Assembly (NCBI RefSeq): GCF_030408555.1
Contig: NZ_CP047048.1
Location: 1,984,001-2,048,000, forward strand
Source: Corynebacterium aurimucosum
GTDB lineage: Bacteria > Actinomycetota > Actinomycetes > Mycobacteriales > Mycobacteriaceae
Reading direction: 5' to 3'
Length of the DNA: 64,000 nucleotides
The notes beneath the pieces are model-generated. The model was not told the DNA's origin. It searched no databases and was given only the letters and a program-made list of their open reading frames with translations. The position numbers were made by a program, and so were the translations under genes. Shown here piece after piece: positions 1-64,000 of this stretch; the stretch's first letter is position 1, and every line of letters starts with the position of its first letter.

Positions 1-378
1 CACGTCACCGTTCTTCTCGTGATTCCTCTCTTTATCCTGATTCAAATATTCAACCTCGGAATGGTCTTCATCATTAGTAAGACAACCGCGTTTGTACCGG
101 ATTTTAAGGGGATCGTTACCATTATCCAGAGAGGACTTTTTTACTTTTCGGGAGTTTTTTACGATGTGTCGCGGTTCGCTGATGTACCTGTGCTGCGAGA
201 AATCATGCTTGCAAATCCTTTCTACCAATTCTTGAACGCTGTTAGAGGTTGCGTACTAGACGGCTCGGCTCCCAGCACCGAAACATGGGCATATTTGAGC
301 GCTTGGAGTTTCACCATTGCAGTCGCCGGATTCATCTACTTTTGGAGCTCAGAAGAGAAATATGCAAGTGTCAAATAG
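1..378 (+). CDS. ABC-2 type polysaccharide exporter permease, C-terminal part
   Basis: The reading frame is open from the first base of the window, so the N-terminus lies outside. The visible 125 residues contain hydrophobic stretches (an N-terminal one around VLLVIPLFILIQIF and a last one near the C-terminus) and a segment like the Wzm/TagG permease region 'YFSGVFYDVSRF...ANPFYQFLNAVRG'. The next gene is an ABC ATPase whose start overlaps this one by 17 nt, so the two probably form one exporter for a lipid-linked surface glycan. The substrate cannot be told from the sequence. Family assignment rests on segment similarity and context. Confidence 0.75.
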   Translation, partial: HVTVLLVIPLFILIQIFNLGMVFIISKTTAFVPDFKGIVTIIQRGLFYFSGVFYDVSRFADVPVLREIMLANPFYQFLNAVRGCVLDGSAPSTETWAYLSAWSFTIAVAGFIYFWSSEEKYASVK

Positions 379-1204
379 AACCACAGTTGCTGTAAGAAAT
401 GTGTCGAAATTTTATCGTCTGACATCGGCGGGCTCAGAGATGTCGTTATTACCCCGGAAAAGCAACATAACCGTCAAGGCCCTACGCAAAGTCTCATTTG
501 TCGCAAGCGCTGGAGAATCTATAGGGGTAGTCGGCCGAAACGGGTCTGGAAAGTCCACGTTATTCCGAATAATTGCAGGCAGCGAGGCCCCGACTGCGGG
601 TGAAGTCCTAGTTTCCTCAAACCCAACTTTGTTGGGCGTTTCCTCCGCTCTACAAAACAATCTGTCTGGAAAAGACAATATTATCCTCGGGTTACTAGCG
701 ATGGGACTTACACCAGACCAAGCGAAAAATCTTTGGCCCGGAGTCGCTGAGTGGGCTGATATAGGTGAAGCTGTGAATCGGCCCCTTCGGACCTATTCCT
801 CAGGCATGCGCGCACGCTTGGTATTCTCCATCTCCACTTCGGTTCGCCGTGAGATTCTTCTCGTAGACGAGGCGTTGTCTACTGGAGATAGTACTTTTAC
901 GTCTCGTGCACGGGACAGGATGAATCAGTACTTGAATTCAGCCGGTACAGTTTTCATTGTTTCACATGGTGCAGGCACAATACAGGAGTATTGCAACCGT
1001 GCATTATGGCTGCATAACGGAGAAATCTTGATGGACGCAGGTGCGGAGGACACGACAAAGGCCTATGTCCGATGGAGTAAAATGATGTCCCGCAGCCAAA
1101 CCGAGCGCGCAGAGTCGTACCTACAATCCATTCGGAAGTCCTACGCCAAACCACAAATCATTTTAGACAGTGAGGCTGCCGAAACTCTTGATATGATTCA
1201 GTGA
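362..1204 (+). CDS. ABC transporter ATP-binding protein (Wzt/TagH-like)
   Basis: This is the nucleotide-binding subunit that would power export of a surface polysaccharide through the permease encoded just upstream. The 280-aa protein shows Walker A (GVVGRNGSGKST), an ABC signature (YSSGMRARL), Walker B followed by Glu (ILLVDEAL) and a switch His (VSHGAG). These match the Wzt/TagH polysaccharide-exporter branch of ABC ATPases. I chose the ATG at 362 because the frame upstream to 317 lies inside the permease gene, and a purine-rich AGAAGAGAA precedes this ATG. There is no C-terminal carbohydrate-binding domain like that of long Wzt proteins; only about 50 residues follow the core. Confidence 0.85.
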   Translation: MQVSNRTTVAVRNVSKFYRLTSAGSEMSLLPRKSNITVKALRKVSFVASAGESIGVVGRNGSGKSTLFRIIAGSEAPTAGEVLVSSNPTLLGVSSALQNNLSGKDNIILGLLAMGLTPDQAKNLWPGVAEWADIGEAVNRPLRTYSSGMRARLVFSISTSVRREILLVDEALSTGDSTFTSRARDRMNQYLNSAGTVFIVSHGAGTIQEYCNRALWLHNGEILMDAGAEDTTKAYVRWSKMMSRSQTERAESYLQSIRKSYAKPQIILDSEAAETLDMIQ

Positions 1205-1225
1205 GCTAATCAGCCCCAAGATCGA

Positions 1226-2746
1226 TTAAAGCTTGGAATATAAATCCTTATACTTCTGTCCGTTCGCTTTCCAACTACGACCTGCGGCGAAGCGACGAGC
1301 TTCCCGACTAACGGCAGGCATGTTTTCCAACAAACGCGTGAGTTCTTGTGCGTTGCCAGCTTCGAAATATTGTGCATGCCCGCCTGTGACCTCCCTTAAC
1401 GCCGGAAGGTCCGAGGCGATCACAGGAATTCCCAGTGCCTGGGCCTTCAGCGATTTAAGCGGGGTAACTAGCCTCGTCACTTCAGAGTCAATCCTAGGAA
1501 CGACGAAAATATCCATAGCCGCATACCAGTCAAGAATCTCCTCCTGCCCCACTCTGCCAGGAAAGATCACTCGGTCCTCTATTCCAAACTGACGGGCCAA
1601 TTGCTTTAACCTTGGCAAATCATCGCCATCACCCACTATCAACAAAACTGGTCGGTTGTTAGCCGCAGCCCCTGCCTCGATCAATGTCTCTATGCCTTCA
1701 TAAGCGACTACGGAAGTAACTATTCCTACGACCCTTTTTCCTTCCAGTCCCAACGATTTGCGCACCCACGAAGAGCCAGTCTCAAAAAGGTGTATCTTCT
1801 CGTCTAATGCATTCGGAATAACTGATATATTTTCGTTACGGAGACCGCGCGCTTTTAACGCGGCTCTTTGAGTCTCACTGAGCAAAACTACCCCACCAGC
1901 GGCATTCATTGCTCTGATTTCCTGTGCCTGTGAGCACCTATATTTATCAGAATGTCGCGCCATGCTCTGAAGCGGTTCAGGCAGTTTACTTAGCCAAGTT
2001 GATTCCAGCTGGCCCCGCACTTCATACACCCAGGGTATCCCTGAAATCTTAGCGGCTTCGCTAACAATAAGGGCATTCTTAAAGCTAGAAGTAGTATGCA
2101 AAACGTCAATCGCTTCACTCTCGATCATCTGAACGAGTTTCCTAACAGCTAACTCCCTATACCGTTTTCTCGACCAGGGGAAAACTGCTGGAATCAAGTG
2201 ACGCACACTAATCTCTTCTTGCTGTTCACCCGTCGCAACTTGATTCTTCCCAATTACCGCAGGATACCCCAAGCGAGTCACAGCCATGGGCTGCAATCCG
2301 GCCCAGGATTGAGCTTTCAAAACTGATTCTGTTCGCTCAGTATAGCCCGACTTCGTGTATGGTTTGCTGTTTGTGAGATAATGCAGAATGCGCATATTTG
2401 AATTTTGAGAAATGGATCCGCGAATGCTCGGAGTAAAACCAATAGTCAACTCCTCTAATTCCTCTTTAACGTCTTTCGCCGTGAAATGCCGCGCTATTCG
2501 TCGCACCCTCGACGATTCGATTGTAGATAAATAATCGCGATAACAGCCACTTTTTCGTAATGCCTCAGTCTGATCGATTTCCAATCCCAACTCAGTGAGT
2601 GCTGAATACAATCCCTGCCCCGAATAGCTAAACCTTCTTAATACTCGCTCCAAGAAATACAGCGGATCGATCATTAATTGCTGAATGCTAAAAGTGACCA
2701 TGCACGAAAGTGAACACCCCCTTTCGAATATGCTCGCTCTAATCAT
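1226..2746 (-). CDS. GT4-like glycosyltransferase with N-terminal extension
   Basis: This is a GT-B fold glycosyltransferase of about 506 aa. Residues ~120-500 carry the usual two Rossmann halves: the first begins MRILHYLTNSKPYTKSGYTE, and the second contains VVGIVTSVVAYEGIETLIEA, VGDGDDLPRL, VIFPGRVGQEE and the acceptor-side VTPLKSLKAQALGIPVIAS, the nucleotide-sugar loop of GT4. The first ~115 residues are an unassigned extension. The ATG at 2746 sits 5 nt after GGAG and overlaps the upstream gene by 8 nt, better than the alternative 12 codons further out. It is co-transcribed with the next glycosyltransferase and convergent with the ABC exporter genes, which suggests a surface-glycan locus. 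Sugar and acceptor are unknown. Confidence 0.8.
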   Translation of the reverse strand: MIRASIFERGCSLSCMVTFSIQQLMIDPLYFLERVLRRFSYSGQGLYSALTELGLEIDQTEALRKSGCYRDYLSTIESSRVRRIARHFTAKDVKEELEELTIGFTPSIRGSISQNSNMRILHYLTNSKPYTKSGYTERTESVLKAQSWAGLQPMAVTRLGYPAVIGKNQVATGEQQEEISVRHLIPAVFPWSRKRYRELAVRKLVQMIESEAIDVLHTTSSFKNALIVSEAAKISGIPWVYEVRGQLESTWLSKLPEPLQSMARHSDKYRCSQAQEIRAMNAAGGVVLLSETQRAALKARGLRNENISVIPNALDEKIHLFETGSSWVRKSLGLEGKRVVGIVTSVVAYEGIETLIEAGAAANNRPVLLIVGDGDDLPRLKQLARQFGIEDRVIFPGRVGQEEILDWYAAMDIFVVPRIDSEVTRLVTPLKSLKAQALGIPVIASDLPALREVTGGHAQYFEAGNAQELTRLLENMPAVSREARRFAAGRSWKANGQKYKDLYSKL

Positions 2747-4040
2747 TTTTCTCCAAAATTCTCGGTATGATTTCCGTTTCAACTATTTTCCGTTCTTTTA
2801 CAACCCACGCCTGAGCTTCGCCTTGAAGTTCTAATAAGTGGCGATCCCCCGCAAGTTCTTTAATTTTTTCTGCTAGGAGTACAGGCTGATTAGGCGGAAC
2901 CACCTGTCCCGCACCTAATCCCTGAATAAGTGAAGCTGTTTCACCGTTAACAACACCGATGATAAAAACGCCCCTTTCCATTAGCTCATAGGTTTTCGAG
3001 GGCACAGCTCGTTGCAACGCTTCCCAATCCGCTAAATGAACCACGGCGCAATCAGCCCAAGCGTAATACTCTGACATTTTCTCTGGGCTGACAGGCTGCT
3101 CGAACTCGACGGAGCCACTCTTATCGTTCCACGTATCTTTAAGACGAGAGAGGGCGTCACCCTTACCTAAAATTTTGACTTTCACATCTACCCCTCCCTC
3201 AACAGCGATGTCGATTGCTTCTAGGAGGTTTCCCAAATTCTGGGCACGGCCTACCGTACCTGCATAGAGAATCCGCAGTTCAGGAGCAAATGCCACCCCC
3301 TCATCGTCTGCCTTTTTTGCAGATTTCAGTTGAGGGGTCGGGAAGACATTTCGAATTAGCAACGCCTCTGGCCGACTGTGAGCCCGAAGATCTAGTATCC
3401 GCATTATTGAATCCTGCAGGTGCCTTGAAGTAAAAATCATTGCATCGGCTCGGCTATACACTAGCCATAAAACTCGCTCGACAACCCTGAGAAGTGCTTG
3501 TTTCGGCCCCCTCTCCAAAAGCTTCTGCCGTAAGGACTTTTTGCCAAGTGCCTGGTTCCATTCACTAGAAACATGTAGAAGATCAGGCCAAGCATCACGC
3601 AAATCGATGATGTAAGGGACCCTTAATAACTTCGAGACAAACAGCGTGACGGCAGCCGTCGGCAAAGCGGGCACCGTCCCGATTACCAAGTCAGGAGCGA
3701 AACCCCTCGGGGATGAAGCTCTCGGAAAGACTCGAATAACCATGCCACATGCAACGACAAACTGATTTAGCACTCTCTGGGTTAGGGAATGCGTGGCAGG
3801 GATGTATGGGCATCTTAAAATCTTCTCCCCAGATGGACCAACCTCTACGTCAAGAGTTCGCCCGTTCAATATCCTTCGCCCCCAGTTTTTCCACGTTTTC
3901 TCACGCCTATAATGCGGTGGGGGCGCAACCACCATGATTTCCGCCCCTTGCCCGATCAGAGTGCTAGCCAACCATTGCCACCGCCGTTGGGGAACGCCTT
4001 GTTCAGGAAACCAATACTGAGATAAGACGAGAATTTTCAA
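2739..4040 (-). CDS. GT4-like glycosyltransferase (WbuB-like)
   Basis: This is a glycosyltransferase of ~433 aa opening KILVLSQYWFPEQGVPQRRW, typical of the WbuB/GT4 family in which LSQYFWPE-type openings are common. The C-terminal half has LRILYAGTVGRAQNLGNLLE and the donor-binding region KTYELMERGVFIIGV. I prefer the TTG at 4040 because AAAAGGA lies 8 nt upstream and the family normally begins there; an in-frame TTG at 4091 has its AAGGGG only 1 nt away. It is first gene of a two-gene leftward unit. Its low-GC coding sequence compared with the right flank is common for surface-glycan loci. Confidence 0.8.
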   Translation of the reverse strand: MKILVLSQYWFPEQGVPQRRWQWLASTLIGQGAEIMVVAPPPHYRREKTWKNWGRRILNGRTLDVEVGPSGEKILRCPYIPATHSLTQRVLNQFVVACGMVIRVFPRASSPRGFAPDLVIGTVPALPTAAVTLFVSKLLRVPYIIDLRDAWPDLLHVSSEWNQALGKKSLRQKLLERGPKQALLRVVERVLWLVYSRADAMIFTSRHLQDSIMRILDLRAHSRPEALLIRNVFPTPQLKSAKKADDEGVAFAPELRILYAGTVGRAQNLGNLLEAIDIAVEGGVDVKVKILGKGDALSRLKDTWNDKSGSVEFEQPVSPEKMSEYYAWADCAVVHLADWEALQRAVPSKTYELMERGVFIIGVVNGETASLIQGLGAGQVVPPNQPVLLAEKIKELAGDRHLLELQGEAQAWVVKERKIVETEIIPRILEKND

Positions 4041-4091
4041 GCTGCGATTCCTTTTCACGCGTGTTCGAAATGCCAGTACAGGGTCTTTCAA

Positions 4092-4350
4092 ACCCCTTCA
4101 CCGATGATCTACAGCCCGCAAGTCAATCACTCTAATTCATCGAGGTACAGGCCCAATTGTCATGCCATAGTGCTCTCTCAGGAGTATACATTCAAGCCTA
4201 AATCGGCTTACAAATATCTCCTTTTCTCCCAATAGGCAATGAACGACCTTTCCACTAAATGACCTGCCGATTTGGAAGTCTTAACACTCAACCTATATAG
4301 TAATTCTCGTTGCACAGAGCAAAGCGACTTGCTCAGCTGCATACGCTTAT
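4092..4350 (+). promoter_or_regulatory. AT-rich intergenic region with putative tRNA-Asn promoter
   Basis: There is no open frame of note here. A possible sigma70-type promoter for the tRNA is TTGGAA (4272-4277), an 18-bp spacer, then TATAGT (4296-4301), which would start transcription about 40 nt before the tRNA. The left half should also hold the promoter for the leftward glycosyltransferase pair, but I cannot pick it out with confidence. Confidence 0.4.
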
Positions 4351-4423
4351 TCCTCCATAGCTCAGTTGGCAGAGCATTCGACTGTTAATCGAAGGGTCAC
4401 TGGTTCGAGCCCAGTTGGAGGAG
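4351..4423 (+). tRNA. tRNA-Asn (GTT)
   Basis: A 73-nt cloverleaf. The acceptor strands are TCCTCCA (4351-4357) and TGGAGGA (4416-4422) with discriminator G. The anticodon arm TTCGA-CTGTTAA-TCGAA places anticodon GTT at 4384-4386, and the T loop is TTCGAGC. CCA is not encoded, as usual in actinobacteria. The phage uses its 3' half as attachment site. The integrated copy remains intact because the phage core restores the sequence from 4394 onward. Confidence 0.97.
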
Positions 4424-4424
4424 C
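4394..4424. repeat. attL core (31-bp direct repeat)
   Basis: The block from GGGTCAC to GGAGGAGC is identical to 50654-50684. It covers the anticodon-stem/T-arm/acceptor part of tRNA-Asn plus the base after the discriminator. Confidence 0.93.
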
Positions 4425-4431
4425 TTTTAAT

Positions 4432-4455
4432 ACACCCCCTTCTACCGGTGTTTTT
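4432..4455 (+). terminator. Phage-supplied terminator after tRNA-Asn
   Basis: ACACC (4432-4436) can pair with GGTGT (4447-4451), followed by T's to 4455. The sequence belongs to the phage arm of attL. It would replace the host terminator that was displaced to 50690-50722. The stem is short, so the call is tentative. Confidence 0.45.
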
Positions 4456-4496
4456 GCTGGTGGTTGGGGGTTTCTGCGTTTTTGGCATTACAGCCT

Positions 4497-4548
4497 TTTA
4501 CAGTGGTTTACAGCGGTTTACAGTGGCGCGTGTCGTGGAATTGCATTG
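4497..4548. repeat. Putative integrase/excisionase arm sites in attL
   Basis: Three tandem 10-bp units (TTTACAGTGG, TTTACAGCGG, TTTACAGTGG; 4497-4526) lie in helical phase. Directly after them, TGTCGTGGAATTGCATTG (4531-4548) recurs with one mismatch at 50592-50609 near attR. Such paired arm-type sites are expected for a lambda-type tyrosine integrase, with the in-phase units a good candidate for excisionase binding. Confidence 0.55.
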
Positions 4549-4603
4549 GCGTTTTAGCCCCCTAAAACGCAGAAAAGGACCCCCACCCGACATGGGTGAG
4601 GGT
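4549..4603 (-). terminator. Terminators at the end of the leftward late operon
   Basis: The stretch holds a hairpin of perfect 9-bp arms, GCGTTTTAG/CTAAAACGC (4549-4570). A second inverted repeat lies at about 4578-4603: on the minus strand GACCCTCACCC pairs with GGGTGGGGGTC and is followed by CTTTT. It sits just past the last late gene (stop at 4628), as expected for a late terminator that also shields the tRNA. Confidence 0.65.
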
Positions 4604-4627
4604 CAAAATTCAAAGGAGTTCAAAAGG

Positions 4628-4963
4628 TTATCGGCGTGCTCGCCATTCGTCGAACGGCATGAACGGTGGCCTCGGCAGGCCCAGGCTCTCTAGCCATTCC
4701 ACATAATCTGAGTGGGCAGTCAGCCGGTCTTCTAGGGTGGCGATGCGTGCCCCCTGTGACTCTAATTGCTGTTGCTGCGTCTCCAATCGCTCTTTGAAAT
4801 AGGCTTTCATCTCAGTGGTCAGGGATTGCCAGGTGGCGGGCTCCGCCGCTTTACGGTCAGCGGAGGCTTTGGCTCTCACACCGGCGTAGGCTCCGAGAGC
4901 TGAAATGATGGCGACGATGATGGTGGCCAGCTGCCCTCCATCAATCTCGCTGAAGTGCATCAC
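4628..4963 (-). CDS. Small phage membrane protein with C-terminal coiled coil
   Basis: A 110-111 aa protein with one N-terminal membrane helix (LATIIVAIISALGAYAGV) followed by a basic then heptad-like segment (FKERLETQQQQLESQGARIA) predicted to coil. This layout resembles DUF2746-like proteins encoded beside lysis genes in actinobacteriophages; that match is from memory of the architecture, not a search. The start is GTG at 4963 or ATG at 4960, after AGGAG. It overlaps the preceding membrane protein by 23 nt and is the last gene of the lysis cluster. A role in lysis, such as spanin-like or holin-associated, is possible but unproven. Confidence 0.6.
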   Translation of the reverse strand: MMHFSEIDGGQLATIIVAIISALGAYAGVRAKASADRKAAEPATWQSLTTEMKAYFKERLETQQQQLESQGARIATLEDRLTAHSDYVEWLESLGLPRPPFMPFDEWRARR

Positions 4964-5414
4964 GAATCTCCTCCCCCTGTAGCGTGGGTTCGCGGTGCCC
5001 GCGCCACACCGCCCAAATGACTAGTAGGGCTAGGGAGAGGTAGCCGATGGAGGACACCCAGGCGCGTGGACTGTCATTGATGATGCTATTCGTCAGGAAA
5101 CTTAAGCCCCATAGAATATTCAGCCCTACCCCAGCCCCTACCGCTATGGGTGTGGCTTTATCCCACCATGCCGACAGGATGCACGCGGCACCAATGACTA
5201 TCCAAATCACCGCCCACGTGGGCATGGAAAGAAATCCCTCGGCGGGGTGCGCGGCTTGCGCACGCGGTGACATCAAGGGCGGGAGGTAGGAGATACCGCG
5301 TGCCATGATGGAGATGCCGAGGATGACAAGCGCGGGGGCGTCCCCCATGCACCATGCGCGCATACGCCTAGCCGCTGGCTGGTATTGGGGTGGGAGTTTA
5401 TCAATCGGCATCAT
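4941..5414 (-). CDS. Phage multi-pass membrane protein in lysis cluster
   Basis: A 157-aa protein with about four hydrophobic helices (APALVILGISIMARGISYL, AVIWIVIGAACILSAWW, GVGLNILWGLSFLTNSII, IGYLSLALLVIWAVW) and a charged C-terminus. The ATG at 5414 follows GGGGAG and lies 2 nt after the holin stop. The frame is open much further upstream, but that extension overlaps the holin gene and has no membrane character. Its position between holin and the coiled-coil membrane protein suggests a lysis or envelope role; no family is recognised. Confidence 0.65.
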   Translation of the reverse strand: MMPIDKLPPQYQPAARRMRAWCMGDAPALVILGISIMARGISYLPPLMSPRAQAAHPAEGFLSMPTWAVIWIVIGAACILSAWWDKATPIAVGAGVGLNILWGLSFLTNSIINDSPRAWVSSIGYLSLALLVIWAVWRGHREPTLQGEEIRDALQRD

Positions 5415-5416
5415 CG

Positions 5417-5782
5417 TCACTCCCCTGCGGTGGTTGGCCCGGTGTAGACGGGCAAGGTTGGGGGCGCCGTTTCGGCTTCTGCGGCCTGGGCCTGCTCGGC
5501 CAATCGCGGCGCCATGGACGGGGTGACACCATCGACGGTGAGGCGGTTGACGAGTGTGGTGACGAAGAAACCGATACCACCTACGAGAAGTGCCGTCCAT
5601 TCCGGGGCGTCCGCCAAGTACACGGGGGCAACACCCGCCACCCACGCCAGTGCTTGCAGCACGAGCATGATGGTGCCTTTGTAGCGTAGCCACCACGGCT
5701 GCGCCACCAGCTCAGCGGCAACGGCCTCCGCAACCTGCTCCCCCACCGTCGTGAAGATTGGGTTCTTGTAATGCTTTCCCAT
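5417..5782 (-). CDS. Putative holin
   Basis: A 121-aa protein directly downstream of the endolysin. It has two hydrophobic segments (TIMLVLQALAWVAGVAPVYL and TALLVGGIGFFVTTLVNRL), a basic N-terminal part and an Ala/Glu/Pro-rich cytoplasmic tail. Size, topology and position fit class II holins of actinobacterial siphophages, which permeabilise the membrane and release the amidase to the wall. Start ATG at 5782 immediately follows the endolysin stop. Identification is by topology and position, because holins diverge quickly. Confidence 0.7.
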   Translation of the reverse strand: MGKHYKNPIFTTVGEQVAEAVAAELVAQPWWLRYKGTIMLVLQALAWVAGVAPVYLADAPEWTALLVGGIGFFVTTLVNRLTVDGVTPSMAPRLAEQAQAAEAETAPPTLPVYTGPTTAGE

Positions 5783-6601
5783 TTACTTCTTCCTCCGCTT
5801 CAATTCGTCTAGGTCTGCCTGAATCTGCGCGAGCTGGCAGCGGATTGCTGCAAGTGCATCAACCGGGGTGAGGTTGCGGCCTTGGCTATCCTGCCCTAAT
5901 TGAGGCCAACCCTTACCCGACGGGCCACGCAATTGCCGCCAGATTTCCTGAATCGCATCAAACTGTGGGGTGAAAAACCCACTAATGAATGCGCGGGTGT
6001 GCGCGTTTACTTGTTCTACAGCGTTCATGGTGACGCTACTCCCTCCAGTGTTCTTGGCCGGTTGCTTTGGTGTAGTCTTGCCGGTCATTTGGTCGTACCA
6101 GTGCTGAGCGCGACGAATATACGCATCGTGGTACTTATGGCCGGGGCGTAGGTGATACGGGCACGCGGTGGAACCACCAGACTCGACACTGTGGAACCTG
6201 ACGTTCTTACCGGACACGGGCCTGCCTAGTTTGTAGTAGCGACACAGAGCGGCTACTAGGTGCGCGCCTGCCTCGCGGGTGGCTTCACTGATAGGCCAAT
6301 CCTGGTCAGGTCCACCACTATTAGAGTGCTCGATACTGATGGAGCGCTGGTTTGAGTACAAGTTCGCGTTCGACCATGCGGTGTCGGAATCGTTGACGGC
6401 TTGGCCAATCATCCCGGTTGGGGAGATGGCGTAGTGGGCACTAGCGGCCCGGTCTTGCCAGACCCTTACGCAGTCGTCAATGTCGCCAATCATGGCCATG
6501 TGGTGCAGAGTAACGAACTCGATTTTCGCCCCGCCCCTGCCTGGTGTGTAGTGCTTTCTGAGCAGGTTGTATTTATCCGGCTCGACGTTCATCCAATCCA
6601 T
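5783..6601 (-). CDS. Endolysin, N-acetylmuramoyl-L-alanine amidase (Amidase_2)
   Basis: A 272-aa lysis enzyme that cleaves the bond between MurNAc and L-Ala of peptidoglycan. Residues ~25-175 form an Amidase_2 (PGRP-like) domain with zinc-ligand candidates in VTLHHMA, in the HSVESGGSTACPYH segment and at the Cys of STACPYH, and the conserved ISIEHSNS strand. The C-terminal ~100 residues (after TPKQPAKN) are linker plus an Ile/Leu-rich helical tail ending LDELKRRKK, likely wall-targeting or oligomerisation. No signal peptide is present, consistent with export through the adjacent holin. The gene follows the tail genes and is first of the lysis cassette. Confidence 0.9.
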   Translation of the reverse strand: MDWMNVEPDKYNLLRKHYTPGRGGAKIEFVTLHHMAMIGDIDDCVRVWQDRAASAHYAISPTGMIGQAVNDSDTAWSNANLYSNQRSISIEHSNSGGPDQDWPISEATREAGAHLVAALCRYYKLGRPVSGKNVRFHSVESGGSTACPYHLRPGHKYHDAYIRRAQHWYDQMTGKTTPKQPAKNTGGSSVTMNAVEQVNAHTRAFISGFFTPQFDAIQEIWRQLRGPSGKGWPQLGQDSQGRNLTPVDALAAIRCQLAQIQADLDELKRRKK

Positions 6602-6654
6602 GGATCCCTCCTTTGGGCAAAAATTTAGCGCCCCGTGGGGCGCGGTCGGTTTCT

Positions 6655-7521
6655 TTATGGGTGTACGGTGCTCGGCACTGATGACATCAACCCATCCGCC
6701 CCTTTATCAAGGGCCACCCGGGCCTGCGACGCGGAGGTGATGATGTGCGCAATCGTCGGCTTACCTGCCGCTTTCAGCCGGTCCCAGCCTGCCTGTGTGG
6801 CGTTCCATTCCAGGCCGAGGATGTCCCAGCGTGACAGGTCCGCTGCGTCTAGCTCGTTCTCGTACACCATGCACATGACGGTGTAACCCCTAGCTTTGGC
6901 GCGCTCGGCACTATCAGAGCCAGAGAAAAGTTTCCAAATGACACGCTCGGTAGGGTCGTCGAAAAGCTCCTCTAGTTTCTTAAAGAGCGCTTCCTCCGAG
7001 GCCAAGTCGCCTGGATTAGTGCTAATACCCGCCGAGGTTGTCTTGTGGTCCAGGGCCAGCACCGTCCCCTCCGGCATCATCTCTACTACCTCTTCTAGCC
7101 GCATAAACGGCCCGGTGCCCTGCTTTAGGGTTTTGATAGTGGCCCAGTCTGTGTTCCAGATTTCGTGCTTCACGCCGGTAGTGCGCTTCGTAGTCCAGTC
7201 ATGCGAGCCGATGTACACGCCGTCCTTGGTGCGGTAGGTGGAGAACTCGTAGCAGCGGAACCCGGCATCAATCGACGCTTGTAGGCCTACCTTGGTCATC
7301 TCTGGGTATTCGGTGCCGCCGAAGCGGTGCGCCATGTAAAACGGGCGGGTCTTTAGGAAGCCCTTAACACCAGGCTCCACCACAGGGTCAGGGCTAGGTG
7401 TATCGCCCTGCGAGTCGTCGCCTACCTGACCCAACACCATGAGAATATCCCCGCCCTGGGTACGCCGCCATAATTGCATCTCACGGTCCCCGCCAGCAGC
7501 GCGCATCATAATTTTAGGCAC
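6655..7521 (-). CDS. Glycerophosphodiester phosphodiesterase-like tail protein
   Basis: A 288-aa protein whose residues ~58-285 match the GDPD TIM-barrel: [13 protein letters not shown] (the catalytic HR with a Glu), [22 protein letters not shown] (second His), and LALDHKT. The first ~55 residues form a separate module with [15 protein letters not shown], seen as a structural adaptor. GDPDs cleave glycerol-3-phosphate from glycerophosphodiesters; in a tail it could trim glycerophosphate decorations or lipids of the corynebacterial envelope (inference). Start is GTG at 7521, overlapping the collagen-like gene by 8 nt; ATG at 7509 is an alternative. It is the last tail gene before lysis. Confidence 0.8.
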
Positions 7522-8776
7522 GGCACACCACCTGTACGCCAGACCCGTTCGACGCCTGCGGATTCGGGTAGGTCACCACCAGGTCACCAGGCCCGCCCTT
7601 CGCCACCACAACGGTCTGCGGGTTCGCGCCCTGCTCGGTGACGTGGATCTTCTCCCAGCCGGGCGATACGCTAATCTGACCAGCTGTTTCCTGCGCGGTC
7701 GTGCGCTCAAAAGCAAAGCCGAGGATAAGGTCACCGGCCACAGCGGGCGCAGCAGGGGCAGTAATCGTAGTAGGTGGGCCGCCCTGAGTACGGTCCGCCA
7801 CCGCACCAGCAGTCACCGTAGACGCCCCACGCACCGCAATAGCAGCCCAGCCAACATCAGCAGGAAGAGCAGACTTCACAGTCAAATCAGTCGTGTAGTC
7901 ACCCTCAATAATCCAGGATTGCTGTGTACCTATCCAGTAGCCGTTAACGGGCTGTGTAAACCCAGCCGGGGGTGTCATAGACATACCGGACTTACCCTGC
8001 GTGTTAATCGCAATAATGATCTTGTCGCCCGGCTTCGCACCCTGGATGCTCGGCGTGATAGACGTAGAGCCGGACACATTGCCCGAGTCCATGCCCACAA
8101 TCATAATCTCCGACGGGGCAGGGGTATCAGGCTGCGCATCACCACCATCTTCCGGGGTGACCTTCAGCTTGGGCAGCACATACAGCGTACCGATAGGTAG
8201 CTTCTCAATCTCGGCGAGGTCTTCAATAATCACAATCCCTGGCTCGCCCTTCGGTCCTGGCTCTCCCTGAGGGCCAGTAGACCCAACAGGTCCAGCCTCG
8301 CCCGTATCACCCTTGGGACCCCGCTCACCTTTCGGGCCAGGCGGGCCTGCCTCGCCGTCCTCGCCTTTGTCACCCGCATCGCCTTTAGGGCCAGCAGGAC
8401 CCGGCTCACCCTTCGGGCCTGCTGGGCCAACGCCACCCTTCCCCATAAGAGACGCAACCATCTTCTCCAAGCTCGTCTTAGTAAAACCTTCCGCCACCTC
8501 AGCAGCGGCCGCTACCTGCCCCAAAGACTGAGAAGGAGCCTCTCCCACCAAAATAGGGATAGGCTCTAGTCTCCGTCCATCCACAACCAGCGTCATTACA
8601 GCCGGGCCAGGGACCGCGCTAAACTTCACTTCACCATTCGCTACCGAAACTTTATCCGTCTCAGTGGTTACAACCCGGTCCCCCGCTACACGAATGCGCG
8701 GAGACCTAACTAACAGCTCAGTGACCTTTGACGCCTTAGACGACACCAAAGACAAATTACCTTCAATAACTGCCAC
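7514..8776 (-). CDS. Collagen-like tail fibre/receptor-binding protein
   Basis: A 420-aa protein in three parts. The N-terminal ~110 residues are a beta-rich attachment domain. Residues ~114-180 hold about 21 Gly-X-Y triplets (for example [17 protein letters not shown]), which form a collagen-type triple helix in phage fibres. The C-terminal ~210 residues, starting near [15 protein letters not shown], form a probable globular receptor-binding head. Trimeric fibres of this design are common in Gram-positive siphophages. It lies between the carbohydrate-binding-like tail protein and the GDPD gene. Collagen repeats are recombination-prone, so length may differ between relatives. Confidence 0.85.
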
Positions 8777-8785
8777 CGTGTCCTC

Positions 8786-9388
8786 CTAGGCTTTTTGGAA
8801 GAGGCTGGGTGATGCGTTTGGTGGCCAGTGGTTGGCGAGGATGTGGCCTGAGATGACCTTGTAGACGTCGCCGTTGTAGGTGATGTATTTACCCTTTTCC
8901 ACTTGTATACCGGCGACGAAGGGGATCGGATTGTCGCGCTCGCCCTGCTTAATGACCTTGCCGGATTCATCGACCTTTGGGGCAGGTGGGAGGACTTCGT
9001 GGGTCACATCCCGCCAGGTGGTGGTGTGTACGCCCTCGGCCCCTGGTTCCCAGGTGTTGAGGTTCGCGGTCTCTGACAGCCAGTACTTGTCGCCGTGTTT
9101 CACGACTGCGCCCTGGCGGGAGGCCTTAAGGAAATCCGAGCCGGGGTTGGCCCACGTGGGCACCTTGCCGGGGTCGGCTTTGGCTTCCTCTAGGGTGACG
9201 TGGGCGGAGACGAGTTCCGGGGCGGTTTCGGCAAGCCCCGCGACAATTTCAGCACGCGCCTTTTCTTCGGCAGCGCGGGCGGGGCGTTCACGACGCTCGC
9301 GAGATACCGCGGCAGCAGCGTCCATGAGCCGGTCCTCGGGGATAGCGCGCAAGCCCTCCACCCACGCATCAAAATCAAAATCTTCCAT
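8786..9388 (-). CDS. Tail protein with two CBM5/12-like modules
   Basis: A 200-aa protein with an acidic/Arg-rich helical N-terminus (to ~residue 65), probably the tail-binding part. Two segments follow with the spacing of small carbohydrate-binding (chitin-binding-like) modules: VPTWANPGSDFLKASRQGAV...YWLSETANLNTWEPG, and VEKGKYITYNGDVYKVISGH...NHWPPNASPSLFQ. Such modules occur in actinobacteriophage receptor-binding proteins and would bind surface glycan. ATG at 9388 has AAGGAATG upstream. Assignment of the modules is from motif spacing, not from a search. Confidence 0.65.
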   Translation of the reverse strand: MEDFDFDAWVEGLRAIPEDRLMDAAAAVSRERRERPARAAEEKARAEIVAGLAETAPELVSAHVTLEEAKADPGKVPTWANPGSDFLKASRQGAVVKHGDKYWLSETANLNTWEPGAEGVHTTTWRDVTHEVLPPAPKVDESGKVIKQGERDNPIPFVAGIQVEKGKYITYNGDVYKVISGHILANHWPPNASPSLFQKA

Positions 9389-9431
9389 GATTCATTCCTT
9401 CCAAATAAGTAAAGCCCCCCAGGGAGGGTGG

Positions 9432-9779
9432 CTATTGCATGTCGATTCGCTGCCATGTGATGGTGCAGGGCTTACCCACATCACCGGGCTCGGCAGCGTT
9501 ACCCCAGTGCGGATACACCTTGGTCACACCACCCTTCGCGGCGACACGGTAGGTACAGGTCCACCGTCCCGGGCTACCGCTCATCTCGCCAATAGGGGTA
9601 TATGAGTAGTAGCCGCCATCCGCGTAGTACCAGGGCCGGGCTTGTGTATTGGCTTCCATCGTGACCTGAATAATCCCATTCGGGATAGTAGGACGAGTGG
9701 AAGCAGAACCGTTGCTGTCAACGGTGACGGTGGTGCCCTGCGGTAGGACACCAGCCGGCAAATTCAAAGGGGCAGTCAT
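9432..9779 (-). CDS. Small tail-module protein of unknown function
   Basis: A 115-aa beta-rich protein (LPAGVLPQGTTVTVDSNG..., RPWYYADGGYYSYTPIG). It lies among receptor-binding genes and shows a loose resemblance to the gene upstream: both share an IP-N/R-G-(I/V) turn followed by a strand pair ending in YY, and both end with a strand containing a W. They may be divergent paralogues. I do not recognise a family. Confidence 0.65.
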   Translation of the reverse strand: MTAPLNLPAGVLPQGTTVTVDSNGSASTRPTIPNGIIQVTMEANTQARPWYYADGGYYSYTPIGEMSGSPGRWTCTYRVAAKGGVTKVYPHWGNAAEPGDVGKPCTITWQRIDMQ

Positions 9780-9799
9780 CTAGACCACCGCCCCGGCGG

Positions 9800-10177
9800 T
9801 TAGGGAATGGGCGTCGGGGTGACGATGATTCCCCACCGGTATTTCGAGTCGGAATCGGTGAAAGCGCGATTGGCCTCGATGAAGAGGTCTCCCCCATCGC
9901 TGTCGGCCTGCACCTGGAATACCCCCCCCCCCCCGCTTCTTTCATCCACCTTTACAAGATCACCCGTAGGCGATGAGTAGTACACCCGAAACGATTCAGG
10001 AAATGTAGTCGAAATTTGCACATTGGAGACCCCACGCGGGATAGCAACCCGGCTGTTGTTCTTCCCGACACGTGAGTTCGGAGTCACGACAACAGGATTC
10101 CTAGCGCTTGAAGATTCAGGCCTCATAACCGCCGAATACGGCAGCACACCATCCAAATTAATGTTTGGACTAGTCAT
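9800..10177 (-). CDS. Small tail-module protein carrying a poly-G13 tract
   Basis: A 125-aa beta-rich protein, probably a tail accessory or receptor-binding subunit by position. A run of 13 C's at 9922-9934 (13 G's on the coding strand) encodes the GGGGV segment near residue 80. A change of one base in this run would shift the frame and alter or truncate the last third of the protein, so the gene may exist in on/off or switched forms. No domain is recognised. ATG at 10177 follows GGAGGGAAAA. Confidence 0.65.
   Translation of the reverse strand: MTSPNINLDGVLPYSAVMRPESSSARNPVVVTPNSRVGKNNSRVAIPRGVSNVQISTTFPESFRVYYSSPTGDLVKVDERSGGGGVFQVQADSDGGDLFIEANRAFTDSDSKYRWGIIVTPTPIP
9922..9934. repeat. Homopolymeric C/G tract (13 bp) inside a tail gene
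   Basis: Thirteen consecutive C's on the plus strand, the longest homopolymer I noticed in the window, lie within the coding region of the 125-aa tail protein. Confidence 0.95.
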
Positions 10178-10237
10178 AGAAATTTTCCCTCCTTACAGGG
10201 GTTAAGGCCGTATAGCCATCTCGGCAATCGGCAAAAA

Positions 10238-12577
10238 CTAAATTTGCTCAGTCAGCTTGACAGGACGGGTATCCCCCCGGACAGGCCGAATCCCCGTCAC
10301 TTGATAACCGCCAATGCTCGCTGACGCGGGCAGCAATGCACCCGCCGAATATGTTTTCCACGTCTTTCCATCATCAGGGGTTACCTGCACCGCACGGCTG
10401 GTGCGATACCCCTTCCCCCGAGGCCAGTACACAATCATCGTGCCCTCATGCATGAGACCGAGGTTTACGCCGCCTTGAATTGAATCCTCATACGGTGGTA
10501 TCTCCCATCCACCGCCGGCTTTCGGGATGAGCACAAACTCCAAAGCCCGATTTGGCCACCACATATCCACGACGATGTGCACTTTATCAACGCCGTAATT
10601 CGCCACCTCGGGCTCCACAGTCAGCCGTCGGTGCCCAGGACCGGCACCGTACGCGAAGAAATCTACACGCGAATTATTTCCCCACGCGTCTACCATGCGC
10701 CCAATAACCTGCACGCGGCCAGCCCAAATGCCCTTGAAATCTAATCGGAGTTTCCGCTGCGATTCAATCGGAGTCATCGTCATCAGCTCGTTATCAGTGA
10801 CGGTGGTCATGCTGGATTTGTCAAAAAGTCGGGTGCGGTGCACCTCTCCCCAAAAAATCGCATTCTGCTGAATGAGCAGCGTATCCTCAAAAGCAGCCTG
10901 AGCTTTTTCCAGGCTAGACGCCGCCGCCACCGCTGAATCCACGGACTTCTGAATATTGCCCATGACCTCATCACGGGCAGCGCTCGTCTTTTTCAGAGCC
11001 TCCACGGAATCAGTGGCGGCGTCGACCGCGATATTCGTCTGCGCGATAGCGTTGGAGTTTTCTTCCGAGGCTTGCGCGGCGGACATAGCCGCCTGCGCGG
11101 CCTGCGCGGCAGCCGCCGCCACATAGCGAAGCGCTTGGGCTAGGAGGCGTTGGGATTCTTCGAGGACATCAATCTGTTCTTGTAGCTTCTTATCGGCCTC
11201 AATCAGCTTCTTGTCCGCTTCCGCGAGCGCGGCGATAGCCTGAGCATTCAAGTCAGCGGCGCGTAAAGCTTCCGCTGCCGCCTGGGATGCTTGCATCGCC
11301 GCCGCACCCGCCTGGGCAGCCGCCATAGCCGCATACCGGATAGCTTCGCCATGGATTTCTAGTACTTCGCTATGCGTAGCCAGAATGTCATCATGCGCGG
11401 ACAGCACAGCCTGGTGTTTCGAGGCGACTTCCTTCAGCACATCCGCCAGGGAGCGGCCCGTACCACCCGCGTTATCCAGAAGGGATTGCGCGTCCTTGAG
11501 GGACTTTCGCGCCTTGTCCTGAAGCGGAGCAAGCTCGGCAAGCAGCGCCTGCGCCTCATCCACAAGCCCCTGAGACGTGGCCGCATCCTGAGCCGCCGCA
11601 TTAGCAGCCCGCTGCGCCGCCACAACCTGCTTCTCACCCTGGGCCACCGCCGCCGCAGCCTCCTGAGCAGCCTTAGCCGCCTCACCAGACAGGCGAGCCA
11701 CCTCAGCGTGCGCGGCCACTACATCATCCCGAAGCGGATCAAGCTTATCGAGCACCTCCTCCGCCTGGCGGGCGTACTCGATAGCGAGAGAAGCTGAGGC
11801 CTGAGCTTGTGCGCCCTGCGCCGCCGCCGCACCCGTCAACTGCCGCACTAATTGAAGGATGGCATTAGACGAATCCACCGCCTCCCGGGCCTTCTGAATA
11901 CTGCCCTCAATATCCAGGCCGTCGACCAGCGCGGCAGTATCATCAGCCGTCTTCTTAGCCTCATCCGCCGTAGACTGAGCAGCAGAAGCCACAGAACGCG
12001 TCTTCGACGCCTCACGCGTACGCTGCCGCTTCTCATTCTCAATCTGCCCCAAAATCTCATTATTCCGACGCAGACGAGCCTCACTATCAGAAGCCACCTG
12101 GCCACCAACGTGCACCCGAACACCACGCAGCCCACCATCCACCGACGACTCCAAATCGCCAGCCGTAACAGGCAAGCGCAGATAATTACCCCACACGCGG
12201 TAACGCACAATATCGTCCAAGCCGAAATCCCGGCCCAGCTCGAAACCATTCATCCCGGCGCGGGAAATATCTCGCTCCACATACACATCCCCCTCGGAAC
12301 GTTTCTCAGTGGAATCAATCGCGAGCTCCAAGTCCGATGTTTGAGCCTCAAGGTTGATAGTGGCGTCCTGGCGGATAAAGCCGAAATCAAACCGGCCCAT
12401 GTGTTGCCCAGGGTTGCGGGCAATGTAGCCGTTCTGAATCCGGTCATCCTCCACCTGCTGCTCGCGGCCTTCTGGGATGACAACATCGAACCGGCCATAT
12501 GAGTAGAACGCCAATCGGCGTCCCATGGTCACGCTGCCACCATCCGAGGACAGCACCACATGGTCTTTCACCGCCAC
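10238..12577 (-). CDS. Large Ala-rich coiled-coil minor tail protein
   Basis: A 779-aa structural protein. Residues 1-170 are a globular domain (AFYSYGRFDVVIPEGREQQV and FELGRDFGLDDIVRYRVWG), likely the baseplate attachment part. Residues ~185-540 are long Ala/Glu/Lys/Gln-rich heptads, with repeated variants of AAAAAQAAQAAM-type helices. The last ~240 residues are a beta-rich tip (MDAWGNN..., VDMWWPNRALEFVLIP). This architecture fits a fibre or tail-tip protein of actinobacterial siphophages. The GTG start at 12577 abuts the TAG of the previous gene, with GGTGGAG just upstream. Confidence 0.75.
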   Translation of the reverse strand: MAVKDHVVLSSDGGSVTMGRRLAFYSYGRFDVVIPEGREQQVEDDRIQNGYIARNPGQHMGRFDFGFIRQDATINLEAQTSDLELAIDSTEKRSEGDVYVERDISRAGMNGFELGRDFGLDDIVRYRVWGNYLRLPVTAGDLESSVDGGLRGVRVHVGGQVASDSEARLRRNNEILGQIENEKRQRTREASKTRSVASAAQSTADEAKKTADDTAALVDGLDIEGSIQKAREAVDSSNAILQLVRQLTGAAAAQGAQAQASASLAIEYARQAEEVLDKLDPLRDDVVAAHAEVARLSGEAAKAAQEAAAAVAQGEKQVVAAQRAANAAAQDAATSQGLVDEAQALLAELAPLQDKARKSLKDAQSLLDNAGGTGRSLADVLKEVASKHQAVLSAHDDILATHSEVLEIHGEAIRYAAMAAAQAGAAAMQASQAAAEALRAADLNAQAIAALAEADKKLIEADKKLQEQIDVLEESQRLLAQALRYVAAAAAQAAQAAMSAAQASEENSNAIAQTNIAVDAATDSVEALKKTSAARDEVMGNIQKSVDSAVAAASSLEKAQAAFEDTLLIQQNAIFWGEVHRTRLFDKSSMTTVTDNELMTMTPIESQRKLRLDFKGIWAGRVQVIGRMVDAWGNNSRVDFFAYGAGPGHRRLTVEPEVANYGVDKVHIVVDMWWPNRALEFVLIPKAGGGWEIPPYEDSIQGGVNLGLMHEGTMIVYWPRGKGYRTSRAVQVTPDDGKTWKTYSAGALLPASASIGGYQVTGIRPVRGDTRPVKLTEQI

Positions 12578-13486
12578 CTACTCCACCTCCAAAGTTTGCT
12601 GAATCCGTACCACCATCGTCGGGGTGTCCAGCGTCAACCCCTCCACGGCATTGTCCCCCGGTAGCCACAGGCCAACGTCGAGAACAACGCCCGCCGCCAT
12701 GGCCTGAGCCGATACCTCATCAAGCACGGACTGGTCCGTGGGGCGAATCAAAATGTAGGGGGATTCCAGCCCGGTCGGGGTGGGGTCAACCACCATCGGC
12801 GGGGCTTTCACAACCTCCGGGCCCATCGCCTTCCACGTGGCCTGTAGAGACTCCGACACCAGCCGGCGAATCACCGCCTCCGCGTCACCATCGACAGTGA
12901 CACCATCGGCCACCGTGACCAGCTTGAAATCTTGCAGGTCACGCGGCTTCGAGAACCGCACACCCACATTCTCCGGCCCAGCCCAGTCACGCGTGAAAGT
13001 CGTCCACTTGCCCGACACGGTTGTGGGGGCGGAGAAACACGGCACAAGGGCCAGTTTTTTCAGCAGGTCAACACCATTAATCTCAATCAATGAGGGGAGT
13101 TCACGCCCTGCCTCCGCCGCGACGTGCGTGACCTGGTAGACGCGGCGCATTCCCTCACGCTCCACAAGCACGTATCGGCTAGCGTCCAACGACGTTGAGA
13201 GTTCTTTGCCTTCCGCGTCGAGCTCTAGCCACTGGCCCCGCGCCGTGGACAGTCCCTGTGCCACCAATTCATCACAGATTGGGTGCACACTTCCGTCCAA
13301 AGCGCGGACAGCTAGCTGCATCCGCAATGATGTTGGGGCGTTCTTGGTTTGCGGCGCAATCATGGACACCACAGGTGGGCAATCCATCAACGGCTCGCAA
13401 TTCTCGTCCAGCAGGCCAACGTACTGCCCTTGGTCGGCTACCACTTGGGCGCGGTGCAGTCGGTAAGAATCCCAATCTACCGCCAT
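12578..13486 (-). CDS. Minor tail protein
   Basis: A 302-aa protein between the distal tail protein and the coiled-coil fibre. Its sequence resembles baseplate-type minor tail proteins of actinobacteriophages, with SLIEINGVDLLKKLALVPC and a beta-rich remainder (Gp37-like in the general sense). It overlaps the upstream gene by 10 nt. The assignment depends strongly on gene order. No catalytic motif is seen. Confidence 0.7.
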   Translation of the reverse strand: MAVDWDSYRLHRAQVVADQGQYVGLLDENCEPLMDCPPVVSMIAPQTKNAPTSLRMQLAVRALDGSVHPICDELVAQGLSTARGQWLELDAEGKELSTSLDASRYVLVEREGMRRVYQVTHVAAEAGRELPSLIEINGVDLLKKLALVPCFSAPTTVSGKWTTFTRDWAGPENVGVRFSKPRDLQDFKLVTVADGVTVDGDAEAVIRRLVSESLQATWKAMGPEVVKAPPMVVDPTPTGLESPYILIRPTDQSVLDEVSAQAMAAGVVLDVGLWLPGDNAVEGLTLDTPTMVVRIQQTLEVE

Positions 13487-14247
13487 GGGTCAAGTACTCC
13501 TATCTGCCACTCAAGCGCGGCCCCGGTGGGGAGTCGGTAAGTGCGTGTCTGTCCGGCGGGCACGCCCTCCGGGTAGGCACCGCTCATTTTCTTGCGCAGC
13601 TCAAAATCTGGCGCGCCGTCCTTAAAAGTGACGAAACCGGCCTGCGCCATGGATAAGGACACCACGCGCTCCCCGCTTGCCTTCGGCAGGGGGAAACGTG
13701 CCCCGGAGGGGAGGTAAACAGTGCCAGCAGCCCCTCCCCACCTGATTTGTGGCCATACTGTAAGGTCACCCCAATTAGTCACAGTGACGGTACCCGTGGC
13801 GGACTGCCAATCCGTCCACCACCCACACCGGTCAGCCACCAGCGGAACCTGTACATCACGCACAAACCCAGCAGACGTCGGATCTTCCTCCGGAGGCGAA
13901 ATCGGCCCAGACAAACGCACCTGAGCCGACAACGCCTGAGAAGGCGACTCCACCACCAGCGTGCCCGGCTGCGTGCGCGAAAACCCAGAACGGAACTCCG
14001 CCCACACAGCATCCACATCATCCGCATCATCGCCACGCACCAGCACTGTCAGCGTGCCAGTCATCGGCTGCGGCTGGAAAGAATCAAGCGACTGGCCAAC
14101 ATCACCCACGCGGGCAACAGTAACGTCATCACCATCACCCACCAGGCCATCAATGCCACCGGACTTAATGCCAGCCAGCCACTCGTCCCCCATGAGCACC
14201 CACTCGTGCCCATCCGGGGCGTAGTACCGAATCTTGTACCGATTCAC
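13477..14247 (-). CDS. Distal tail protein (Dit-like)
   Basis: A 256-aa protein immediately downstream of the tape measure gene, the fixed position of the distal tail/baseplate hub protein in siphophages. The beta-rich sequence has the N-terminal GDVGQSLDSFQPQPMTGTL and WAEFRSGFSRTQPGTLVV patterns common in Dit-like proteins. The C-terminal part (YLPSGARFPLP, GVPAGQTRTYRLPTG) resembles the galectin-like half. It should form the ring connecting tube and tip. The starting ATG at 14247 lies 14 nt after the tape-measure stop. Confidence 0.7.
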   Translation of the reverse strand: MNRYKIRYYAPDGHEWVLMGDEWLAGIKSGGIDGLVGDGDDVTVARVGDVGQSLDSFQPQPMTGTLTVLVRGDDADDVDAVWAEFRSGFSRTQPGTLVVESPSQALSAQVRLSGPISPPEEDPTSAGFVRDVQVPLVADRCGWWTDWQSATGTVTVTNWGDLTVWPQIRWGGAAGTVYLPSGARFPLPKASGERVVSLSMAQAGFVTFKDGAPDFELRKKMSGAYPEGVPAGQTRTYRLPTGAALEWQIGVLDPWR

Positions 14248-14261
14248 CTACAACTCCTTCC

Positions 14262-17200
14262 CTAAATCCTGGCTTCCGCAAAGCGGTTACCATCAGCCGT
14301 CGACAAAGGGCGCGTCGACAAAGACAACAGCAACTTGTTAATCCCGCCAACAGCGGCGGCAAGCTGCTTACCGGTCTCCGAGTTCGCTCCCTTGTCGTTA
14401 CGCGTCAACGTCACCAACTCCTGCAGGTGCTTGTTGGTGTCGCTGATAATGCCCATCTGCTCCACATGCGCCTTATTGGCCCGGTCCTGCTCCACCTTCG
14501 ACGCCTGCTCCAGTGCCTTAATCACACCTTCGCTCTGCGCCGTCGCCAGCTGCTGCTGCAGCTTTGCATACTCAAGGTTCGATTCGAGAACATCCTTTTT
14601 GGTGATGTAGCCAACCTCGTTCTGGGCCTTGAGCATGTCCAGGGCCAACTGGTCACGGTCCGTCTTGCGCTGCAACGCGGCAGTCTGGTCCTCCGAGTCA
14701 CGCTTGAGCTTGTCAATACGGCCAGCAATGCCGTACTGCAAAGACCCAATCGTGGCCTCAGTGAACTGTGCGCCGAGCTCAGCGCCAGCCGTCGCCATCT
14801 CCGTGCCGTACTGGCCAGACAAAGCGCCACCGGCAATACCCAAGGCAGCGCCACCGGCGGAACCAAGAACAATGCCGGCCTTCGAACCGGCGTCAAGGTT
14901 CTTCCAGGCCTCACCCATCTCCTTCTTATTCTGATGGATGTCGATACTGCCCTGAACCGTGTCCTTCAAACCGCCAAGAGCCAAACCAGCACCGGCCAAA
15001 GCGCCCAGCGGGCCACCAGCCGCAAATCCGGCAATACCAGCAAGAACGCCACCAATAATCTTTCCGATACCACCAGTGACCTTGCCGACACCACCAAAGC
15101 CGCGTGCCGCACCGCTAGCCTGATTAGCAGTCATGCCATAAAGGTTCGCGGCCTGCTGCTGCAACTGCTGAGTCTGCAGCGTCAACAGCTCCGCCGCCGC
15201 CGTCTGCGTCAAAGTCGCCTGAGCAACCTTCAACTGGGCAATAGCCTGCTGGCGTGTCGCCTCAAACTCATCCAACGCGGCCTGGGCGCGAGCAACCTTC
15301 ACACCCCACTCAGCTGCCTTAACCTCCGCCGTGTTCTCCACAACGGACTCGGCAACCTCCTCAACCGCGAAAATGCCGGTCGTACGGAAACGATCCATCG
15401 CGCCAGACATTGCCTCAATCGAGGTGGAGCCCATGCGGGCAGCAGCGTTCCGGGCTTCCTCCAGGTCTGCCTCAGCCTCAGCAACCGACAAAGCACCGCG
15501 GGCACGAGCACGGGCCACATCCTGCTCACGCAACTGCAGCTCCGCCAAAGAACGCAACCGCTCAATCGCGTTAGTCTGCTGCTGCATCTCCAGCTTCGAG
15601 ACTTCCTGACGCGTGCGCTCAACAATCTCAGCCAAGCGCTCCATCTCATCAAAGAAACCAGAGATAGACATAAAGCCCTTAGAGACGGACTCAAAAATGG
15701 ACTCAGCCATATCCCCGGCTGCCTTGTAGCGTGCAGCAGCCACAGCACGCTCCGCCGCAATCAACCGGTCAGACTGGTCAGCGGTCTGCTCCCTAGCGTC
15801 AGCCAGAGCATCCTCCGCCTTATTGACCTTCTTCTGAGCCGCCGCAACAGCCTTAGCGTTCTTGTCCTGCGACTTCTGCAAAGCTTCGTCCACGTCCTCA
15901 CGGGCGCGGGCCAGCTTCTTCTCCGCATCAGCAATCTTGTCAGGCTTGCCATCCTTGCGAGCCTTCGCCAGGTTTTCCTCAGCGTCAGCAAGCTTGCGCT
16001 TCTGAGCCGTAGTCAGGCCGCCGCCTTCCTTCTCAACCTTGGCGAGTTCCTTCTTCGCCTCAGCCAGGGCCTCCTCGCGCTCCACTACCTCGTCGTTCTC
16101 GTCAGCAATGGCACGGCGCGTATCCAACAGGCCCTGCTCAGCATCACGCACAATCTCAGCACTAGCCAAATAGTCGCCACCGAAATGGCGACCGTACGAA
16201 GCGGCTTGTAGCTGTGCAGCATCCGCCTGTACCACGAACTTGTCTACCGCCGAGTTGAACTGTGCCGCGAACCTAGGCAGCACATCCAGGGAACGCTCAT
16301 AGGCGACCGTTTCCATCGGGCTAAGAATGCGCTCATCCCTGCCGGACATGTTGATGGCGATTCGGCCATCCTTCATGATTCCGCCGCGGTCGTGAACGCG
16401 TGTGCGCTTCTGGAACTCCAGCGCCATGTCATAGTATTCCTGGGCCTTACCCCAAGAAACTGTCTTACCCGACTTAGTGGTGTAGCCGTCTACTGACGTG
16501 GACTCAATGTCACCGGACTCAAGGTCCTGAATATCCGCACTGAGCTCCACACCCAAAGGAAGGTGAGCGTGCTCCGCGTACTGCGGGTGTGCAGCACCAG
16601 CAGCAGCGCCACCAATCTTGCCCTGGCCACCAGCGCCGCCACCCATCTCAACGTTGACGGAATGACCGTCCCCAAAGTGGATGGTGCCCGAGGTGTGGCC
16701 ACCACCAACGCCGCCGTTGTACCAGCCGATAGCGTAGCGAGGGCCGCTACCAAGACCGGGGCTAAACCCGATGGATGCAAGGCGTACCTTCTCGTCCGCT
16801 GTGGACATGAACCGGCCACGGTCAGCCTGCTCACCCACCGCGAACAGCGCGCCCTGCCCCTGCGTCGAAGAGCAGTCACCCCAGTTGGAGCCGCCGAAGA
16901 CGTAAGGCGCTCCCTGCAGTGAACGGCTTGCCTGTTGCCCATTAACCCGCTCGCCCTTGAAATAGCGCAAAAGCTGGTCAGGGGACACACCACCATCAGC
17001 CATGTAGGACCTGGACGTGGGTGCCACCGACGTCCCATCGCGGCGAATCTGATTACCACCAGAATCCACCAATCCAAGGCCGAAGATGTTGGCGGTCTCC
17101 GCCAGAATCTGTGTAGAGCGCTTACGCTTCGACGGGGCGTGAGGAATAAAGCTTTCGCCTTGTGTCTCATCCTCAGCCCAAGTAATCCACCTACCACCAG

Positions 17201-20200
17201 CAGCAATCTGTGCGGGCTGCTGGGACATGCGTCCCGCGCCACCAGCCGCAAGATAGCGGTGAGAGGCTACGACCGCACCGTCCGCGAAGCGCTGCGAACC
17301 GCCAGACCCTGTAGTGGTTCCATGCGTGCGGGTGAAAATGTTGACGACCTTATCCTTAAGGCCGCGCAACATCCGACTAACTGAGCTAATACCCTCCTCA
17401 GCAGGCTTGGTATTAACGTCGATAGTTGGCTTGGTCTTCTGGTTGTTGAGGTCTGCAAGCTTAACCTTGGAGTCTTCGACGCCAGCGTCAAGCAGCATCT
17501 TGTCCAGGTCAGCCGTCGGGGTAGAAACCTCACGCGCCAACGCCTGCAGCTCACCAACAGAGACATCCTTGCCCTGCAGCAATTTGTCAATAATTAGGTC
17601 AGTCTCAGGGGAAACTTCCAGCTCGTCCAACTCGCGGCCAAGCTGCTTAGCTTCATCCGCACCCAGGGCAAACATCGTGGTGTCAAGACCAGCCGTAGCC
17701 TCAGCGTGAAGGTCCTGTATTTCCTTGACCTTCTCGCCAAGGTTATCGAGGTCCGCCGCATCCACATCAGCGGTAGCCGTAATCTCAAATTGTCCGTTGT
17801 CGAGGTACTCGACCTTATAGCCGATATCCTCGAGGACGGCAGCAACCGCCGGGTCCGGTGGCTCGATTTGGACAGACTGGCCTTCCCCAAGGCGTGACAG
17901 GCCAAGTTCTATCGCCTTAACCTGTTCCTCAACAGTCTGCGCACCCTCCATCTCTAGCGGCAATGCGAAGATTTCACGGGTCAGACCGTAGGCCTGCATC
18001 ACATTCTGGAACTGCTCATCAGTCAGCCCCAGGGCTTCCTGCAGAGCGGTGAGGTTATCGGCCTGCTGGTCGAAAATCTCATCTACAGAAACGCCGTTAG
18101 AAGCCGCCTCCTTCATTGTCTGCGCAATGTCAGAAATAGTACGGACAGCCTCTTTACCGGCCTCAGTCGTGGCGTCGATAGTGTTATCCGGGTCAAGTTC
18201 AACCGGCCCAACCTCAGCCAGCTTCCCGGCCATCTCCGCAATGGCTTCGGTCGTCTCCTGGACGTCCTCAACCAGCTTCGCCTGCGCCTCATCATGCGAC
18301 AAAGCCCCACCAGTGAGCTTATCCATGATGTCATTCAGCGCCGCCAGCTTATCCTGAGCCGTAGACGATTCATCCGCCAGCACACCCATGGCGTTAGAAA
18401 CGCCGGTAATCACTGGGTCAAGGTTTCGTGCAGCATCAATAGACTGCTGGATGTTATCTCGCGCCTCAGCAAGCTGGTCAGCTGCCATCTGCGAGGCGTC
18501 ACCGCCCTGGCGTAGGGAAGCAATCAGCTTGTCATACTCCGGGCCACCCTCAGCGACAACCCGGTTAAGGTCCTCCATCGGGATTTTGAGCTCGCCGGCA
18601 GACTTCTCAATCGCCTCATAAGCGTCCTTAGCCTGGTTTACCTCGTTGGCGTATGCGCGCCAATCAGCAGACCAATGGCCCTGCTGCCACCACGACAAAT
18701 CCGGGGCGGAAATAGTGTTAAACCAACCCGAATACTCCTGTGCAAACGTCTTCATCTGCACAAGGTCCTTGTTCACAATGGCAGCAGCATCGCTCAGCTG
18801 CGCATCAGAAAGCGCCGCACTTGTACCAGCCAAAGACACATTCAACTGGTCCTGGGCAGTAGCAGCCTCACGCGTAGCCTTCGCGTACGCATCCTGGACA
18901 GTCTTCGCCTTCCGGTTAGCCGACGCAACAGCACCCACAGCAGCCGTAGCCCCCATGAACGCCAAGCCCCACGGGCCACCAAACAGCGACATGACACTAC
19001 CCGCGGCGGACTTCAAACCCGCGAAACCAGCAGCACCAACGCCCTTAACCACGCTGGACATTCGCTTAACCGAACCGGAAACACTACGCGTGGACTGGCC
19101 CACACTAGTGCTCATCTCCGCCATAGCCTCAGCAGCGCCACTAGCCATGTCCTGAGCCGGTCCCGTCGCCTGGTCATAGGCGCGGGCCATGGAGGCAACG
19201 ACCTTGTTATTCGACGTCGCTGCATACTGGACCGTCGCACCGAAAGTGGAAATCTCCCGGCCAGTGGCCTCATAGTAGGCCTTAAGGTCCTTAACACCCT
19301 CACCCATCGTCTTCAACGACGACACGTGCGGATTAACCATGCCGGTAATCTTGCTAATCAGATTCGGGATGGTCTTAAACCCAGCCCACGCACCAACAGC
19401 AGCAGTCACCAAAGCCGGATGCTGCGCAAGGAAATCAGCAACCGAACCCAAAGGCCCAGCGACCGCCTCCAACGCAGACCCCGCAACCGTCAGAACGTTT
19501 ACAAAATTCTGCCACAGGCCCAAACCCAACGACGCCGACGCCCGCCCAAACGTCTGAACCAAACTACCAATAACCGGCAAAAGACGCTGGCCAGTAGACC
19601 ACAACTGAGAAAACGCGGTTTGCGTCGCACTCAAAACAGACTGCAGCTGCGCGTTCTTACCCAACGCTGCAATCTCAGAACCAAAATCCTTAATAGCGGG
19701 AACAGCACGGTTCTGCAGCCAAGCCCCAAAACTATCCATGACAGGCCCGAGGCGTTCATCCAGCCCATCCAGGGCCTTAGTGACAGCACCAAACCCATCT
19801 TTAGACAGTTCAAAGAACGGGGCAAGGACAGTCGCACCAACACGCCCAGCAGCAGCACCCATGTTCGCAACCGCGCCGGAGAACGTGTCACCCATCTCAA
19901 GGGCCGCGCCACCCATACCCTCACGCATGGCCTTCTCGAACGTGGCAAAATCCACCTCGCCAGCGGATACCATGTCAGAGACCTCAGCCGAGGTGACCCC
20001 AAGCTCCTTAGACAGCAGCTGCAGCACCGGGATACCCGAGGACATGAGCTGCAGCATGTCATCGCCCTGGAGCTTGCCACGCGCCGCAACGGAGCCGAAA
20101 ATAAGGCCCACGTCTTCCATGGAGCGACCGGAAATAGCCGCGGTATCACCCACGGTCTTCAAAGTTTGCTCAAGCTGCTGCCCCGGCTCAATACCAGCAG

Positions 20201-20582
20201 CAACCATCTGCGCCGACACACTCGCAGCTTCACCAAGACCATGAGCAGTACCCTTAACCGCGGCCAAGGCGTTATCCATGATGCCGGAAACCTGCTGCGC
20301 CGAGCTACCCAGACCAGACAGCTTCGACTGCGCCCCCTCAATGGCCTGCAGGCGCCCGAAGCCCTTAGTCAGGCCAGCGGCAATAAAGCCTCCCGCGGTC
20401 GTGCCGATACCGATAGCGGAAGCTTTCAGAGTCTTGTTGATACCACTGGAGAGCTTCGCGCCCATCGTCTTGCCAGACTTCTCCGCGACTGGGCTTGTCG
20501 CCCCCAGCGCCTCGGCAATACCGGGGGAGATTTTGCTTACTTCTGGCAGGATGCTCACGTACCCGACACCGAGTTCTGCCAT
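14262..20582 (-). CDS. Tape measure protein with internal NlpC/P60-like hydrolase domain
   Basis: A 2106-aa protein that sets tail length and is ejected with the DNA. Residues ~1-600 show the TMP core with GAAAGRVGATVLAPFFELSK and alternating hydrophobic segments (VGAWAGFKTIPNLI, WGLAFMGATAAVGAV). A peptidase-like block lies at ~1220-1330: GAPYVFGGSNWGDCSS supplies a candidate catalytic Cys and GGHTSGTIHFGDGHS a candidate His, as in NlpC/P60 domains found in other phage tape measures. Residues ~1400-1700 are long coiled coils, and a Gly/Ala-rich hydrophobic stretch (~1850) precedes the end. The hydrolase would open peptidoglycan during DNA entry (inference). The start follows AAAGGCGGTCTGAC. 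Confidence 0.9.
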   Translation of the reverse strand: MAELGVGYVSILPEVSKISPGIAEALGATSPVAEKSGKTMGAKLSSGINKTLKASAIGIGTTAGGFIAAGLTKGFGRLQAIEGAQSKLSGLGSSAQQVSGIMDNALAAVKGTAHGLGEAASVSAQMVAAGIEPGQQLEQTLKTVGDTAAISGRSMEDVGLIFGSVAARGKLQGDDMLQLMSSGIPVLQLLSKELGVTSAEVSDMVSAGEVDFATFEKAMREGMGGAALEMGDTFSGAVANMGAAAGRVGATVLAPFFELSKDGFGAVTKALDGLDERLGPVMDSFGAWLQNRAVPAIKDFGSEIAALGKNAQLQSVLSATQTAFSQLWSTGQRLLPVIGSLVQTFGRASASLGLGLWQNFVNVLTVAGSALEAVAGPLGSVADFLAQHPALVTAAVGAWAGFKTIPNLISKITGMVNPHVSSLKTMGEGVKDLKAYYEATGREISTFGATVQYAATSNNKVVASMARAYDQATGPAQDMASGAAEAMAEMSTSVGQSTRSVSGSVKRMSSVVKGVGAAGFAGLKSAAGSVMSLFGGPWGLAFMGATAAVGAVASANRKAKTVQDAYAKATREAATAQDQLNVSLAGTSAALSDAQLSDAAAIVNKDLVQMKTFAQEYSGWFNTISAPDLSWWQQGHWSADWRAYANEVNQAKDAYEAIEKSAGELKIPMEDLNRVVAEGGPEYDKLIASLRQGGDASQMAADQLAEARDNIQQSIDAARNLDPVITGVSNAMGVLADESSTAQDKLAALNDIMDKLTGGALSHDEAQAKLVEDVQETTEAIAEMAGKLAEVGPVELDPDNTIDATTEAGKEAVRTISDIAQTMKEAASNGVSVDEIFDQQADNLTALQEALGLTDEQFQNVMQAYGLTREIFALPLEMEGAQTVEEQVKAIELGLSRLGEGQSVQIEPPDPAVAAVLEDIGYKVEYLDNGQFEITATADVDAADLDNLGEKVKEIQDLHAEATAGLDTTMFALGADEAKQLGRELDELEVSPETDLIIDKLLQGKDVSVGELQALAREVSTPTADLDKMLLDAGVEDSKVKLADLNNQKTKPTIDVNTKPAEEGISSVSRMLRGLKDKVVNIFTRTHGTTTGSGGSQRFADGAVVASHRYLAAGGAGRMSQQPAQIAAGGRWITWAEDETQGESFIPHAPSKRKRSTQILAETANIFGLGLVDSGGNQIRRDGTSVAPTSRSYMADGGVSPDQLLRYFKGERVNGQQASRSLQGAPYVFGGSNWGDCSSTQGQGALFAVGEQADRGRFMSTADEKVRLASIGFSPGLGSGPRYAIGWYNGGVGGGHTSGTIHFGDGHSVNVEMGGGAGGQGKIGGAAAGAAHPQYAEHAHLPLGVELSADIQDLESGDIESTSVDGYTTKSGKTVSWGKAQEYYDMALEFQKRTRVHDRGGIMKDGRIAINMSGRDERILSPMETVAYERSLDVLPRFAAQFNSAVDKFVVQADAAQLQAASYGRHFGGDYLASAEIVRDAEQGLLDTRRAIADENDEVVEREEALAEAKKELAKVEKEGGGLTTAQKRKLADAEENLAKARKDGKPDKIADAEKKLARAREDVDEALQKSQDKNAKAVAAAQKKVNKAEDALADAREQTADQSDRLIAAERAVAAARYKAAGDMAESIFESVSKGFMSISGFFDEMERLAEIVERTRQEVSKLEMQQQTNAIERLRSLAELQLREQDVARARARGALSVAEAEADLEEARNAAARMGSTSIEAMSGAMDRFRTTGIFAVEEVAESVVENTAEVKAAEWGVKVARAQAALDEFEATRQQAIAQLKVAQATLTQTAAAELLTLQTQQLQQQAANLYGMTANQASGAARGFGGVGKVTGGIGKIIGGVLAGIAGFAAGGPLGALAGAGLALGGLKDTVQGSIDIHQNKKEMGEAWKNLDAGSKAGIVLGSAGGAALGIAGGALSGQYGTEMATAGAELGAQFTEATIGSLQYGIAGRIDKLKRDSEDQTAALQRKTDRDQLALDMLKAQNEVGYITKKDVLESNLEYAKLQQQLATAQSEGVIKALEQASKVEQDRANKAHVEQMGIISDTNKHLQELVTLTRNDKGANSETGKQLAAAVGGINKLLLSLSTRPLSTADGNRFAEARI

Positions 20583-20610
20583 GTCAGACCGCCTTTCTTG
20601 GGCATGAGAA

Positions 20611-20636
20611 AACCCCTAGAGGAATCCTCTAGGGGT
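20611..20636 (-). terminator. Terminator between HNH gene and tape measure
   Basis: AACCCCTAGAG and CTCTAGGGGTT form a perfect 11-bp stem with a 5-nt loop, followed on the minus strand by TTTTC. It is symmetric and could work on either strand. It separates the inserted HNH gene from the tape measure gene. Confidence 0.7.
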
Positions 20637-20653
20637 TGATTTATGATGTGTTG

Positions 20654-21418
20654 CTATGCCGGTTCGTAGTCTGCCCGCGCCTGCTTAGTCAGGTTGCATC
20701 TCAGATGGGCGAGTTGGAGATTTGTTTCATCGTGTGTTCCTCCTAGAGCTACTGGGATGATGTGGTCGACGCTGCCGGATTCCGGGTCGGGGTGTCGTAG
20801 TTCAAGATTGACGAGTTCCCCACATATTCCGCACTGGGCTCCGTCGCGGCGAGCAAGATAGCCGGGTGAAGATTTATGACGTCGCTCTCGGCTACGTCGG
20901 CATCGGTCGCAAAGTTTCTTATCCCCGCGCTGATGAAGTCTGTCCTTACGGTTACGCACGAAAAGCTTTCCACACATGACGCATTCAAAGTCGAGCGAGG
21001 GGACGATACCGGAGTACGTAGAATCAATCCTCTGGCACTTGTTCGAGCAGTGCTTCCTTCGACCGTGCCCACCTTCGAACTCGGCGCCACACACCACGCA
21101 GGTATAGCTGTCAGATTTCAGCGCCCATTCGGTTTTCCCGACAGGCGCACCGTTCCTTCTGACTAACGCTTTGTGTCGTGCGCAGTAACCATCCTTTGAG
21201 CGTTTCGGTTCATCACACTCGGCGACCTTGCATCGCGGGCGGCATCCGGGGCCGCAGTAGGACCTGAGTCCTCGCTCGACAGGGAGTACACCCCCACAGC
21301 CGATACATCTCCGAAATGGGGTTCCCGTTTTGCGCCACCTTTGGTAGTGCGTATGACAGTAAGTCCTGCTGTGCGCCGACTTGTCGCAGTTCGGCACACT
21401 ACATATAGAATTGGGCAT
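20654..21418 (-). CDS. HNH endonuclease with zinc-finger array
   Basis: A 254-aa free-standing endonuclease. The C-terminus holds the HNH core: CGICGELVNLELRH, DHIIPVALGGTHDETNLQL and a last His with RCN. The N-terminal 180 residues are a string of small zinc-binding units (CSVPNC...YCHTHYQRW, CIGCGG, CKVAEC...YCARHKALV, CVVCGAEF...HCSNKC, CVMCGKLF). The first and third units share the C-x4-C-x9-C-x2-H pattern found at the start of the HNH gene near attR. It sits between tail chaperones and tape measure, a spot where siphophages normally have no gene, and is flanked by hairpins, as expected for a homing insertion. Confidence 0.85.
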   Translation of the reverse strand: MPNSICSVPNCDKSAHSRTYCHTHYQRWRKTGTPFRRCIGCGGVLPVERGLRSYCGPGCRPRCKVAECDEPKRSKDGYCARHKALVRRNGAPVGKTEWALKSDSYTCVVCGAEFEGGHGRRKHCSNKCQRIDSTYSGIVPSLDFECVMCGKLFVRNRKDRLHQRGDKKLCDRCRRSRERRHKSSPGYLARRDGAQCGICGELVNLELRHPDPESGSVDHIIPVALGGTHDETNLQLAHLRCNLTKQARADYEPA

Positions 21419-21452
21419 TAGCCCCTCCTAGCGCTCTCTAGTGAGTGGGTTA

Positions 21453-21486
21453 GGTTCGCTTCGAAGTTGGCGCTTCTAGGCGAACC
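21453..21486. repeat. Hairpin upstream of the tail-module HNH gene
   Basis: GGTTCGC (21453-21459) and GCGAACC (21480-21486) form a perfect 7-bp stem, with GAAG/CTTC pairing further in. It lies in the 119-bp gap between tail chaperone stop and HNH start. There is no T-run, so a terminator is unlikely. Confidence 0.6.
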
Positions 21487-21537
21487 GTTCTTGTCTATTT
21501 TACCACTTTTCGCAGCTCAAAAGACTAACCTGCCTTC

Positions 21538-21998
21538 TTACGTTGCTTTTTGTTCTTTAGCCCTCACCGCAGCCCTAATTTCGGCAGCAGACTTCTTCCG
21601 TCCTCGACGCTTTTCCTTTTGCTTCTCCGCCGCCTTCTCTTTGCCCTCCGTGTCCTTCAGTTGGGTTAGGACACCGGATAGGAGGCCCTGCTCGGGAAGG
21701 TTCTCCACTGGGACGTGGTTCAGCAGCAGTAGAGTGTTCTGTAAGGAATCATGGACAGCGCCCAGCATCTGCACCTGTGGCGTCATCCACGTCTCCAGGC
21801 GTGCCCGCTCAGGGTGCAGCGTTCGCCGGAAATTAGACGTGAGCGGCAAGTGCATAATCACACCGCGCAAATCTGCCCAGGTATAGGTGATACCAAGCTG
21901 TGACCATGGCATACCGCGCTCAAAAAGGTCGGCGCGTAAAGCGTCGAGTAGGCCCTCTTTTTCGGTTATGAATCGGTAGAGGGCGAGGATTCCCCCAC
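21538..21998 (-). CDS. Tail assembly chaperone, frameshift extension (gpT-like)
   Basis: This frame is open well upstream of its first ATG (21912), reading GILALYRFITEKEGLLDALR before it, and overlaps the end of the previous gene. In siphophages the second chaperone (lambda gpT equivalent) is made as a C-terminal extension of the first by a -1 ribosomal frameshift, and frames here have exactly that relation. A GGGGGAA run at 21990-21996 in the overlap is the best slip site. The C-terminus is strongly basic (KEKRRGRKKSAAEIRAAVRA). The fusion would bind the tape measure and recruit tail-tube subunits. Confidence 0.75.
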
Positions 21999-22298
21999 CT
22001 TCATCCCAGATTCCTTCTGCCAGTACTCGTCGATTTCAGTGAGCTGGCGTGCCCACAGCGCGGAGATAGCGGCCTTCTCCTGCTTCTCGGTTGCGAAGTT
22101 CAGGAGCAGGGTGCGTAGAGCCTCAGCCCCATTGGTGTGAGCCTTAGGGTTCTTCTCAAGCGCCTTGTTAATCGCGTCAACTCGCTTCGGCGGGAAACAA
22201 TCCAGCGGCGGGAGGCTAAGCGTGACAGAGCCTTCCCCATCAGCTGCTGGGATGACTACCTCAATGTTGTCGAAAGTGGTGGATACGGTGAATGCCAT
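21966..22298 (-). CDS. Tail assembly chaperone (gpG-like)
   Basis: A 110-aa acidic helical protein between the major tail protein and the tape measure, the standard place of the G/GT chaperone pair. It begins AFTVSTTFDNIEVVIPAADG and contains FPPKRVDAINKALEKNPK, then LRTLLLNFATEKQEKAAISA. The zero-frame product ends shortly after the GGGGGAA slip site (VGESSPSTDS-stop). It is expected in large excess over the frameshifted form and absent from the virion. Confidence 0.8.
   Translation of the reverse strand: MAFTVSTTFDNIEVVIPAADGEGSVTLSLPPLDCFPPKRVDAINKALEKNPKAHTNGAEALRTLLLNFATEKQEKAAISALWARQLTEIDEYWQKESGMKVGESSPSTDS
21990..21996 (-). other. Candidate -1 frameshift site in tail chaperone genes
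   Basis: In zero frame the site reads GTG GGG GAA. Slipping back one base re-pairs the Gly tRNA perfectly (GGG to GGG) and continues into the open -1 frame (GGA ATC CTC), which runs into the second chaperone. Confidence 0.65.
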
Positions 22299-22472
22299 GG
22301 TTGGACCAAGCCTTTCAATACGTGGGGGACCGGGCCGAAAGTAAGAATTGAGCCCACCCGGAAAATCAAGGGCAGGCCCGGTCCAAAAGGGAAAAGATTC
22401 CCTCGATTAACCGGATGAGAAATGGGAGCAGAATTGCGTAACCCCTGCTGCTCCGCCCAGGGGAATCAAGGG
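22299..22472 (-). promoter_or_regulatory. Non-coding gap with long-arm inverted repeat before tail chaperone
   Basis: No gene is visible. GGACCGGGCC (22327-22336) and GGCCCGGTCC (22375-22384) are perfect 10-bp inverted arms around a 38-nt loop. The same ten bases occur once more at about 23129-23138, ~40 nt before the major tail protein start. The segment also has a smaller GC hairpin near 22440-22465. It may attenuate or stabilise the transcript between the abundant major tail protein and the chaperones. Confidence 0.45.
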
Positions 22473-23108
22473 CTAGCCCTCAGAGCCAGCGCTTTCAGTG
22501 CCAGCGTTAGCCTCAGCATCAGCCGGGGTGCCGTCGTCGCGGTACTCAGTGACGTACGCGTACTGACGCTTAGGGTCAGTGCTCTTAAACGCGGTAATTG
22601 TCACGTTGTACTTGGTGGACGCGGAGTGAACGTCAGCGGTCTTCTCCACGCTGGTGATACGACCGCGCTCAATCACATAGGTCTTGGCCTTCTCGCCGTA
22701 CACGGCCTTAAGCACGTGAGAGAGGATCGGTAGACGCTTGGAGGTGTGGTAGATGGTGGTCTGCTTGCCATCGGAGTTGGTGGCCTTCTTGGTCTTGACG
22801 TTCTCAGCGCCAAACAGGGACTCCACAACCGCCTCGTTGTCCTCCTCCAGGAACGTGAGGGTGACGGTCTCGGAGTAGGAGGTCTGGAGGTCTACCCAGT
22901 CTTCGCCACCAAACATCTTCTCGGTGTTGGCCTCGCGCTGCGGGTTGACGTTGAAGCCGTCCTCACCGACTGCGCCGTGGTCCTTGAAAGCCGGGGCAAG
23001 TTCCTCAGTCGCGGACGTCGGGAGCTTGGTGCCCAGTGGGGCGTTGAAGTAGACGCCGCCATCAATCGGGGGTGCGCCAACGAATGCGTTGTTGATATTG
23101 ACAGCCAT
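22473..23108 (-). CDS. Major tail (tube) protein
   Basis: A 211-aa protein located directly before the chaperone pair, as tail-tube proteins are. It starts AVNINNAFVGAPPIDGGVYF and has the tube-protein pattern of an N-terminal head-side strand region, then the central DWVDLQTSYSETVTLTFLEE and a final KYNVTITAFKS strand, with a short acidic tail (DAEANAGTESAGSEG). Hexameric rings would stack on the tape measure. ATG at 23108 follows AAAGGAAGAACTGAC. Confidence 0.85.
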   Translation of the reverse strand: MAVNINNAFVGAPPIDGGVYFNAPLGTKLPTSATEELAPAFKDHGAVGEDGFNVNPQREANTEKMFGGEDWVDLQTSYSETVTLTFLEEDNEAVVESLFGAENVKTKKATNSDGKQTTIYHTSKRLPILSHVLKAVYGEKAKTYVIERGRITSVEKTADVHSASTKYNVTITAFKSTDPKRQYAYVTEYRDDGTPADAEANAGTESAGSEG

Positions 23109-23167
23109 CTGTCAGTTCTTCCTTTCAGAATCGTGGACCGGGCCTGAAAGAAAAAGGTCAGCAACAC

Positions 23168-23524
23168 CTACTGGGTGCGCTTAATCTGCAACTGTGCAGT
23201 GAATTGGAATCGGGAAAATCTACGGTCTGGGTCGTCGTAGCGCGTGAGGTTGTCATCCACAGAAGCCCAGGTGACCTGGTTGCTTCGGAATCTTCGCCAC
23301 GCTTCCCAGGCATCATCGGCTAGCTGTTCAGCAGCCGTTTCTGTGGGGGCGTAGCACTCCACCAGGAAGCGCGGAGCTTTGGTTGCCCAAGTGTCTGCCC
23401 CTCCCCCAATCCGGGAAACAATAACAAAGCGTTGCGGCTCGGGGTCAGGCATCCGTGTGGATACTCGCACCCCTAGGGCGTCTTTGAGCATTTTGACGGC
23501 AATAGCCTGTGTTGAAATACCCAT
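23168..23524 (-). CDS. Tail terminator protein
   Basis: A 118-aa protein just upstream of the major tail protein. It has the tail-completion pattern: N-terminal helix (IAVKMLKDALGVRVSTRMP), then a strand pair with RFLVECYAPTETAAEQLADDAW and a terminal beta strand (RFQFTAQLQIKRT), similar in layout to lambda gpU/HK97-type terminators. It would cap the finished tail for joining to the head. The start overlaps the previous stop by one base (TGATG). Confidence 0.7.
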   Translation of the reverse strand: MGISTQAIAVKMLKDALGVRVSTRMPDPEPQRFVIVSRIGGGADTWATKAPRFLVECYAPTETAAEQLADDAWEAWRRFRSNQVTWASVDDNLTRYDDPDRRFSRFQFTAQLQIKRTQ

Positions 23525-23751
23525 CAGCCCAGCACCCTCACCATGACGTTCTCACGATGGTCGCGGTGCTTGGCAGACCAGGTATCGGCGTACACAATGC
23601 CGCGAAAGCGGGATTTACCTTGCTGAGTGGAGAGCACAAACCCATCACCGCACCTGGCGGCAATGTCTTCCCCATGCTCAATGACGAGGCGTTTAGCCAC
23701 GCTCCCGCGCAAAAGCTCTTGAAGCCCGGCGCGGTTAGGTCGGTATTTCAT
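23524..23751 (-). CDS. Short head-tail joining protein (gp10-like)
   Basis: A 75-aa protein. I start at ATG 23751 (KYRPNRAGLQELLRG) because the longer frame has no homology-like character and overlaps two genes. The sequence LQELLRGSVAKRLVIEHGED followed by RFRGIVYADTWSAKHRD fits the small HK97-gp10-type neck proteins with an N-terminal helix and a closing beta strand (NVMVRVLG). Location between connector and tail terminator supports this. Confidence 0.65.
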   Translation of the reverse strand: MKYRPNRAGLQELLRGSVAKRLVIEHGEDIAARCGDGFVLSTQQGKSRFRGIVYADTWSAKHRDHRENVMVRVLG

Positions 23752-23932
23752 CGGCGTCACACCACCTAACGTGAGCCCAGCCAACAGGACTGTAAGCGGC
23801 CTTAATCTTTGTCTGCGCCTCATCTGCGAAGCAGATGAGAGACCCGCCATCAAACGACAAGGACGAAGTATGCACCTTGTCCACGTCGCCGCTAGGGCGT
23901 TCCACCCACAGCCAACTATTCGATGCCGGCAA
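23735..23932 (-). CDS. Small connector-region protein
   Basis: A 65-aa protein starting at TTG 23932, 8 nt after GGAGGT and overlapping the upstream gene by 17 nt. The frame is open further upstream, but that part lies inside the previous gene. It contains SLSFDGGSLICFADEAQTK and a Trp/Cys-rich end (WAHVRWCDADE). It belongs to the neck gene cluster by position; I cannot assign a family. Confidence 0.6.
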   Translation of the reverse strand: MPASNSWLWVERPSGDVDKVHTSSLSFDGGSLICFADEAQTKIKAAYSPVGWAHVRWCDADEIPT

Positions 23933-24272
23933 GATTAACCACCTCCAAACCCGGTGACCACCCAAACGGGTTGTGCTCATAGTTCTCTGGCTCGCCAACG
24001 ACTTCAAGGACGTCGCCCCGCTCAGGGAGGCGAACCGCATCGCCTACAAGAAAAGCCCCCGTAGGGGCGTACATCTCGATTTTCACGGTGCGCCGCTCAT
24101 GCCCGGCAAGTTTCGGCTCATCGGACTGTGGCACTGCCCAGCCCGCCACCAGGACCGGCTCAGCAGCCTCCACATCCTCAACGACGTCATTCCCCAGCTC
24201 GTCAACAGTCCCTATCCGCTCGCGGCGGATACGGACCACTGAATACCGAAGTGGAACATCGAGAGCCATCAC
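23916..24272 (-). CDS. Head-closure/neck protein
   Basis: A 118-aa beta-barrel-like protein (VPLRYSVVRIRRERIGTVD, VLVAGWAVPQSDEP, DAVRLPERGDVLEVVGEPENY). The strand pattern and the 'ERGDVLEVVGEPENY...' ending are typical of head-closure proteins (SPP1 gp16/HK97 gp7 class). It lies between the connector and the tail terminator. It overlaps the upstream gene by 4 nt. Confidence 0.65.
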   Translation of the reverse strand: MMALDVPLRYSVVRIRRERIGTVDELGNDVVEDVEAAEPVLVAGWAVPQSDEPKLAGHERRTVKIEMYAPTGAFLVGDAVRLPERGDVLEVVGEPENYEHNPFGWSPGLEVVNLAGIE

Positions 24273-24652
24273 CAGCTCACCGCCTCAACGGTGCGCATGC
24301 CACGAGACCGGTTCAGCTCATCATCCAGAGCTTTGTCCAGCATCTCCCGCTCTGCACGAGTAAGAAACATGTTGCCCTCACTGTTACGAAACGAAGATGA
24401 CTGCGAGAAAGCACCAGCGGTTTGTGACAAAGATTCCACATGGTCAGTGTTCTCCGACAAAAGCGCACGCTTCGCCATCGAGCACACGATAATCCGCAGA
24501 ACAGCAGAAAGCTTCTCTGACGGCTTATCCGGCAGGTCATACATGGCCTGCAGCCATACCGACGCATCCTCGAGAACGGCGTCCGCCTGGTCCCCATCGG
24601 GGGCAAGCGACCACCGTGCGCGCAGGTCGTCACCAGTTGCAAACGCCGCCAT
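24269..24652 (-). CDS. Head-tail connector (adaptor) protein
   Basis: A 127-aa all-helical protein directly after the major capsid gene, with FATGDDLRARWSLAPDG, DASVWLQAMYDLPDK and VLRIIVCSMAKRALLS. This is the pattern of Gp15/Gp19-type adaptors, which bind the portal. The C-terminal Ser-rich loop and FLTRAEREMLDKAL helix complete the fold. The start lies 2 nt after the capsid stop. Confidence 0.7.
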   Translation of the reverse strand: MAAFATGDDLRARWSLAPDGDQADAVLEDASVWLQAMYDLPDKPSEKLSAVLRIIVCSMAKRALLSENTDHVESLSQTAGAFSQSSSFRNSEGNMFLTRAEREMLDKALDDELNRSRGMRTVEAVSW

Positions 24653-24654
24653 GA

Positions 24655-25569
24655 CTACTGCGCCAGACCGGAAATCTTCACTGCGGAGAACGGATCAGTA
24701 ACACCGAAAGCCATAGACGCCCACGTGTAGAAGCGAGTCAGCTGACGGCCCTTGATGTACTCGTTATCAGTAGAAATCGGGTCCTCAACACCCATAACGC
24801 CGATAGCGCCGCGCTGCAGCAGCAGGCCCTCACCCTCACCAAGAGAATCAGCGTTAGAGATAAGGAGCTCCACCCCGAGAGTGCCCAGCACGTCACGCCA
24901 GTTCTTCACGCCGAGAATGGTGCGCAGATTCTTCGCGTCACGCGGCTTCAGCACCAGGGTGTCCGGGCTGTAGCCAAGCTTGGTTTCCTCAATCTTGAGC
25001 TTGGCTTCCTCAATGTCGTCGATGAGCTTTCCCTCACCGGTCAGCGCAGTCTTATTGGATGCGGTGACCTTACCGGCCGCAGCCCAACCAGAAGACTCGA
25101 GCTTCAGCGCACCATCAAGGTTAGAAAGCACGTCGTCGATGACAGCAACGGCACGATTGTCGATGTCCTTGACCATCGTGTTAGCCACGCGGGCCGCACC
25201 ACGCTGGAGGATGATCGGGTCGTTGCGCTTCTCTGCCTCACGGGTCAGGTCGTAGTAGCCACCGGTCTTAACGACGGGGTCAACCATCGGCTTGCCCTGG
25301 CTAGTGGAGAACGCGGGGAACTCCGCTCCAGGGGCAATAACGCCCGGCTTCTCCGCCACGGTCGCCACGTTAGCCTCGAGGCGGTCATACATGATGGCGC
25401 CGCCGTCAGCCCCGGTGGAGGTAAACAGGAACTGGGAGACCAGGTTCGCCTGCGTCAGCTGCGCGATGTAGTTGGAAAGGCGCGTCGGTTCCTTGACGAA
25501 CATCGACGCGGTGATGTTGCCGTCCTCAGACACATGGGCCGGGGACAGCGGGAAAGTGAAATCAGCCAT
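24655..25569 (-). CDS. Major capsid protein (HK97 fold)
   Basis: A 304-aa protein with the HK97-type order: flexible N-arm, extended loop region (GAIMYDRLEANVATVAEKPG), then the spine-helix and P-domain (DIDNRAVAVIDDVLSNLDGA) and A-domain with GYSPDTLVLKPRDAKNLRTI. The end (FYTWASMAFGVTDPFSAVKI) is typical of capsid proteins of actinobacterial siphophages. There is no N-terminal delta domain of HK97 size, in line with a separate scaffold gene upstream. Start follows AGGAAGAGGAAGA. Confidence 0.9.
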   Translation of the reverse strand: MADFTFPLSPAHVSEDGNITASMFVKEPTRLSNYIAQLTQANLVSQFLFTSTGADGGAIMYDRLEANVATVAEKPGVIAPGAEFPAFSTSQGKPMVDPVVKTGGYYDLTREAEKRNDPIILQRGAARVANTMVKDIDNRAVAVIDDVLSNLDGALKLESSGWAAAGKVTASNKTALTGEGKLIDDIEEAKLKIEETKLGYSPDTLVLKPRDAKNLRTILGVKNWRDVLGTLGVELLISNADSLGEGEGLLLQRGAIGVMGVEDPISTDNEYIKGRQLTRFYTWASMAFGVTDPFSAVKISGLAQ

Positions 25570-25584
25570 TCTTCTTCCTCTTCC

Positions 25585-25950
25585 TTACTTCAGCGCCACA
25601 ATGACGCGGTTATTAGCGGCAGCGGAAACGGCAATACCGACAGCTGGAGCGGCCTCCCCTGCCTTCGCGGCCTTACCGGATGCTGCAGCAGCTACAAGGT
25701 CGCCCGCGGCGATAGCGCCACTGGCCTCAACCTCAACGATGTGGCCGGCGCGGTACACCATGACGTAGCCGTCCTTAGCAACATCGGTAGCCGGCACACC
25801 AAACACAACAGCGTTCGCCGCCGCGGGCTTCACAACGGGGTTGCGGCCATCAATGTCGCCGGCAATCTGGACAAAAGTGCCCGCCTTAAGATCCGCCTGA
25901 GCCTTCACAGTCGGATTCTGGGCGGGGCTGTAATGAACAACAGTGGACAT
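25585..25950 (-). CDS. Capsid decoration protein (DUF2190-like)
   Basis: A 121-aa Ala/Val/Gly-rich protein just upstream of the major capsid gene. It opens VVHYSPAQNPTVKAQADLKA and holds paired strands (GTFVQIAGDIDGRNPVV, IVEVEASGAIAAGDLVAAA, VGIAVSAAANNRVIVAL), as in DUF2190/capsid-cement proteins that trimerise at quasi-threefold axes. Position between scaffold and capsid genes fits. Confidence 0.75.
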   Translation of the reverse strand: MSTVVHYSPAQNPTVKAQADLKAGTFVQIAGDIDGRNPVVKPAAANAVVFGVPATDVAKDGYVMVYRAGHIVEVEASGAIAAGDLVAAAASGKAAKAGEAAPAVGIAVSAAANNRVIVALK

Positions 25951-25976
25951 TACAAAAATCCCTCCTAACTAGGGGT

Positions 25977-26525
25977 TTAATTGGACTGGGTAAAGCGGCC
26001 AGTAACCGGCCACGAGGACGGGAACGAAAAATCCGGCGCATCCTCACGCGAGGAAGCACCAGGCTTCAAGTCCTCAATCGGATAGTCAGACGGCGGAGCG
26101 GCACGCTTCGCAGCCTGCGCCTGCAGCTCGCCAAGACGTTTCGCGTTGTCGTCGAACTTTTCAGGGTCAGCACCCAGCAAGTCCGCATTCTCCGCAGAGA
26201 TTCCGTACTTGGACAGTGCCTGCGACCGAGCCAGCTCCACCTCATACTGAGTCGCCTTTGCGCGCTCGGCCTCCAGGGCCTCCTGTACACGCTGCAGCTC
26301 GGTCTTCTCCGCATCCTGAATCTCGCGGTACTTCTCCGCATCAGCGCGCAGTTCGTTGCGCTCGGTTCGGTAACGCGCGTTTTCCTTTCGAAGCTTCTCT
26401 AGCTCCTGCTGGTAGGACTCCGCGCTACGTTCCGTCTTCGAGGTATCAGCCTCCTGGGCCTTATCCTCGTTTGCCACCTCGGCGGCGTTCTGGTCGTCGG
26501 TGGTGGCGGTAGTTTCTTCTGCCAT
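25977..26525 (-). CDS. Capsid scaffolding protein
   Basis: A 182-aa highly charged protein. Residues ~30-130 are one long predicted coiled coil (QQELEKLRKENARYRTERNE, EKTELQRVQEALEAERAKA), and the C-terminus is Pro/Ser-rich (PDFSFPSSWPVTGR). Scaffolds of this design are encoded just before decoration and capsid genes and leave the prohead before packaging. ATG at 26525 has GGAGGTTACC upstream. A terminator-like hairpin and tRNA-like element precede it. Confidence 0.8.
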   Translation of the reverse strand: MAEETTATTDDQNAAEVANEDKAQEADTSKTERSAESYQQELEKLRKENARYRTERNELRADAEKYREIQDAEKTELQRVQEALEAERAKATQYEVELARSQALSKYGISAENADLLGADPEKFDDNAKRLGELQAQAAKRAAPPSDYPIEDLKPGASSREDAPDFSFPSSWPVTGRFTQSN

Positions 26526-26558
26526 CGGTAACCTCCTGGGTTATCTAGGGTGGGCATG

Positions 26559-26594
26559 AAAAATCCCCCGGCCACCACCTATGTGGTGCGGGGG
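26559..26594 (-). terminator. Terminator-like hairpin upstream of scaffold gene
   Basis: On the minus strand CCCCCGCACCAC pairs with GTGGTGGCCGGGGG around ATAG (26594-26565, small bulge), followed by a T5 run (26563-26559). It stands inside the structural operon, directly after the tRNA-like element and before the scaffold/capsid genes, so read-through or antitermination would be needed. Confidence 0.75.
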
Positions 26595-26597
26595 TCG

Positions 26598-26641
26598 TGC
26601 GCTAAAGAGGAATCGAACCTCAACATGCCACCAGGTAGCGC
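26598..26641 (-). ncRNA. tRNA-like minihelix (acceptor + T arm only)
   Basis: The minus strand has a textbook 3' half of a tRNA: T arm GAGG-TTCGATT-CCTC (26621-26607), then the 7-nt acceptor strand ending GCGC and an A at the discriminator position. The 5' acceptor partner GCGCTA (26641-26636) lies only ~14 nt before the T arm, giving a 6-bp helix. D arm and anticodon arm are absent; total 44 nt. It overlaps the stop codon of the MuF-like gene and is followed by a terminator hairpin. It cannot be a decoding tRNA. Acceptor plus T arm is the minimal substrate of RNase P, so mRNA processing is a plausible role (inference). Confidence 0.6.
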
Positions 26642-27495
26642 TAATTATCGGAGAACGGGGAGTATCGGGTTGCGTCAATCTTTCCCGCGGCGATTGCGTC
26701 AGACCAGCGCCTAAATTGCCCTGGCGCGGGCTTCCCGTCAGACCAAGTGTGTTTCTGCCACAGCTCGGACAGCATCGCCGCCTGCTCCTGCCCTTGCCAG
26801 GGCTCACCTTCGACGACGAGCACAGGGATGCAGTCGCACCCATCGTGGTAGCGCCTTCCATCCTTGCGTGTGGTCACTGTATCTTCTGAGTAAACCGCGC
26901 CGCGGGAGGCAAGCATCGCGCAGAACGCACAAGACTCACGCCCGGACAGCACCCGCGCATACCCAACACGTGCCGGGGAACCGGAGTCAAGGAACACCGC
27001 GGACCCGTTATGGGAAGTATCCGCAACAGCATTGCGGCCCGCCGCGACCACATGCCGTGCCAAACGGCGCCCAAGCTCCCCCGCCACACGAATCTTCACC
27101 GCATCATCAACCCGATTAGTCACGTCAGGTTTGACTGCTTGCTGGACCATCTTCTTTGAAGCTTCGTCCAGCATCATCACCCGTAAGTGCGTCGAATCTG
27201 GGGAGAGCCTAGCGACTTGCGAGATTGCATCGAACAGTGCTTTGCGCGGGTATGGCTCTAATGGCTCCGGGGTAATGACTACCCCAGCTGCTGCTGCTTG
27301 TCGCCCCAGCTCGAGAACGTGGGCACGCCACGCCGCCCGCCGAAGGCGCAGAACCCGCGGATAAATGAGGTCAACGAGCTCGTTTACCTGCTCCACGGTG
27401 ACCGGTACGCCACGCGCCGAAATGACCTTACTAACGAGCCGCGAAACACTATTGGCGAGCGATGCGTCATTCTTATGGATGTACTCAAGAGTCAC
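26641..27495 (-). CDS. MuF-like minor capsid/head morphogenesis protein
   Basis: A 284-aa protein following the portal gene, as SPP1 gp7/MuF-like proteins do. The C-terminal half has the signature ARVLSGRESCAFCAMLASRG and RRYHDGCDCIPVLV, with Cys and His residues that look metal-binding. The N-terminal helical part (VSRLVSKVISARGVPVTVEQ...) probably contacts the portal. It is thought to act inside the procapsid during assembly or ejection. The TAG stop lies within the tRNA-like element. Confidence 0.8.
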   Translation of the reverse strand: MTLEYIHKNDASLANSVSRLVSKVISARGVPVTVEQVNELVDLIYPRVLRLRRAAWRAHVLELGRQAAAAGVVITPEPLEPYPRKALFDAISQVARLSPDSTHLRVMMLDEASKKMVQQAVKPDVTNRVDDAVKIRVAGELGRRLARHVVAAGRNAVADTSHNGSAVFLDSGSPARVGYARVLSGRESCAFCAMLASRGAVYSEDTVTTRKDGRRYHDGCDCIPVLVVEGEPWQGQEQAAMLSELWQKHTWSDGKPAPGQFRRWSDAIAAGKIDATRYSPFSDN

Positions 27496-27508
27496 CGGCC
27501 ATCACCAC

Positions 27509-28900
27509 CTACAGATGCAGGCCGCGCAGCGCCTCATCCTCATCAACTATCCCCCCGCCGATAAACGGGTTGGTCTTCGCCGTTGTACGGGCGCGCTCCA
27601 CGCGCTCCTTCGTCCACCCTGGAATATCTGACCACAGTTCTTCTGGCGGGATACCCAGCATCGTAGTCAGCTTCCCGAGCCCGTCCACGGTCTGCGCAAA
27701 CGACCTAGATGACGTTTCCTCCCAAGTCACTTCGGCTTCAAAGTCGGAAGCGCCTTCCTCATCATCCACCGCATGGGAACACAGCCGCAGCAACTGCTCA
27801 TGCGACTCTCCCAGCGAGGCCTGAATCTCCGACGCCTGCCTATCCTTCGACGTCTCAAGTGCTGCCAGACCATCCGCCGAGATATTACTAATCGCGTTCG
27901 CACCCAACGACTGGGCAGGAACCTGCGCCAGGGCGGCGAAGTCCCTCACCGACGCCTGCCGCGACTCAATATAGCGCGACAAGTCCGTCTCGTCGTACTG
28001 GCCAACCTTCACATCTGGGTCATCAAAGAATTGCGTATCCGCGACTGACTGGCGGAATGCTTGCATCTCATCTGCGGGCATCCATCCAATCACATAGCGC
28101 TGCTTAAACGCTGCGAAGTGCTGCGCCACTCCCTGTTCGTAGTTCGTCCGGTTGATGCGGTCCTGCAGGCCAATGAGGTGTTCGACGATGCCGCGGCGCT
28201 CCTCCCCCTCGGCAAGCATCCGGTCCTGGTAGCGCACGATAGGAACCGCGCCCATGTTATGCGGGCGAGCCTCCTGGAACACCAGGTTCGCCGGCGAGTA
28301 GTAGGTCTTATCGAGCCAACCATCCACAGTCATGGGCGCGTGCTCAATACCGAACCAGTACACGTTCTCTTCATCAAAGAGACGCATATGCCGGTCGCCA
28401 ATCTCGAGCGCTAGCATCGGAAATTCATCCGTCGATGCCAGTCCTGGCAAGCCCAACGAGTCTGAATAGAACGCGACCATACGTCGCGGCGAGTGCACAC
28501 CAATACGCAGAGCCCCGCCGCTAGCCGGCATCACCGACGCGTACGACGTCCCATAGGTCAATGCCGCCCGATGCAGTCCGGTCTGCCGCGCCGACATCTT
28601 GTTACGCTGCCACCACGACCACGCCCGCGCCTGGTCACCATCCGCCGAGTAGAAACCATCCACCTTCAACGACTGCGAATAGGTATCCACGACTAGGGCA
28701 ATGAAGGGGGCGACCGACATGCGGGCTAGTTCCGCGTGCTGTGCACGATTCTTCGAATTCAGCGTGGCACCAACACGCGCTGAAGCCATCTCGCTGTCCC
28801 ACGGCACCATGTACTCGTGGATATTGTCGAAAACGCGGCGTTCGGCCACGTGCGTCGCTAAAAGCTCACGCGCTGCGCGCTCAACTTGGTTCTTCCTCAA
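27509..28900 (-). CDS. Portal protein (SPP1 gp6-like)
   Basis: A 463-aa portal subunit; the dodecameric ring forms the DNA gate at one capsid vertex. Typical segments are FIALVVDTYSQSLKVDGFYS near residue 70, WWQRNKMSARQTGLHRAAL, HNMGAVPIVRYQDRM, and the helical stem/crown part EHLIGLQDRINRTNYEQGVA. The end with RASVRDFAALAQVPAQSLG and SHEQLLRLCSHAVDD is that of SPP1-type portals. It lies 30 bp after the terminase gene. The start ATG at 28900 is after AGGCTGGGCG. Confidence 0.88.
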   Translation of the reverse strand: MRKNQVERAARELLATHVAERRVFDNIHEYMVPWDSEMASARVGATLNSKNRAQHAELARMSVAPFIALVVDTYSQSLKVDGFYSADGDQARAWSWWQRNKMSARQTGLHRAALTYGTSYASVMPASGGALRIGVHSPRRMVAFYSDSLGLPGLASTDEFPMLALEIGDRHMRLFDEENVYWFGIEHAPMTVDGWLDKTYYSPANLVFQEARPHNMGAVPIVRYQDRMLAEGEERRGIVEHLIGLQDRINRTNYEQGVAQHFAAFKQRYVIGWMPADEMQAFRQSVADTQFFDDPDVKVGQYDETDLSRYIESRQASVRDFAALAQVPAQSLGANAISNISADGLAALETSKDRQASEIQASLGESHEQLLRLCSHAVDDEEGASDFEAEVTWEETSSRSFAQTVDGLGKLTTMLGIPPEELWSDIPGWTKERVERARTTAKTNPFIGGGIVDEDEALRGLHL

Positions 28901-28930
28901 CGCCCAGCCTCCTTCCGCCGCTACCGGCTA

Positions 28931-31702
28931 CTAGATGAAAAATGCTTTACCTGTGCGCTGCCTCTTCTTTGACAGCCCGCCGCGCTCCCGAGCTAGGCGC
29001 CACACCATGCGCGCACCAATCATGCACACACACGCGTCAATCTTCTTCGACGACTTCCGCGACTCCTTACGCACCGTGATGCCATACCGCCCCTCATGCC
29101 GGCGAGCATTCAGCACGTGCTCAGTCAGCAGCGGGTTACCGTCATGGGTAAACGAGTGCTGCATAATCTCAGCCTCAGCGAGCTCCGCAGCTGTCGTGAA
29201 CTGGAAATCCTTACCGCGCATATCCCACGCGATAGGCTCCGGCTGCTGTGCACCCCTCGAGGTCGCCCACAGCTCCAACTGGTCACGGTACCGCTCCGGC
29301 CACGCCACCTTCGTAAACGATTCCCACTCACGCACATCCGCATAGAAACCAATGACGTTCCACGTGGCGAAGGCGAAGTCAACGCGGTCGTCGACCGCCT
29401 GCACATCCACCATCGGCTTATCCTCCGCCGTCGGCGCCGTAGGCTCCCACACACCAATGGTGAAAATGTGCCCGTCGTCCATGCGGCACCCAATCAGCGC
29501 CGTATGGTCATTAGACAACGAACCGTCAAAGAACATCACGATGTCCTCGCCTGGCTCCACACGAATATCGGGCCTGGCCATCTGCGCCCAATCCTGCGGA
29601 TCACACCACGAATCAGACGACGCCACCGGCCAATTCAAATACTTACGCTTTGAATCATCCACGCGTGCCGACGGGGACCAAATACGGGTCATAATCGCGT
29701 CAATATCCGACCAAGGACAATCCTCGTACACCCACTCAAGCGCCGATCGCAGCGAATCAGCATCACCCAACTCAGTGTCATGCGGGGCTTGCCGCGCATC
29801 GTAAAGAATCCGCGACTCGTTCTTAGACCGCCCGGACTCCTGCATCACCCAGTCATTAAACGTGGACTCACCAGCCGAGTTAATCCCCGGCTTCCACGCA
29901 TTCAGAGTCTCCAACATGCGTGAGCCCGACTTTGACAGGTTATCCAGCAGTGTGGCGTGTAACTCCGCCCCGCCGTTCGATGGGGTCCAGTGTTCCAGCT
30001 CGTCGGCAATGACACACGTTGACTCCGCGCCTTCCGCAGTAGTCGCGGACGACGTGATGACTTCAAGTTTGCCCTCCGGCTGCACAAAAATCTGTGTCTT
30101 GCCAACGTCCAGGTCATAGTCGCGGTGCAGCGCTGGAGCGTTCGCAGGTGACGCCATAGCGCGCACCATGCGCATCGTGTTCTCTGTATTATGGGTCAAA
30201 ATACCCCGTCGACCAGCCTGGAAAAGATGGTCGTCGTTATCGATGCCGATACACCTAACAGGAACCGACTCAACTTTCTTCACGGAAACAACCCGATGGT
30301 ACTTGCTGTACTGTCGCGGTTCGTCAACCTTCGGCATACGAGCGACCTTGTAAGCGAAACGCGCCACAGGCTCGCCCGCACGCGGCTTAAACGAGACCTT
30401 CCACGATTTAGTGGATTCGTTCTTCTGCTCGGTCCACTTGAATCCCAACGAGCTCAGCAAGTCTTCGATACCGTCAATCAAATGGCGATTCGTGTTAACG
30501 AAATAAGCACGATGAGTACGGTCAATCCCGCCGTCAGAGTCGATTAACCCCTGCAGAAGCGACATGCGCTGCTCATAGCTTGCAGTTAGGTAAACATCGG
30601 GGATGTGCTTGCGGTGCAGAACCCCAACTTCCCTAAGCATCTCCCGCATAGAGAGTAGCTTCGGGTCAGCGTACCCAGCTCGAGGCCAAGCAACACACTT
30701 CCGGCAAGCCGGATTGCCCTTTTGTGAATAGCGATTGTTGAGGTCATTCACGTAGTCGTGGCCCCGAGGGCAAATACCATCCCGGCGCTTCACGTTCATG
30801 CGGCCAGTAAATCCTCTATCGAAGTCAAAACGGAGATCTTCCCAGTCATTCAGCAATGGACGGTATATCTCCTCTAACTCCTCCTTATGCCGCCAATCAA
30901 TGGCATGGACTCCCGACTTAGAAGCTCCATCGCCGAGCCAAAATCCAAGTCGCCAAGGGTCAAGTGGAAGCTCACGTACCGGGAAATTTGCTGACACTGC
31001 AGGAATCCGAACAGTGACTCGCTTAGAACTCTTGAGCTGAGCAATCTGCTCAGTCGTGAGAGTTACAGACTCCCATTTGTCTCCGTGACCATTGGTCTTT
31101 TCGATAGTCCACCCATGGCCGGAATCGGCAACAATCTTCTCGCCGGAGTCGAACTCCAGCTCGTAGCAATCTCGGCCATAAAACACTTCCGTCTTTCGAC
31201 GTACCTCAACCGGTTCACCGTCCGAACCGAATACGTAATCGCCGATACCAACAGTGTCGACCGTCTTCCAACCGTCTACGGTACGGACCGGAGTATCGAG
31301 AGCCAAAGGCTGGTCCAGCGAGACCGCAGCAATCTGCACCCACGGCATCGACACCGGCTTGCCGACCACGCCACCAGGCACATCCGGGTCCCAATGGTCG
31401 AACCGTACGGGTGCCAAAAGCTCAATCAACGCCATGACTGCAGCAAACGGTGACTTGCCTGAGCCTTTCGCCAACCGGCGCGCCCCGTGGTGGAAAAGCC
31501 ACCGCCCATTCTCATCAAGGGCATAAAACCACAGGACGAAACGCGCCTGCTCACGGGTAAACTGCCATGCTTTACCCGCCCGAATACCGTTCGGGTGCCG
31601 CAGATACTTCGCAGCCCACGCCAAAGCCTCGTAGCCCAGCGTGTACTTCGGTAGGCCCTCGGGCAATGTCGCCAACCGCTCCTGCGGAGCAACCTCACCC
31701 AT
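28931..31702 (-). CDS. Terminase large subunit interrupted in frame by an intein
   Basis: A 923-codon gene; the mature terminase would be 549 aa after removal of residues 132-505. The extein has the ATPase Walker A-like region GARRLAKGSGKS (residues ~73-84), Walker B VIADELEHW, and the nuclease start VMFFDGSLSNDHTALIG. It pumps DNA into the prohead and cuts it. The intein sits between Walker A and B, in the conserved AAVSLDQ/TENTMRM segment, so the unspliced protein should be inactive. Gene order terS-terL-portal is standard. ATG at 31702 follows AGGAGGTGGCCTT. Confidence 0.92.
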   Translation of the reverse strand: MGEVAPQERLATLPEGLPKYTLGYEALAWAAKYLRHPNGIRAGKAWQFTREQARFVLWFYALDENGRWLFHHGARRLAKGSGKSPFAAVMALIELLAPVRFDHWDPDVPGGVVGKPVSMPWVQIAAVSLDQPLALDTPVRTVDGWKTVDTVGIGDYVFGSDGEPVEVRRKTEVFYGRDCYELEFDSGEKIVADSGHGWTIEKTNGHGDKWESVTLTTEQIAQLKSSKRVTVRIPAVSANFPVRELPLDPWRLGFWLGDGASKSGVHAIDWRHKEELEEIYRPLLNDWEDLRFDFDRGFTGRMNVKRRDGICPRGHDYVNDLNNRYSQKGNPACRKCVAWPRAGYADPKLLSMREMLREVGVLHRKHIPDVYLTASYEQRMSLLQGLIDSDGGIDRTHRAYFVNTNRHLIDGIEDLLSSLGFKWTEQKNESTKSWKVSFKPRAGEPVARFAYKVARMPKVDEPRQYSKYHRVVSVKKVESVPVRCIGIDNDDHLFQAGRRGILTHNTENTMRMVRAMASPANAPALHRDYDLDVGKTQIFVQPEGKLEVITSSATTAEGAESTCVIADELEHWTPSNGGAELHATLLDNLSKSGSRMLETLNAWKPGINSAGESTFNDWVMQESGRSKNESRILYDARQAPHDTELGDADSLRSALEWVYEDCPWSDIDAIMTRIWSPSARVDDSKRKYLNWPVASSDSWCDPQDWAQMARPDIRVEPGEDIVMFFDGSLSNDHTALIGCRMDDGHIFTIGVWEPTAPTAEDKPMVDVQAVDDRVDFAFATWNVIGFYADVREWESFTKVAWPERYRDQLELWATSRGAQQPEPIAWDMRGKDFQFTTAAELAEAEIMQHSFTHDGNPLLTEHVLNARRHEGRYGITVRKESRKSSKKIDACVCMIGARMVWRLARERGGLSKKRQRTGKAFFI
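30188..31309 (-). mobile_element. Class 3-type intein with LAGLIDADG endonuclease in terminase
   Basis: 374 aa, starting PLALDTPVRTVDGWKTV and ending GILTHN before Thr+1. It lacks an N-terminal Cys/Ser/Thr: residue 1 is Pro. It does have the set that defines class 3 inteins: Trp after the block B His (SGHGW, residue 67), Cys in block F (VRCIGIDN, residue 353) and Thr in block G (LTHN, residue 372). Two dodecapeptide motifs (LGFWLGDGA ~121, GLIDSDGGI ~254) mark a LAGLIDADG homing endonuclease. Between them a CPRGH...CRKC pair (~180-205) suggests an inserted zinc-binding unit for DNA recognition. Confidence 0.9.
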
Positions 31703-31713
31703 AAGGCCACCTC

Positions 31714-32148
31714 CTACTTAAACATCTCCTTGTACTGAGACATCACCGACGACGCTTCATCATCCACGGAATCAGCATCAGCGGCCTGGAGCTCAACACG
31801 AAGACGACGGCGCTCCCCCTCCGTCGTCATCAACGACGCCGCGGCACGATTAAACTCGCCCAGCATCGACGCCTTAACCCCTTCGCCGCTATTAAGCTCC
31901 TGGCTCATAACCTCAGCCAACAGGCGAGCGGTCTGCCAATCAGACGGCTCATAGAACCGCGCCTGCCCCGACTGCTTCAACGACCGGAACCAGTCTTTCA
32001 TCAACGGGTGCCACGACGGCGACACCCGCGGCGCCTTCGGCGCAGGGCGCGGCGTGTCATCCTTCACGACAGTCAACTTTGGCTGCGACTCATCTGGCTT
32101 ATTGCGGCGCCTACGCTGGTCGCTCCTCTTCGGCGGTGGACCGGGCAT
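31714..32148 (-). CDS. Terminase small subunit
   Basis: A 144-aa protein directly upstream of terL. The N-terminus (PGPPPKRSDQRRRRNKPDE) is the basic leader common in small terminases of actinobacteriophages. The rest is helical, with WHPLMKDWFRSLKQSGQARF and TARLLAEVMSQELNSGEGVK, as in the P27/Terminase_4-type. It should recognise the packaging site and hand DNA to the large subunit. It overlaps the upstream gene by 38 nt, suggesting coupled translation. Confidence 0.8.
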   Translation of the reverse strand: MPGPPPKRSDQRRRRNKPDESQPKLTVVKDDTPRPAPKAPRVSPSWHPLMKDWFRSLKQSGQARFYEPSDWQTARLLAEVMSQELNSGEGVKASMLGEFNRAAASLMTTEGERRRLRVELQAADADSVDDEASSVMSQYKEMFK

Positions 32149-32695
32149 CTCCCATCACTTCCTTCAAACTCACCGGCTCACCGCATCGGATGAACCGGCC
32201 ATACGAATACTTCTCAATGCTGCCGTCGCCTATGCTCCGGCGAATACCTCGAGCTTCCGCCGCCTCCACGAATACATGCAGGCCACGGCCACTAACAGAG
32301 CGCTCCGCGTAAACAATGGGCTCAGCAATCGCGGCCACAATCCCACGCGCCCACGGTTTCAACACTCCGCCCTCGAGCGCATTATCCAGGTCGTAGCAGC
32401 CAAGCCCTCCGCCGAGCATGACTCCGAATCCATCCCCGGCGCCGCGCTGCACTTCGGGAAACGAAGACCAGGTGTTGGAGTTCGTGGACGACGCCGGCGC
32501 GCCTGTAGGCGTGACGGGGCGCTTGCCATCAGCCCGCACCCAACGACGACCGTCGGTCATGGCCGCGGGGATAGGTTGCTGCCGGCGTCTACGTGACACA
32601 GCCTGACGGCACCGCGCCGAACACGTACGGCGTGCCGGGCCCTTCAACTTCTGCGCCACATCACGGCCACAATTCAAACACTGCACACTGACCAT
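32111..32695 (-). CDS. Short PrimPol-like protein with zinc finger
   Basis: A 194-aa protein. The N-terminus has a treble-clef-type finger (CLNCGRDVAQ...TCSARC). The remainder resembles the primase-polymerase (PrimPol/AEP) core of phage and plasmid replication proteins: GFGVMLGGGLGCYDLDNALE supplies a catalytic DLD, and ERSVSGRGLHVFVEA plus YGRFIRCGE follow. The usual C-terminal helicase is missing, so it is a stand-alone, possibly trimmed version. I start at ATG 32695 because the upstream continuation is not protein-like. Its place between HNH and terS, in the packaging module, is odd for a replication gene. Confidence 0.7.
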   Translation of the reverse strand: MVSVQCLNCGRDVAQKLKGPARRTCSARCRQAVSRRRRQQPIPAAMTDGRRWVRADGKRPVTPTGAPASSTNSNTWSSFPEVQRGAGDGFGVMLGGGLGCYDLDNALEGGVLKPWARGIVAAIAEPIVYAERSVSGRGLHVFVEAAEARGIRRSIGDGSIEKYSYGRFIRCGEPVSLKEVMGDARSTAEEERPA

Positions 32696-32947
32696 TTTAC
32701 CCGCTGACCTGCACTTTGTCACAAGTAGACGACATAAAATAAGCAATGCCATTAAAGCGCCCATAGCGCCGCAGGACATGAAAAAAGCCCCCAACAGGCA
32801 CACGGCCAACAGTCGGCCACACAACCCCCGCGACGGGCACGCCACGCCAGCCAGGGCAAATCCTGCAACCCGTACAGCTTGCCTCAGCCTATCCGTCTGG
32901 CGCTTTCGGCGCAGCCAAGCGCGAGTCCTCCCCCACCCCTCTGCGGC
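32696..32947. other. Intergenic region between HNH and PrimPol-like genes
   Basis: I see no gene in these 252 bases, although one frame is open across part of them. On the minus strand a T6 run follows GGGGGC near 32780, but the stem is unclear. TTGCTTATTTTATG and TTGTGACAAAG in the last 60 bases could be part of a promoter for the packaging genes. Nothing firm can be said. Confidence 0.35.
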
Positions 32948-33223
32948 TCATCGTACACCAGGATGCGGTGCTACGGGCAGTGTCCGGCGGGCCTGTTTCA
33001 CGGCTCGGGCCTGGCGGGCCTCCTCTTGTGTTTTCTTGCGATGGCATGCCGCGCATAGTGTTTGGAGGTTGTCGAGGTCGTGCGTGCCGCCTCGCGCAAC
33101 GTTTAGGATGTGGTCTACTTCTAGGCGCTCGGTGCTGCCGCATTTGACGCATTTGTGTCCGTCTCGTTGTTTTGTGGCTTTGCGTAGTTTGTGGGGTGCG
33201 CCGCGTGATGGGTTTTCCCACAT
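32948..33223 (-). CDS. HNH endonuclease of the packaging module
   Basis: A 91-aa HNH nuclease: CVKCGSTERLEVDHILNVA, then GGTHDLDNLQTLCAACHRKK, with two CxxC pairs that hold structural zinc. ATG at 33223 lies after AGGAGGTGGCGAC. Small HNH proteins encoded next to terminase are, in HK97-like and related phages, needed for terminase-dependent cos cutting and packaging, so this is more likely a packaging factor than a selfish element. It is the first gene of the rightmost packaging block. Confidence 0.85.
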   Translation of the reverse strand: MWENPSRGAPHKLRKATKQRDGHKCVKCGSTERLEVDHILNVARGGTHDLDNLQTLCAACHRKKTQEEARQARAVKQARRTLPVAPHPGVR

Positions 33224-33463
33224 GTCGCCACCTCCTCTTTTTCTTGGTGTCTTACTCGGTCGTGAACCAGCGGCCTCGCCCTTTTTTGGGTGCGTGGGGT
33301 GGCGGTAAGACTTGGTGCCCTGGGAGTGGTGAACCCCAAAATTGGATGGATATGGAAAAGTGTTTCCCAGGGCGTAAAACGACGAAAACCCCAGCTGTTG
33401 CCGGGGCATAAGTTGTCGTCGCGTCGATTATACACCGGATGTGGGGAGTTGTCAGCGTAGAAG
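33224..33463. promoter_or_regulatory. Possible cos/packaging region
   Basis: A 240-bp gap just upstream of the HNH-terS-terL block, the usual place of cos in such phages. It contains GCCCTGGGA (33317-33325) and TCCCAGGGC (33365-33373), perfect 9-bp inverted arms 39 bp apart. I cannot identify a cohesive-end sequence, so the label is positional. Confidence 0.35.
33385..33406 (-). terminator. Terminator at the end of the leftward early operon
   Basis: On the minus strand CCCC (33406-33403) pairs with GGGG (33392-33389), followed by TTTT (33388-33385). Outer ACGAC/GTCGT arms enclose it. It follows the 105-aa gene and would separate early genes from the packaging/head genes. Confidence 0.55.
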
Positions 33464-33781
33464 CTAAATTCGGTCTTGGCGCATCGGGGCGCATCCTAGG
33501 AAGTTGGAGGATTCACTTGCTCTTACTACTTGGCCATCGACAATGTCTGCCGCATGGAATTCAATATCCCTCGTTCCTTCTTGATACGCGGTTCGGAGCA
33601 GCTTCCCGTCATCCCCCCAATATGTGATGGAAGTGCCTAGGAATTCTACTTTGAGTATCCCCGGCATCTCGCTGCGGAAAGTGGTTCCGTCTTTCTGGAG
33701 ATATTCGAGCCAGAATGCGCCTGGGAGCGGTATGAAATCGATGTCTTTGTAGAGGTCTGAGAATGTCTTCTTCTGTGTCAT
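33464..33781 (-). CDS. Hypothetical phage protein
   Basis: A 105-aa protein starting at ATG 33781, which overlaps the previous stop (ATGA). The longer open frame is a low-complexity shadow of the neighbour. The sequence is beta-rich (FIPLPGAFWLEYLQKDGTTF, ILKVEFLGTSITYWGDDG). Last gene of the leftward early operon. No family is recognised. Confidence 0.6.
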   Translation of the reverse strand: MTQKKTFSDLYKDIDFIPLPGAFWLEYLQKDGTTFRSEMPGILKVEFLGTSITYWGDDGKLLRTAYQEGTRDIEFHAADIVDGQVVRASESSNFLGCAPMRQDRI

Positions 33782-34365
33782 GACTGTCCTTTTCGTGCGT
33801 GGTTGAGGGCTTCGGTGAGTAGGTATCCTGCTCTCCCGTTGGGCATGGTGGTTTGGGTGATGTGTCCGTGGCGTGCCCAGCCGCGGATGGTGTCGGCGGT
33901 TGTGGGGATGCCGCGTGCTCTGAGTTGGCGGGCGGTGTGTTCTGCGCCGTGTCGTGGTTCGGGTTGTTTGGCGATGATTGCGGTTTGTGGTGGGTTGCAT
34001 CTCCTGTCGATGATGCGAACTTGGTTGGTGAGTTCGTCGTGGAGGTCTGTGGCCCATTCGAGTTCGCTGGCGGCTTGTGCGTGGAAGGCGAGTAGGGCGC
34101 AGAGTCGTGGGGCTGCTGCGTCGTTGTCGTGAATGCGTACGCCGATGTCGTGGAAGGCGTTGAACGCTACTTCACGCAACCGTTGTTCTTGGTCGATGTA
34201 GGTCGCAACGTACAACCAGTTACCCGGGGATTGTGGCCCTGGTGCTGGTTTCATCACCCGGACTTCTGGTGGTTTGGGGCGGGCATGTTTCAGCTCGTGC
34301 AACTGCTCATAGAGTCGGCCTAGGCGTCGTGCTGTGTCACGGAACTGTTGCTCATCAACACTCAT
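33778..34365 (-). CDS. Hypothetical protein with C-terminal winged-helix-like segment
   Basis: A 195-aa protein. The N-terminal 130 residues are helical with many Arg/His/Ala. The C-terminal 45 residues (HTARQLRARGIPTTADTIRG, then WARHGHITQTTMPNGRAGYL) read like a MerR/excisionase-type small winged helix, so it may bind DNA. Starts and stops overlap both neighbours by 4 nt (ATGA). Function unknown. Confidence 0.6.
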   Translation of the reverse strand: MSVDEQQFRDTARRLGRLYEQLHELKHARPKPPEVRVMKPAPGPQSPGNWLYVATYIDQEQRLREVAFNAFHDIGVRIHDNDAAAPRLCALLAFHAQAASELEWATDLHDELTNQVRIIDRRCNPPQTAIIAKQPEPRHGAEHTARQLRARGIPTTADTIRGWARHGHITQTTMPNGRAGYLLTEALNHARKGQS

Positions 34366-34715
34366 GATAGTTCTCCTTTCGCGTGCTTCGCGGCAGCGAT
34401 GAGAGCTAGGCCCCTTCGCTCAGCAACGTCCGCGTCCATGAGGTCACCCAATCCACGGTGGTCTGTCATCCAGACCTTTCCATGGGCCGTCGATATCCAA
34501 TGGCGTATAAATTCACCCGGCATGTGCCACGCCGGGGCTGGAACATCATCAGACGGATGATCCACTACCGGAGGCAGGGTGACCTCAACTGTGCGGGCCA
34601 TGGCGTCGGCGTACTCCATGGCCTTAGCCCAGGTGGGGAATGATTCATAGCGCTTCCACCCGTATTCGTACGCTTGCCATGTGCCGTACGCTTTGAAGAC
34701 TTTCCACCGTCTCAT
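34362..34715 (-). CDS. Hypothetical phage protein
   Basis: A 117-aa protein starting at ATG 34715 after GAGGAGGAGC. It begins RRWKVFKAYGTWQAYEYGWK, and contains FPTWAKAMEYADAMARTVEV, a pattern of small actinophage proteins with an N-terminal 'kV.ka.gtW.ay' repeat-like strand pair. The stop overlaps the next gene by 4 nt. No known function. Confidence 0.6.
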   Translation of the reverse strand: MRRWKVFKAYGTWQAYEYGWKRYESFPTWAKAMEYADAMARTVEVTLPPVVDHPSDDVPAPAWHMPGEFIRHWISTAHGKVWMTDHRGLGDLMDADVAERRGLALIAAAKHAKGELS

Positions 34716-35089
34716 GCTTGCTCCTCCTCTATGGTTTTCCATTCCCCTATCCAGCGGCGGATTTCTTGGTGTGGACCTATGCCTAGGTCTTCGCCCGTGG
34801 TGAGGGTGCTGCCTTCGGAGTCGGTGTAGTCGTCTTCCCACGCTCCTGCTGGTGGCTGTCCGTCCGGCGTCCAGGCGCGGGGTAGGTCGGGGCGTGGGGT
34901 GACTTCACTCGTTCCTGCCCATTCGCGCACGGGTCGCCCGTCAATAAAGCGAATGACCTCCACATTTGCGCCGCGAAATTGCACGCCGTCAGTGATTGAA
35001 ATGAGCACCTGGCCCCAAAATGTATGGTTGCCCCACATACCGACACATTCGGCGCGCTCTGTGGGTGTCATGTCTGCGAGAGTGCTCAT
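34712..35089 (-). CDS. Hypothetical protein, paralogue of the next gene upstream
   Basis: A 125-aa protein starting STLADMTPTERAECVGMWG. The gene at 35086-35508 starts TTLADLTPEERAKCKGMWV, and both share RDDLPRAWTPDGQP/RPDLPRAWTPDGQP and a C-terminal RW(I/V)G(E/S)W. They therefore arose by tandem duplication. The family is unknown to me; the shared ends may form a compact domain with a variable middle. Confidence 0.65.
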   Translation of the reverse strand: MSTLADMTPTERAECVGMWGNHTFWGQVLISITDGVQFRGANVEVIRFIDGRPVREWAGTSEVTPRPDLPRAWTPDGQPPAGAWEDDYTDSEGSTLTTGEDLGIGPHQEIRRWIGEWKTIEEEQA

Positions 35090-35508
35090 GCTTGCTCCCA
35101 GCTGCCTACCCAGCGGCGGGCTTTTCCCTCACCCTCACCAAACTTATCTAGCTTCACCTCAATACCATTAGGCGGAGCATCGTAGTAGCTCATGCCACCC
35201 TCTGACAGTCCCTCGATGCTTACCGCGTCTTTGAGAATCCAGGGGTCTGGATCATCGTAGGAAACAAACACATGACCGTCCTCCCACTCGCCGGGAACCG
35301 GTTGTCCGTCTGGTGTCCAGGCTCTGGGGAGGTCGTCGCGTGGGGTGATGTGGTGGAGCGGGACTGTGAATAGCCCGTATCCCGGCTCGAATAGGGCGTT
35401 ATCGTCCTCGTAGATTGCTTGGTGCTCCCCCAGCAGGGTTTGATAGCTCACCCACATCCCCTTGCACTTGGCGCGTTCTTCGGGTGTGAGGTCTGCGAGA
35501 GTGGTCAT
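35086..35508 (-). CDS. Hypothetical protein, tandem paralogue
   Basis: A 140-aa acidic protein of the same family as the 125-aa product downstream (shared N-terminus, central PRAWTPDGQP and RRWVGSWEQA end). The middle is quite different, with DDPDPWILKDAVSIEGLSEGG here. Start and stop overlap neighbours by 4 nt. Function unknown. Confidence 0.65.
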   Translation of the reverse strand: MTTLADLTPEERAKCKGMWVSYQTLLGEHQAIYEDDNALFEPGYGLFTVPLHHITPRDDLPRAWTPDGQPVPGEWEDGHVFVSYDDPDPWILKDAVSIEGLSEGGMSYYDAPPNGIEVKLDKFGEGEGKARRWVGSWEQA

Positions 35509-35699
35509 AGGTCTAGCTCCTTTTTGAGGCTGAGGTTTGTCATGATGGCCCCCACAAGGCCGGATGCCAGCATGATGGTGGAAAGTGCGATATGGCCTTG
35601 GGCTGCTTGATGGATGCCGTTGGCGGTGGGGAGCATCATGAGGGCAGCGAGAAAGTAGGTCTTGATGACGATGCGGAGGGCTTCCTTGGTCTCGCTCAC
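35505..35699 (-). CDS. Small membrane protein
   Basis: A 64-aa protein starting at GTG 35699, 4-5 nt after GGGAGGA, and overlapping the preceding stop (GTGA). Two hydrophobic helices (IVIKTYFLAALMMLPTA and IALSTIMLASGLVGAIMT) are joined by a short polar turn, with a basic end. Upstream continuation of the frame is a shadow. Unknown role. Confidence 0.6.
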   Translation of the reverse strand: MSETKEALRIVIKTYFLAALMMLPTANGIHQAAQGHIALSTIMLASGLVGAIMTNLSLKKELDL

Positions 35700-35926
35700 G
35701 CTTCCTCCCATGGGCCTACTAGGCGCTTGGCGCGGGTCACGTGGTCTCCGAGGTTTGGGCCTTTCTCGGTGGTTTCGTCCAGGGTGTAAAAGCGCGGCGG
35801 TTGATAGTCCGCCTCTTGGTAGTCCATTGCGGCGATGGTTTCCAGGGCTTGCTGTGCGATGTGTGGCGGGATGAGTGGTGGGCGTGTGCTGTGCCCTAGC
35901 CAGTAGCGGGCCGTCTCCGGTGTCAT
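35696..35926 (-). CDS. Hypothetical phage protein sharing the RxVGxWE terminus
   Basis: A 76-aa protein (TPETARYWLGHSTRPPLIPP...). Its C-terminal AKRLVGPWEEA matches the RRWVGSWEQA end of the neighbour at 35086-35508, which suggests a shared short module. The start overlaps the HNH gene stop by 4 nt. Confidence 0.55.
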   Translation of the reverse strand: MTPETARYWLGHSTRPPLIPPHIAQQALETIAAMDYQEADYQPPRFYTLDETTEKGPNLGDHVTRAKRLVGPWEEA

Positions 35927-36579
35927 GCTTCCTCCTTGTGGTTAGCGGCTGAGTATTGGGCTGCTGCGAGTAGATCTGCAAGATAGATCTTCGTTTTCGT
36001 GCCGTTAATGATGTCTTGGTACTTCAAGTCGGCCAGTTGCTTGAAAATAACCTTGTACTGTTTACGTCCTTGAATGGCCCCATGCGCACGCTGGCAGGCT
36101 AAGCAACGACGCTTGCCGTGCCTGTTTAATTGGCCAGGGTCTAGATTTCGTCCGCTAAGTGGGTGGCCCACAGGGCAACTTGTTTTCCTGGCTTCAACAT
36201 GGGTGCCGTGCTTGATTTCATCTGCAATATTTCCGGCGTATGTGCCCCACCGAAGATTTGATAAATGATTGTGAGACGGGTTGCCATCATTGTGGCAGCA
36301 AACCTCTCCTACTTTTTCATTCCTAACAAAAGCACGTAGAACTAACTGATGAACAAAAAAGCTCTTTTTATTTCCGTCTTTGGAAAGTGAAACCTTTTCG
36401 TAGCCGTCGCGGTTAGTGTAAGGAACTAGTGTTCTTCCAGGAATTGGGCGCGGGCCACGAACGGTATCAACAATTGCCGGTATTCGTTTGACTTTCCCGG
36501 TATCTGAAACTTCATACAGGCCCTCGTATCCGGGGATCGGTCGCCATTCTTCGGGTCGGGTATAGGTATGCTGGAGCAT
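35923..36579 (-). CDS. NUMOD4/HNH_3 homing endonuclease
   Basis: A 218-aa free-standing endonuclease. Residues ~8-55 are NUMOD4 (EEWRPIPGYEGLYEVSDTGK). The HNH_3 core follows: KSFFVHQLVLRAFV, CCHNDGNPSHNHLSNLRWGT and AGNIADEIKHGTH. A CPVGHPLSG...CLACQRAH zinc unit comes after it. The C-terminus (KYQDIINGTKTKIYLADLLA) may be DNA-binding. I chose ATG 36579 (LQHTYTRPEEW); a GTG 12 bases upstream is possible. It seems inserted in the small-gene operon directly behind a truncated-looking ORF. Its AT-richer sequence compared with neighbours supports later acquisition. Confidence 0.85.
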   Translation of the reverse strand: MLQHTYTRPEEWRPIPGYEGLYEVSDTGKVKRIPAIVDTVRGPRPIPGRTLVPYTNRDGYEKVSLSKDGNKKSFFVHQLVLRAFVRNEKVGEVCCHNDGNPSHNHLSNLRWGTYAGNIADEIKHGTHVEARKTSCPVGHPLSGRNLDPGQLNRHGKRRCLACQRAHGAIQGRKQYKVIFKQLADLKYQDIINGTKTKIYLADLLAAAQYSAANHKEEA

Positions 36580-36611
36580 AGCCCTTTTCACGCTCCTATC
36601 GTGATTTTGGG

Positions 36612-36740
36612 TTAGGCCCTCGCGTGGTGTTGGTAGCACCTGCGGGGGCCGCCCTCTTTGTAGTTGCCTCGCGCCCCCCACGGCCCTGGTGTGGCCGCAT
36701 CCAGTAGGCGTTTCAAGTTGGTGGTGGTGAGGTCAGTCAT
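36612..36740 (-). CDS. Small ORF with LLDAATPGPW motif, possibly truncated
   Basis: A 42-aa frame starting at ATG 36740 after GGAGAA, overlapping the upstream gene's end by 8 nt. Its start TDLTTTNLKRLLDAATPGPW has the LLDAATPGPW motif typical of longer actinophage proteins of unknown function. The frame stops 33 nt before the HNH gene start, so the original gene may have been cut by the HNH insertion. Confidence 0.5.
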   Translation of the reverse strand: MTDLTTTNLKRLLDAATPGPWGARGNYKEGGPRRCYQHHARA

Positions 36741-36960
36741 TGGTGTTCTCCGTTTCGTGTCGGCTGTTCATGGTTTGGCACTCTGCCCGTTTCGCATCGT
36801 CGATGGCCATGGCGGCTAGCGTGGCCGCAAGGCCCGCCCCTACTGCCCCTAGCGCTACGGTCATGCCGATCGCCCTCAATGGTGGTTCGTGGTCTATGAG
36901 GGCAAAGAAGAGCGCTATCCCGCCGAGAATCGAGGCTCCGATGATTGCGCCGGTAATCAT
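36733..36960 (-). CDS. Small membrane protein
   Basis: A 75-aa protein with two membrane helices (ITGAIIGASILGGIALFFAL, AIGMTVALGAVGAGLAATLA) and a polar C-terminus rich in Asn/Glu/His. The start overlaps the upstream stop by 4 nt. No family recognised. Confidence 0.6.
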   Translation of the reverse strand: MITGAIIGASILGGIALFFALIDHEPPLRAIGMTVALGAVGAGLAATLAAMAIDDAKRAECQTMNSRHETENTND

Positions 36961-37673
36961 TCCTGCACCTCTGTGAGTGTGTAGCGCTTACCGGTCAAGG
37001 TGAGGTATTCGGGTTGACCCCAAACGGTTTTGCTATCAGCGCGATTAAGCGCGAAGAACTTAATCGTGCCGTCCTTGTGCTGCCCTAGCATGAGCACTGT
37101 CTCGTACACGGGATGGGTTGCCTCCGCGAGATAGTGCAGGTCATCATCCCATTCCACATCGGCCATGGTGGGCTGTGGCCGTGGTGGGAGGGCTTTCTCG
37201 ATGATGCGGCGACGCTCAGGTACTAGGTCGGGGTTGCGGTCTTCCGAGAAGCCGAGAAGCATATCAAGCGTTTCGTACGCGTCGATGATTTCCTGGCGGG
37301 TTGGTTGGGGCATGGTGTGTGTGTCCTTTGCTTGGTCTGCTAGTTTGCGGGTTTCTGCTTCGACTTCTTCCCATGTCCAGGTATGGCCGGTGAAGTGGGA
37401 GGGGTACGCGTTTGGGGCGTCGGGGTGCTGTCCATCCCCAAGGTGGTTGGTGTCGAAGCCGATGACGCGGCCTTCGTGGTAGGTGATGCCGCCGTGTACT
37501 TCGATGTCGGGGTGCACCTCAAGCGTGTCAGGGAAATCAAGCCACGGGTGGTTTTCTGGCAGTTCGATGTATCCGTTGATGGTGAATGGCCCCAGCTGCG
37601 TCATACAGCTGATGCCCTGGTGGGTGAAATAGCGGGCGGTGTCGTTGGCGATGCAGGAGAATGGGTTGGTCAT
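36957..37673 (-). CDS. Hypothetical phage protein
   Basis: A 238-aa acidic protein with an N-terminal beta-rich part (GPFTINGYIELPENHPWLDF, HPDIEVHGGITYHEGRVIGF). The middle TRQEIIDAYETLDMLLGF helix and a final strand (YLTLTGKRYTLTEVQ) resemble variable phage accessory proteins. It overlaps both neighbours by 4 nt. An internal ATG 23 codons in could be the true start. Unknown function. Confidence 0.6.
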   Translation of the reverse strand: MTNPFSCIANDTARYFTHQGISCMTQLGPFTINGYIELPENHPWLDFPDTLEVHPDIEVHGGITYHEGRVIGFDTNHLGDGQHPDAPNAYPSHFTGHTWTWEEVEAETRKLADQAKDTHTMPQPTRQEIIDAYETLDMLLGFSEDRNPDLVPERRRIIEKALPPRPQPTMADVEWDDDLHYLAEATHPVYETVLMLGQHKDGTIKFFALNRADSKTVWGQPEYLTLTGKRYTLTEVQE

Positions 37674-38068
37674 TGGTTCTCCTTGATGTGGTTTAAGAGG
37701 CGGTTCCAGTCGGGGTCGTCGATTTCACTGAGGACGCTGCGGGGCGTGGCCTGGCGGTATTCGCACTCTTCACGTACGTCGCGGGCGATGACATACCGGG
37801 TGTTGTCGCTCAGCTCATCCCAGTGGCGGATTACCCAGTCGACGGTCTCCTTGACGACGTAGGTGGCGCGGCCCCTTGCGTAGCGCACCGCGCCGATGAC
37901 TAGGAACTCGTCACGCGGGGTGATGCGGGTGCCGTGGATACGCGGGTCATAATTGCTGCGCCGCCAGTTGTCGGGGTTCTCCGATGGCGGGGTGTAGCGC
38001 TCGTCATACAGGATTTCATCGTCTTTGCGGATGTCACGGCGCATCTCCCAGTAGTCGTCTTCGGTCAT
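37670..38068 (-). CDS. Hypothetical phage protein
   Basis: A 132-aa charged protein (TEDDYWEMRRDIRKDDEILY, IGAVRYARGRATYVVKETVD, VIRHWDELSDNTRYVIARDV). No domain is recognised. Start and stop overlap neighbours by 4 nt within the early operon. Confidence 0.6.
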   Translation of the reverse strand: MTEDDYWEMRRDIRKDDEILYDERYTPPSENPDNWRRSNYDPRIHGTRITPRDEFLVIGAVRYARGRATYVVKETVDWVIRHWDELSDNTRYVIARDVREECEYRQATPRSVLSEIDDPDWNRLLNHIKENQ

Positions 38069-38214
38069 TGCGCACCTCCTATGACCGTGGCAAGCATGAT
38101 GACGGATAGGGTCAATATGCCGATCAGTATGAACGCGACAATGGTGAGGGTCAGGAGGATGACGTCAAAAGGTTCCTCCTCCAGCCACTGTGAGAATTTT
38201 TCACGCAAAGTCAT
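38065..38214 (-). CDS. Very small membrane protein
   Basis: A 49-aa frame with ATGA overlaps on both sides, filling the gap between RusA and the 132-aa gene. It has an amphipathic start (TLREKFSQWLEEEP) followed by one long hydrophobic helix (FDVIL...IVAFILIGILTLSVIML). The exact fit in the chain of overlapping genes supports translation. Confidence 0.6.
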   Translation of the reverse strand: MTLREKFSQWLEEEPFDVILLTLTIVAFILIGILTLSVIMLATVIGGAQ

Positions 38215-38612
38215 TGCTGTTCCTTCCAAAAGATTGTGATGTCTGCGCCGGGTGGTGTGGCGGTGTTTGCGTAGTGCTTGGTGGCGCGGAGGCGGGTGAC
38301 GCGGCTGTCGTTGGTGATGACGCCGGCGGCTTCGAGAGCGTCAAGGACGGCGCGGGCTAGTTTGTCTACATCCGGTTTGACCGCAGGGACGTCATAGCGG
38401 GGTCGTTTCGGTCGGGGTAGGTAGAAGTCCATGAAGACGCTCACGGGGGCGTCTACGGGCGCGCTGGGCCTGTTTTTGGTGGCTTCCTGCTTGACGGCTC
38501 GCATCCATGCGGGAAGTTTCTTCGAAGACTCAATCATCCTGCCGTTGCCGACGTGACGTTTCGAGCCTTTCGGGGCGGGTTCGCCCTCAACGCGGAAAGT
38601 GATGATGTTCAA
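38211..38612 (-). CDS. RusA-like Holliday junction resolvase
   Basis: A 133-aa enzyme of the RusA family, which cuts four-way junctions during phage recombination/replication. Signature: EGEPAPKGSKRH near the start, and AVKPDVDKLARAVLDALEAA with following TNDSRVTRLRATK, holding the acidic metal-binding residues. I start at TTG 38612, 7 nt after AGGAGG; the frame further upstream overlaps the replication gene. Context with RecT/exonuclease/SSB supports the role. Confidence 0.85.
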   Translation of the reverse strand: MNIITFRVEGEPAPKGSKRHVGNGRMIESSKKLPAWMRAVKQEATKNRPSAPVDAPVSVFMDFYLPRPKRPRYDVPAVKPDVDKLARAVLDALEAAGVITNDSRVTRLRATKHYANTATPPGADITIFWKEQQ

Positions 38613-39547
38613 AATGGGGCCTCCTTTCGCTTGTGAGGCTTTGGAGTTGTGGTTTGGGGTGATTGCCCATCGGCGGTGTGTTCGTCGCTCTGTGGGGCTG
38701 CTGGGCCATGATTTGAGGGTGTTTCTGGGTTGTGGTCGCAGCGCCATGCCTCCCCCGCCTCGTAGCGCATCCCATTCCCGTCACACAGGCCGCAGGCATC
38801 AATCGCGGCGCGGCGGGCTTGCGCGGCGGCCTCAGCGCGGTTGGTGTCCTGCTCTTCGGCCCATGCGTCGTCGATGAGGGTGCGCAACAACCCGGGGCCT
38901 TTCGGTTCCTGGCGTTGGTTGAAGATGCGGGTGCCGGTGGTGATGGCGGTATCTGAGATTCCGGCTTGGCGAGCGCGGCGCGTAGCCGCCGCCAGCTCGT
39001 CGAGGGAGATTCCGCCAGCCATGTCCCCATCCCCTAGATCACCGTTACTTGGCTGGCTACCTGTACCACCAGAAAGGGACGGGTCGGGTCGGGTCGGGTC
39101 GGGGACGAGGGACAGGCCTGGGGAGTCCCCTGGGTTGTCCCCTGGGTTGTCCCCACCCCTGTCCCCTGGGGACATTTTGGCAAACCTGCTGGTTGTGGCG
39201 ATTTCGTCTGTTTGATTAGTTCTCTGTTTGCGCTTCTTTTGTCGTTCGATTTCGCGTTTTTCGTAGATCTGTTCACGCGAGGGTTGCATGTCAAACCAAT
39301 CATGAAATGCATAGCATTTAGCACCAGAATCGTCCTTGCCTTCAACCCACAACCCGTTCTTAATCAACGCTTTAATCTGTGCCGGGGTGCCTCCGAGGGC
39401 ACGGACACGCTTAGCTGAAATCACTCCATCGGTGAGGTGTTTCGCGCACCAGACACCACAGGTTAGCCAGAGGCCACGAGCCGCCATTGGAAGATTCTCC
39501 ACCTTCGGGTGGTCGTAGAAACCATCGTCCACTTTGAACCATGGCAT
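38609..39547 (-). CDS. Phage replication initiator/organiser-like protein
   Basis: A 312-aa protein. The N-terminal ~90 residues (PWFKVDDGFYDHPKVENLPM, ...HLTDGVISAKRVRALG) are the winged-helix domain common in phage replication initiators and in DnaD/O-like organisers. A low-complexity centre with repeated GDNPG/DPTRPDPS units follows, then a helical part (LDELAAATRRARQAGISDTA) and a CGLCDGNGMRY...CDHNP zinc pair. The DNA under the centre contains tandem repeats, so the origin may lie inside the gene, as in lambda O. Start ATG 39547 after AAGGAGACCAGCC. Confidence 0.7.
   Translation of the reverse strand: MPWFKVDDGFYDHPKVENLPMAARGLWLTCGVWCAKHLTDGVISAKRVRALGGTPAQIKALIKNGLWVEGKDDSGAKCYAFHDWFDMQPSREQIYEKREIERQKKRKQRTNQTDEIATTSRFAKMSPGDRGGDNPGDNPGDSPGLSLVPDPTRPDPSLSGGTGSQPSNGDLGDGDMAGGISLDELAAATRRARQAGISDTAITTGTRIFNQRQEPKGPGLLRTLIDDAWAEEQDTNRAEAAAQARRAAIDACGLCDGNGMRYEAGEAWRCDHNPETPSNHGPAAPQSDEHTADGQSPQTTTPKPHKRKEAPF
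39078..39173. repeat. Tandem repeats inside the replication gene, possible origin
   Basis: GGGTC occurs four times in tandem (39081-39100), flanked by GGGAC variants. The 12-mer CCCCTGGGTTGT occurs twice in tandem (39127-39150), and the palindrome GTCCCCTGGGGAC lies at 39161-39173. Iterons within the initiator gene are the usual sign of a lambdoid-type origin. Confidence 0.45.
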
Positions 39548-39559
39548 TGGCTGGTCTCC

Positions 39560-39739
39560 TTAGTTGTTGAGTTTGAGGGAGTCTTCCAGCACCCATAGGT
39601 AGGTTTGGGCGCGGTGTATGTGTTTGTGAATCTCCCGAATCTTGTGCAGGTCGTTAGCGCTTCTGGATAGTGCTGCTGCCTCTTCCAGCCGGTACGCGGC
39701 TTGAAGCATGAGGTTCGCGTTGAATTCGTCAATGTTCAT
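39560..39739 (-). CDS. Small helical phage protein
   Basis: A 59-aa frame (NIDEFNANLMLQAAYRLEEA...HKHIHRAQTYLWVLEDSLKL) that is almost all helix and may form a hairpin dimer. It overlaps the upstream gene by 11 nt and is followed 12 nt later by the replication gene. Function unknown. Confidence 0.6.
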   Translation of the reverse strand: MNIDEFNANLMLQAAYRLEEAAALSRSANDLHKIREIHKHIHRAQTYLWVLEDSLKLNN

Positions 39740-39869
39740 CGTCTTTTCCTCCTTTCTCTATGCTTTGGAATAACTTGATGAGTGCGTCGAGGAATGCGGG
39801 CTGCGCGCAGTACACGTCTTGGGATTCCAACCACGCCCGCATATCCTCACGCTGCTGATGGGTGGTCAT
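39729..39869 (-). CDS. Small phage protein
   Basis: A 46-aa frame starting at ATG 39869, which overlaps the methyltransferase stop (ATGA). The sequence TTHQQREDMRAWLESQDVYC has a HQQREDMRAWL helix followed by FLDALIKLFQSIEKG. Upstream parts of the frame are shadow. No family. Confidence 0.5.
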   Translation of the reverse strand: MTTHQQREDMRAWLESQDVYCAQPAFLDALIKLFQSIEKGGKDDEH

Positions 39870-40627
39870 GCGGTCTCGAATAGCGGCAATCCTTGGGTTA
39901 CGGATGGTTTCATCTGCGTTTCGAAGGCATGGACGAATTCTTTTTTGATCTCGAAGCCATACCCGCGCCGATTCAAATTTTCTGCAGCTACCAATGTGGA
40001 GCCTGATCCTGCGCATGGGTCAATGACCACATCACCAGGGTTAGTGAAAAGGCTTATGAGCTTTTCCATGAGCTTCACTGGCTTTTGTGTGGGATGCACT
40101 TTGGGAACATCGCGGTAGTCTTGAGGCCAATCCATGACGTTCATGACCATGGAGCCGTGATTATTGAACATGGGCAATTTATTGCGGTACAGGATTAATG
40201 CGTATTCCGCGTTTCCCACCACCCTCATGTTCGCTTTGAGCACCTGAGGGCTAGTGCGTTTCCTTAACACCAAATTGATGTAGTTCTTAAACCCGGCTTT
40301 CCGCGCTGCTTCAATAAGTGGCCACTGCTGCTCGAATGCGCAGAACACAATCATGCATGGGGCTTCGCCTTTTGCTTTGGGTTCTGGGCGTAGCATGCGG
40401 CTGGCGAAGTGCATAAATTCCGGCACGTTAAAGTCTTTGTCTGTGTCGAAGAATTGCTTGCCAGCGAGTTCGGATTCCCCGTTCTTGTTGTCTCCGCCGA
40501 TGTACCAGGCGGGGTTAGATCCATAGGCGTTGGTGCCTAGGTTGTAGGGAATGTCTGCGATGATTAGCTGTGCTTTTGGGATGGAATAGCGCTTGAAGTT
40601 CTGAAAATGATCATGCTGTAGATGCAT
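39866..40627 (-). CDS. DNA N6-adenine/N4-cytosine methyltransferase
   Basis: A 253-aa stand-alone methyltransferase. Motif IV is IIADIPYNLGTNAYG (DIPY in place of the usual DPPY), and motif I near the C-terminus is VIDPCAGSGSTLVAAENL, so the order is that of beta-class enzymes. VHPTQKPVKLMEKLI is the motif before I. There is no restriction partner nearby, so it likely protects phage DNA or regulates. The start at 40627 was chosen because the frame further upstream lies within the dUTPase gene, which it overlaps by 17 nt. Confidence 0.85.
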   Translation of the reverse strand: MHLQHDHFQNFKRYSIPKAQLIIADIPYNLGTNAYGSNPAWYIGGDNKNGESELAGKQFFDTDKDFNVPEFMHFASRMLRPEPKAKGEAPCMIVFCAFEQQWPLIEAARKAGFKNYINLVLRKRTSPQVLKANMRVVGNAEYALILYRNKLPMFNNHGSMVMNVMDWPQDYRDVPKVHPTQKPVKLMEKLISLFTNPGDVVIDPCAGSGSTLVAAENLNRRGYGFEIKKEFVHAFETQMKPSVTQGLPLFETA

Positions 40628-41045
40628 CGGTGCTTCCAATTCCGTTGGCGCCGCGCTGGGTGGTGTCGAGGGCGTCAACGCGGTTGAGTCTGATTTCGGG
40701 GATGGGGAGGATGACCAACTGGGCGATGTAGTGGCCTTCGGGGATGGTTTGCATGTGCCTGCCGGTGTTGTGCAGGGAGAGCAGGATTTCGCCGGTGTAG
40801 CCCGCATCAATGATGCCGGTGCCGTTGCTGAGCACGAGGTGCTTTTTGATGCCCGTTGAGCTGCGTACGAACACCATGCCCACATGCCCTTTGGGGACTG
40901 CTATGTGCACTCCGGTGTGGCAGAGACGGTGCCGCCCTGCTGGGATTATCACTGGTTGGCTTAGCGCCAGGTCAGTACCTGCATCGTCGGTGTAGGCGCG
41001 GCGAGGCGGGTAAGCATGAGTATCGAGTGAATAGTTAACGTTCAT
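40611..41045 (-). CDS. dut: dUTPase (trimeric)
   Basis: A 144-aa enzyme that hydrolyses dUTP to dUMP, keeping uracil out of phage DNA. All five motifs are visible: DAGTDLAL, RSSTGIKK, GIIDAGYTGEI, EGHYIAQLVI and the C-terminal RGANGIGSTD. Length matches the homotrimeric family. ATG at 41045 with TAGGAACCA upstream. Confidence 0.92.
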   Translation of the reverse strand: MNVNYSLDTHAYPPRRAYTDDAGTDLALSQPVIIPAGRHRLCHTGVHIAVPKGHVGMVFVRSSTGIKKHLVLSNGTGIIDAGYTGEILLSLHNTGRHMQTIPEGHYIAQLVILPIPEIRLNRVDALDTTQRGANGIGSTDASTA

Positions 41046-41051
41046 TGGTTC

Positions 41052-41258
41052 CTAGGATTCGGGGTCAATGAGGACTGGTGCAGCGGCTTCGATGGTGAAG
41101 CGCCCGTCACGGGTTGCGCCGTGCACGTGGTCGCCCTCTTGGGTGGCGTAGACCAGGCGGTCGGGCACCAGGGTGGGGTCATACGTGTCGGGGTCCAGGA
41201 CAATGCGGCAAACCCTGTGATTAGGTAGGTCTGCCGCTGTCATGCGCTGGTAAGGCAT
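41052..41258 (-). CDS. Hypothetical phage protein
   Basis: A 68-aa beta-rich protein (PYQRMTAADLPNHRVCRIVL, RLVYATQEGDHVHGATRDGR). It lies between SSB-side genes and dut, with its start overlapping the previous stop by one base. No family recognised. Confidence 0.55.
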   Translation of the reverse strand: MPYQRMTAADLPNHRVCRIVLDPDTYDPTLVPDRLVYATQEGDHVHGATRDGRFTIEAAAPVLIDPES

Positions 41259-41452
41259 CAGTACTCGCTTCGTCTAATGAGGGCGATGACGTGTGCAGCC
41301 GCTTTGGCCATATCTGCCGCCCCAAGGTCTTTCAATTCTGCGGGGGTTGGATCATCGTTGCTGTAGTGCTTGAGGTGGTCGATGTCGTAGGCGTAGGCGA
41401 GGAGCCTGTCTTCGAGCTGTTTCAGCTTTTCTTGGTAGTAGGCGGCATCCAT
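41258..41452 (-). CDS. Hypothetical phage protein
   Basis: A 64-aa acidic helical protein (DAAYYQEKLKQLEDRLLAYA coiled start). I prefer ATG 41452 with AGGTGG upstream; a GTG three codons earlier abuts the SSB stop. Function unknown, in the replication operon. Confidence 0.55.
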   Translation of the reverse strand: MDAAYYQEKLKQLEDRLLAYAYDIDHLKHYSNDDPTPAELKDLGAADMAKAAAHVIALIRRSEY

Positions 41453-41461
41453 GCCGGCCAC

Positions 41462-41941
41462 CTAGAACGGCGGTTCGCCTTGTTGGCCTACGGGTGCGGG
41501 GTCACCCCACGCCCCCGTGGTGGCGGTCTGCCCCTGGGATGCGGCCTGATTCCATTGCTGCTGAGCCGAAGACTGCTGCTGCTGGCCCTGCCCGCGTGGC
41601 TGGTTGTAGAAGCTGCTGGCAAGAAGCTCAACCTTGCTGCGCTTCTCCCCCTCCTTGGTTTCCCACGAGCGGGTAATCAGCTTTCCGGTGACGGCAACCT
41701 TGTCACCCTTTTTCAGCTCGGCGGCGAGGTGCGCCCACTGCACCGGGTTCTGATTCTTGGTCTCATCCCAGATGGTGACGTCGAGGTACAGGACGCGGGT
41801 CTTCACCCACTGGTTCTGTTCCTGGTCGAACTTGTTATCCGAGTTGGCGAGGGTGAAGCTGGTGACGGCTTTACCACTCTTGGTGAATCGTAGCTCCGCG
41901 TCACGAGGCAGCCCGCCGGTGATGGTGATGGTGTCAATCAT
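41462..41941 (-). CDS. ssb: Single-stranded DNA-binding protein
   Basis: A 159-aa SSB with the OB fold (TITGGLPRDAELRFTKSGKA, FTLANSDNKF, LYLDVTIWDETKNQNPVQWA, GDKVAVTGKLITRSWETKEG), a Gln/Gly-rich linker and the end PVGQQGEPPF, close to the acidic DDDIPF-type tip used to recruit partners. It protects ssDNA during RecT-type annealing and phage replication. It abuts the RecT gene upstream. Confidence 0.92.
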   Translation of the reverse strand: MIDTITITGGLPRDAELRFTKSGKAVTSFTLANSDNKFDQEQNQWVKTRVLYLDVTIWDETKNQNPVQWAHLAAELKKGDKVAVTGKLITRSWETKEGEKRSKVELLASSFYNQPRGQGQQQQSSAQQQWNQAASQGQTATTGAWGDPAPVGQQGEPPF

Positions 41942-42787
41942 CTACTTCTTCCCTTCCAACTCGGCCCAGCGGGCGCGGCACAAGTCCATGACTTCGTCTG
42001 GTACGTCGCCGGATTGCTTCAGGTTGGCGGCGAACTCGTTGACCTGCTCGCTGGTGGTGAAGCTCTCCAAAGTCTCTCGGACGTCGTTGATGAGGTCATC
42101 ATCAACAACCTCCAGCTCCGGCTCCTTCTTCGTGGTCAACGCCGGCACCGGCGCAGACTCAGCCTTCGCCCGCACATCCTCACGAGTAGCGGTAGCCGTC
42201 ACCGGCTTCGGGGCAAAAGCTGATTCCTCAGTCTCTGAGTAAAGGCCCATCAGCGGCCCGGCAGCAATCATGCGAGACAACTCAGCCTGACACTTAGAGC
42301 GCAGCATCTCCTGTGGATTCGTACCATAACGCTTATTGGATACATAGCCCGCTTTCTTAGCGCGCTCCATCGTCCACGTCACCGACTGCTCCGGGCCACC
42401 AGGCTTACGGCCTGCCCACGTCACCGACTCATCAGAGGCTTCGACCTCCCACAGTTCACAGCCTGCGTTCTCAGCCACCGCGACCATGGCGCGGGCGTAC
42501 ATGCCGGTCTTGCCGTTGATGACGAAGAATGCTTCCAGTGCCCCGTCGGGGTCGAAGCCCAGGGCGGTGCCGCGAATGATGGCGGCGGCGGCATCCATGG
42601 GCTTGTTCTTGTAGATGGTAGGGCATGCGCCGGTCTTGGTGATGAAGTCGGCGTAGTCGAATGCCATGGCCTTCAGCTCGGCGTGCTGGCGGAGTTTCGC
42701 CACGCCCTTCTCCATGAGGGTTGGCGCCTTGTTGGGGTCGTACAGGGTTGGGGTTTGGTCTGGGTTGTAGGTGGAAATTTCAGTCAT
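41942..42787 (-). CDS. RecT-family single-strand annealing protein
   Basis: A 281-aa RecT-type recombinase. Conserved segments are ADFITKTGACPTIYKNKPMD, AAAAIIRGTALGFDPDGALE, FFVINGKTGMYARAMVAVAE and RYGTNPQEMLRSKCQAELSR. The C-terminus is acidic and variable. With the exonuclease just upstream it forms a Red/RecET-type recombination pair, and SSB follows. The TAA of the exonuclease abuts this ATG. Confidence 0.9.
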   Translation of the reverse strand: MTEISTYNPDQTPTLYDPNKAPTLMEKGVAKLRQHAELKAMAFDYADFITKTGACPTIYKNKPMDAAAAIIRGTALGFDPDGALEAFFVINGKTGMYARAMVAVAENAGCELWEVEASDESVTWAGRKPGGPEQSVTWTMERAKKAGYVSNKRYGTNPQEMLRSKCQAELSRMIAAGPLMGLYSETEESAFAPKPVTATATREDVRAKAESAPVPALTTKKEPELEVVDDDLINDVRETLESFTTSEQVNEFAANLKQSGDVPDEVMDLCRARWAELEGKK

Positions 42788-43681
42788 TTACTGCTCCTTG
42801 ATTGTGAGGCGTGTGTAGCCTTCGCGGGTTTTGGTCTTGTACTTGGTGTAGAGGTCTGCGTGGTCTTTGCGGAACGCGGCAGAGTCGAACACCTTGGAGG
42901 GTTGTGTGGTGGAGACGGTGAGGTGGTAGCCGCCGTAGTCCCCGGTGTGGGAATCGCCGGTCAGGGCGAGGATTTCGGCCTTCAACGCGCTGATGCGCTT
43001 TTTGAGGTCGTTGACCTCGGCGGTGAGCATGGCGTATTGGGCGACGAGGTCGGTGACGTTGTCCACCTGGTCTAGGCTTGTGATTTCGCCCATCCACTCC
43101 GGGGTGGTGCCGTCCAACCAGGCGAACCACTCAGCGGCGGTGTCCATCAACTCCTGCGCGAACTTCGGGTCATAGAGGATGGTGCGGTGGTCTAGCGCCA
43201 CGGGTGTGAAGTCCTCATGCACCTCCACGAGTAGGGCGCATGCTTCGGCCCCGGTGTAGTGCATGTTCGCCTGAATCTGTGCGTAGTACTGATTAGGACA
43301 CCAGTCATGCCAGCGGCCACCCTGAAACGGCTCAGTGCTGGTCTTAATCTCCCCAATGACTTCTAGGTCTTCGGCGTAGAGGTCTGGGGTGCAGGATAGG
43401 CGCCCATCATCGGGTAGGAAGATAGTTTGCGGTTCCGCGTTGTAGACGAGGCGTGAATCAACTTCGTCTATCAGCACCTGGGCCAACAGGGGTTCGCGGG
43501 CACTGCCCCACTCTGTCCATTGGTTGCCGTGGAACGTACTGCCGTTCTCCTTGGCGTCGCGTACCTCGTGCCACGTCGCCGCATTCCTACTACAGTGCAG
43601 GCGGGCCAGCTCCGTCGAGGTCAACTTTCCTTGACGAAACTCCAGCCAGTCCTCATTGTCTGCTGGTTCGTAGCGTCTCAC
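42788..43681 (-). CDS. YqaJ-like exonuclease (RecE/Exo type)
   Basis: A 297-aa PD-(D/E)XK nuclease: WTEWGSAREPLLAQVLIDEV, then CTPDLYAEDLEVIGEIKTST with the catalytic D and E-x-K, and NQYYAQIQANMHYTGAEA (Q motif). A coiled segment (VNDLKKRISALKAEILALTG) and a small end follow. It should resect dsDNA ends 5' to 3' for the RecT partner. Start is GTG 43681, overlapping the stop of the gene downstream in coordinate order (GTGA). Confidence 0.88.
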   Translation of the reverse strand: MRRYEPADNEDWLEFRQGKLTSTELARLHCSRNAATWHEVRDAKENGSTFHGNQWTEWGSAREPLLAQVLIDEVDSRLVYNAEPQTIFLPDDGRLSCTPDLYAEDLEVIGEIKTSTEPFQGGRWHDWCPNQYYAQIQANMHYTGAEACALLVEVHEDFTPVALDHRTILYDPKFAQELMDTAAEWFAWLDGTTPEWMGEITSLDQVDNVTDLVAQYAMLTAEVNDLKKRISALKAEILALTGDSHTGDYGGYHLTVSTTQPSKVFDSAAFRKDHADLYTKYKTKTREGYTRLTIKEQ

Positions 43682-43866
43682 TTCGTCCCCCTCTCGTCAT
43701 ACCGGGCCAGGGTTATATCAGTCAGGGTGCACGCAATGTCAGGCTCATAGCCCCTGTCCATGAAGTCCTGCATCACGTCGTCTGCCTCTTCAATCAGTGG
43801 CTCCATGTACTGGAAATACGGGTGGATTCTGTTCAAATGTTGCGGCATCTTGTTTGGGGTGTTCAT
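43678..43866 (-). CDS. Small phage protein
   Basis: A 62-aa acidic protein (NTPNKMPQHLNRIHPYFQYM, EADDVMQDFMDRGYEPDIAC). Overlaps both neighbours by 4 nt. Unknown. Confidence 0.5.
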   Translation of the reverse strand: MNTPNKMPQHLNRIHPYFQYMEPLIEEADDVMQDFMDRGYEPDIACTLTDITLARYDERGTK

Positions 43867-44108
43867 GCTGTCCTTTTCGTGTTGAGAATCTTCTTCGCGT
43901 GGCGGGCATGCTCATCGCAGAACCGGAACCCACGCCCCAAATCGAGGTCATTGGTGCCGATGCTGGTGCAGGATGCGTAGAGACAGCCGTGCTCATCGCG
44001 AAACGCGGCGAGCGCTTTCGTTGCCTCCGGCTGCGTCTTAAACGAGGTGGGTTTCGGGATGTTTACCCACCAACGGCCACGCTTAAATCGTGCTGGTGTG
44101 AGCTCCAT
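43863..44108 (-). CDS. Small phage protein with Cys/His cluster
   Basis: An 81-aa basic protein. The start (FKRGRWWVNIPKPTSFKTQP) reads as a small DNA-binding-like strand pair, and CLYASC...FCDEHARHAKK may bind zinc. It overlaps the upstream gene by 46 nt. Unknown function. Confidence 0.5.
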   Translation of the reverse strand: MELTPARFKRGRWWVNIPKPTSFKTQPEATKALAAFRDEHGCLYASCTSIGTNDLDLGRGFRFCDEHARHAKKILNTKRTA

Positions 44109-44401
44109 CGTTGAATATGTCTTTCAATCGTCTTCGGGGTGGTGTGGTACACGGCGGCAAGGCGTTGTACGGCGAGTTTCGGGCCGAGCATCATCTCAAA
44201 ATGCTCGTATTCCTCCGCGATGATTTGGCCCTTGGTGGGCTTGCGCCGCACCCGCTTCTTCACGGGCTGGTTCTTGACGCGGTGCTCCCCCATCTCGTGC
44301 ACGAAACGCAACGCTTCACCCCAACTCGCAGCAGGAAACACCATGTCCCCCTCCTGCACATGCCACAGGCCGGTGACGAGGTCTTTATGGATACTGGTCA
44401 T
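44063..44401 (-). CDS. HTH-containing phage protein
   Basis: A 112-aa protein starting at ATG 44401, sharing one base with the upstream stop (TGATG). N-terminal beta hairpin (LWHVQEGDMVFPAASWGEAL), a basic linker (VKKRVRRKPTKGQ), then LGPKLAVQRLAAVYHTTPKT and IERHIQRW, a helix-turn-helix. Probably a small regulator of the early operon. Confidence 0.55.
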   Translation of the reverse strand: MTSIHKDLVTGLWHVQEGDMVFPAASWGEALRFVHEMGEHRVKNQPVKKRVRRKPTKGQIIAEEYEHFEMMLGPKLAVQRLAAVYHTTPKTIERHIQRWSSHQHDLSVAVGG

Positions 44402-44568
44402 CACAACCACACCGGAGGCATCGACAGGAAAGCATGCAGGATGAAACCAATCAGCATTCCAAGAATGCCGGTAGCCCACGCAAGGCGCGTACGCTTCGCC
44501 GCGATGTCCTGCCAGTAGGCAACACGGCGAGCATCAGGAGTAGAACGAGGCGGGCGATTAGCGGTCAT
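44401..44568 (-). CDS. Small membrane protein
   Basis: A 55-aa frame in the overlap chain. The basic cytosolic start (TANRPPRSTPDARRVAYWQD) is followed by one hydrophobic helix (LAWATGILGMLIGFILHAFL). It overlaps the upstream gene by 11 nt. Confidence 0.55.
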   Translation of the reverse strand: MTANRPPRSTPDARRVAYWQDIAAKRTRLAWATGILGMLIGFILHAFLSMPPVWL

Positions 44569-44746
44569 GTTGAGTCTTCCTTTTCTCTTTCTCAGCCAGA
44601 GAAGCCAACAAATGGGCCTGTGCCGCGTTGTCCTTAATGCGGCGGCGGATGCTTTCCGGCAGTCGGGTCATGGTGTACAGGGCGCGGTACCGGCCCTCAA
44701 TGTCCTTGAAATGCGCAATAGCTTGGTCGATGGTGATTTCCCTCAT
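44558..44746 (-). CDS. Small helical phage protein
   Basis: A 62-aa protein (REITIDQAIAHFKDIEGRYR...LPESIRRRIKDNAAQAHLLA) that is mostly helical and basic at the end. The start shares one base with the stop of a 26-codon frame upstream. Unknown. Confidence 0.55.
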   Translation of the reverse strand: MREITIDQAIAHFKDIEGRYRALYTMTRLPESIRRRIKDNAAQAHLLASLAEKEKRKTQHDR

Positions 44747-44826
44747 TAGCCCCTCCGCATCATGTAGAAGCGCGGGGTGTAGGCGCGGTGACGACGATGG
44801 AAAAAGTGCTTCAGTAGGCGTTTCAT
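44746..44826 (-). CDS. 26-aa basic mini-ORF
   Basis: ATG 44826 overlaps the excisionase-like stop (ATGA) and its TAA overlaps the next ATG by one base. The product is strongly basic and aromatic (KRLLKHFFHRRHRAYTPRFY). The precise junctions favour translation, though the product is short. Confidence 0.4.
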   Translation of the reverse strand: MKRLLKHFFHRRHRAYTPRFYMMRRG

Positions 44827-44999
44827 GCTGCTCCTTGATTCATGTATTGGTCGAGCCAGGCTCGTGTTGTGCGCCAGGTCTTACCCGGCTTGCGGGCCTC
44901 AATGTCACCCCGGCGCATCAGGGTGCGGATTGTTTCGGCGTGCAGGCCGGTGTATTCGGCGGCGTCACGTACGGTGAGCCAAGCCGGTGTAGTATTCAT
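44823..44999 (-). CDS. Excisionase-like/HTH_17 DNA-binding protein
   Basis: A 58-aa MerR/excisionase-type winged helix: TPAWLTVRDAAEYTGLHAET, IRTLMRRGDIEARKPGKTW and RTTRAWLDQYM. It matches the HTH_17 pattern used by phage excisionases and small regulators. It is located at the head of the leftward early operon, far from the integrase. I start at ATG 44999; 10 more codons upstream have no support. Excision or early gene control are both possible. Confidence 0.75.
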   Translation of the reverse strand: MNTTPAWLTVRDAAEYTGLHAETIRTLMRRGDIEARKPGKTWRTTRAWLDQYMNQGAA

Positions 45000-45030
45000 G
45001 GGTGTCTCCGTTTCAGGTGGACAGAGCAAA

Positions 45031-45063
45031 GCCCCCGCGCAATTTCAGTGCAGTCGCGGGGGC
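45031..45063 (-). terminator. GC-rich hairpin upstream of excisionase-like gene
   Basis: GCCCCCGCG (45031-45039) and CGCGGGGGC (45055-45063) form a perfect 9-bp stem with a 15-nt loop. On the minus strand it is followed by TTTGC, a weak T-run, so it could be a terminator or attenuator between the noncoding region and the early operon. Confidence 0.55.
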
Positions 45064-45180
45064 CTCATTTATGGGTGGGGTTGCAGGCGTGCAGAGCCAA
45101 GCGGGCAGTGTCCAACCCCGCCGGATACAACCTTGACGTTTGTCTCTCCTTGGATAGAAGTAGCGCTTAACAACCCCAAG

Positions 45181-45222
45181 TGCCGATCCGCGGACTTGAA
45201 CCACGGGAGTTCCCTTATCGGC
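45181..45222 (-). ncRNA. Second tRNA-like minihelix (acceptor + T arm)
   Basis: Minus strand: 5' acceptor GCCGAT (45222-45217), ~11 nt, T arm CGTGG-TTCAAGT-CCGCG (45205-45189), then acceptor GATCGGC and A as discriminator. The T arm is exactly 5-7-5 and the acceptor strand 7 nt, as in tRNAs, but there is no D arm or anticodon arm; 42 nt in all. It has the same design as the element at 26598-26641. It ends the hairpin-dense region that starts behind the 51-aa gene. Confidence 0.6.
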
Positions 45223-45512
45223 ATGTGTTTTTCGTGCCCTTGTTACGTGGTGTTGCCTCACCCTTGGCCCGCTACGGCGGTTGGGTGGTTTCTGCCTGTC
45301 GGCGGTGCAGGTCAATCGCAATCTAAGACACATGCTCGCTGCACCAAGTAGTCCCACATGGACACGGCCCGGCTACTGTTCTCTGCCGGGATAGGCTCTC
45401 TATTCAGTTCTGACTCAACGTGGCCTGCTAGTCCCTCAGCTATCCCCTAGTGAGGGCGCTAGCGGCCTGGTGCCCGCGGGGAGGCTTGCACTCCCCCGCC
45501 TGCTAAGTCGGG
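45223..45512 (-). ncRNA. Hairpin-dense noncoding region, possible structured RNA
   Basis: About 290 bases without a plausible gene. On the minus strand there are successive inverted repeats: GCGGGGAG/CTCCCCCGC (45476-45499), CCCTCA/TGAGGG (45433-45456), CCCGGC/GCCGGG (45368-45390) and GGTGCAG/CTGCACC (45304-45345). The tRNA-like element follows directly. The arrangement suggests a structured RNA or a leader that is processed at its 3' end. Which strand is transcribed is inferred from the surrounding leftward genes. Confidence 0.45.
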
Positions 45513-45668
45513 CTATTGGTTCTTGGCTTGGTTGAGTTTCTTGAAGGCCTTGCGCGCTGCGGCTTCCGCCTCGGCAAAGAGCTCGTCTACTTCCTTGGGG
45601 TCGATTTGCTCTTTGATTGCGGCTTCGATGTAGCCGAGCATGAAAGCGTGGATGTCGGTGGTGTTCAT
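45513..45668 (-). CDS. Small acidic helical protein
   Basis: A 51-aa frame (NTTDIHAFMLGYIEAAIKEQ...VDELFAEAEAAARKAFKKLN) starting at ATG 45668 just after the antirepressor gene. It is almost entirely helical and may pair with the antirepressor. Unknown family. Confidence 0.55.
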   Translation of the reverse strand: MNTTDIHAFMLGYIEAAIKEQIDPKEVDELFAEAEAAARKAFKKLNQAKNQ

Positions 45669-45680
45669 AGGTCTTCGTCC

Positions 45681-46451
45681 TTATGCAGTGGCGTAGTACT
45701 GGTCCCAGACGCGCTGCATCAATGGACGGTCTGCTTCGGTGTAGCCGTTGACCTGGCGCACCTGACCGTTGGATAGGGTGAGGTCGTACTTTTCCGGCTC
45801 ACGACCGCGTTCGAGCGTGTACAGGGCTTTCATGCGCTTGCCGAACATCGGGGCGATGGACTTCATCTTCTTGGTCGATAAGTTCTTGGACTTGAGGAAG
45901 TCCGCGGTGTACAGGGGCCGGGTCTTCGGGTCGAGCTCCGGGGCTTCGCCCAAACCACGGGCCAGGACGATGCGGGCCTTTGCTTCCAGGTGGTCAGGGT
46001 GGATAAGCCCCTTCGCCGCCTGGCACAACTCCATCTGCATCTGCGACTGGCGCATCAAAGCGTTCAGTTGGTGTTCCTCGGCGCGGGGGTTGATAGCCCC
46101 GCCTTGGTGGAAGTAGGCGTCGAGGGCGTTAGCTGCTTCGAGCTGGTAAGCCTCAAGGACAGGACGGGCAGCTTCATTGACACGGTTGGCGTCGATGGTG
46201 GCGAGCCACATTGTGAGGGTGCGGCGGTCAACCATGTGGGTCTGGTAATTCTTACCGTCCGATGCAGTTAGGGTCATCATGACCCCACGTGCCCACGGCT
46301 TCTCGTTCAGCTTGCGTTGCTGGCTCTTCCTGTCGATACCGAGAGCAGTACAGACATGTTTGGTGGAAGCCCATTCGGTGCCGTCGTGCTGCACCGCCAT
46401 GATGGGGGTTGAGGTGCCAGGCACAGGGATGGTGACAAGTTGATTACTCAT
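45681..46451 (-). CDS. Phage antirepressor (P22_AR_N-like)
   Basis: A 256-aa protein. Residues 1-120 match the P22 antirepressor N-terminal domain (VTIPVPGTSTPIMAVQHDGT, STKHVCTALGIDRKSQQRKL, MVDRRTLTMWLATIDANRVN). The C-terminal part (DFLKSKNLSTKKMKSIAPMF, GKRMKALYTLERGREPEKYD) resembles a KilA/ant-type DNA or partner-binding end. It would inactivate the repressor to favour lysis. Start ATG 46451 after AGGAGACTATCAA. A rightward terminator 35-60 bp upstream suggests antisense control. Confidence 0.85.
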   Translation of the reverse strand: MSNQLVTIPVPGTSTPIMAVQHDGTEWASTKHVCTALGIDRKSQQRKLNEKPWARGVMMTLTASDGKNYQTHMVDRRTLTMWLATIDANRVNEAARPVLEAYQLEAANALDAYFHQGGAINPRAEEHQLNALMRQSQMQMELCQAAKGLIHPDHLEAKARIVLARGLGEAPELDPKTRPLYTADFLKSKNLSTKKMKSIAPMFGKRMKALYTLERGREPEKYDLTLSNGQVRQVNGYTEADRPLMQRVWDQYYATA

Positions 46452-46485
46452 TTGATAGTCTCCTTAGTGACTAGTTGATTAGTTG

Positions 46486-46516
46486 CTTTGCCCCTTGTTC
46501 CAGCAGGGGGCTTTTT
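46486..46516 (+). terminator. Rightward terminator opposing the antirepressor gene
   Basis: On the plus strand GCCCC (46490-46494), loop of 12, GGGGC (46507-46511), then TTTTT (46512-46516). The T-run is on the plus strand, opposite to the neighbouring genes. An RNA ending here would be antisense to the antirepressor ribosome-binding site, as sar RNA is in phage P22. Confidence 0.6.
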
Positions 46517-46741
46517 CTATGCGGCGGCTTCGGCAACTTCCATGACCATGCGGTCGAGGGGGATTCCGGTGAGTTGCTTCAGTCGCATGAGGGTGACGAT
46601 GCTCGGCGCGGACTTGCCGGCGCGGTAATTGCGGATGGTCGCCCCGGTGAGGTTCAGGAATGCTTGACCTAGCTGGTCATCGGAGCGGGAGCCGGTTAGC
46701 TCGATGGCTTTGTCAAGTACGGCGGGATTAAGTCGAATCAT
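46517..46741 (-). CDS. Cro-like HTH regulator
   Basis: A 74-aa XRE-type DNA-binding protein: LDKAIELTGSRSDDQLGQAF, LNLTGATIRNYRAGKSAPSI and VTLMRLKQLTGIPLDRMV. It sits first before the antirepressor and close to the operators, in the position of Cro. ATG 46741 follows GGGAGGTGAAC, better than an in-frame GTG two codons earlier. Confidence 0.75.
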   Translation of the reverse strand: MIRLNPAVLDKAIELTGSRSDDQLGQAFLNLTGATIRNYRAGKSAPSIVTLMRLKQLTGIPLDRMVMEVAEAAA

Positions 46742-46766
46742 GTTCACCTCCCTGGTGGTTGTGGTT

Positions 46767-46798
46767 CACTTTCTTCAGGGCTGCTGCCCTGGAAAGTG
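46767..46798. promoter_or_regulatory. Palindromic operator or hairpin between Cro-like and small rightward gene
   Basis: CACTTTC (46767-46773), CAGGGC, TGCT, GCCCTG, GAAAGTG (46792-46798) is a strong interrupted palindrome of ~32 bp in the 68-bp divergent gap. It could be a repressor/Cro operator or an RNA hairpin in the leader of the small rightward gene. Confidence 0.5.
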
Positions 46799-46809
46799 AG
46801 GTGATTGAG

Positions 46810-46944
46810 ATGGCAAAGTCTGCCGGCAAGAGTTCAGGGAAGTCTCATCGGAGCGCCATTACGGGGCGTTTTGTGAAGGCTTCCACTGCTGCTCGACATC
46901 CCAGGACCACGGTTTCGGAGTCCAGGTCTAGGAAGTCGAAGTAG
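46810..46944 (+). CDS. Conserved small protein with SAITGRFV...HP.TTV motif
   Basis: A 44-aa basic protein: AKSAGKSSGKSHRSAITGRF then VKASTAARHPRTTVSESRS. The core RSAITGRFVKAStAARHPRT is a motif I know from many very small bacterial and phage proteins of unknown function, often near regulators. GAGGTG lies 8 nt before ATG 46810. It is the only rightward gene inside the leftward early block and is convergent with the next gene with no spacer. Confidence 0.6.
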   Translation: MAKSAGKSSGKSHRSAITGRFVKASTAARHPRTTVSESRSRKSK

Positions 46945-47121
46945 TTAGGTTGTGGGGTCCTGGGCTGCCGTGTGGTAGTCCAGGGCTTCGCCCACAAGGG
47001 CTCCAATAACCTCGGGCAAGATTTTGTATTCGATATGAATGCCTTCCGGCGCGCCGTCTACATCGATATTGATTCCCGAATCGTCGGGCACGATGTTGAG
47101 CTTGTGAATCTTCGAGACCAT
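46945..47121 (-). CDS. Small phage protein next to operator
   Basis: A 58-aa acidic protein (VSKIHKLNIVPDDSGINIDV, GIHIEYKILPEVIGALVGEA). ATG 47121 is 8 nt after AGGAGG. It is the first gene leftward of the divergent operator region, so it should be controlled by the repressor. Function unknown. Confidence 0.6.
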   Translation of the reverse strand: MVSKIHKLNIVPDDSGINIDVDGAPEGIHIEYKILPEVIGALVGEALDYHTAAQDPTT

Positions 47122-47266
47122 TCCATTCACCTCCTTAGTGCTTTCTGCCTGACAGTTAGACACTATGCCTTACCGTTAGGCGCATTGTCAAGTCCTGTAT
47201 CAAAATTGTCCGTACCCCCAGGTCAACAGTTAGACAAAACGCCTAACACGCTGTATTGTGGAGGCC
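47122..47266. promoter_or_regulatory. Divergent lysogeny/early promoter region with GTTAGRC operators
   Basis: The region between the leftward 58-aa gene and the rightward repressor gene holds four copies of the 7-mer GTTAGRC: 47155-47161 (GTTAGAC), 47175-47181 (GTTAGGC), 47229-47235 (GTTAGAC) and, inverted, 47241-47247 (GCCTAAC). The last two form one imperfect palindrome just before the repressor start. This is the best candidate for the immunity operators of both divergent promoters. Confidence 0.65.
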
Positions 47267-47725
47267 ATGAACAACAGTGAATGGCTAGAAAAGGTCACCA
47301 ACAACGCGTCAGTCAATGCGGCCGCAAACCGTGCCGGTATTGTTCAGCGCACACTTTCCCGCCAGGTGGAGCGCGGAGAAATCTCCGCCGAAAACGTCAT
47401 TGCCATTGCCATCGCCTACGGCGCGCACCCGGTTCGTGCCCTGGTTGATACCGGCTATTTGGATGAGAAGTACGCGCGCACGGTCGACCCCATGACCGCC
47501 CTACGCAGTGTCACCGAGGGCCAGTTGGCCGACGAGGTCCTGCGCCGCATGAAACGCGGCCTCAAGACCGACGAGTTCACTACCGACATCAATGAAGTTG
47601 AGGCGCGACGACGTTCGAAGCAGCAAAAGCCCGTGTCCACCCCGGATGATTCAATGCCTGAGTCGGCGGTCGCGGATGATTCGCCGGATGAAGATGCATT
47701 GCGAGGTGATCCGTTTGACGATTAG
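47267..47725 (+). CDS. Immunity repressor (CI-like)
   Basis: A 152-aa protein with an N-terminal helix-turn-helix (WLEKVTNNASVNAAANRAGI, VQRTLSRQVERGEISAENVI) of the small actinophage repressor type. The C-terminal tail is acidic and Pro/Asp-rich (DDSMPESAVADDSPDEDA). There is no LexA-like autoprotease domain, in keeping with control by the downstream ImmA-type protease. ATG 47267 follows GGAGG; GTRAGRC repeats upstream suggest autoregulation. The end overlaps the protease gene. Confidence 0.8.
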   Translation: MNNSEWLEKVTNNASVNAAANRAGIVQRTLSRQVERGEISAENVIAIAIAYGAHPVRALVDTGYLDEKYARTVDPMTALRSVTEGQLADEVLRRMKRGLKTDEFTTDINEVEARRRSKQQKPVSTPDDSMPESAVADDSPDEDALRGDPFDD

Positions 47726-48107
47726 CGTCCCTGACCTCCACCGGCTCGCTGAGTCGATGGGGGTCACCCTGCGGCGGCACAACGGCGGCAAGAAGGGATG
47801 GTACGACCATGCGACGCGCACCATCTCGACGCGGCGCGGCATGAGCATCCAGCAATACCGCAGCGTCCTAGCCCACGAGCTCGGTCACGCTGCTCACGGT
47901 GACATCCCAACTGGTAATGGTCACTTTGACCAGCGCCAAGAACGACGTGCCGACGAATACGCCGCCCAGCTACTTATCAACCCCACCGACTTCGAATCCG
48001 CCGCCGTATGGCACCATGGGCATCTCCCTGCCATAGCCGACGAACTCGAAGTCACAAAACACCTACTCAAAACCTGGCAATCTCTCCATGAAAGGACAGC
48101 AGCATGA
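47715..48107 (+). CDS. ImmA/IrrE-type metallopeptidase
   Basis: A 130-aa zinc protease with HExxH in SVLAHELGHAAHGD and the downstream glutamate region ERRADEYAAQLLINPTDF. In ICEBs1-type elements ImmA cleaves the repressor ImmR on induction, and the repressor gene is directly upstream here. The TTG at 47715 with GAGGTG 5 nt before is preferred; GTG 47706 is an alternative. The gene overlaps the repressor end by 11 nt and is followed by an overlapping membrane protein gene. Confidence 0.85.
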   Translation: MTISVPDLHRLAESMGVTLRRHNGGKKGWYDHATRTISTRRGMSIQQYRSVLAHELGHAAHGDIPTGNGHFDQRQERRADEYAAQLLINPTDFESAAVWHHGHLPAIADELEVTKHLLKTWQSLHERTAA

Positions 48108-48592
48108 CTCACATTCCCCCACCCGTCGAACGGACGAATAGCCCCTTCTATAAGCGATGGTGGTTCTGGCTCCTCTTAGTCCTCGCCATCATTGGTGTCA
48201 TCATTGCAGTACTCGGTGTGCTCTTACTCACTGCACGACCGGACGGCTTCGCAAACGAGGAGACTAAACGCGAAACCTGGGAAGCGTACAAGTGCGACGC
48301 TTATGGCCGGGTAGATGCAGCGTTCGAAGGGACGTCTATCTTTGTTGAACTTAGCTCGGGAAGCATACCTGACGAGGAGCGAGATGAGGCTATTCACTGG
48401 TCAACCGAGCTACAGATAAAAGGTCACAATAAGACTGTTGGGGGCATAATCGAGCGGACGAACACAGCGCAAACCACCAACATGTGCGCAGGCTGGCTTT
48501 GGGAACGACACAAGCGTCGTGAAGACTTCTGGCGCGGGTATGAAGAGTTCACCATAGAAGACGCACGGGATAGTGGGGTGGTCACGGAATAG
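48104..48592 (+). CDS. Membrane-anchored lysogeny-module protein
   Basis: A 162-aa protein with one N-terminal membrane helix (WWFWLLLVLAIIGVIIAVLG, residues ~19-43) and a ~115-aa outer domain with two Cys (YKCDAYGR and NMCAGWLW) that could form a disulfide. ATGA overlap with the protease gene places it in the lysogenic operon, so it should be made in the lysogen. Small membrane proteins in this position often exclude superinfecting phages; that is inference only. Confidence 0.65.
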   Translation: MTHIPPPVERTNSPFYKRWWFWLLLVLAIIGVIIAVLGVLLLTARPDGFANEETKRETWEAYKCDAYGRVDAAFEGTSIFVELSSGSIPDEERDEAIHWSTELQIKGHNKTVGGIIERTNTAQTTNMCAGWLWERHKRREDFWRGYEEFTIEDARDSGVVTE

Positions 48593-48602
48593 AACGTAGG
48601 AA

Positions 48603-48667
48603 TGCCTTCGCGGAGCTGTGCTCAATACGCGAAGGCACCCTAGGCCCACTGGGGGGGATTGTGGGCC
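48603..48667 (+). terminator. Two consecutive hairpins between lysogeny operon and integrase
   Basis: TGCCTTCGCG (48603-48612) with CGCGAAGGCA (48628-48637) is a perfect 10-bp stem. GGCCCAC (48643-48649) with GTGGGCC (48661-48667) is a perfect 7-bp stem. There is no T-run, so they may be intrinsic structures limiting read-through into int, or sites of RNA control. Confidence 0.5.
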
Positions 48668-48811
48668 ACTGTCAGCATAAAGCAAACCGGACCCTGGCGC
48701 TCAACATGTGGAAGTGGAGGAGTACCAAAGGCCGGAACACGAACCCCGTTCTGGGGTCGGAGTTGTCGCCCGGGGCGTTCTTTCAGCCCTGGCTAACAAG
48801 GAGAAATCATA
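48668..48811 (+). promoter_or_regulatory. Integrase upstream region
   Basis: No gene. ACCCCGTTCTGGGGT (near 48747) is a small hairpin, followed by a CGCCCGGGGCG palindrome. The integrase ribosome-binding site AAGGAGAAATCATA is at the end. Confidence 0.4.
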
Positions 48812-49951
48812 ATGGCATCAATCAAACCCTACAAGACCGCAAAAGGCAGGGCGTGGCGCGTCCAGTACCGCAGCCCTGATGGTAAGAACCGTACTAAGCA
48901 GGGATTCCGCACGAAGAACGAAGCCCAAGCATGGGCCGACAAGAACGCGGTCCACATGCACCAACAGGACTGGATCGACCCTAACGCCGGCAGGGTGACC
49001 GTGAGTGAAGTGCAGGCAGCGTGGGAAGCGAACCTCACGCACCTAAAGCCTAAGACTCGGCACGACATGCTGGCCGTGTGGCGCAACCACGTGGAACCGA
49101 AATGGGGCACGCGGAAAGTATTCACTATCAAGCCCTCCGAGGTGCAGGCGTGGGTGTCGTCACTAGACAGGTCCGCGTCGCTGGTGCGGCAGGCTCACGC
49201 GGTGCTAGCGCAGATTCTTGACCTGGCGGTGATGGACAAAGCAATTCGTGAGAATCCGGCACGTGGGGTGAAACTGCCCCGCAAGGACGCGGCAGGGAAG
49301 GTGTATCTGACAGCGGAGCAGCTTGGCCTGCTGGTGGATGAATGCACGCGCTACAAGGAACTTGTGTGGCTCCTTGGCACTGTGGGACTTCGATGGGGTG
49401 AGGCGGCAGCACTTAGGGTGCGTGATGTGAACGTGCTGCGGAACCGCATCAGTGTGGAGCGTAACGCGGTCACTGTGGGCAGTGAGGTGATTATTGGCAC
49501 GCCTAAGACACATGAGGTGCGGGAGGTATCCGTGCCCGTGTCTGTGATGCGGATGCTGGTGCCAGTGATGGAAGGCAAGGGGCCGGATGAGCTGTTGTGG
49601 CCTCGTCGTGACGGCACTCCGATGAGACCACCCACACATGGCAAGTGGTACTACAACGCACTGGACCGCTGCATGGAAAAGTACCCGGATTTTCCGCGAG
49701 TCACCCCACACGGGTTAAGGCACGTTGCGGCTGGACTGATGATTCACGCGGGGGCGAATGTCCTAGTTGTATCTCGTCAACTTGGCCATGCAAACCCCTC
49801 AATAACGCTATCCGTCTACGCGGCACTTTGGGAAGAAGATCTGGACGAAGTGGCTAACTCACTAGAAGAGTTGTTCCACGAGCAGCAGGACGGGAAAGCT
49901 CACCGCGTCGCTTCCGATTTACGACCAGGCTCACGTGAGAAGCTGAGATAG
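48812..49951 (+). CDS. int: Tyrosine site-specific integrase
   Basis: A 379-aa integrase. N-terminal arm-binding domain: ASIKPYKTAKGRAWRVQYRS, then the SAM-like core-binding domain (TVSEVQAAWEANLTHLKPKT). The catalytic domain has Arg in GLRWGEAAALRV, His and Arg in PHGLRHVAAGLMIHAG, His in RQLGHANPSITL and the Tyr in SVYAALWEED. It recombines the 31-bp core in tRNA-Asn. Start ATG follows AAGGAGAAATCATA. The last 98 bases overlap the convergent HNH gene. Confidence 0.95.
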   Translation: MASIKPYKTAKGRAWRVQYRSPDGKNRTKQGFRTKNEAQAWADKNAVHMHQQDWIDPNAGRVTVSEVQAAWEANLTHLKPKTRHDMLAVWRNHVEPKWGTRKVFTIKPSEVQAWVSSLDRSASLVRQAHAVLAQILDLAVMDKAIRENPARGVKLPRKDAAGKVYLTAEQLGLLVDECTRYKELVWLLGTVGLRWGEAAALRVRDVNVLRNRISVERNAVTVGSEVIIGTPKTHEVREVSVPVSVMRMLVPVMEGKGPDELLWPRRDGTPMRPPTHGKWYYNALDRCMEKYPDFPRVTPHGLRHVAAGLMIHAGANVLVVSRQLGHANPSITLSVYAALWEEDLDEVANSLEELFHEQQDGKAHRVASDLRPGSREKLR

Positions 49952-50501
49952 AGAACATCTTCGCTACCTGGGACTGACTGTACTTGCCAGAAGCGTATGT
50001 CTTACGAATGAGAGCGATATCGAGGTCGGATAGCTTTGTCTGTGGGCGGTATTCTCCGTTTAGAGTTCTTCCCTTCTTCGCCATATCTGCATTGTTATCA
50101 GCCTTTGTGCCAAGGAAAAGGTGCTTGGGGTTCACACATTTAGGGTTGTCGCACTTGTGGCAAATAACTTGTTCGCTGGACGGTTCACCGTAAGCCATAG
50201 ACCAAGCCACCCGTGGCGCTAACACGGGAAGATAGTTGCCTGATTTCGATTTGCGGCCCGAGTTTATCTGTCCGTACCCTCGCGCATTGCGGCTCCCGTT
50301 CCATTCCCAGCAGTCGTTGTCGGTGACGGTCCAGCCGATGTTTTTGAATCGCTCAAAGAGCGGGACCTTGGGGCGTGAGGCTGCTTTGCTGAACTCTTCG
50401 AGCCTGCCGGCAACCCGCATTTGGCTGTAGTGGGTGTTGCAAAGTCCGCGTGCTTGGATTTTGCGTTCGCAATTATCGAATGAACATGTACCCTTGGGCA
50501 T
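49854..50501 (-). CDS. HNH_3 endonuclease between integrase and attR
   Basis: A 215-aa endonuclease. An N-terminal zinc unit (CSFDNCERKIQARGLCNTHY) matches the one in the tail-module HNH protein. The core is HNH_3-like (DNDCWEWNGSRNARGYGQIN, VICHKCDNPKCVNPKHLFLG, TKADNNADM), and the C-terminus is a helix-turn-helix (GKYSQSQVAKMFSISASHVS). It is antisense to the end of int and lies on the integrase side of attP, an unusual place. It probably inserted there as a homing element; its sequence is AT-richer than int. Confidence 0.85.
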   Translation of the reverse strand: MPKGTCSFDNCERKIQARGLCNTHYSQMRVAGRLEEFSKAASRPKVPLFERFKNIGWTVTDNDCWEWNGSRNARGYGQINSGRKSKSGNYLPVLAPRVAWSMAYGEPSSEQVICHKCDNPKCVNPKHLFLGTKADNNADMAKKGRTLNGEYRPQTKLSDLDIALIRKTYASGKYSQSQVAKMFSISASHVSLVVNRKRRGELSRPAARGTTLLVS

Positions 50502-50653
50502 GTCGAATCTCCTATTCAGGTTCGGCCATACACCCGGATGGTTGCCGCCATCGCGGGTGCTTTTACTTATTCAAGTATACCTCTTTTCAGATGTCGTGGG
50601 ATTGCATTGCGTAGGGGCTTAAATATGGTGTTTATGCAGGTTAAACACGGTTT
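50502..50653. other. attR arm region
   Basis: About 150 bases between the HNH gene and the attR core with no gene. It contains TGTCGTGGGATTGCATTG (50592-50609), the one-mismatch copy of the attL arm site, and AT-rich DNA around 50625-50650, suitable for bending by host factors. Confidence 0.55.
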
Positions 50654-50684
50654 GGGTCACTGGTTCGAGCCCAGTTGGAGGAGC
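50654..50684. repeat. attR core (31-bp direct repeat)
   Basis: Identical to 4394-4424. It is a partial tRNA-Asn copy (3' half only), not a functional tRNA. Confidence 0.93.
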
Positions 50685-50689
50685 GATAA

Positions 50690-50722
50690 GGCCGCTTATA
50701 TTTCGAGCGGCCTTTTACTTTT
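50690..50722 (+). terminator. Displaced original terminator of tRNA-Asn
   Basis: GGCCGCT (50690-50696) pairs with AGCGGCC (50706-50712), followed by TTTTACTTTT. It begins five bases after the attR core, so before integration it stood directly behind the tRNA. Confidence 0.8.
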
Positions 50723-50872
50723 CTGTCTATCTTTCAGTCTTAAGAGGGGCTTTAAGGCATTTCTAGGCTTGGAGTCCAGAATGTGGTCAACCTCGCCTTG
50801 AGATTTAAAATCCTTCGCCTCATCCCTTGTGCGCACGTTACGGTGACTATTGTCGTGGAAATATCGTACCAC
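50696..50872 (-). CDS. Possible small host protein
   Basis: A 58-aa basic frame with GTG start at 50872 (VRYFHDNSHRNVRTRDEAKD, then VDHILDSKPRNALKPLLRLK). AAGGGTTAAG precedes the start. Its stop lies inside the tRNA terminator. No homologue is recognised, so it could be spurious. Otherwise this gap is empty. Confidence 0.3.
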   Translation of the reverse strand: MVRYFHDNSHRNVRTRDEAKDFKSQGEVDHILDSKPRNALKPLLRLKDRQKSKRPLEI

Positions 50873-50898
50873 CTTAACCCTTAGGCCACGTCGCAGTG

Positions 50899-51561
50899 TT
50901 AACGCTTCACAACATGCACGTCTACACCGCCGAAGAGGCTAAAGCAGTTAACAACAATTTCTGGGGCGCTAGCGGGTAGATCAGTAGGATCGATAGCCCC
51001 ACGATCCACCTTGATGTCGTGACCGCCGAAAAGGCCGATGCCGCTAACTCGAACACGGAAGCCTTCGGGGATCCAGATATCGACCCCACCAAAGACTCCA
51101 ACCGCTTGGACGGTGGTGGTTTTCTCTTGTAGAGCAGCGCCGCGCAAGTCTACGTCTGTTCCACCAAAAATACCCATTGAGGTGTGTCGAGTTGCAATGG
51201 GGGTGCTTCGAACCGTAGCACCACCGAAGATGCCCACGGACAGGCTCTGAGCACCACTCACGGAGGGTTCGACTTGAGCTAGAGCGCGGTCAACAGTCGT
51301 AGCAAGCTCCCCATCCACAGTGTTCATCGCGTGAGAGCTCTTTGAGGCGACCTCATGGCTACCAAAGAGTACCCTTCCGGGATCCTCAAGGAGATCGGAA
51401 ACGAGGTCGAGCAACTCGCCGCGCGTCGTCGCATCGGCGCATGCAGAGGAGCGTTCCTCAAATTCGGCGACGCTGAGTTGGCCGACGGACATCGCGTCAG
51501 CCAAGACTTGAGAAACTGTGGTGCGCTGAGAATTAGTGCATTTAATGTCGCGTGGTTCCAT
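50899..51561 (-). CDS. DUF1707 / LiaF-like C-terminal domain protein
   Basis: A 220-aa cytoplasmic protein. Residues ~5-60 are a DUF1707 domain (DIKCTNSQRTTVSQVLADAM, SVAEFEERSSACADATTRGE), common in actinobacteria. Residues ~105-220 are a repeated beta-helix-like segment with three GIFGG/VFGG/LFGG turns (SVGIFGGATVRS, MGIFGGTDVDLRG, VGVFGGVDIWIPEGFRVRVS), as in LiaF/DUF2154 C-terminal domains linked to envelope stress sensing. Monocistronic by position. Confidence 0.8.
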   Translation of the reverse strand: MEPRDIKCTNSQRTTVSQVLADAMSVGQLSVAEFEERSSACADATTRGELLDLVSDLLEDPGRVLFGSHEVASKSSHAMNTVDGELATTVDRALAQVEPSVSGAQSLSVGIFGGATVRSTPIATRHTSMGIFGGTDVDLRGAALQEKTTTVQAVGVFGGVDIWIPEGFRVRVSGIGLFGGHDIKVDRGAIDPTDLPASAPEIVVNCFSLFGGVDVHVVKR

Positions 51562-51636
51562 GGCTTTACCTTACGTGGAACCGCATGAATGGGCAGGGCA
51601 ACTAGAAATTGGCACCTACCCATTCACCTCATTTCG

Positions 51637-52794
51637 CTATAGCTCAATACCTGGGTCAAAGTCCGCCAGGCGCTCCCCTACGCCGAGGAGCTCAGCGATA
51701 GCGGCAACGGCACGCTCAGCCGCCTTGCCATCGCCGTAGGGGTTTACGGCGTTGGCCATGGAGGCGTATACGGCGTCATCGTCAAGCAGCAGCTTGGCTT
51801 CCGCCACGATAAGGCTACGGTTGGTACCCACCAGCTTCACGGTGCCGGCGACAACGGCTTCAGGGCGCTCAGTGTTCTGGCGCATGACTAGGACCGGCTT
51901 ACCCAGCGCCGGAGCTTCCTCTTGGACTCCGCCGGAGTCAGTGAGGATGATGGTTGCACGGTCAAGCAGCTTGGTGAACTGGTCATACGGAAGCGGGTCC
52001 GTAATGACAACGTTGAACAAAGACTCAACTTCCGGAAGCACGGCTTCACGTACCTTCGGGTTCAGGTGCAGCGGAAGAACAAAGTTGATGTCCGGGTACT
52101 CCGCCGCAAGGTCCTTGACCGCACCGCCGATCTCCTTCATGGCTTCAAGGTTCTCGCGGCGGTGGGTGGTAACTACTACAAGACGCTTGTCCGATTCAGC
52201 CACTGCCTGCAGGGCAGGATCCTTAAACGCGGTATCCCAGCTGGCGGCCTCAAGTAGTGCATCGATGACAGTGTTACCGGTAACCGCGATGTCTTTTGAG
52301 CGGACGTTCTCACGGCGCAGGTTTTCCATCGAGCCTGCAGTCGGAGCAAGGTGTAGCTCGGCTACTTGACCAATGAGCTTACGGTTAGCCTCCTCCGGGA
52401 ACGGAGAGTGAATGTCCCCGGTGCGCAGACCTGCTTCGAGGTGAACGATCTTCACACCGCGGTGGAAACCAGCAAGTGCTGCAGTCATTGCAGTCGAGGT
52501 ATCACCTTGGGAAATAATGACATCGGGCTGCTCCGCATCAATGATCTCGTCGAGTCCCATGAGCGCACGAGAGACAATCTCATTAAGCCCCTGACCGAGC
52601 TTCATGAGGTGAAGGTCCAGTTTGGGTTCAATTCCAAACATGGTGTTAACCTGCTCCAGCATTTCCTTGTGCTGACCGGTGGAGACAGCTACGGATTCAA
52701 AACGCTCGTCCTTTTCCAGCGCCTTGATGACCGGTGCCACCTTGATAGCCTCAGGGCGGGTTCCGTACACGGTCATAATCTTTGGCTGAGGCAT
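51637..52794 (-). CDS. wecB: UDP-N-acetylglucosamine 2-epimerase (non-hydrolysing)
   Basis: A 385-aa GT-B fold enzyme that interconverts UDP-GlcNAc and UDP-ManNAc for surface-polymer synthesis. Motifs: MTVYGTRPEAIKVAPVIKAL, ISQGDTSTAMTAALAGF, KIVHLEAGLRTGDIHSPFPE with EEANRK, VTTHRREN, ILTDSGGVQEEAPALGKPVL and RQNTERPEAV. Length fits the bacterial family (~370-390 aa). It may serve the same surface-glycan functions as the glycosyltransferases on the other side of the prophage. Confidence 0.93.
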   Translation of the reverse strand: MPQPKIMTVYGTRPEAIKVAPVIKALEKDERFESVAVSTGQHKEMLEQVNTMFGIEPKLDLHLMKLGQGLNEIVSRALMGLDEIIDAEQPDVIISQGDTSTAMTAALAGFHRGVKIVHLEAGLRTGDIHSPFPEEANRKLIGQVAELHLAPTAGSMENLRRENVRSKDIAVTGNTVIDALLEAASWDTAFKDPALQAVAESDKRLVVVTTHRRENLEAMKEIGGAVKDLAAEYPDINFVLPLHLNPKVREAVLPEVESLFNVVITDPLPYDQFTKLLDRATIILTDSGGVQEEAPALGKPVLVMRQNTERPEAVVAGTVKLVGTNRSLIVAEAKLLLDDDAVYASMANAVNPYGDGKAAERAVAAIAELLGVGERLADFDPGIEL

Positions 52795-52887
52795 CGACTT
52801 CCTTCGTTTATTACCAGTAGAGAATCTCCATAGGAGTCTACAGCGCTTAGACTTCTCGCCCTTGGCCCGGCTTCAATAAAGTGAACG

Positions 52888-53025
52888 CTAGTCCTCGCTC
52901 ACGGTGACTTCGCGCGGCTCTTCAAGCCCGGCATTACGGGGCTCAGCTGCCGCCACGCTGGCGGTGAGCAGCGCTGACATCGCTACGGCTGCCGATGCCG
53001 CATACGTATGCTTAGAAGTCTTCAC
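52888..53025 (-). CDS. Small secreted protein
   Basis: A 45-aa frame with a typical signal peptide (KTSKHTYAASAAVAMSALLT, then ASVAAAEP with an AxA cleavage site), leaving a ~20-aa acidic mature part. I prefer GTG 53025; the in-frame ATG at 53091 adds 22 non-signal-like residues. TTAACTTAAT just upstream could be a -10 element of a leaderless transcript. Not confirmed as a real gene. Confidence 0.4.
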   Translation of the reverse strand: MKTSKHTYAASAAVAMSALLTASVAAAEPRNAGLEEPREVTVSED

Positions 53026-53245
53026 AGGTATTAAGTTAACTGAAGCGAATGCATTATGGGAAGAGTTCACGTCATATCTATTCCTTATCACTATTCCCCG
53101 TCACTGCGAGCTCCACTGCCCCACCGCCGCCTGCCCAAGACCGCTGAGGCAGGTAGGCTATTCATGAGAATTGCACATTGCCCGTACGTTGTACGCAAAC
53201 GCCGGCTGTTGCGCTGGCTTGAAGTAAGGGGATGACTAGTTTCCA

Positions 53246-53521
53246 ATGATCCAATTTGTTGTGGGTGCTGCCGCCGGATACGTCTTTGGAACCAAGGCTG
53301 GGCGTAAGCGCTATCACCAAATTAAGGGCGCCTACGAGAAGGCCGTCAACTCCCCCGCCACCAAGGCCGCGGTGCGCTCCGCGCGCAAGGCCGTGGCCAA
53401 CCGCCTAGACCCAGAGCCGCGTATGCGCGAACTCAAGGACTACAACAAGGGGCGCCGCGGCAAGCGGGGCGCCACGGATGGAGTGCAGCCGGATCGGATT
53501 TATGAGCCGGACGAAGATTAA
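53246..53521 (+). CDS. Small YtxH-like membrane-associated protein
   Basis: A 91-aa protein: IQFVVGAAAGYVFGTKAGRK is the glycine-rich YtxH-type membrane start, then RYHQIKGAYEKAVNSPATKA, a basic helix and an acidic tail. Such proteins are widespread in actinobacteria, role unknown. It is convergent with dnaG (8 bp between stops). Confidence 0.7.
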   Translation: MIQFVVGAAAGYVFGTKAGRKRYHQIKGAYEKAVNSPATKAAVRSARKAVANRLDPEPRMRELKDYNKGRRGKRGATDGVQPDRIYEPDED

Positions 53522-53529
53522 AGCGCTGA

Positions 53530-55458
53530 TTAGCGCACGCCACGGAAGGCTCGGTCATTGAGCTCGCGGCGGGCCTGCTCGAGGGCGACGAGGTCAGCGA
53601 AGAGTGAGTTGTAGGACTCTTCGTCGTCGGAGGGGCGCATGCGGCCTAATTGGGCCTTGAGTTGGGCTACTTGGTCGCCCACGCGGGCTTCTTGGAGGCG
53701 GGAGAGCACGGAATCGGCGTAGGCCTCAAGATCGGTATCGGGGTTGCCGGTCTCCCCTAGCTTGATGGGTTCCACGGCCAGTTCAGAAACGAAATTGCGG
53801 GCCATGAGGTCTGGCATTTCGCCAGCCACGGCGGCCAGCCACTCCACGCCGGGTTGCTCAGCACCGGAGGTGACACCACCAAGAGTAGAGATTGCCTTAC
53901 GGATGGTGCGATAAGCCTCGTTGGAATAGGCGTCCTCCGTAATGCCATCAAAGTAGCTACCGGCAATCTGCGGGTACTGCAGCGCCAGCTTGATGGCTTC
54001 GCGCTGCGGCCACAGGTGGGGCTCGCGGGGGCCGGGGATATGCATGACGGGGGCGTTGCTTTGCGCCGGTGCAGAGGAGGTTTCCTCCAGGGAGGCAAAA
54101 CGTGGGCGCTCCTGCTTCTTGGGCTTGCGGGCCTCCTGGCGGACCTGGTGGAGCACTTCCTCCGGGTCGGGCCAGCCCACCCAGCCGGCTAAGCGGCGGG
54201 CGTACTCGCGCTGCAAAGGTTGATCTCTAATTTGTGCGACTACGGGCACCGCACGGCGCAGGGCTTGGAGGCGGCCTTCGGCTGAGTCGATGCTAAATTC
54301 CGAGATGACCGAGCGAATGACGAACTCAAACATGGGGATGCGGTCCGCCACCAAATCGCGCACGGCAGTATCGCCGCGCTCCAGGCGCAGGTCACAGGGA
54401 TCCATCCCGTCCGGGGCGACGGACACGAAGGACTGGCCGGTGAACTTCTGCTCGCCCTCAAAGGCACGCATAGCGGCCTTCTGGCCGGCCTCATCACCGT
54501 CGAAGGTGTAGATGAGCTCGCCGTGGAAATAGGAATCATCCAGCATAAGGCGGCGCAACACCTGTAGATGTTCCGCGCCGAAGGCGGTACCACAGGAGGC
54601 CACGGCAGTCTTTACGCCCGCGGCGTACATGGCCATGACATCCGTATAGCCCTCCACCACCACGGCTTGGTGTTGCTCCGCAATGTTGCGCTTAGCCAAA
54701 TCCAGGCCGAAGAGCACCTTGGACTTGTGATAGAGCATAGTTTCGGGCGTGTTCATGTACTTGCCCAGCTTGTCATCGTCGAAAAGCTTGCGTGCACCGA
54801 AGCCGATGACATTGCCGGAGAGATCCTTAATGGGCCACAGCAAGCGGCGGTGGAAACGGTCAATGGGACCGCGCTTGCCCATCTTGGAAATGCCGGCGGC
54901 CTCAAGTTCCTCGAAGGAAAAGCCTATGCGCAGCAGGTGCTTAGTGGCGGTATCCCAGCCCTCCGGGGCATAGCCACATTCGAATTCGTAGATGATTTCC
55001 TTAGAGAAGCCACGATCCAAGAGGAACTCGCGTCCGGCGGCGGCCTGCGGGGTTTCCAACTGCTGGCGATAAAACTCATGCGCGGCCTTGTTCGCAGCGA
55101 TAAGCCGGCGGCGGGTGCCGGGCTTTTCATCGCGCGCACCGGTGGAGCCGCCTTGGTAGTTGATGTGGTAGCCAATCTTCTGGGCTACGGCCTCAACGGC
55201 CTCCGGGAAGGAGACCTGCTCCATTTCCATGAGGAAGCTGAAGACATCCCCGCCCTTGCCGGTGGAGAAGCAGTGATAATAACCGCGCTGCGGGCGCACG
55301 TGGAAAGACGGGGTCTTCTCATCCTTGAACGGGCTCAAGCCCTTCAAAGAGTCATAGCCAGCGGGTTTGAGCTGAACGTATTCGCCCACGATTTCATCAA
55401 TAGGCGCGCGTTCACGGATAGCTTGGATATCGCTGTCCGGAATTCTGCCTCGTGCCAT
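53530..55458 (-). CDS. dnaG: DNA primase
   Basis: A 642-aa primase that makes RNA primers at the replication fork. The N-terminal domain is recognisable (DSLKGLSPFKDEKTPSFHVR, YYHCFSTGKGGDVFSFLM), but three of four zinc ligands of the usual CPFH...CFGC pattern are replaced (SPFK, CFST). The Toprim core is normal: VVVEGYTDVMAMYAAGV and LIYTFDGDEAGQKAAMRAFE, with SCGTAFGAEHLQ between. The C-terminal helicase-binding domain follows (~440-642). The ATG at 55458 lies at a divergent gap. Confidence 0.95.
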   Translation of the reverse strand: MARGRIPDSDIQAIRERAPIDEIVGEYVQLKPAGYDSLKGLSPFKDEKTPSFHVRPQRGYYHCFSTGKGGDVFSFLMEMEQVSFPEAVEAVAQKIGYHINYQGGSTGARDEKPGTRRRLIAANKAAHEFYRQQLETPQAAAGREFLLDRGFSKEIIYEFECGYAPEGWDTATKHLLRIGFSFEELEAAGISKMGKRGPIDRFHRRLLWPIKDLSGNVIGFGARKLFDDDKLGKYMNTPETMLYHKSKVLFGLDLAKRNIAEQHQAVVVEGYTDVMAMYAAGVKTAVASCGTAFGAEHLQVLRRLMLDDSYFHGELIYTFDGDEAGQKAAMRAFEGEQKFTGQSFVSVAPDGMDPCDLRLERGDTAVRDLVADRIPMFEFVIRSVISEFSIDSAEGRLQALRRAVPVVAQIRDQPLQREYARRLAGWVGWPDPEEVLHQVRQEARKPKKQERPRFASLEETSSAPAQSNAPVMHIPGPREPHLWPQREAIKLALQYPQIAGSYFDGITEDAYSNEAYRTIRKAISTLGGVTSGAEQPGVEWLAAVAGEMPDLMARNFVSELAVEPIKLGETGNPDTDLEAYADSVLSRLQEARVGDQVAQLKAQLGRMRPSDDEESYNSLFADLVALEQARRELNDRAFRGVR

Positions 55459-55614
55459 GCGTACAGACTACCCCGCCTGCTGGACACACAGGTACCCACG
55501 GCTGGGTGGGTCTTCGATGCTTGTTCCCACATCCGCAAAGACCCTGCGGTGGGGATTGCAAAAAGGCCTGGTCTGGATTTCTGGTTCAGGCCTTATAGCT
55601 GCAATGATGGGGCC
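55459..55614. other. Divergent gap between dnaG and RNase genes
   Basis: No gene. AAGGCCTG (55563-55570) and CAGGCCTT (55587-55594) are inverted arms 16 bp apart, close to the RNase start; they may be an operator or hairpin. Confidence 0.4.
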
Positions 55615-56178
55615 ATGTCCCAATCCTCCCCCTCCAAAAAATCGCTGCCAGCTCTCATCGGTGGCGCGGTTCTAGTCCTCGTCGCGGGCTACTTCGGCAT
55701 TGACCTTGGTAGCTCCAGCGACGACGCGGATCAGAAGGCTACGCCGTCTTCCACTGCTGCTGGTGCGTCGGCAGAATCTGGTGCGTCCGCTGCGGCGGGC
55801 GCATCCTCTGCCGCTGCTGCCTCCGGTGCGGCCGGTGGGAATGAGGGGGACGTCGTAAAGCAGGGCAAGACAGACCTGCCTACCTGCGCCATGGATTCCC
55901 TGCCGCAGGAGGCCCACGAGACCGCCGAGGACATCCTGGCCGGTGGGCCCTATGACTATCCGGATAATGACAACGTGCGTTTCGGGAACTATGAGGGCGT
56001 GCTGCCGCAGCAGGCGAAGAACTACTATCGCGAATACACCGTGGAAACACCGGGGATTGGGCACCGCGGGGCCAAGCGCATTGTTACCGGTGGCGGCAGC
56101 GAGACCGACCCGGATGTCTGGTACTACACCGATGACCACTACGAAAGCTTCTGCAGTATCCCGGACGCGGAGGACTAA
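55615..56178 (+). CDS. Secreted/membrane-tethered guanyl-specific ribonuclease (N1/T1 family)
   Basis: A 187-aa protein. Residues ~9-30 are a hydrophobic signal/anchor (SLPALIGGAVLVLVAGYFGI), followed by an Ala/Ser/Gly-rich linker to ~residue 83. The enzyme domain has the RNase Sa pattern: LPQEAHETAEDILAGGPYDY, FGNYEGVLP (catalytic Glu), YREYTVETPG, GAKRIVTGGG (Arg) and YYTDDHYESFC (His). It would cleave RNA after G. The barstar gene starts 3 nt after the stop, giving immunity. The frame is open far upstream through dnaG antisense; that part is not coding. Confidence 0.85.
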   Translation: MSQSSPSKKSLPALIGGAVLVLVAGYFGIDLGSSSDDADQKATPSSTAAGASAESGASAAAGASSAAAASGAAGGNEGDVVKQGKTDLPTCAMDSLPQEAHETAEDILAGGPYDYPDNDNVRFGNYEGVLPQQAKNYYREYTVETPGIGHRGAKRIVTGGGSETDPDVWYYTDDHYESFCSIPDAED

Positions 56179-56181
56179 GAC

Positions 56182-56415
56182 ATGCAACGCATTCTCATTA
56201 CTGAACCCATCCGCACGCGCGAGGACTTCTATGGTGCGCTCGGGCGCCTGCGCGGTTGCACCTCCGGCGCGCCGCGCAACCTTGATGCACTAGCGGATTT
56301 CCTCCGCGAGCAGCACATCGTGGCGATCATCGCCGCGGACTTCGACCTGGTGGAAGAAGACCTGGCCCCTATCAGCATGGTGCTGAAGGACCAGGGTGTC
56401 GCGCTTGTGCGCTAG
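56182..56415 (+). CDS. Barstar family RNase inhibitor
   Basis: A 77-aa protein (RILITEPIRTREDFYGALGR, NLDALADFLREQHIVAIIAA, DFDLVEEDLAPISMVLKDQG). This is the barstar fold, slightly short of the 90-aa prototype. Its overlap-like spacing to the RNase indicates a toxin-immunity pair co-expressed in the cytoplasm. Likely protects against the adjacent enzyme before export. Confidence 0.85.
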   Translation: MQRILITEPIRTREDFYGALGRLRGCTSGAPRNLDALADFLREQHIVAIIAADFDLVEEDLAPISMVLKDQGVALVR

Positions 56416-56481
56416 TGAGCTGCTCGTGAGGGGGTGACCTGACCGCGGTGGCGGCCAGGCGCGTGGTGGCCTGCTGGGGGC

Positions 56482-59400
56482 TTAGAGGCCGAGGGCGCGC
56501 TTGATGGTGTCGCGGACCTCCGGGGCGAGGTAGTTCAACAGACCGGCGATGACCGCGGTGGCGCCTGCGGCACCGAAGAGGGCGCCGAGGATGGCGGGGA
56601 GGACGCTTCCGCGGCTCGAGCTGTTGCTCGAGTGGTCGCTCGAGCCACTGGAGCCGTCGTGGTTAGAGCTGCTGCTGTCGCTGCTGGAGCCGGTGTTGTC
56701 GCCCTGGTTGCCGGCGGTGACTTCCACGACGCGGGAGGCCAAGGCCTGGTTGCCGGCGGAGTCCGTGACGGCGTAGGTGACGGAGTACACGCCCGGCTTG
56801 GCGGTGTCGATGTTGCCCACGACCTTCACCTTGTCGGTGAGGTCACCGTCCTTATCGTCCTTGGCGGTCACGCCCTCAAGCAGGTTGGCTTCGGGGCCCT
56901 TGGTGATGGTGAGCTTGTCGCTGGGGACGGTGAGCTCAGGGGCTTTGTTATCCTTCTCCTTTTCCTGCTCCTGCGCGGTGAAGACGCCGAACTGGCGCAC
57001 GATGCCAGGCTTGGTGCCCTCCTTGGAAGAAGCATCCGCGGAGGTGGCGTACCAGCCATAGGCTTCGCCAGCCTTGACGTCCTTGTAGGTCACGCTGGCG
57101 GGCCAGCCGGACTTGGCGGTGTCTGTGCCAATCTCCTTGCCGGTATCGGTCAAGGCGAGCATGGAGTTCGTCGCAAAGCTGGTCTTGCGGGTCTGGAACT
57201 GGATCGGAATACGGAACTCGTCCTCGTGGCCGTTGTAGCGCTGGCGGTCGTCGTACTCGGTGGCATTGTGGTCGTCGAGAAGCGGCGAATACGTATCCAC
57301 GATCATCTCTGAATTCTGCAGATCGAATTGCAGGAGGCGCAGGTAGCTGGAGCCAAAGCGCAAGCCGGTGTCGCCGTCATAGTCGCCGATCTCCGTCAGA
57401 CCCAGCTCATCGGAGCCGACCTCGTAGAACTGGTAGTCCGCGAGAAGCTCCACCACGTGGTTGTTGGTGTGGCCGACGTCCTTGCGGCTGACGATGGACA
57501 CGCCATGCTCGTGACCGGCCAGGACCAGGGCCACGTTGGGGTTTTTCTGGATGACGTTCTCATAAACCATCACGCCGTCGTGGGAGAAGTCCGAGCCGCG
57601 GCCATCCGGGCTAGCGGAAGGCTTGAGGTAGGCGTGGGTCAACAAGATGGCGTTGCGGTCGGAGTACTGCTTGAGCACCTTATCCGCCCACGCGGCTTCC
57701 TCCTCAGTGACGTCATAGCCCAGGTGCAGGGCGATGAAGTCCATGCCGTTGGTGGAAAACAGGTCATAGTGGTTGTCGTTATCGCCCTCAGCATAGGGGT
57801 GGTAGGAGGCATCCTGCTCAGCCCACTTACCCTTGCCCTGCTGAGCCTCGTAGCGCTCCGGGCCGAAGTACTCGTTGTAGAGGTTGCCGGCACCGACATC
57901 CGCGCCACTTTGGTTATCGTGGTTGCCCGGCAGCACGCCGTTGACCACGCCGGCGTCCTCCAGAATCTTCTGGGCGTTGGAGGCTACCTCGAATTCCTTC
58001 TTGGCATTGGGGCGGTCATTGTCCTTGCCAATCCAGTTCTCAATGATGTCACCGGTGTGTGCGGAGTAGGCGATCTTGCGCTCGTCGGCGTTATCGGCAA
58101 TCCATTGGGTGGCCGCGGTGTAGCTTTCTTCCCACTTCTTGCGCTCCTCGGCGGTGGCCTTTTCTACCGCGCCTTCGGAGAGGTACTGGGTATCGGTGTG
58201 GTGGGCGATGGAAAAGTCATAGTCGCTGGTGTCGGCGAACTGCTCGTTGACGGGCTCGTTGAGGTCATCGGCAAAGACGTCGTAGCCCACCAGCATGGTG
58301 TGGATGGTGTCACCGTCGACGAAATCTTGGTTGACTTCCGCGCTGAGGCTTACTTGAGCGTCGGCCGCGCCGCGGGTTTCCGCGAGCTTCTCCCAGCTAT
58401 TGGTTGTGGTGTTCCAGGCCATGAGGCGCACCGAGCGCTTGGGGTCCACGGTGCCGGACCAGGCGATGTCGTGGGTCTTCTTCTCAGCGTCCTTGAGCTT
58501 CAGGTCAAAGCGCTGGAAAGGCATGTGCTCCGTGGAGCTGGTCTCCTGAGCATCCTCGTTGTCCGGGTTGAGGGCCTTGTCGAAGTCCTCGCCGTCTTCA
58601 CACTTAAAGTCCAGGCTCTCCGGGATATCCGTGAAGGTGCCTTGGAAGCCCTTCTCCGCTACAGCCACATCGGCTTCAGTGAAAGTGGTCTCCACTTCCC
58701 CACCGCTCGGGTTATCTGCGCGAGCGGAGATCGTGATGCCCTCGCCGCTCGGCGTGGAGTCGGTGCCGGCGGCCCCCGGGAGGTTGCCGGAGGTGAAGTC
58801 GATGGTCTGGGAGATGGGGTTGCCAAAGACATCGCGGCCCTCGGCCTGGATGGAGTGGTTTCCTTCCTTGAGGCCAGCTCCGATTTCTTGCCCCAGCTCG
58901 ATGTCCTCGCCGTCCAGGGTGTAGGTGAGCTCGCGGGAGATGAGGGCATCGTCGTTGAACTGGACGTCGAAAGTCACCGGGCCCGTCAGGTGCTGACCCG
59001 CGCTCGGGGTAGAGCCGGTGATCTCCGCCTTCTTATCGGTGCTCAGGTTGGAGTCCTCGTAGAGGGCGGAAACCTCATCTTCGCCCAACGGATCGGAGAA
59101 GATGCGGGCCTCGCTGACCACGGCATCGGAGTAGAACTGGGCGGCGTTATCCCGGCCGGAATCCGCGCCGATCATCACGGCGGTGGAATTGGACTTGGGC
59201 TTGGTCACCTCACCGTTGATCTCGGTGTTCTCAGCCACCTTGGCGCCGTTGACGTAGAGCTCGCTCTTGTTTCCGTCATAGACACCGACCGCGTGGTACC
59301 ACTGGCCCGGCTCCACCTGCTGCTGGGCCTTCTTGTAGCCATCGCTGCCGTTGACGGTGAAGGTGAGCTGGTCGCCGTAGATGACCATGGCCCAGCCGCC

Positions 59401-59775
59401 GGCTTCCTTGTTGGCACAGAGGCTCTTTTCGTTGCCGTCGAAGTCCCCGTCATAGCGGAAAACGCACTCGACGGTGAAGCCGTCCTTGATCTGGTCAAAC
59501 TTATCCCCAATGTCGAAGCCGACGGCATCCTTGCGGCCATCGAAGTGAGCCACGGGGCGCTCAAGCACGCTGTCTTGCTCCACGGTGGGCTCGCCGATCT
59601 TCAGCGGCTCGGCATCAGATGCGGAGTTGCTGATGACACCGTTCTCAAAGGAGAGATCCAGGATGTCTGCCTGGGGCAGGTTCTGGGCGGAGGCGAGTGC
59701 GGGAGAGACGAGGCTGGAGCCAACGAGGCTGATAGAGGCAATGAGCGCGGCTTTATGCAGCTTTTTCTGAGACAC
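56482..59775 (-). CDS. Secreted, membrane-anchored metallophosphoesterase with LamG domain
   Basis: A 1097-aa surface enzyme. Signal peptide (KLHKAALIASISLVGSSLVS then PALASAQ). LamG/concanavalin domain ~35-230 (FTVECVFRYDGDF, WYHAVGVYDGNKSELYVNG). An Ig-like and fibronectin-like part follows, then the calcineurin-type phosphoesterase core ~480-800: HHTDTQYL, AHTGDIIENW, PGNHDNQSG, LTHAYLKP, AGHEHGVSI. Near the end a DUF5011-type Ig repeat (DKDGDLTDKVKVVGNID), Ser-rich linker and a C-terminal helix (LPAILGALFGAAGATAVIAG). Start GTG 59775 after AAGGA; a longer frame adds 19 residues before the signal. Could salvage phosphate. Confidence 0.85.
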   Translation of the reverse strand: MSQKKLHKAALIASISLVGSSLVSPALASAQNLPQADILDLSFENGVISNSASDAEPLKIGEPTVEQDSVLERPVAHFDGRKDAVGFDIGDKFDQIKDGFTVECVFRYDGDFDGNEKSLCANKEAGGWAMVIYGDQLTFTVNGSDGYKKAQQQVEPGQWYHAVGVYDGNKSELYVNGAKVAENTEINGEVTKPKSNSTAVMIGADSGRDNAAQFYSDAVVSEARIFSDPLGEDEVSALYEDSNLSTDKKAEITGSTPSAGQHLTGPVTFDVQFNDDALISRELTYTLDGEDIELGQEIGAGLKEGNHSIQAEGRDVFGNPISQTIDFTSGNLPGAAGTDSTPSGEGITISARADNPSGGEVETTFTEADVAVAEKGFQGTFTDIPESLDFKCEDGEDFDKALNPDNEDAQETSSTEHMPFQRFDLKLKDAEKKTHDIAWSGTVDPKRSVRLMAWNTTTNSWEKLAETRGAADAQVSLSAEVNQDFVDGDTIHTMLVGYDVFADDLNEPVNEQFADTSDYDFSIAHHTDTQYLSEGAVEKATAEERKKWEESYTAATQWIADNADERKIAYSAHTGDIIENWIGKDNDRPNAKKEFEVASNAQKILEDAGVVNGVLPGNHDNQSGADVGAGNLYNEYFGPERYEAQQGKGKWAEQDASYHPYAEGDNDNHYDLFSTNGMDFIALHLGYDVTEEEAAWADKVLKQYSDRNAILLTHAYLKPSASPDGRGSDFSHDGVMVYENVIQKNPNVALVLAGHEHGVSIVSRKDVGHTNNHVVELLADYQFYEVGSDELGLTEIGDYDGDTGLRFGSSYLRLLQFDLQNSEMIVDTYSPLLDDHNATEYDDRQRYNGHEDEFRIPIQFQTRKTSFATNSMLALTDTGKEIGTDTAKSGWPASVTYKDVKAGEAYGWYATSADASSKEGTKPGIVRQFGVFTAQEQEKEKDNKAPELTVPSDKLTITKGPEANLLEGVTAKDDKDGDLTDKVKVVGNIDTAKPGVYSVTYAVTDSAGNQALASRVVEVTAGNQGDNTGSSSDSSSSNHDGSSGSSDHSSNSSSRGSVLPAILGALFGAAGATAVIAGLLNYLAPEVRDTIKRALGL

Positions 59776-60020
59776 AAAAATTCCTTGACAGTTAATGCAA
59801 ATGAAGAGACTTCCGCTGCGGGCAGGCTTCAAAGGGGCCTGGCGGCGCGCGGACCTGCCTGAGGTTAGGTGGCCGGTTTTAAGAAGAGTTGTCAGCTATG
59901 TAACACCCAAGTGAACGGTGTTCAACTATCGGGTGACGGGCGTCTCTTGGGATGCTGTGCCGTTGTGTGGGGCACGGCGCTGCTGGGCTTGGCGCTGGTC
60001 TGCTGCTGACTGGTTGCCGG
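59776..60020 (-). promoter_or_regulatory. Upstream region of the metallophosphoesterase
   Basis: No gene. TGAAC-GGT-GTTCA (59912-59924) is a perfect 5-bp palindrome, ~137 bp before the start, and TGACAACTCTTCTTAAAACC lies near it on the minus strand. This may be a regulator site, for example for phosphate control, but I cannot match it to a known box. Confidence 0.35.
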
Positions 60021-61295
60021 CTAGCTGAGGAAGCCGAAAAGGTCAGCGCTGCGCTGCGCCAGGCGCTCCAGGCGGGATTCCGTCATGGAAGCAATCTGGT
60101 CGATGATGGCGCGGTCACGCTCCAGATCGGTCTCGGCTTGCTTCCACCACAGGGAGAAGGTGGCGTCCAGCGAGCCCGGCGCGCCGGCCGCCAGGTAGTC
60201 GTAGACGCGGTAGATACGCTCGCGCTGGCGGTCCTGGCGGGACAGGTGGGCGGGCTCATCCATGACGTAGAGCACGGCGATGGTTTTCAGCAGCGTCACC
60301 TCCGCCACTGCGCCTGGTGGGACGGCGAGGTCGCCGTGCATGCGGCCGAGGGGGCCGTCGTTAGCCGCGAGCGTGGCGGAGACAGTAGCGCCCACGTAGC
60401 GGCCGACGAGCTCCGAGGTCATCTTCTTTAAGTTGGCATAAGAGCGCAGGGAGTAATCGAAATTGCCGATGGCGTTGATGACATCGAGCTGGCGCAGGCG
60501 GTCGGCTGCCTCGAGGAGCTCATCGGCATTACCGCCGAAGGCTTTTGCGCCCTTGTCCGCGAGGTTGGCCAGCTCCACCAGGTCCCAGAGCACGTTCAAA
60601 GAGATGCGGCGGGAGATGATGCCGTCTTCGACGTCGTGGACGGAATAAGCGATATCATCCGACCAGTCCATGACCTGAGCTTCCATGGACTTGCGCTGGT
60701 CTGGGTGGCCTTGGCGCAGCCACTCCAGCACGTCCGCGTCTTCGTCGTAGGCGCCGTATTTGCGGTTGGTTGTGCCATCCGGGTTGGTCTTGGTCCAGGG
60801 GTATTTGCAGGCGGCATCGAGTGAGGCGCGGGTGAGGTTGAGGCCATAGCTGCGCGGGCCCGCCGGGGTATCCAGCACCACCTTGGGCTCCAGCTTGGTC
60901 AGGATGCGCAAGGTCTGGGCATTGCCCTCAAAGCCGCCGAGGGCCACCTCGTTGAGGGCATTCTCGCCGTTGTGGCCGTAGGGCGGGTGGCCAATGTCAT
61001 GGGTCAGACCCGCCATGTCGCACAGGTCCGGGTCCAGCCCTAAGCCCGCACCGATGCTGCGGGCAATCTGGCTGACCTCCAAGGAGTGTGTCAGCCGGGT
61101 GCGCGGGGTATCGCCATCGCGCGGGCCCACCACTTGGGTCTTATCCGCTAGGCGGCGCAGGGCCGCGGAATGCAGGACGCGGGCGCGGTCCCGGGAGAAG
61201 GCGCCGCGGTGCTCCTCGCTTTTGAGCAGGGCCGAGCCTTTGGGTGACTCGGAGGCAAGGCGGGCGACGTCTTCTGCACGATAGGAATAGCTCAC
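60021..61295 (-). CDS. dgt: Deoxyguanosinetriphosphate triphosphohydrolase-like protein
   Basis: A 424-aa HD-domain dNTPase that removes triphosphate from dGTP. Motifs: TRLTHSLEVSQIARSIG, AGLTHDIGHPPYGHNGENAL (HD) and VMDWSDDIAYSVHDVEDG. N-terminal ERGAFSRDRARVLHSAALRR-like region is typical (here EEHRGAFSRDRARVLHSAAL). GTG 61295 (SYSYRAEDVAR) was chosen; the frame upstream overlaps the next gene. It lies head-to-tail with the YdcF-like gene, 11 bp apart. In actinobacteria it is regularly close to dnaG. Confidence 0.9.
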   Translation of the reverse strand: MSYSYRAEDVARLASESPKGSALLKSEEHRGAFSRDRARVLHSAALRRLADKTQVVGPRDGDTPRTRLTHSLEVSQIARSIGAGLGLDPDLCDMAGLTHDIGHPPYGHNGENALNEVALGGFEGNAQTLRILTKLEPKVVLDTPAGPRSYGLNLTRASLDAACKYPWTKTNPDGTTNRKYGAYDEDADVLEWLRQGHPDQRKSMEAQVMDWSDDIAYSVHDVEDGIISRRISLNVLWDLVELANLADKGAKAFGGNADELLEAADRLRQLDVINAIGNFDYSLRSYANLKKMTSELVGRYVGATVSATLAANDGPLGRMHGDLAVPPGAVAEVTLLKTIAVLYVMDEPAHLSRQDRQRERIYRVYDYLAAGAPGSLDATFSLWWKQAETDLERDRAIIDQIASMTESRLERLAQRSADLFGFLS

Positions 61296-61306
61296 AGTGT
61301 TCCAGC

Positions 61307-61891
61307 TTAGGCGGAGTCCTGGCCATCCTGGGGCTGCCTCGCGCCAATGACGCGGTGGCGCAGGGCCTGGTTGGGGCGGATGAGGCGCTCGATGCGGTAG
61401 AAGGCCGCGCGCACGCCTTCGGTGCGCTCCTCCCCCAGCAAGGTGCGCAAGCCCAGGTAGGCCAAGCCACCGCTCTCGTGGGCCAGGTAGCGCCACCAGG
61501 GGATGGAAAAGCGCGGGGAAGGATAATAGGGCGTGCCCAGCACCGTGGCCGCAATCCCCTCTTGGCGGGCGATGAGGAAGGTGCGCAGGCGGTGGAGCGG
61601 ATCGGTGATGATGACGGCCTCTCTCACACCCAGCTTGTCGCGGGCAGCAACCAGCTCGCTGCGGGTGTCCAGGCCTTCTTCCAGGGCGGTGACGGTGAGG
61701 GGTTCGTCGTCAAGCAAGCGCTTGGCTACCCCGGCTTCGGTGAACCTATCGCCGGGCAGCTTCCCACCGACTGTGATGATGGGCAGGTCGTGCGCGGCGG
61801 CGTACTCGGCGGCGAAGCGCACACGGCCGGACAGGATGCGGGAGGGGCGCCCGTCGTATTGCGCAGCGCCGAGGACAATAACGTACTTCAC
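61307..61891 (-). CDS. YdcF/DUF218-type envelope protein
   Basis: A 194-aa protein of the SanA/ElyC-like DUF218 family: VIVLGAAQYDGRPSRILSGR, PIITVGGKLPGDRFTEAGVA, ALEEGLDTRSELVAARDKLG, VIITDPLHRLRTFLIARQEG. Members act in cell-envelope polymer metabolism. This one lacks the N-terminal membrane helix seen in many homologues. It is transcribed with the dgt gene. Confidence 0.82.
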   Translation of the reverse strand: MKYVIVLGAAQYDGRPSRILSGRVRFAAEYAAAHDLPIITVGGKLPGDRFTEAGVAKRLLDDEPLTVTALEEGLDTRSELVAARDKLGVREAVIITDPLHRLRTFLIARQEGIAATVLGTPYYPSPRFSIPWWRYLAHESGGLAYLGLRTLLGEERTEGVRAAFYRIERLIRPNQALRHRVIGARQPQDGQDSA

Positions 61892-61926
61892 TGTCTGACC
61901 ACTCTAGCGATGAATGGGAAGGTATC

Positions 61927-63996
61927 GTGGTGCGCATGACTACTGCTGCTCGTTTTGGTCGCGCCGCCCTTGCTGCTCTTGTGTTGGGGTTGGCCACTGC
62001 TAGCCCCGCTATGGCTGCGGATTTCGTTCTTGCCGCGCCGGAGGCGGCCTCGCTCACGGATAAGGTAACGGATGAGGCGGGGGTGCTCTCAGATTCGGAA
62101 AAGGCCGAGTTGGAAGACAAGATTAGCACACTGCAGCAGGAGCACCACGTGGTCATTTTCGTGGTCTTTGCCTCCTCGCTGCCGGAGGGCGCGGAGAGCT
62201 ATGCGGACAGCATTGTGAAGTCTAAGGGGCCGAACTCCGCAGCCTATGTGGTGGGCGTGGATGATTCCACCGTGGGCGTGCAGACGGGCAATGACTGGCC
62301 GCGCGGGCGCCTGGATGTGATGTATGAGGCGGCCTACGCCAAGCTTGCCGACGGTCACCAGTTCGGTGCCTCCGCGCTCGCGCTTGTCGACGCTGCCGCG
62401 ACCGGTTCTTCGGGTTCCTCTTCTGGCTCAGCTGGTTCATCCAGCTCTTCTGATTCCGATGGGTCGGGTGGTCTATGGCTGGCTGGCGGCGCAGGTGCCC
62501 TGGCGTTGGCCGGCGGTGGCATCGCGGTGGCAAGCCGGCGCAAGACCAAGAAGGACTCGGCGGCTACGCTGGAGTCCGCGCGCCAGATTGAGCCGAGTAA
62601 TACCGCACAGCTGGACCGCTTGGATGTGGACACCTTGGAGAAGCTGGCACAGGAAGAGCTGGTCTCCACGGATGAATCGATCCGCCGCGGCAAGGAGGAG
62701 CTGGATATTGCGGTGGCCGAGTTCGGCCCCGAGCGCACCCGCCCGTTCACGCGCGCAATGAACCACTCCACGCTGACGTTGCAGAAGGCTTTCCAGCTGC
62801 AGCAGAAGCTTCAGGACAACCTGCCGGAATCGACGGCGGAGCGCCGCCAGATGCTGGTGGAGATCATCTCCTCCTGCGGGCAGGCCGATGATGCGTTGGA
62901 TGAGCAGGCGGCGGACTTTGCCAAGATGCGTGACTTGCTCATTAACGCCGGCTCTAAGCTGGATGAGCTGACTCAGCGCACCGTCGATCTGCGCGGGCGC
63001 CTGCCGCAGGCCCGCACGACTCTGTCCACGCTCAGTGGTTCCTACTCCGAGGAGGTGTTGTCCTCCATTGCGGATAACCCAGAAATGGCGGAGGTCTCGC
63101 TCGACGAGGCCGAGAAGCTGCTTTCGCGCGGCCGGGAACTGCAGTCCCAGCCCGCTGGCCAACAGGGTCCTTTAGTGGGCTATATCCGCGATGCCGAGCA
63201 CGCCTTGGAGGTCTCCGACCGCCTCCTCAATGCCGTTGAGAATGCGGAGAACTCGATCACCGCGGCGCGCGATAACCTGCCGGCGCTCATCGATGAGGTT
63301 GAGGAAGAAATTGCTGAAGCACAGCACCTCGAGCAGCGCGGCAAGGCCCAGGGCTCCCCTGCCGATTGGTCCGCGCTGGAGTCGCTGCTCGTTCAGGCGC
63401 GGGAGGCGCTCAGTGCGGCTCGCCAGCATGGCCAGGCAGACCCGCTGGGTCAGTACACAGCGCTGACGGCTCTCGATAGCAAGCTGGATGAGCAGCTCGA
63501 TACCGTGCGCGAGACCAACGCCACCCGCGAGCGCCAAATCGCGCTTTACCGCCAGCAGATTGCTGCTGCCGAGTCCGCCATCCAGGCAGCTGAAGACCTG
63601 CTGTCCTCGCGGGGTCGCGTGGTGGGCCCCGATGCGCGCGTCGCGCTTGCCGATGCCACCCGCCTCTTCGCCCAAGCCCAGAACTCCGCCTCCAAGGACT
63701 TACGCGCGGCGCTCAACTACTCCCGCGATGCCGCTTCTGCCGCGCAGACCTCGCTCAATCGCGCGAAGGAAGACCTGGAGGCTTACCGCCGCCAGGAGCA
63801 GCGCCGCCAGGCCACCGATGCCGCGGGCAACATCTTGACCGGCATGGTCATCGGCCAGATTCTCGGCGGCGGCAGCTCCCGTGGCGGCGGTTTCGGCGGT
63901 GGTTTCGGCGGCGGCTTCTCCGGTGGTGGCGGTTTCAGCGGAGGCGGCTTCTCGGGCGGCGGCGGAGGCGGCGGCTTCCGCGGCGGCTCCTTCTAG
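61927..63996 (+). CDS. TPM-domain envelope protein with coiled coils and Gly-rich tail
   Basis: A 689-aa membrane protein, complete. Signal peptide (ARFGRAALAALVLGLATASP then AMAADF), TPM domain ~45-160 (VTDEAGVLSDSEKAELEDKI, VVIFVVFASSLPEGAESYAD), Ser-rich linker, one membrane helix (~180-200), then ~430 residues of coiled coil (repeated heptads such as LDKISTL/REALSAARQH), and a Gly-rich end (GGGFGGGFGGGFSGGGG). This is the common actinobacterial TPM (YgcG-like) layout; role unknown, possibly envelope maintenance. Start GTG 61927 (AAGG 4 nt before) or ATG 61936. Confidence 0.85.
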   Translation: MVRMTTAARFGRAALAALVLGLATASPAMAADFVLAAPEAASLTDKVTDEAGVLSDSEKAELEDKISTLQQEHHVVIFVVFASSLPEGAESYADSIVKSKGPNSAAYVVGVDDSTVGVQTGNDWPRGRLDVMYEAAYAKLADGHQFGASALALVDAAATGSSGSSSGSAGSSSSSDSDGSGGLWLAGGAGALALAGGGIAVASRRKTKKDSAATLESARQIEPSNTAQLDRLDVDTLEKLAQEELVSTDESIRRGKEELDIAVAEFGPERTRPFTRAMNHSTLTLQKAFQLQQKLQDNLPESTAERRQMLVEIISSCGQADDALDEQAADFAKMRDLLINAGSKLDELTQRTVDLRGRLPQARTTLSTLSGSYSEEVLSSIADNPEMAEVSLDEAEKLLSRGRELQSQPAGQQGPLVGYIRDAEHALEVSDRLLNAVENAENSITAARDNLPALIDEVEEEIAEAQHLEQRGKAQGSPADWSALESLLVQAREALSAARQHGQADPLGQYTALTALDSKLDEQLDTVRETNATRERQIALYRQQIAAAESAIQAAEDLLSSRGRVVGPDARVALADATRLFAQAQNSASKDLRAALNYSRDAASAAQTSLNRAKEDLEAYRRQEQRRQATDAAGNILTGMVIGQILGGGSSRGGGFGGGFGGGFSGGGGFSGGGFSGGGGGGGFRGGSF

Positions 63997-64000
63997 CCGC

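Follow-up and report, generated by a model that had tools for sequence, protein, structure and literature searches.

Phages of Corynebacterium carry a family of tRNA-like minihelices which, judged by sequence comparison, probably act as non-decoding processing signals. Each consists of an acceptor stem stacked on a T arm. The evidence leans, by a little, towards a wider reading in which these minihelices form a phage RNA-punctuation system: interchangeable with tRNAs, they would use host RNase P and RNase Z to cut the message ahead of the capsid genes and to excise an early RNA. The window (the whole stretch of DNA that was analysed, 64,000 nucleotides) contains three such elements. It is part of a 2.74-Mb genome, and the sample for genome searches consists of 242 Corynebacterium genomes, the window's included.

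The window has a 31-bp exact direct repeat at 4394-4424 and 50654-50684. The first copy is the 3' end of a tRNA-Asn gene (4351-4424, ARAGORN), which suggests that the copies are the likely attachment-site ends of a prophage of about 46 kb. This host tRNA-Asn is the sole Rfam match at gathering score within the window, and ARAGORN finds no tmRNA there. RNase P RNA is present in the host genome; an RNase Z-like gene gives partial model matches, under the curated cut-off. On its minus strand the prophage encodes a portal, a MuF-like protein, a scaffold, a small head protein and a major head protein; Corynebacterium phages are the closest named phage relatives of the MuF-like and major head proteins. 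Upstream of these genes is what we take to be the terminase, named from its sequence and from gene order in Juicebox; this terminase-like ORF (28931-31702, 923 aa) presumably has an intein inside it, with a recognised intein-like start and end. The features around the capsid genes are as follows.

26641..27495, minus strand: MuF-like head protein gene (phrog_193, head maturation protease)
26595..26641, minus strand: capsid-slot tRNA-like minihelix (acceptor plus T arm, discriminator A, CGA)
26594..26565, minus strand: GC-rich hairpin and T run, beginning right after where CCA would end
25977..26525, minus strand: head scaffolding protein gene (phrog_1793)
24655..25569, minus strand: major head protein gene (phrog_1650)

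The original prediction had placed a tRNA-like acceptor and T-arm minihelix after a head gene. It is confirmed on the minus strand at 26641-26598, between the MuF-like gene and the scaffold/capsid genes. The acceptor pairs GCGCTA (26641-26636) with TAGCGC (26604-26599) on that strand; it has 6 bp and not the 7 proposed, as the seventh pair would be C/T. A linker of 14 nt, CCTGGTGGCATGTT, lies between GCGCTA and the T arm (26621-26607), in which a 4-bp stem of GAGG (26621-26618) and CCTC (26610-26607) closes the loop TTCGATT (26617-26611). On the 3' side of the T arm follow TT, the acceptor strand, the discriminator A (26598) and CGA (26597-26595). The MuF stop codon TAG (26643-26641) had been put in the acceptor; only its final G, which is minihelix nucleotide 1, is found there, and the other two bases lie outside. 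Minihelix linkers have no room for D and anticodon stems. None of the three window elements is called as a tRNA by ARAGORN or the Rfam tRNA model, in agreement with the claim that the capsid-slot copy is not a normal tRNA. A plus-strand match to Plastid-ycf2 (E 0.029; 21.8 vs 65.7 bits) was rejected and taken as an antisense T-arm look-alike.

The hairpin at 26594-26565 is followed by ATTTTTC and then by the scaffold gene (26525-25977) and the major head gene, so the predicted order of hairpin and scaffold/capsid genes is correct. What had been described as a terminator is an imperfect hairpin with a T run, and a simple consensus scan lists no minus-strand terminator at this site. A simple scan flags no promoter near the element either, and the two results together leave a separate capsid transcript without independent support.

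The window minihelix is not a chance motif. A first motif scan gave two matches in the window and six in 60 shuffles (0.1 each). A second, fixed scan specified a T loop of T-T/G/A-C-R-A-N-Y, a T stem with at least 4/5 pairs, the outer 5 acceptor pairs, a spacing of 11-13, and a purine then C after the stem. It gave three matches, all on the minus strand (26641-26595, 45222-45178 and 45513-45468), of which the original prediction had named one; 100 dinucleotide shuffles gave 0.08 on average and never more than 1. Since the scan was designed after all three elements were known, the shuffles measure rarity and not independent discovery. The pattern GCTACCTN{6,25}GGTTCRANTCC, scanned over viral contigs and the 242 genomes, matched three of the genomes, the window's copy among them; with a looser scan, the viral loci among the matches listed for the pattern were mainly tRNA-sized. 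Thermodynamic support for the single copy is poor. The minimum-free-energy fold of the capsid-slot copy (-13.7 kcal/mol) keeps the acceptor and loses the T arm, the minihelix itself being at -11.6; a 125-nt fold has a z of -0.95, with 33 of 200 shuffles as good; and when more sequence is included the linker folds onto bases past the hairpin. The case for the pairing therefore rests on comparison.

In relatives, the capsid slot was located beforehand by capsid match, giving 30 Corynebacterium places, 10 of them at an identity of at least 36%. Those 10 hold seven minihelices (L136-L141 and L163), one tRNA-like element of 73 nt (L143), one tRNA-Ser (L144) and one empty slot (L142). The L141 minihelix has one mismatch; it was missed by the scan and seen otherwise. 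The L143 element (oriented 354-426) has a predicted fold with a 6-nt anticodon loop; its match to tRNA-Sec is weak (25.4 vs 47 bits) and ARAGORN makes no call. Additional scan matches in L142 and L143, away from the slot, were taken as chance. At the 20 more distant Corynebacterium capsid places no element is found within 1,500 nt upstream (0 of 20), a distance possibly short of the matching gap. The original prediction had looked for conservation of pairing in related phages, and pairing is indeed kept through changed stems at the same place. The slot contains GCGCTA...TAGCGC with a T stem of AAGG/CCTT in L003, AGCATG...CATGCT in L010 and L012, and GCCATG...CATGGC in Juicebox. The ORF between MuF and the element in L003 is presumably transposase-like.

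Full tRNAs are also found in this slot. An annotated tRNA-Tyr separates the MuF and scaffold genes of Gordonia phage GMA4, and a tRNA-Tyr occupies the slot of L190, from another genus of the family; L189, a close relative of that locus, keeps the hairpin and has no tRNA. Corynebacterium phage Poushou (L179, MF197383.2) has an unannotated tRNA-Ser(CGA) at 6189-6271, which overlaps the annotated start of the scaffold gene (6234); the true scaffold start is probably further downstream. Among 27 family loci the slot is without tRNA or minihelix in 26, as far as scanned, the exception being L190. Other matches in these loci are one scan match inside a reading frame (L197), one scan match with a complementary-strand tRNA-Gly call (L196) and complementary-strand tRNAs beyond the capsid gene (L206, L215). 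Of six named phages from other genera, five (Nergal, Schnabeltier, Rem711, EastWest and MalagasyRose) likewise have an empty slot, and several relatives keep the hairpin without the element. Most of the relatives examined outside Corynebacterium thus have nothing in the slot, and this capsid module can do without the element.

Eighteen capsid-slot copies were tabulated, including L224, an apparent prophage remnant in which no scaffold start was seen. The base preceding nucleotide 1 is A in 14 of the 18, some of which are near copies. Where a hairpin was found by script (15 copies), 11 have it starting immediately past discriminator+3, three a base sooner and one two bases further on. In L138, L143 and L144 a second hairpin is also present upstream of the element (by eye). 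An ACCA end is encoded in three of the 18 copies and in minihelix 1 of the window's early region; elsewhere the discriminator is followed mainly by AC and then by other bases.

The genes upstream of the slot vary. The MuF proteins of L003, L010, L012 and L178 are longer and vary at their C-termini, and a small ORF comes next, an arrangement which we take to resemble MuF polymorphic toxin/immunity arrangements. The window's MuF is short and has no small ORF after it.

Minihelices are not confined to capsid operons. A model of eight capsid-slot minihelices (R1), searched over the 242 Corynebacterium genomes, matches 28 of them at E ≤0.05, and not all of the matches are upstream of capsid genes. 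A recurrent layout among them is a minihelix, a conserved non-coding stretch and another minihelix, as in the early region of the window.

45681..46451, minus strand: anti-repressor gene (Ant-like, phrog_524), upstream of the early RNA
45468..45513, minus strand: early minihelix 1, with an encoded ACCA end (found by scan)
45223..45467, minus strand: structured non-coding RNA flanked by the two early minihelices (its covarying core at 45366-45225)
45178..45222, minus strand: early minihelix 2, 2 nt past the RNA core (found by scan)
44823..45029, minus strand: excisionase/HTH gene (phrog_66), downstream of the early RNA

This early set (45513-45178) lies between the anti-repressor gene with a small ORF and the excisionase-like gene. 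Minihelix 1 begins with the final stop-codon base of ORF 45513-45668. The early RNA is 245 nt long; its fold is better than that of shuffles (z -2.57; 2 of 200 as good), and five early-RNA sequences show double compensatory changes in 10 of 38 predicted pairs. No Rfam family matches it, those of C4, GOLLD and ROOL included (window 44900-45700 at E ≤5; 11 relatives at E ≤0.1), and the bracketed RNA is a candidate new family. Corynebacterium phage IME1320_01 has the early set, with no annotated feature under the match; its first minihelix was found by scan and its second by eye.

A model of the 142-nt RNA core alone, both minihelices excluded (R2), matches 21 of the 242 genomes at E ≤0.01. Retrained on its own matches (R3), it matches 32 of the 242 Corynebacterium genomes at E ≤1e-4 (33 matches). 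In a family sample of 301 genomes R3 matched four, one of them outside the genus; this last match (L347) was rejected, as it reads as coding by eye and has no flanking elements. Within the core, double changes occur in 26 of 38 pairs (20 distinct rows) and the covariation score is 0.438, against 0.131 shuffled and ≤0.052 slid; fitting of the alignment to its own model tilts the pair counts in favour of that structure. Among the 12 records from which the capsid loci come, R2 matches one (the contig of L002); the two contexts thus do not always travel together.

The 3' end of the core nearly always has a tRNA-like element beside it. Thirty-one loci were examined, comprising 30 R3 matches with loci plus L344; the second G239 match, G107 and G012 were left out. 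An acceptor and T-arm element starts -2 to +18 nt from the core 3' end (search window -12 to +25 nt) in 29 of the 31, against 1 of 151 control windows of equal size elsewhere in the same loci; near-copy loci (L345/L346/L358/L361; L355/L356) mean that these are not 29 independent events. All but one of the 29 were found by the scan (28/29); the other, L334, was found by ARAGORN as a tRNA-Met 2 nt past the core. The exceptions, L336 and L337, have degenerate elements by eye. Ten loci were first met through minihelices (the window's L326, L323-L325, L329, L333, L336, L341, L360 and L365); among the remaining 21, the element is present in 20. The 29 elements comprise 15 minihelices (45-49 nt with discriminator+3), 11 longer forms of 72-109 nt for which ARAGORN makes no call, and three canonical tRNAs (tRNA-Leu twice, tRNA-Met once). 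On the upstream (5') side, which is without control windows, short-form minihelices are found at 16 of the 31 loci and additionally at L323, L334 and L337. Some 0.8-1 kb past the early RNA, L325 (oriented 2644-2688) and L334 (oriented 2454-2498) have an extra minihelix on the same strand; these are perhaps more punctuation sites in early operons.

The early region also bears on whether the minihelix could be a cis-regulatory RNA that works uncleaved, capping the upstream message or controlling read-through of the hairpin by attenuation or antitermination. A hairpin with a T run stands directly 3' of the element in most capsid-slot copies, and the second hairpins before the element in L138, L143 and L144 would suit such a function. 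However, the window's early element follows a structured RNA with no minus-strand terminator-like site flagged in 44900-45700, and some capsid relatives have the hairpin without the element. Regulation without cleavage is quite improbable on this evidence.

Pairing was compared across 33 minihelices, that is, 34 elements chosen with spacing 12, minus one duplicate after linker removal; L137 and L138 were left out, and a MAFFT alignment that misplaces L003 and L138 was kept out of the counts. With linkers removed, 93.9% of cells are paired, a percentage biased upwards because most of the 33 rows were picked by scans or models that require pairing. Double changes occur in 11 of 12 minihelix pairs, although 13 of 500 shuffles reach this count too. 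Covariation scores 0.773 in the real alignment, compared with 0.185 for shuffled and ≤0.135 for slid versions. Because the choice of rows favours pairing, the tests at places fixed beforehand (the capsid slot and the RNA core) weigh more.

These comparisons make it very unlikely that the minihelices are decaying relics of tRNA genes acquired by phages. Full tRNAs do occupy the same slots in relatives, and forms of 72-109 nt are intermediate in size; the stems of a relic should break, whereas here changed stems still pair, the spacing stays at 12 nt, and one reduced form is found in both contexts. A decayed tRNA was rejected because pairing persists at places fixed beforehand. Covariation at the RNA level also opposes a DNA-level recombination or attachment site, for example one that swaps cassettes of MuF C-termini and downstream ORFs. 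Relatives do have different MuF C-termini and small ORFs upstream, which stop at the element or close to it, and tRNA 3' ends are classic integration targets, but no such cassette is seen at the window's early slot; the probability of this explanation is very small.

The spacing from T loop to discriminator is 12 nt in 27 of 28 scanned early-slot elements and 11 in L327, the scan having allowed 11, 12 or 13 and favoured 12. In the capsid slot it is 11 in L137 and 11 or 12 in L138. A substrate of RNase P has its acceptor stacked on the T arm, with about 12 layers from T loop to discriminator, and the minihelices have this geometry. According to PMC4919913, the stack of T arm and acceptor is bound by RNase P, which takes the elbow as the origin of a ruler of invariant length; both the 12-nt spacing and the interchange with real tRNAs agree with such a ruler. 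The linker varies with the T loop. Where loop position 2 is T, the linker contains GG (12 of 12; one also has AGC), and where it is G, the linker contains AGC or AGT (22 of 22; seven also have GG). The two classes are, as sequence patterns, no more than suggestive of a tRNA-like elbow contact in two versions. Acceptor sequences vary widely, and many start with GCC.

These features can also be read as those of a product. The minihelix RNA itself, a stable tRNA-like molecule of about 45 nt, might bind a host or phage protein (a synthetase, the CCA enzyme, EF-Tu, or RNase P as a decoy), with processing of its neighbours a by-product. Several copies encode ACCA, and the linker motif tracks the T-loop class, so the elbow may be under selection. 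Against this, no identity element stands out among the widely varying acceptors, full tRNAs and forms of 72-109 nt occupy the minihelix place, and the position beside the RNA core is nearly fixed. An RNA made for its own sake is thus unlikely.

Processing signals remain the preferred reading. The original prediction had suggested that host RNase P might cut the polycistronic mRNA at the capsid-slot element. The swapping of minihelices and full tRNAs in this slot, and the delimiting of a structured RNA by like elements, speak for the idea; the slots left empty in most relatives examined outside Corynebacterium speak against it. That this exchange is seen in two contexts unrelated to each other is consistent with recognition by both RNase P and RNase Z, and it lends the RNase P idea inferential support. 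In the proposed design, the acceptor would be stacked on the T arm, with a short linker in place of the D and anticodon arms. Host RNase P would measure from the T-loop elbow and cut 5' of nucleotide 1, and RNase Z or exonucleases would trim the 3' side. In the late operon, the message covering the genes as far as MuF would stop at the cut, and the scaffold/capsid message, headed by a 5' hairpin, could build up separately. Cuts in the early operon would free the structured RNA of about 245 nt from the anti-repressor transcript and give it its ends, a release that may be likened to that at the tRNA-like mascRNA at the 3' end of MALAT1. In three cases the upstream stop codon ends on nucleotide 1 (window 26641 and 45513, and Juicebox gene 6); it is an idea only that cutting could there compete with translation of the upstream gene.

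If the system exists, the minihelices would be natural minimal RNase P substrates, and a reason is suggested for the location of some phage tRNAs inside operons. In the literature searched, largely titles and abstracts, no description of phage tRNA-minihelix punctuation or of the early RNA was recognised. RNase P reportedly acts on bacterial polycistronic mRNAs; those sites are not known to be conserved tRNA-like minihelices for which tRNA genes can substitute. C4, a short antisense RNA, has an anti-repressor as its target. According to PMC11143913, the C4 antisense RNA of P1 and P7 is a phage RNA and an RNase P substrate, together with bacteriophage M3 RNA, T4 gene 32 mRNA and other mRNAs. 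GOLLD and ROOL are structured phage RNAs often near tRNA islands, and the GOLLD linker sometimes has tRNAs; GOLLD is far larger than the 245-nt early RNA (many exceed 800 nt), according to PMC12286853. A 3' CCA is described as an antideterminant in 3'-trimming, called RNase Z trimming, in PMC4919913.

The mascRNA/menRNA family (RF01684) is a reduced tRNA-like fold at the 3' end of MALAT1 and MEN-beta, processed by RNase P and RNase Z. Like the minihelices, it keeps acceptor and T arm and sits immediately downstream of a non-coding RNA. RF01684 is the best Rfam match, below threshold, in two stretches (L139 at E 0.94; window 45222-45182 at E 2.8); its gathering threshold is not reached in these searches (16.1 vs 42.5 bits). 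mascRNA is an animal nuclear RNA, whereas the minihelices belong to phages, frequently flank their RNA at both ends, and are present in a capsid operon as well.

Mitochondrial messages are cut by tRNA punctuation, the textbook route, and the punctuating elements are mostly functional tRNAs. In such genomes (PMC8601606), and with plant t-elements (PMC4919922), intergenic tRNAs or tRNA-like structures free the flanking RNAs; PMC4919922 also names MALAT1 and plant t-elements as further RNase P substrates. Those are organelle genomes, whereas here the elements are non-decoding minihelices in phages. The phage version, if true, would be the mitochondrial solution recurring in a bacterial virus. tRNA-like processing signals are already a known kind of element, and the minihelices are probably a phage form of it.
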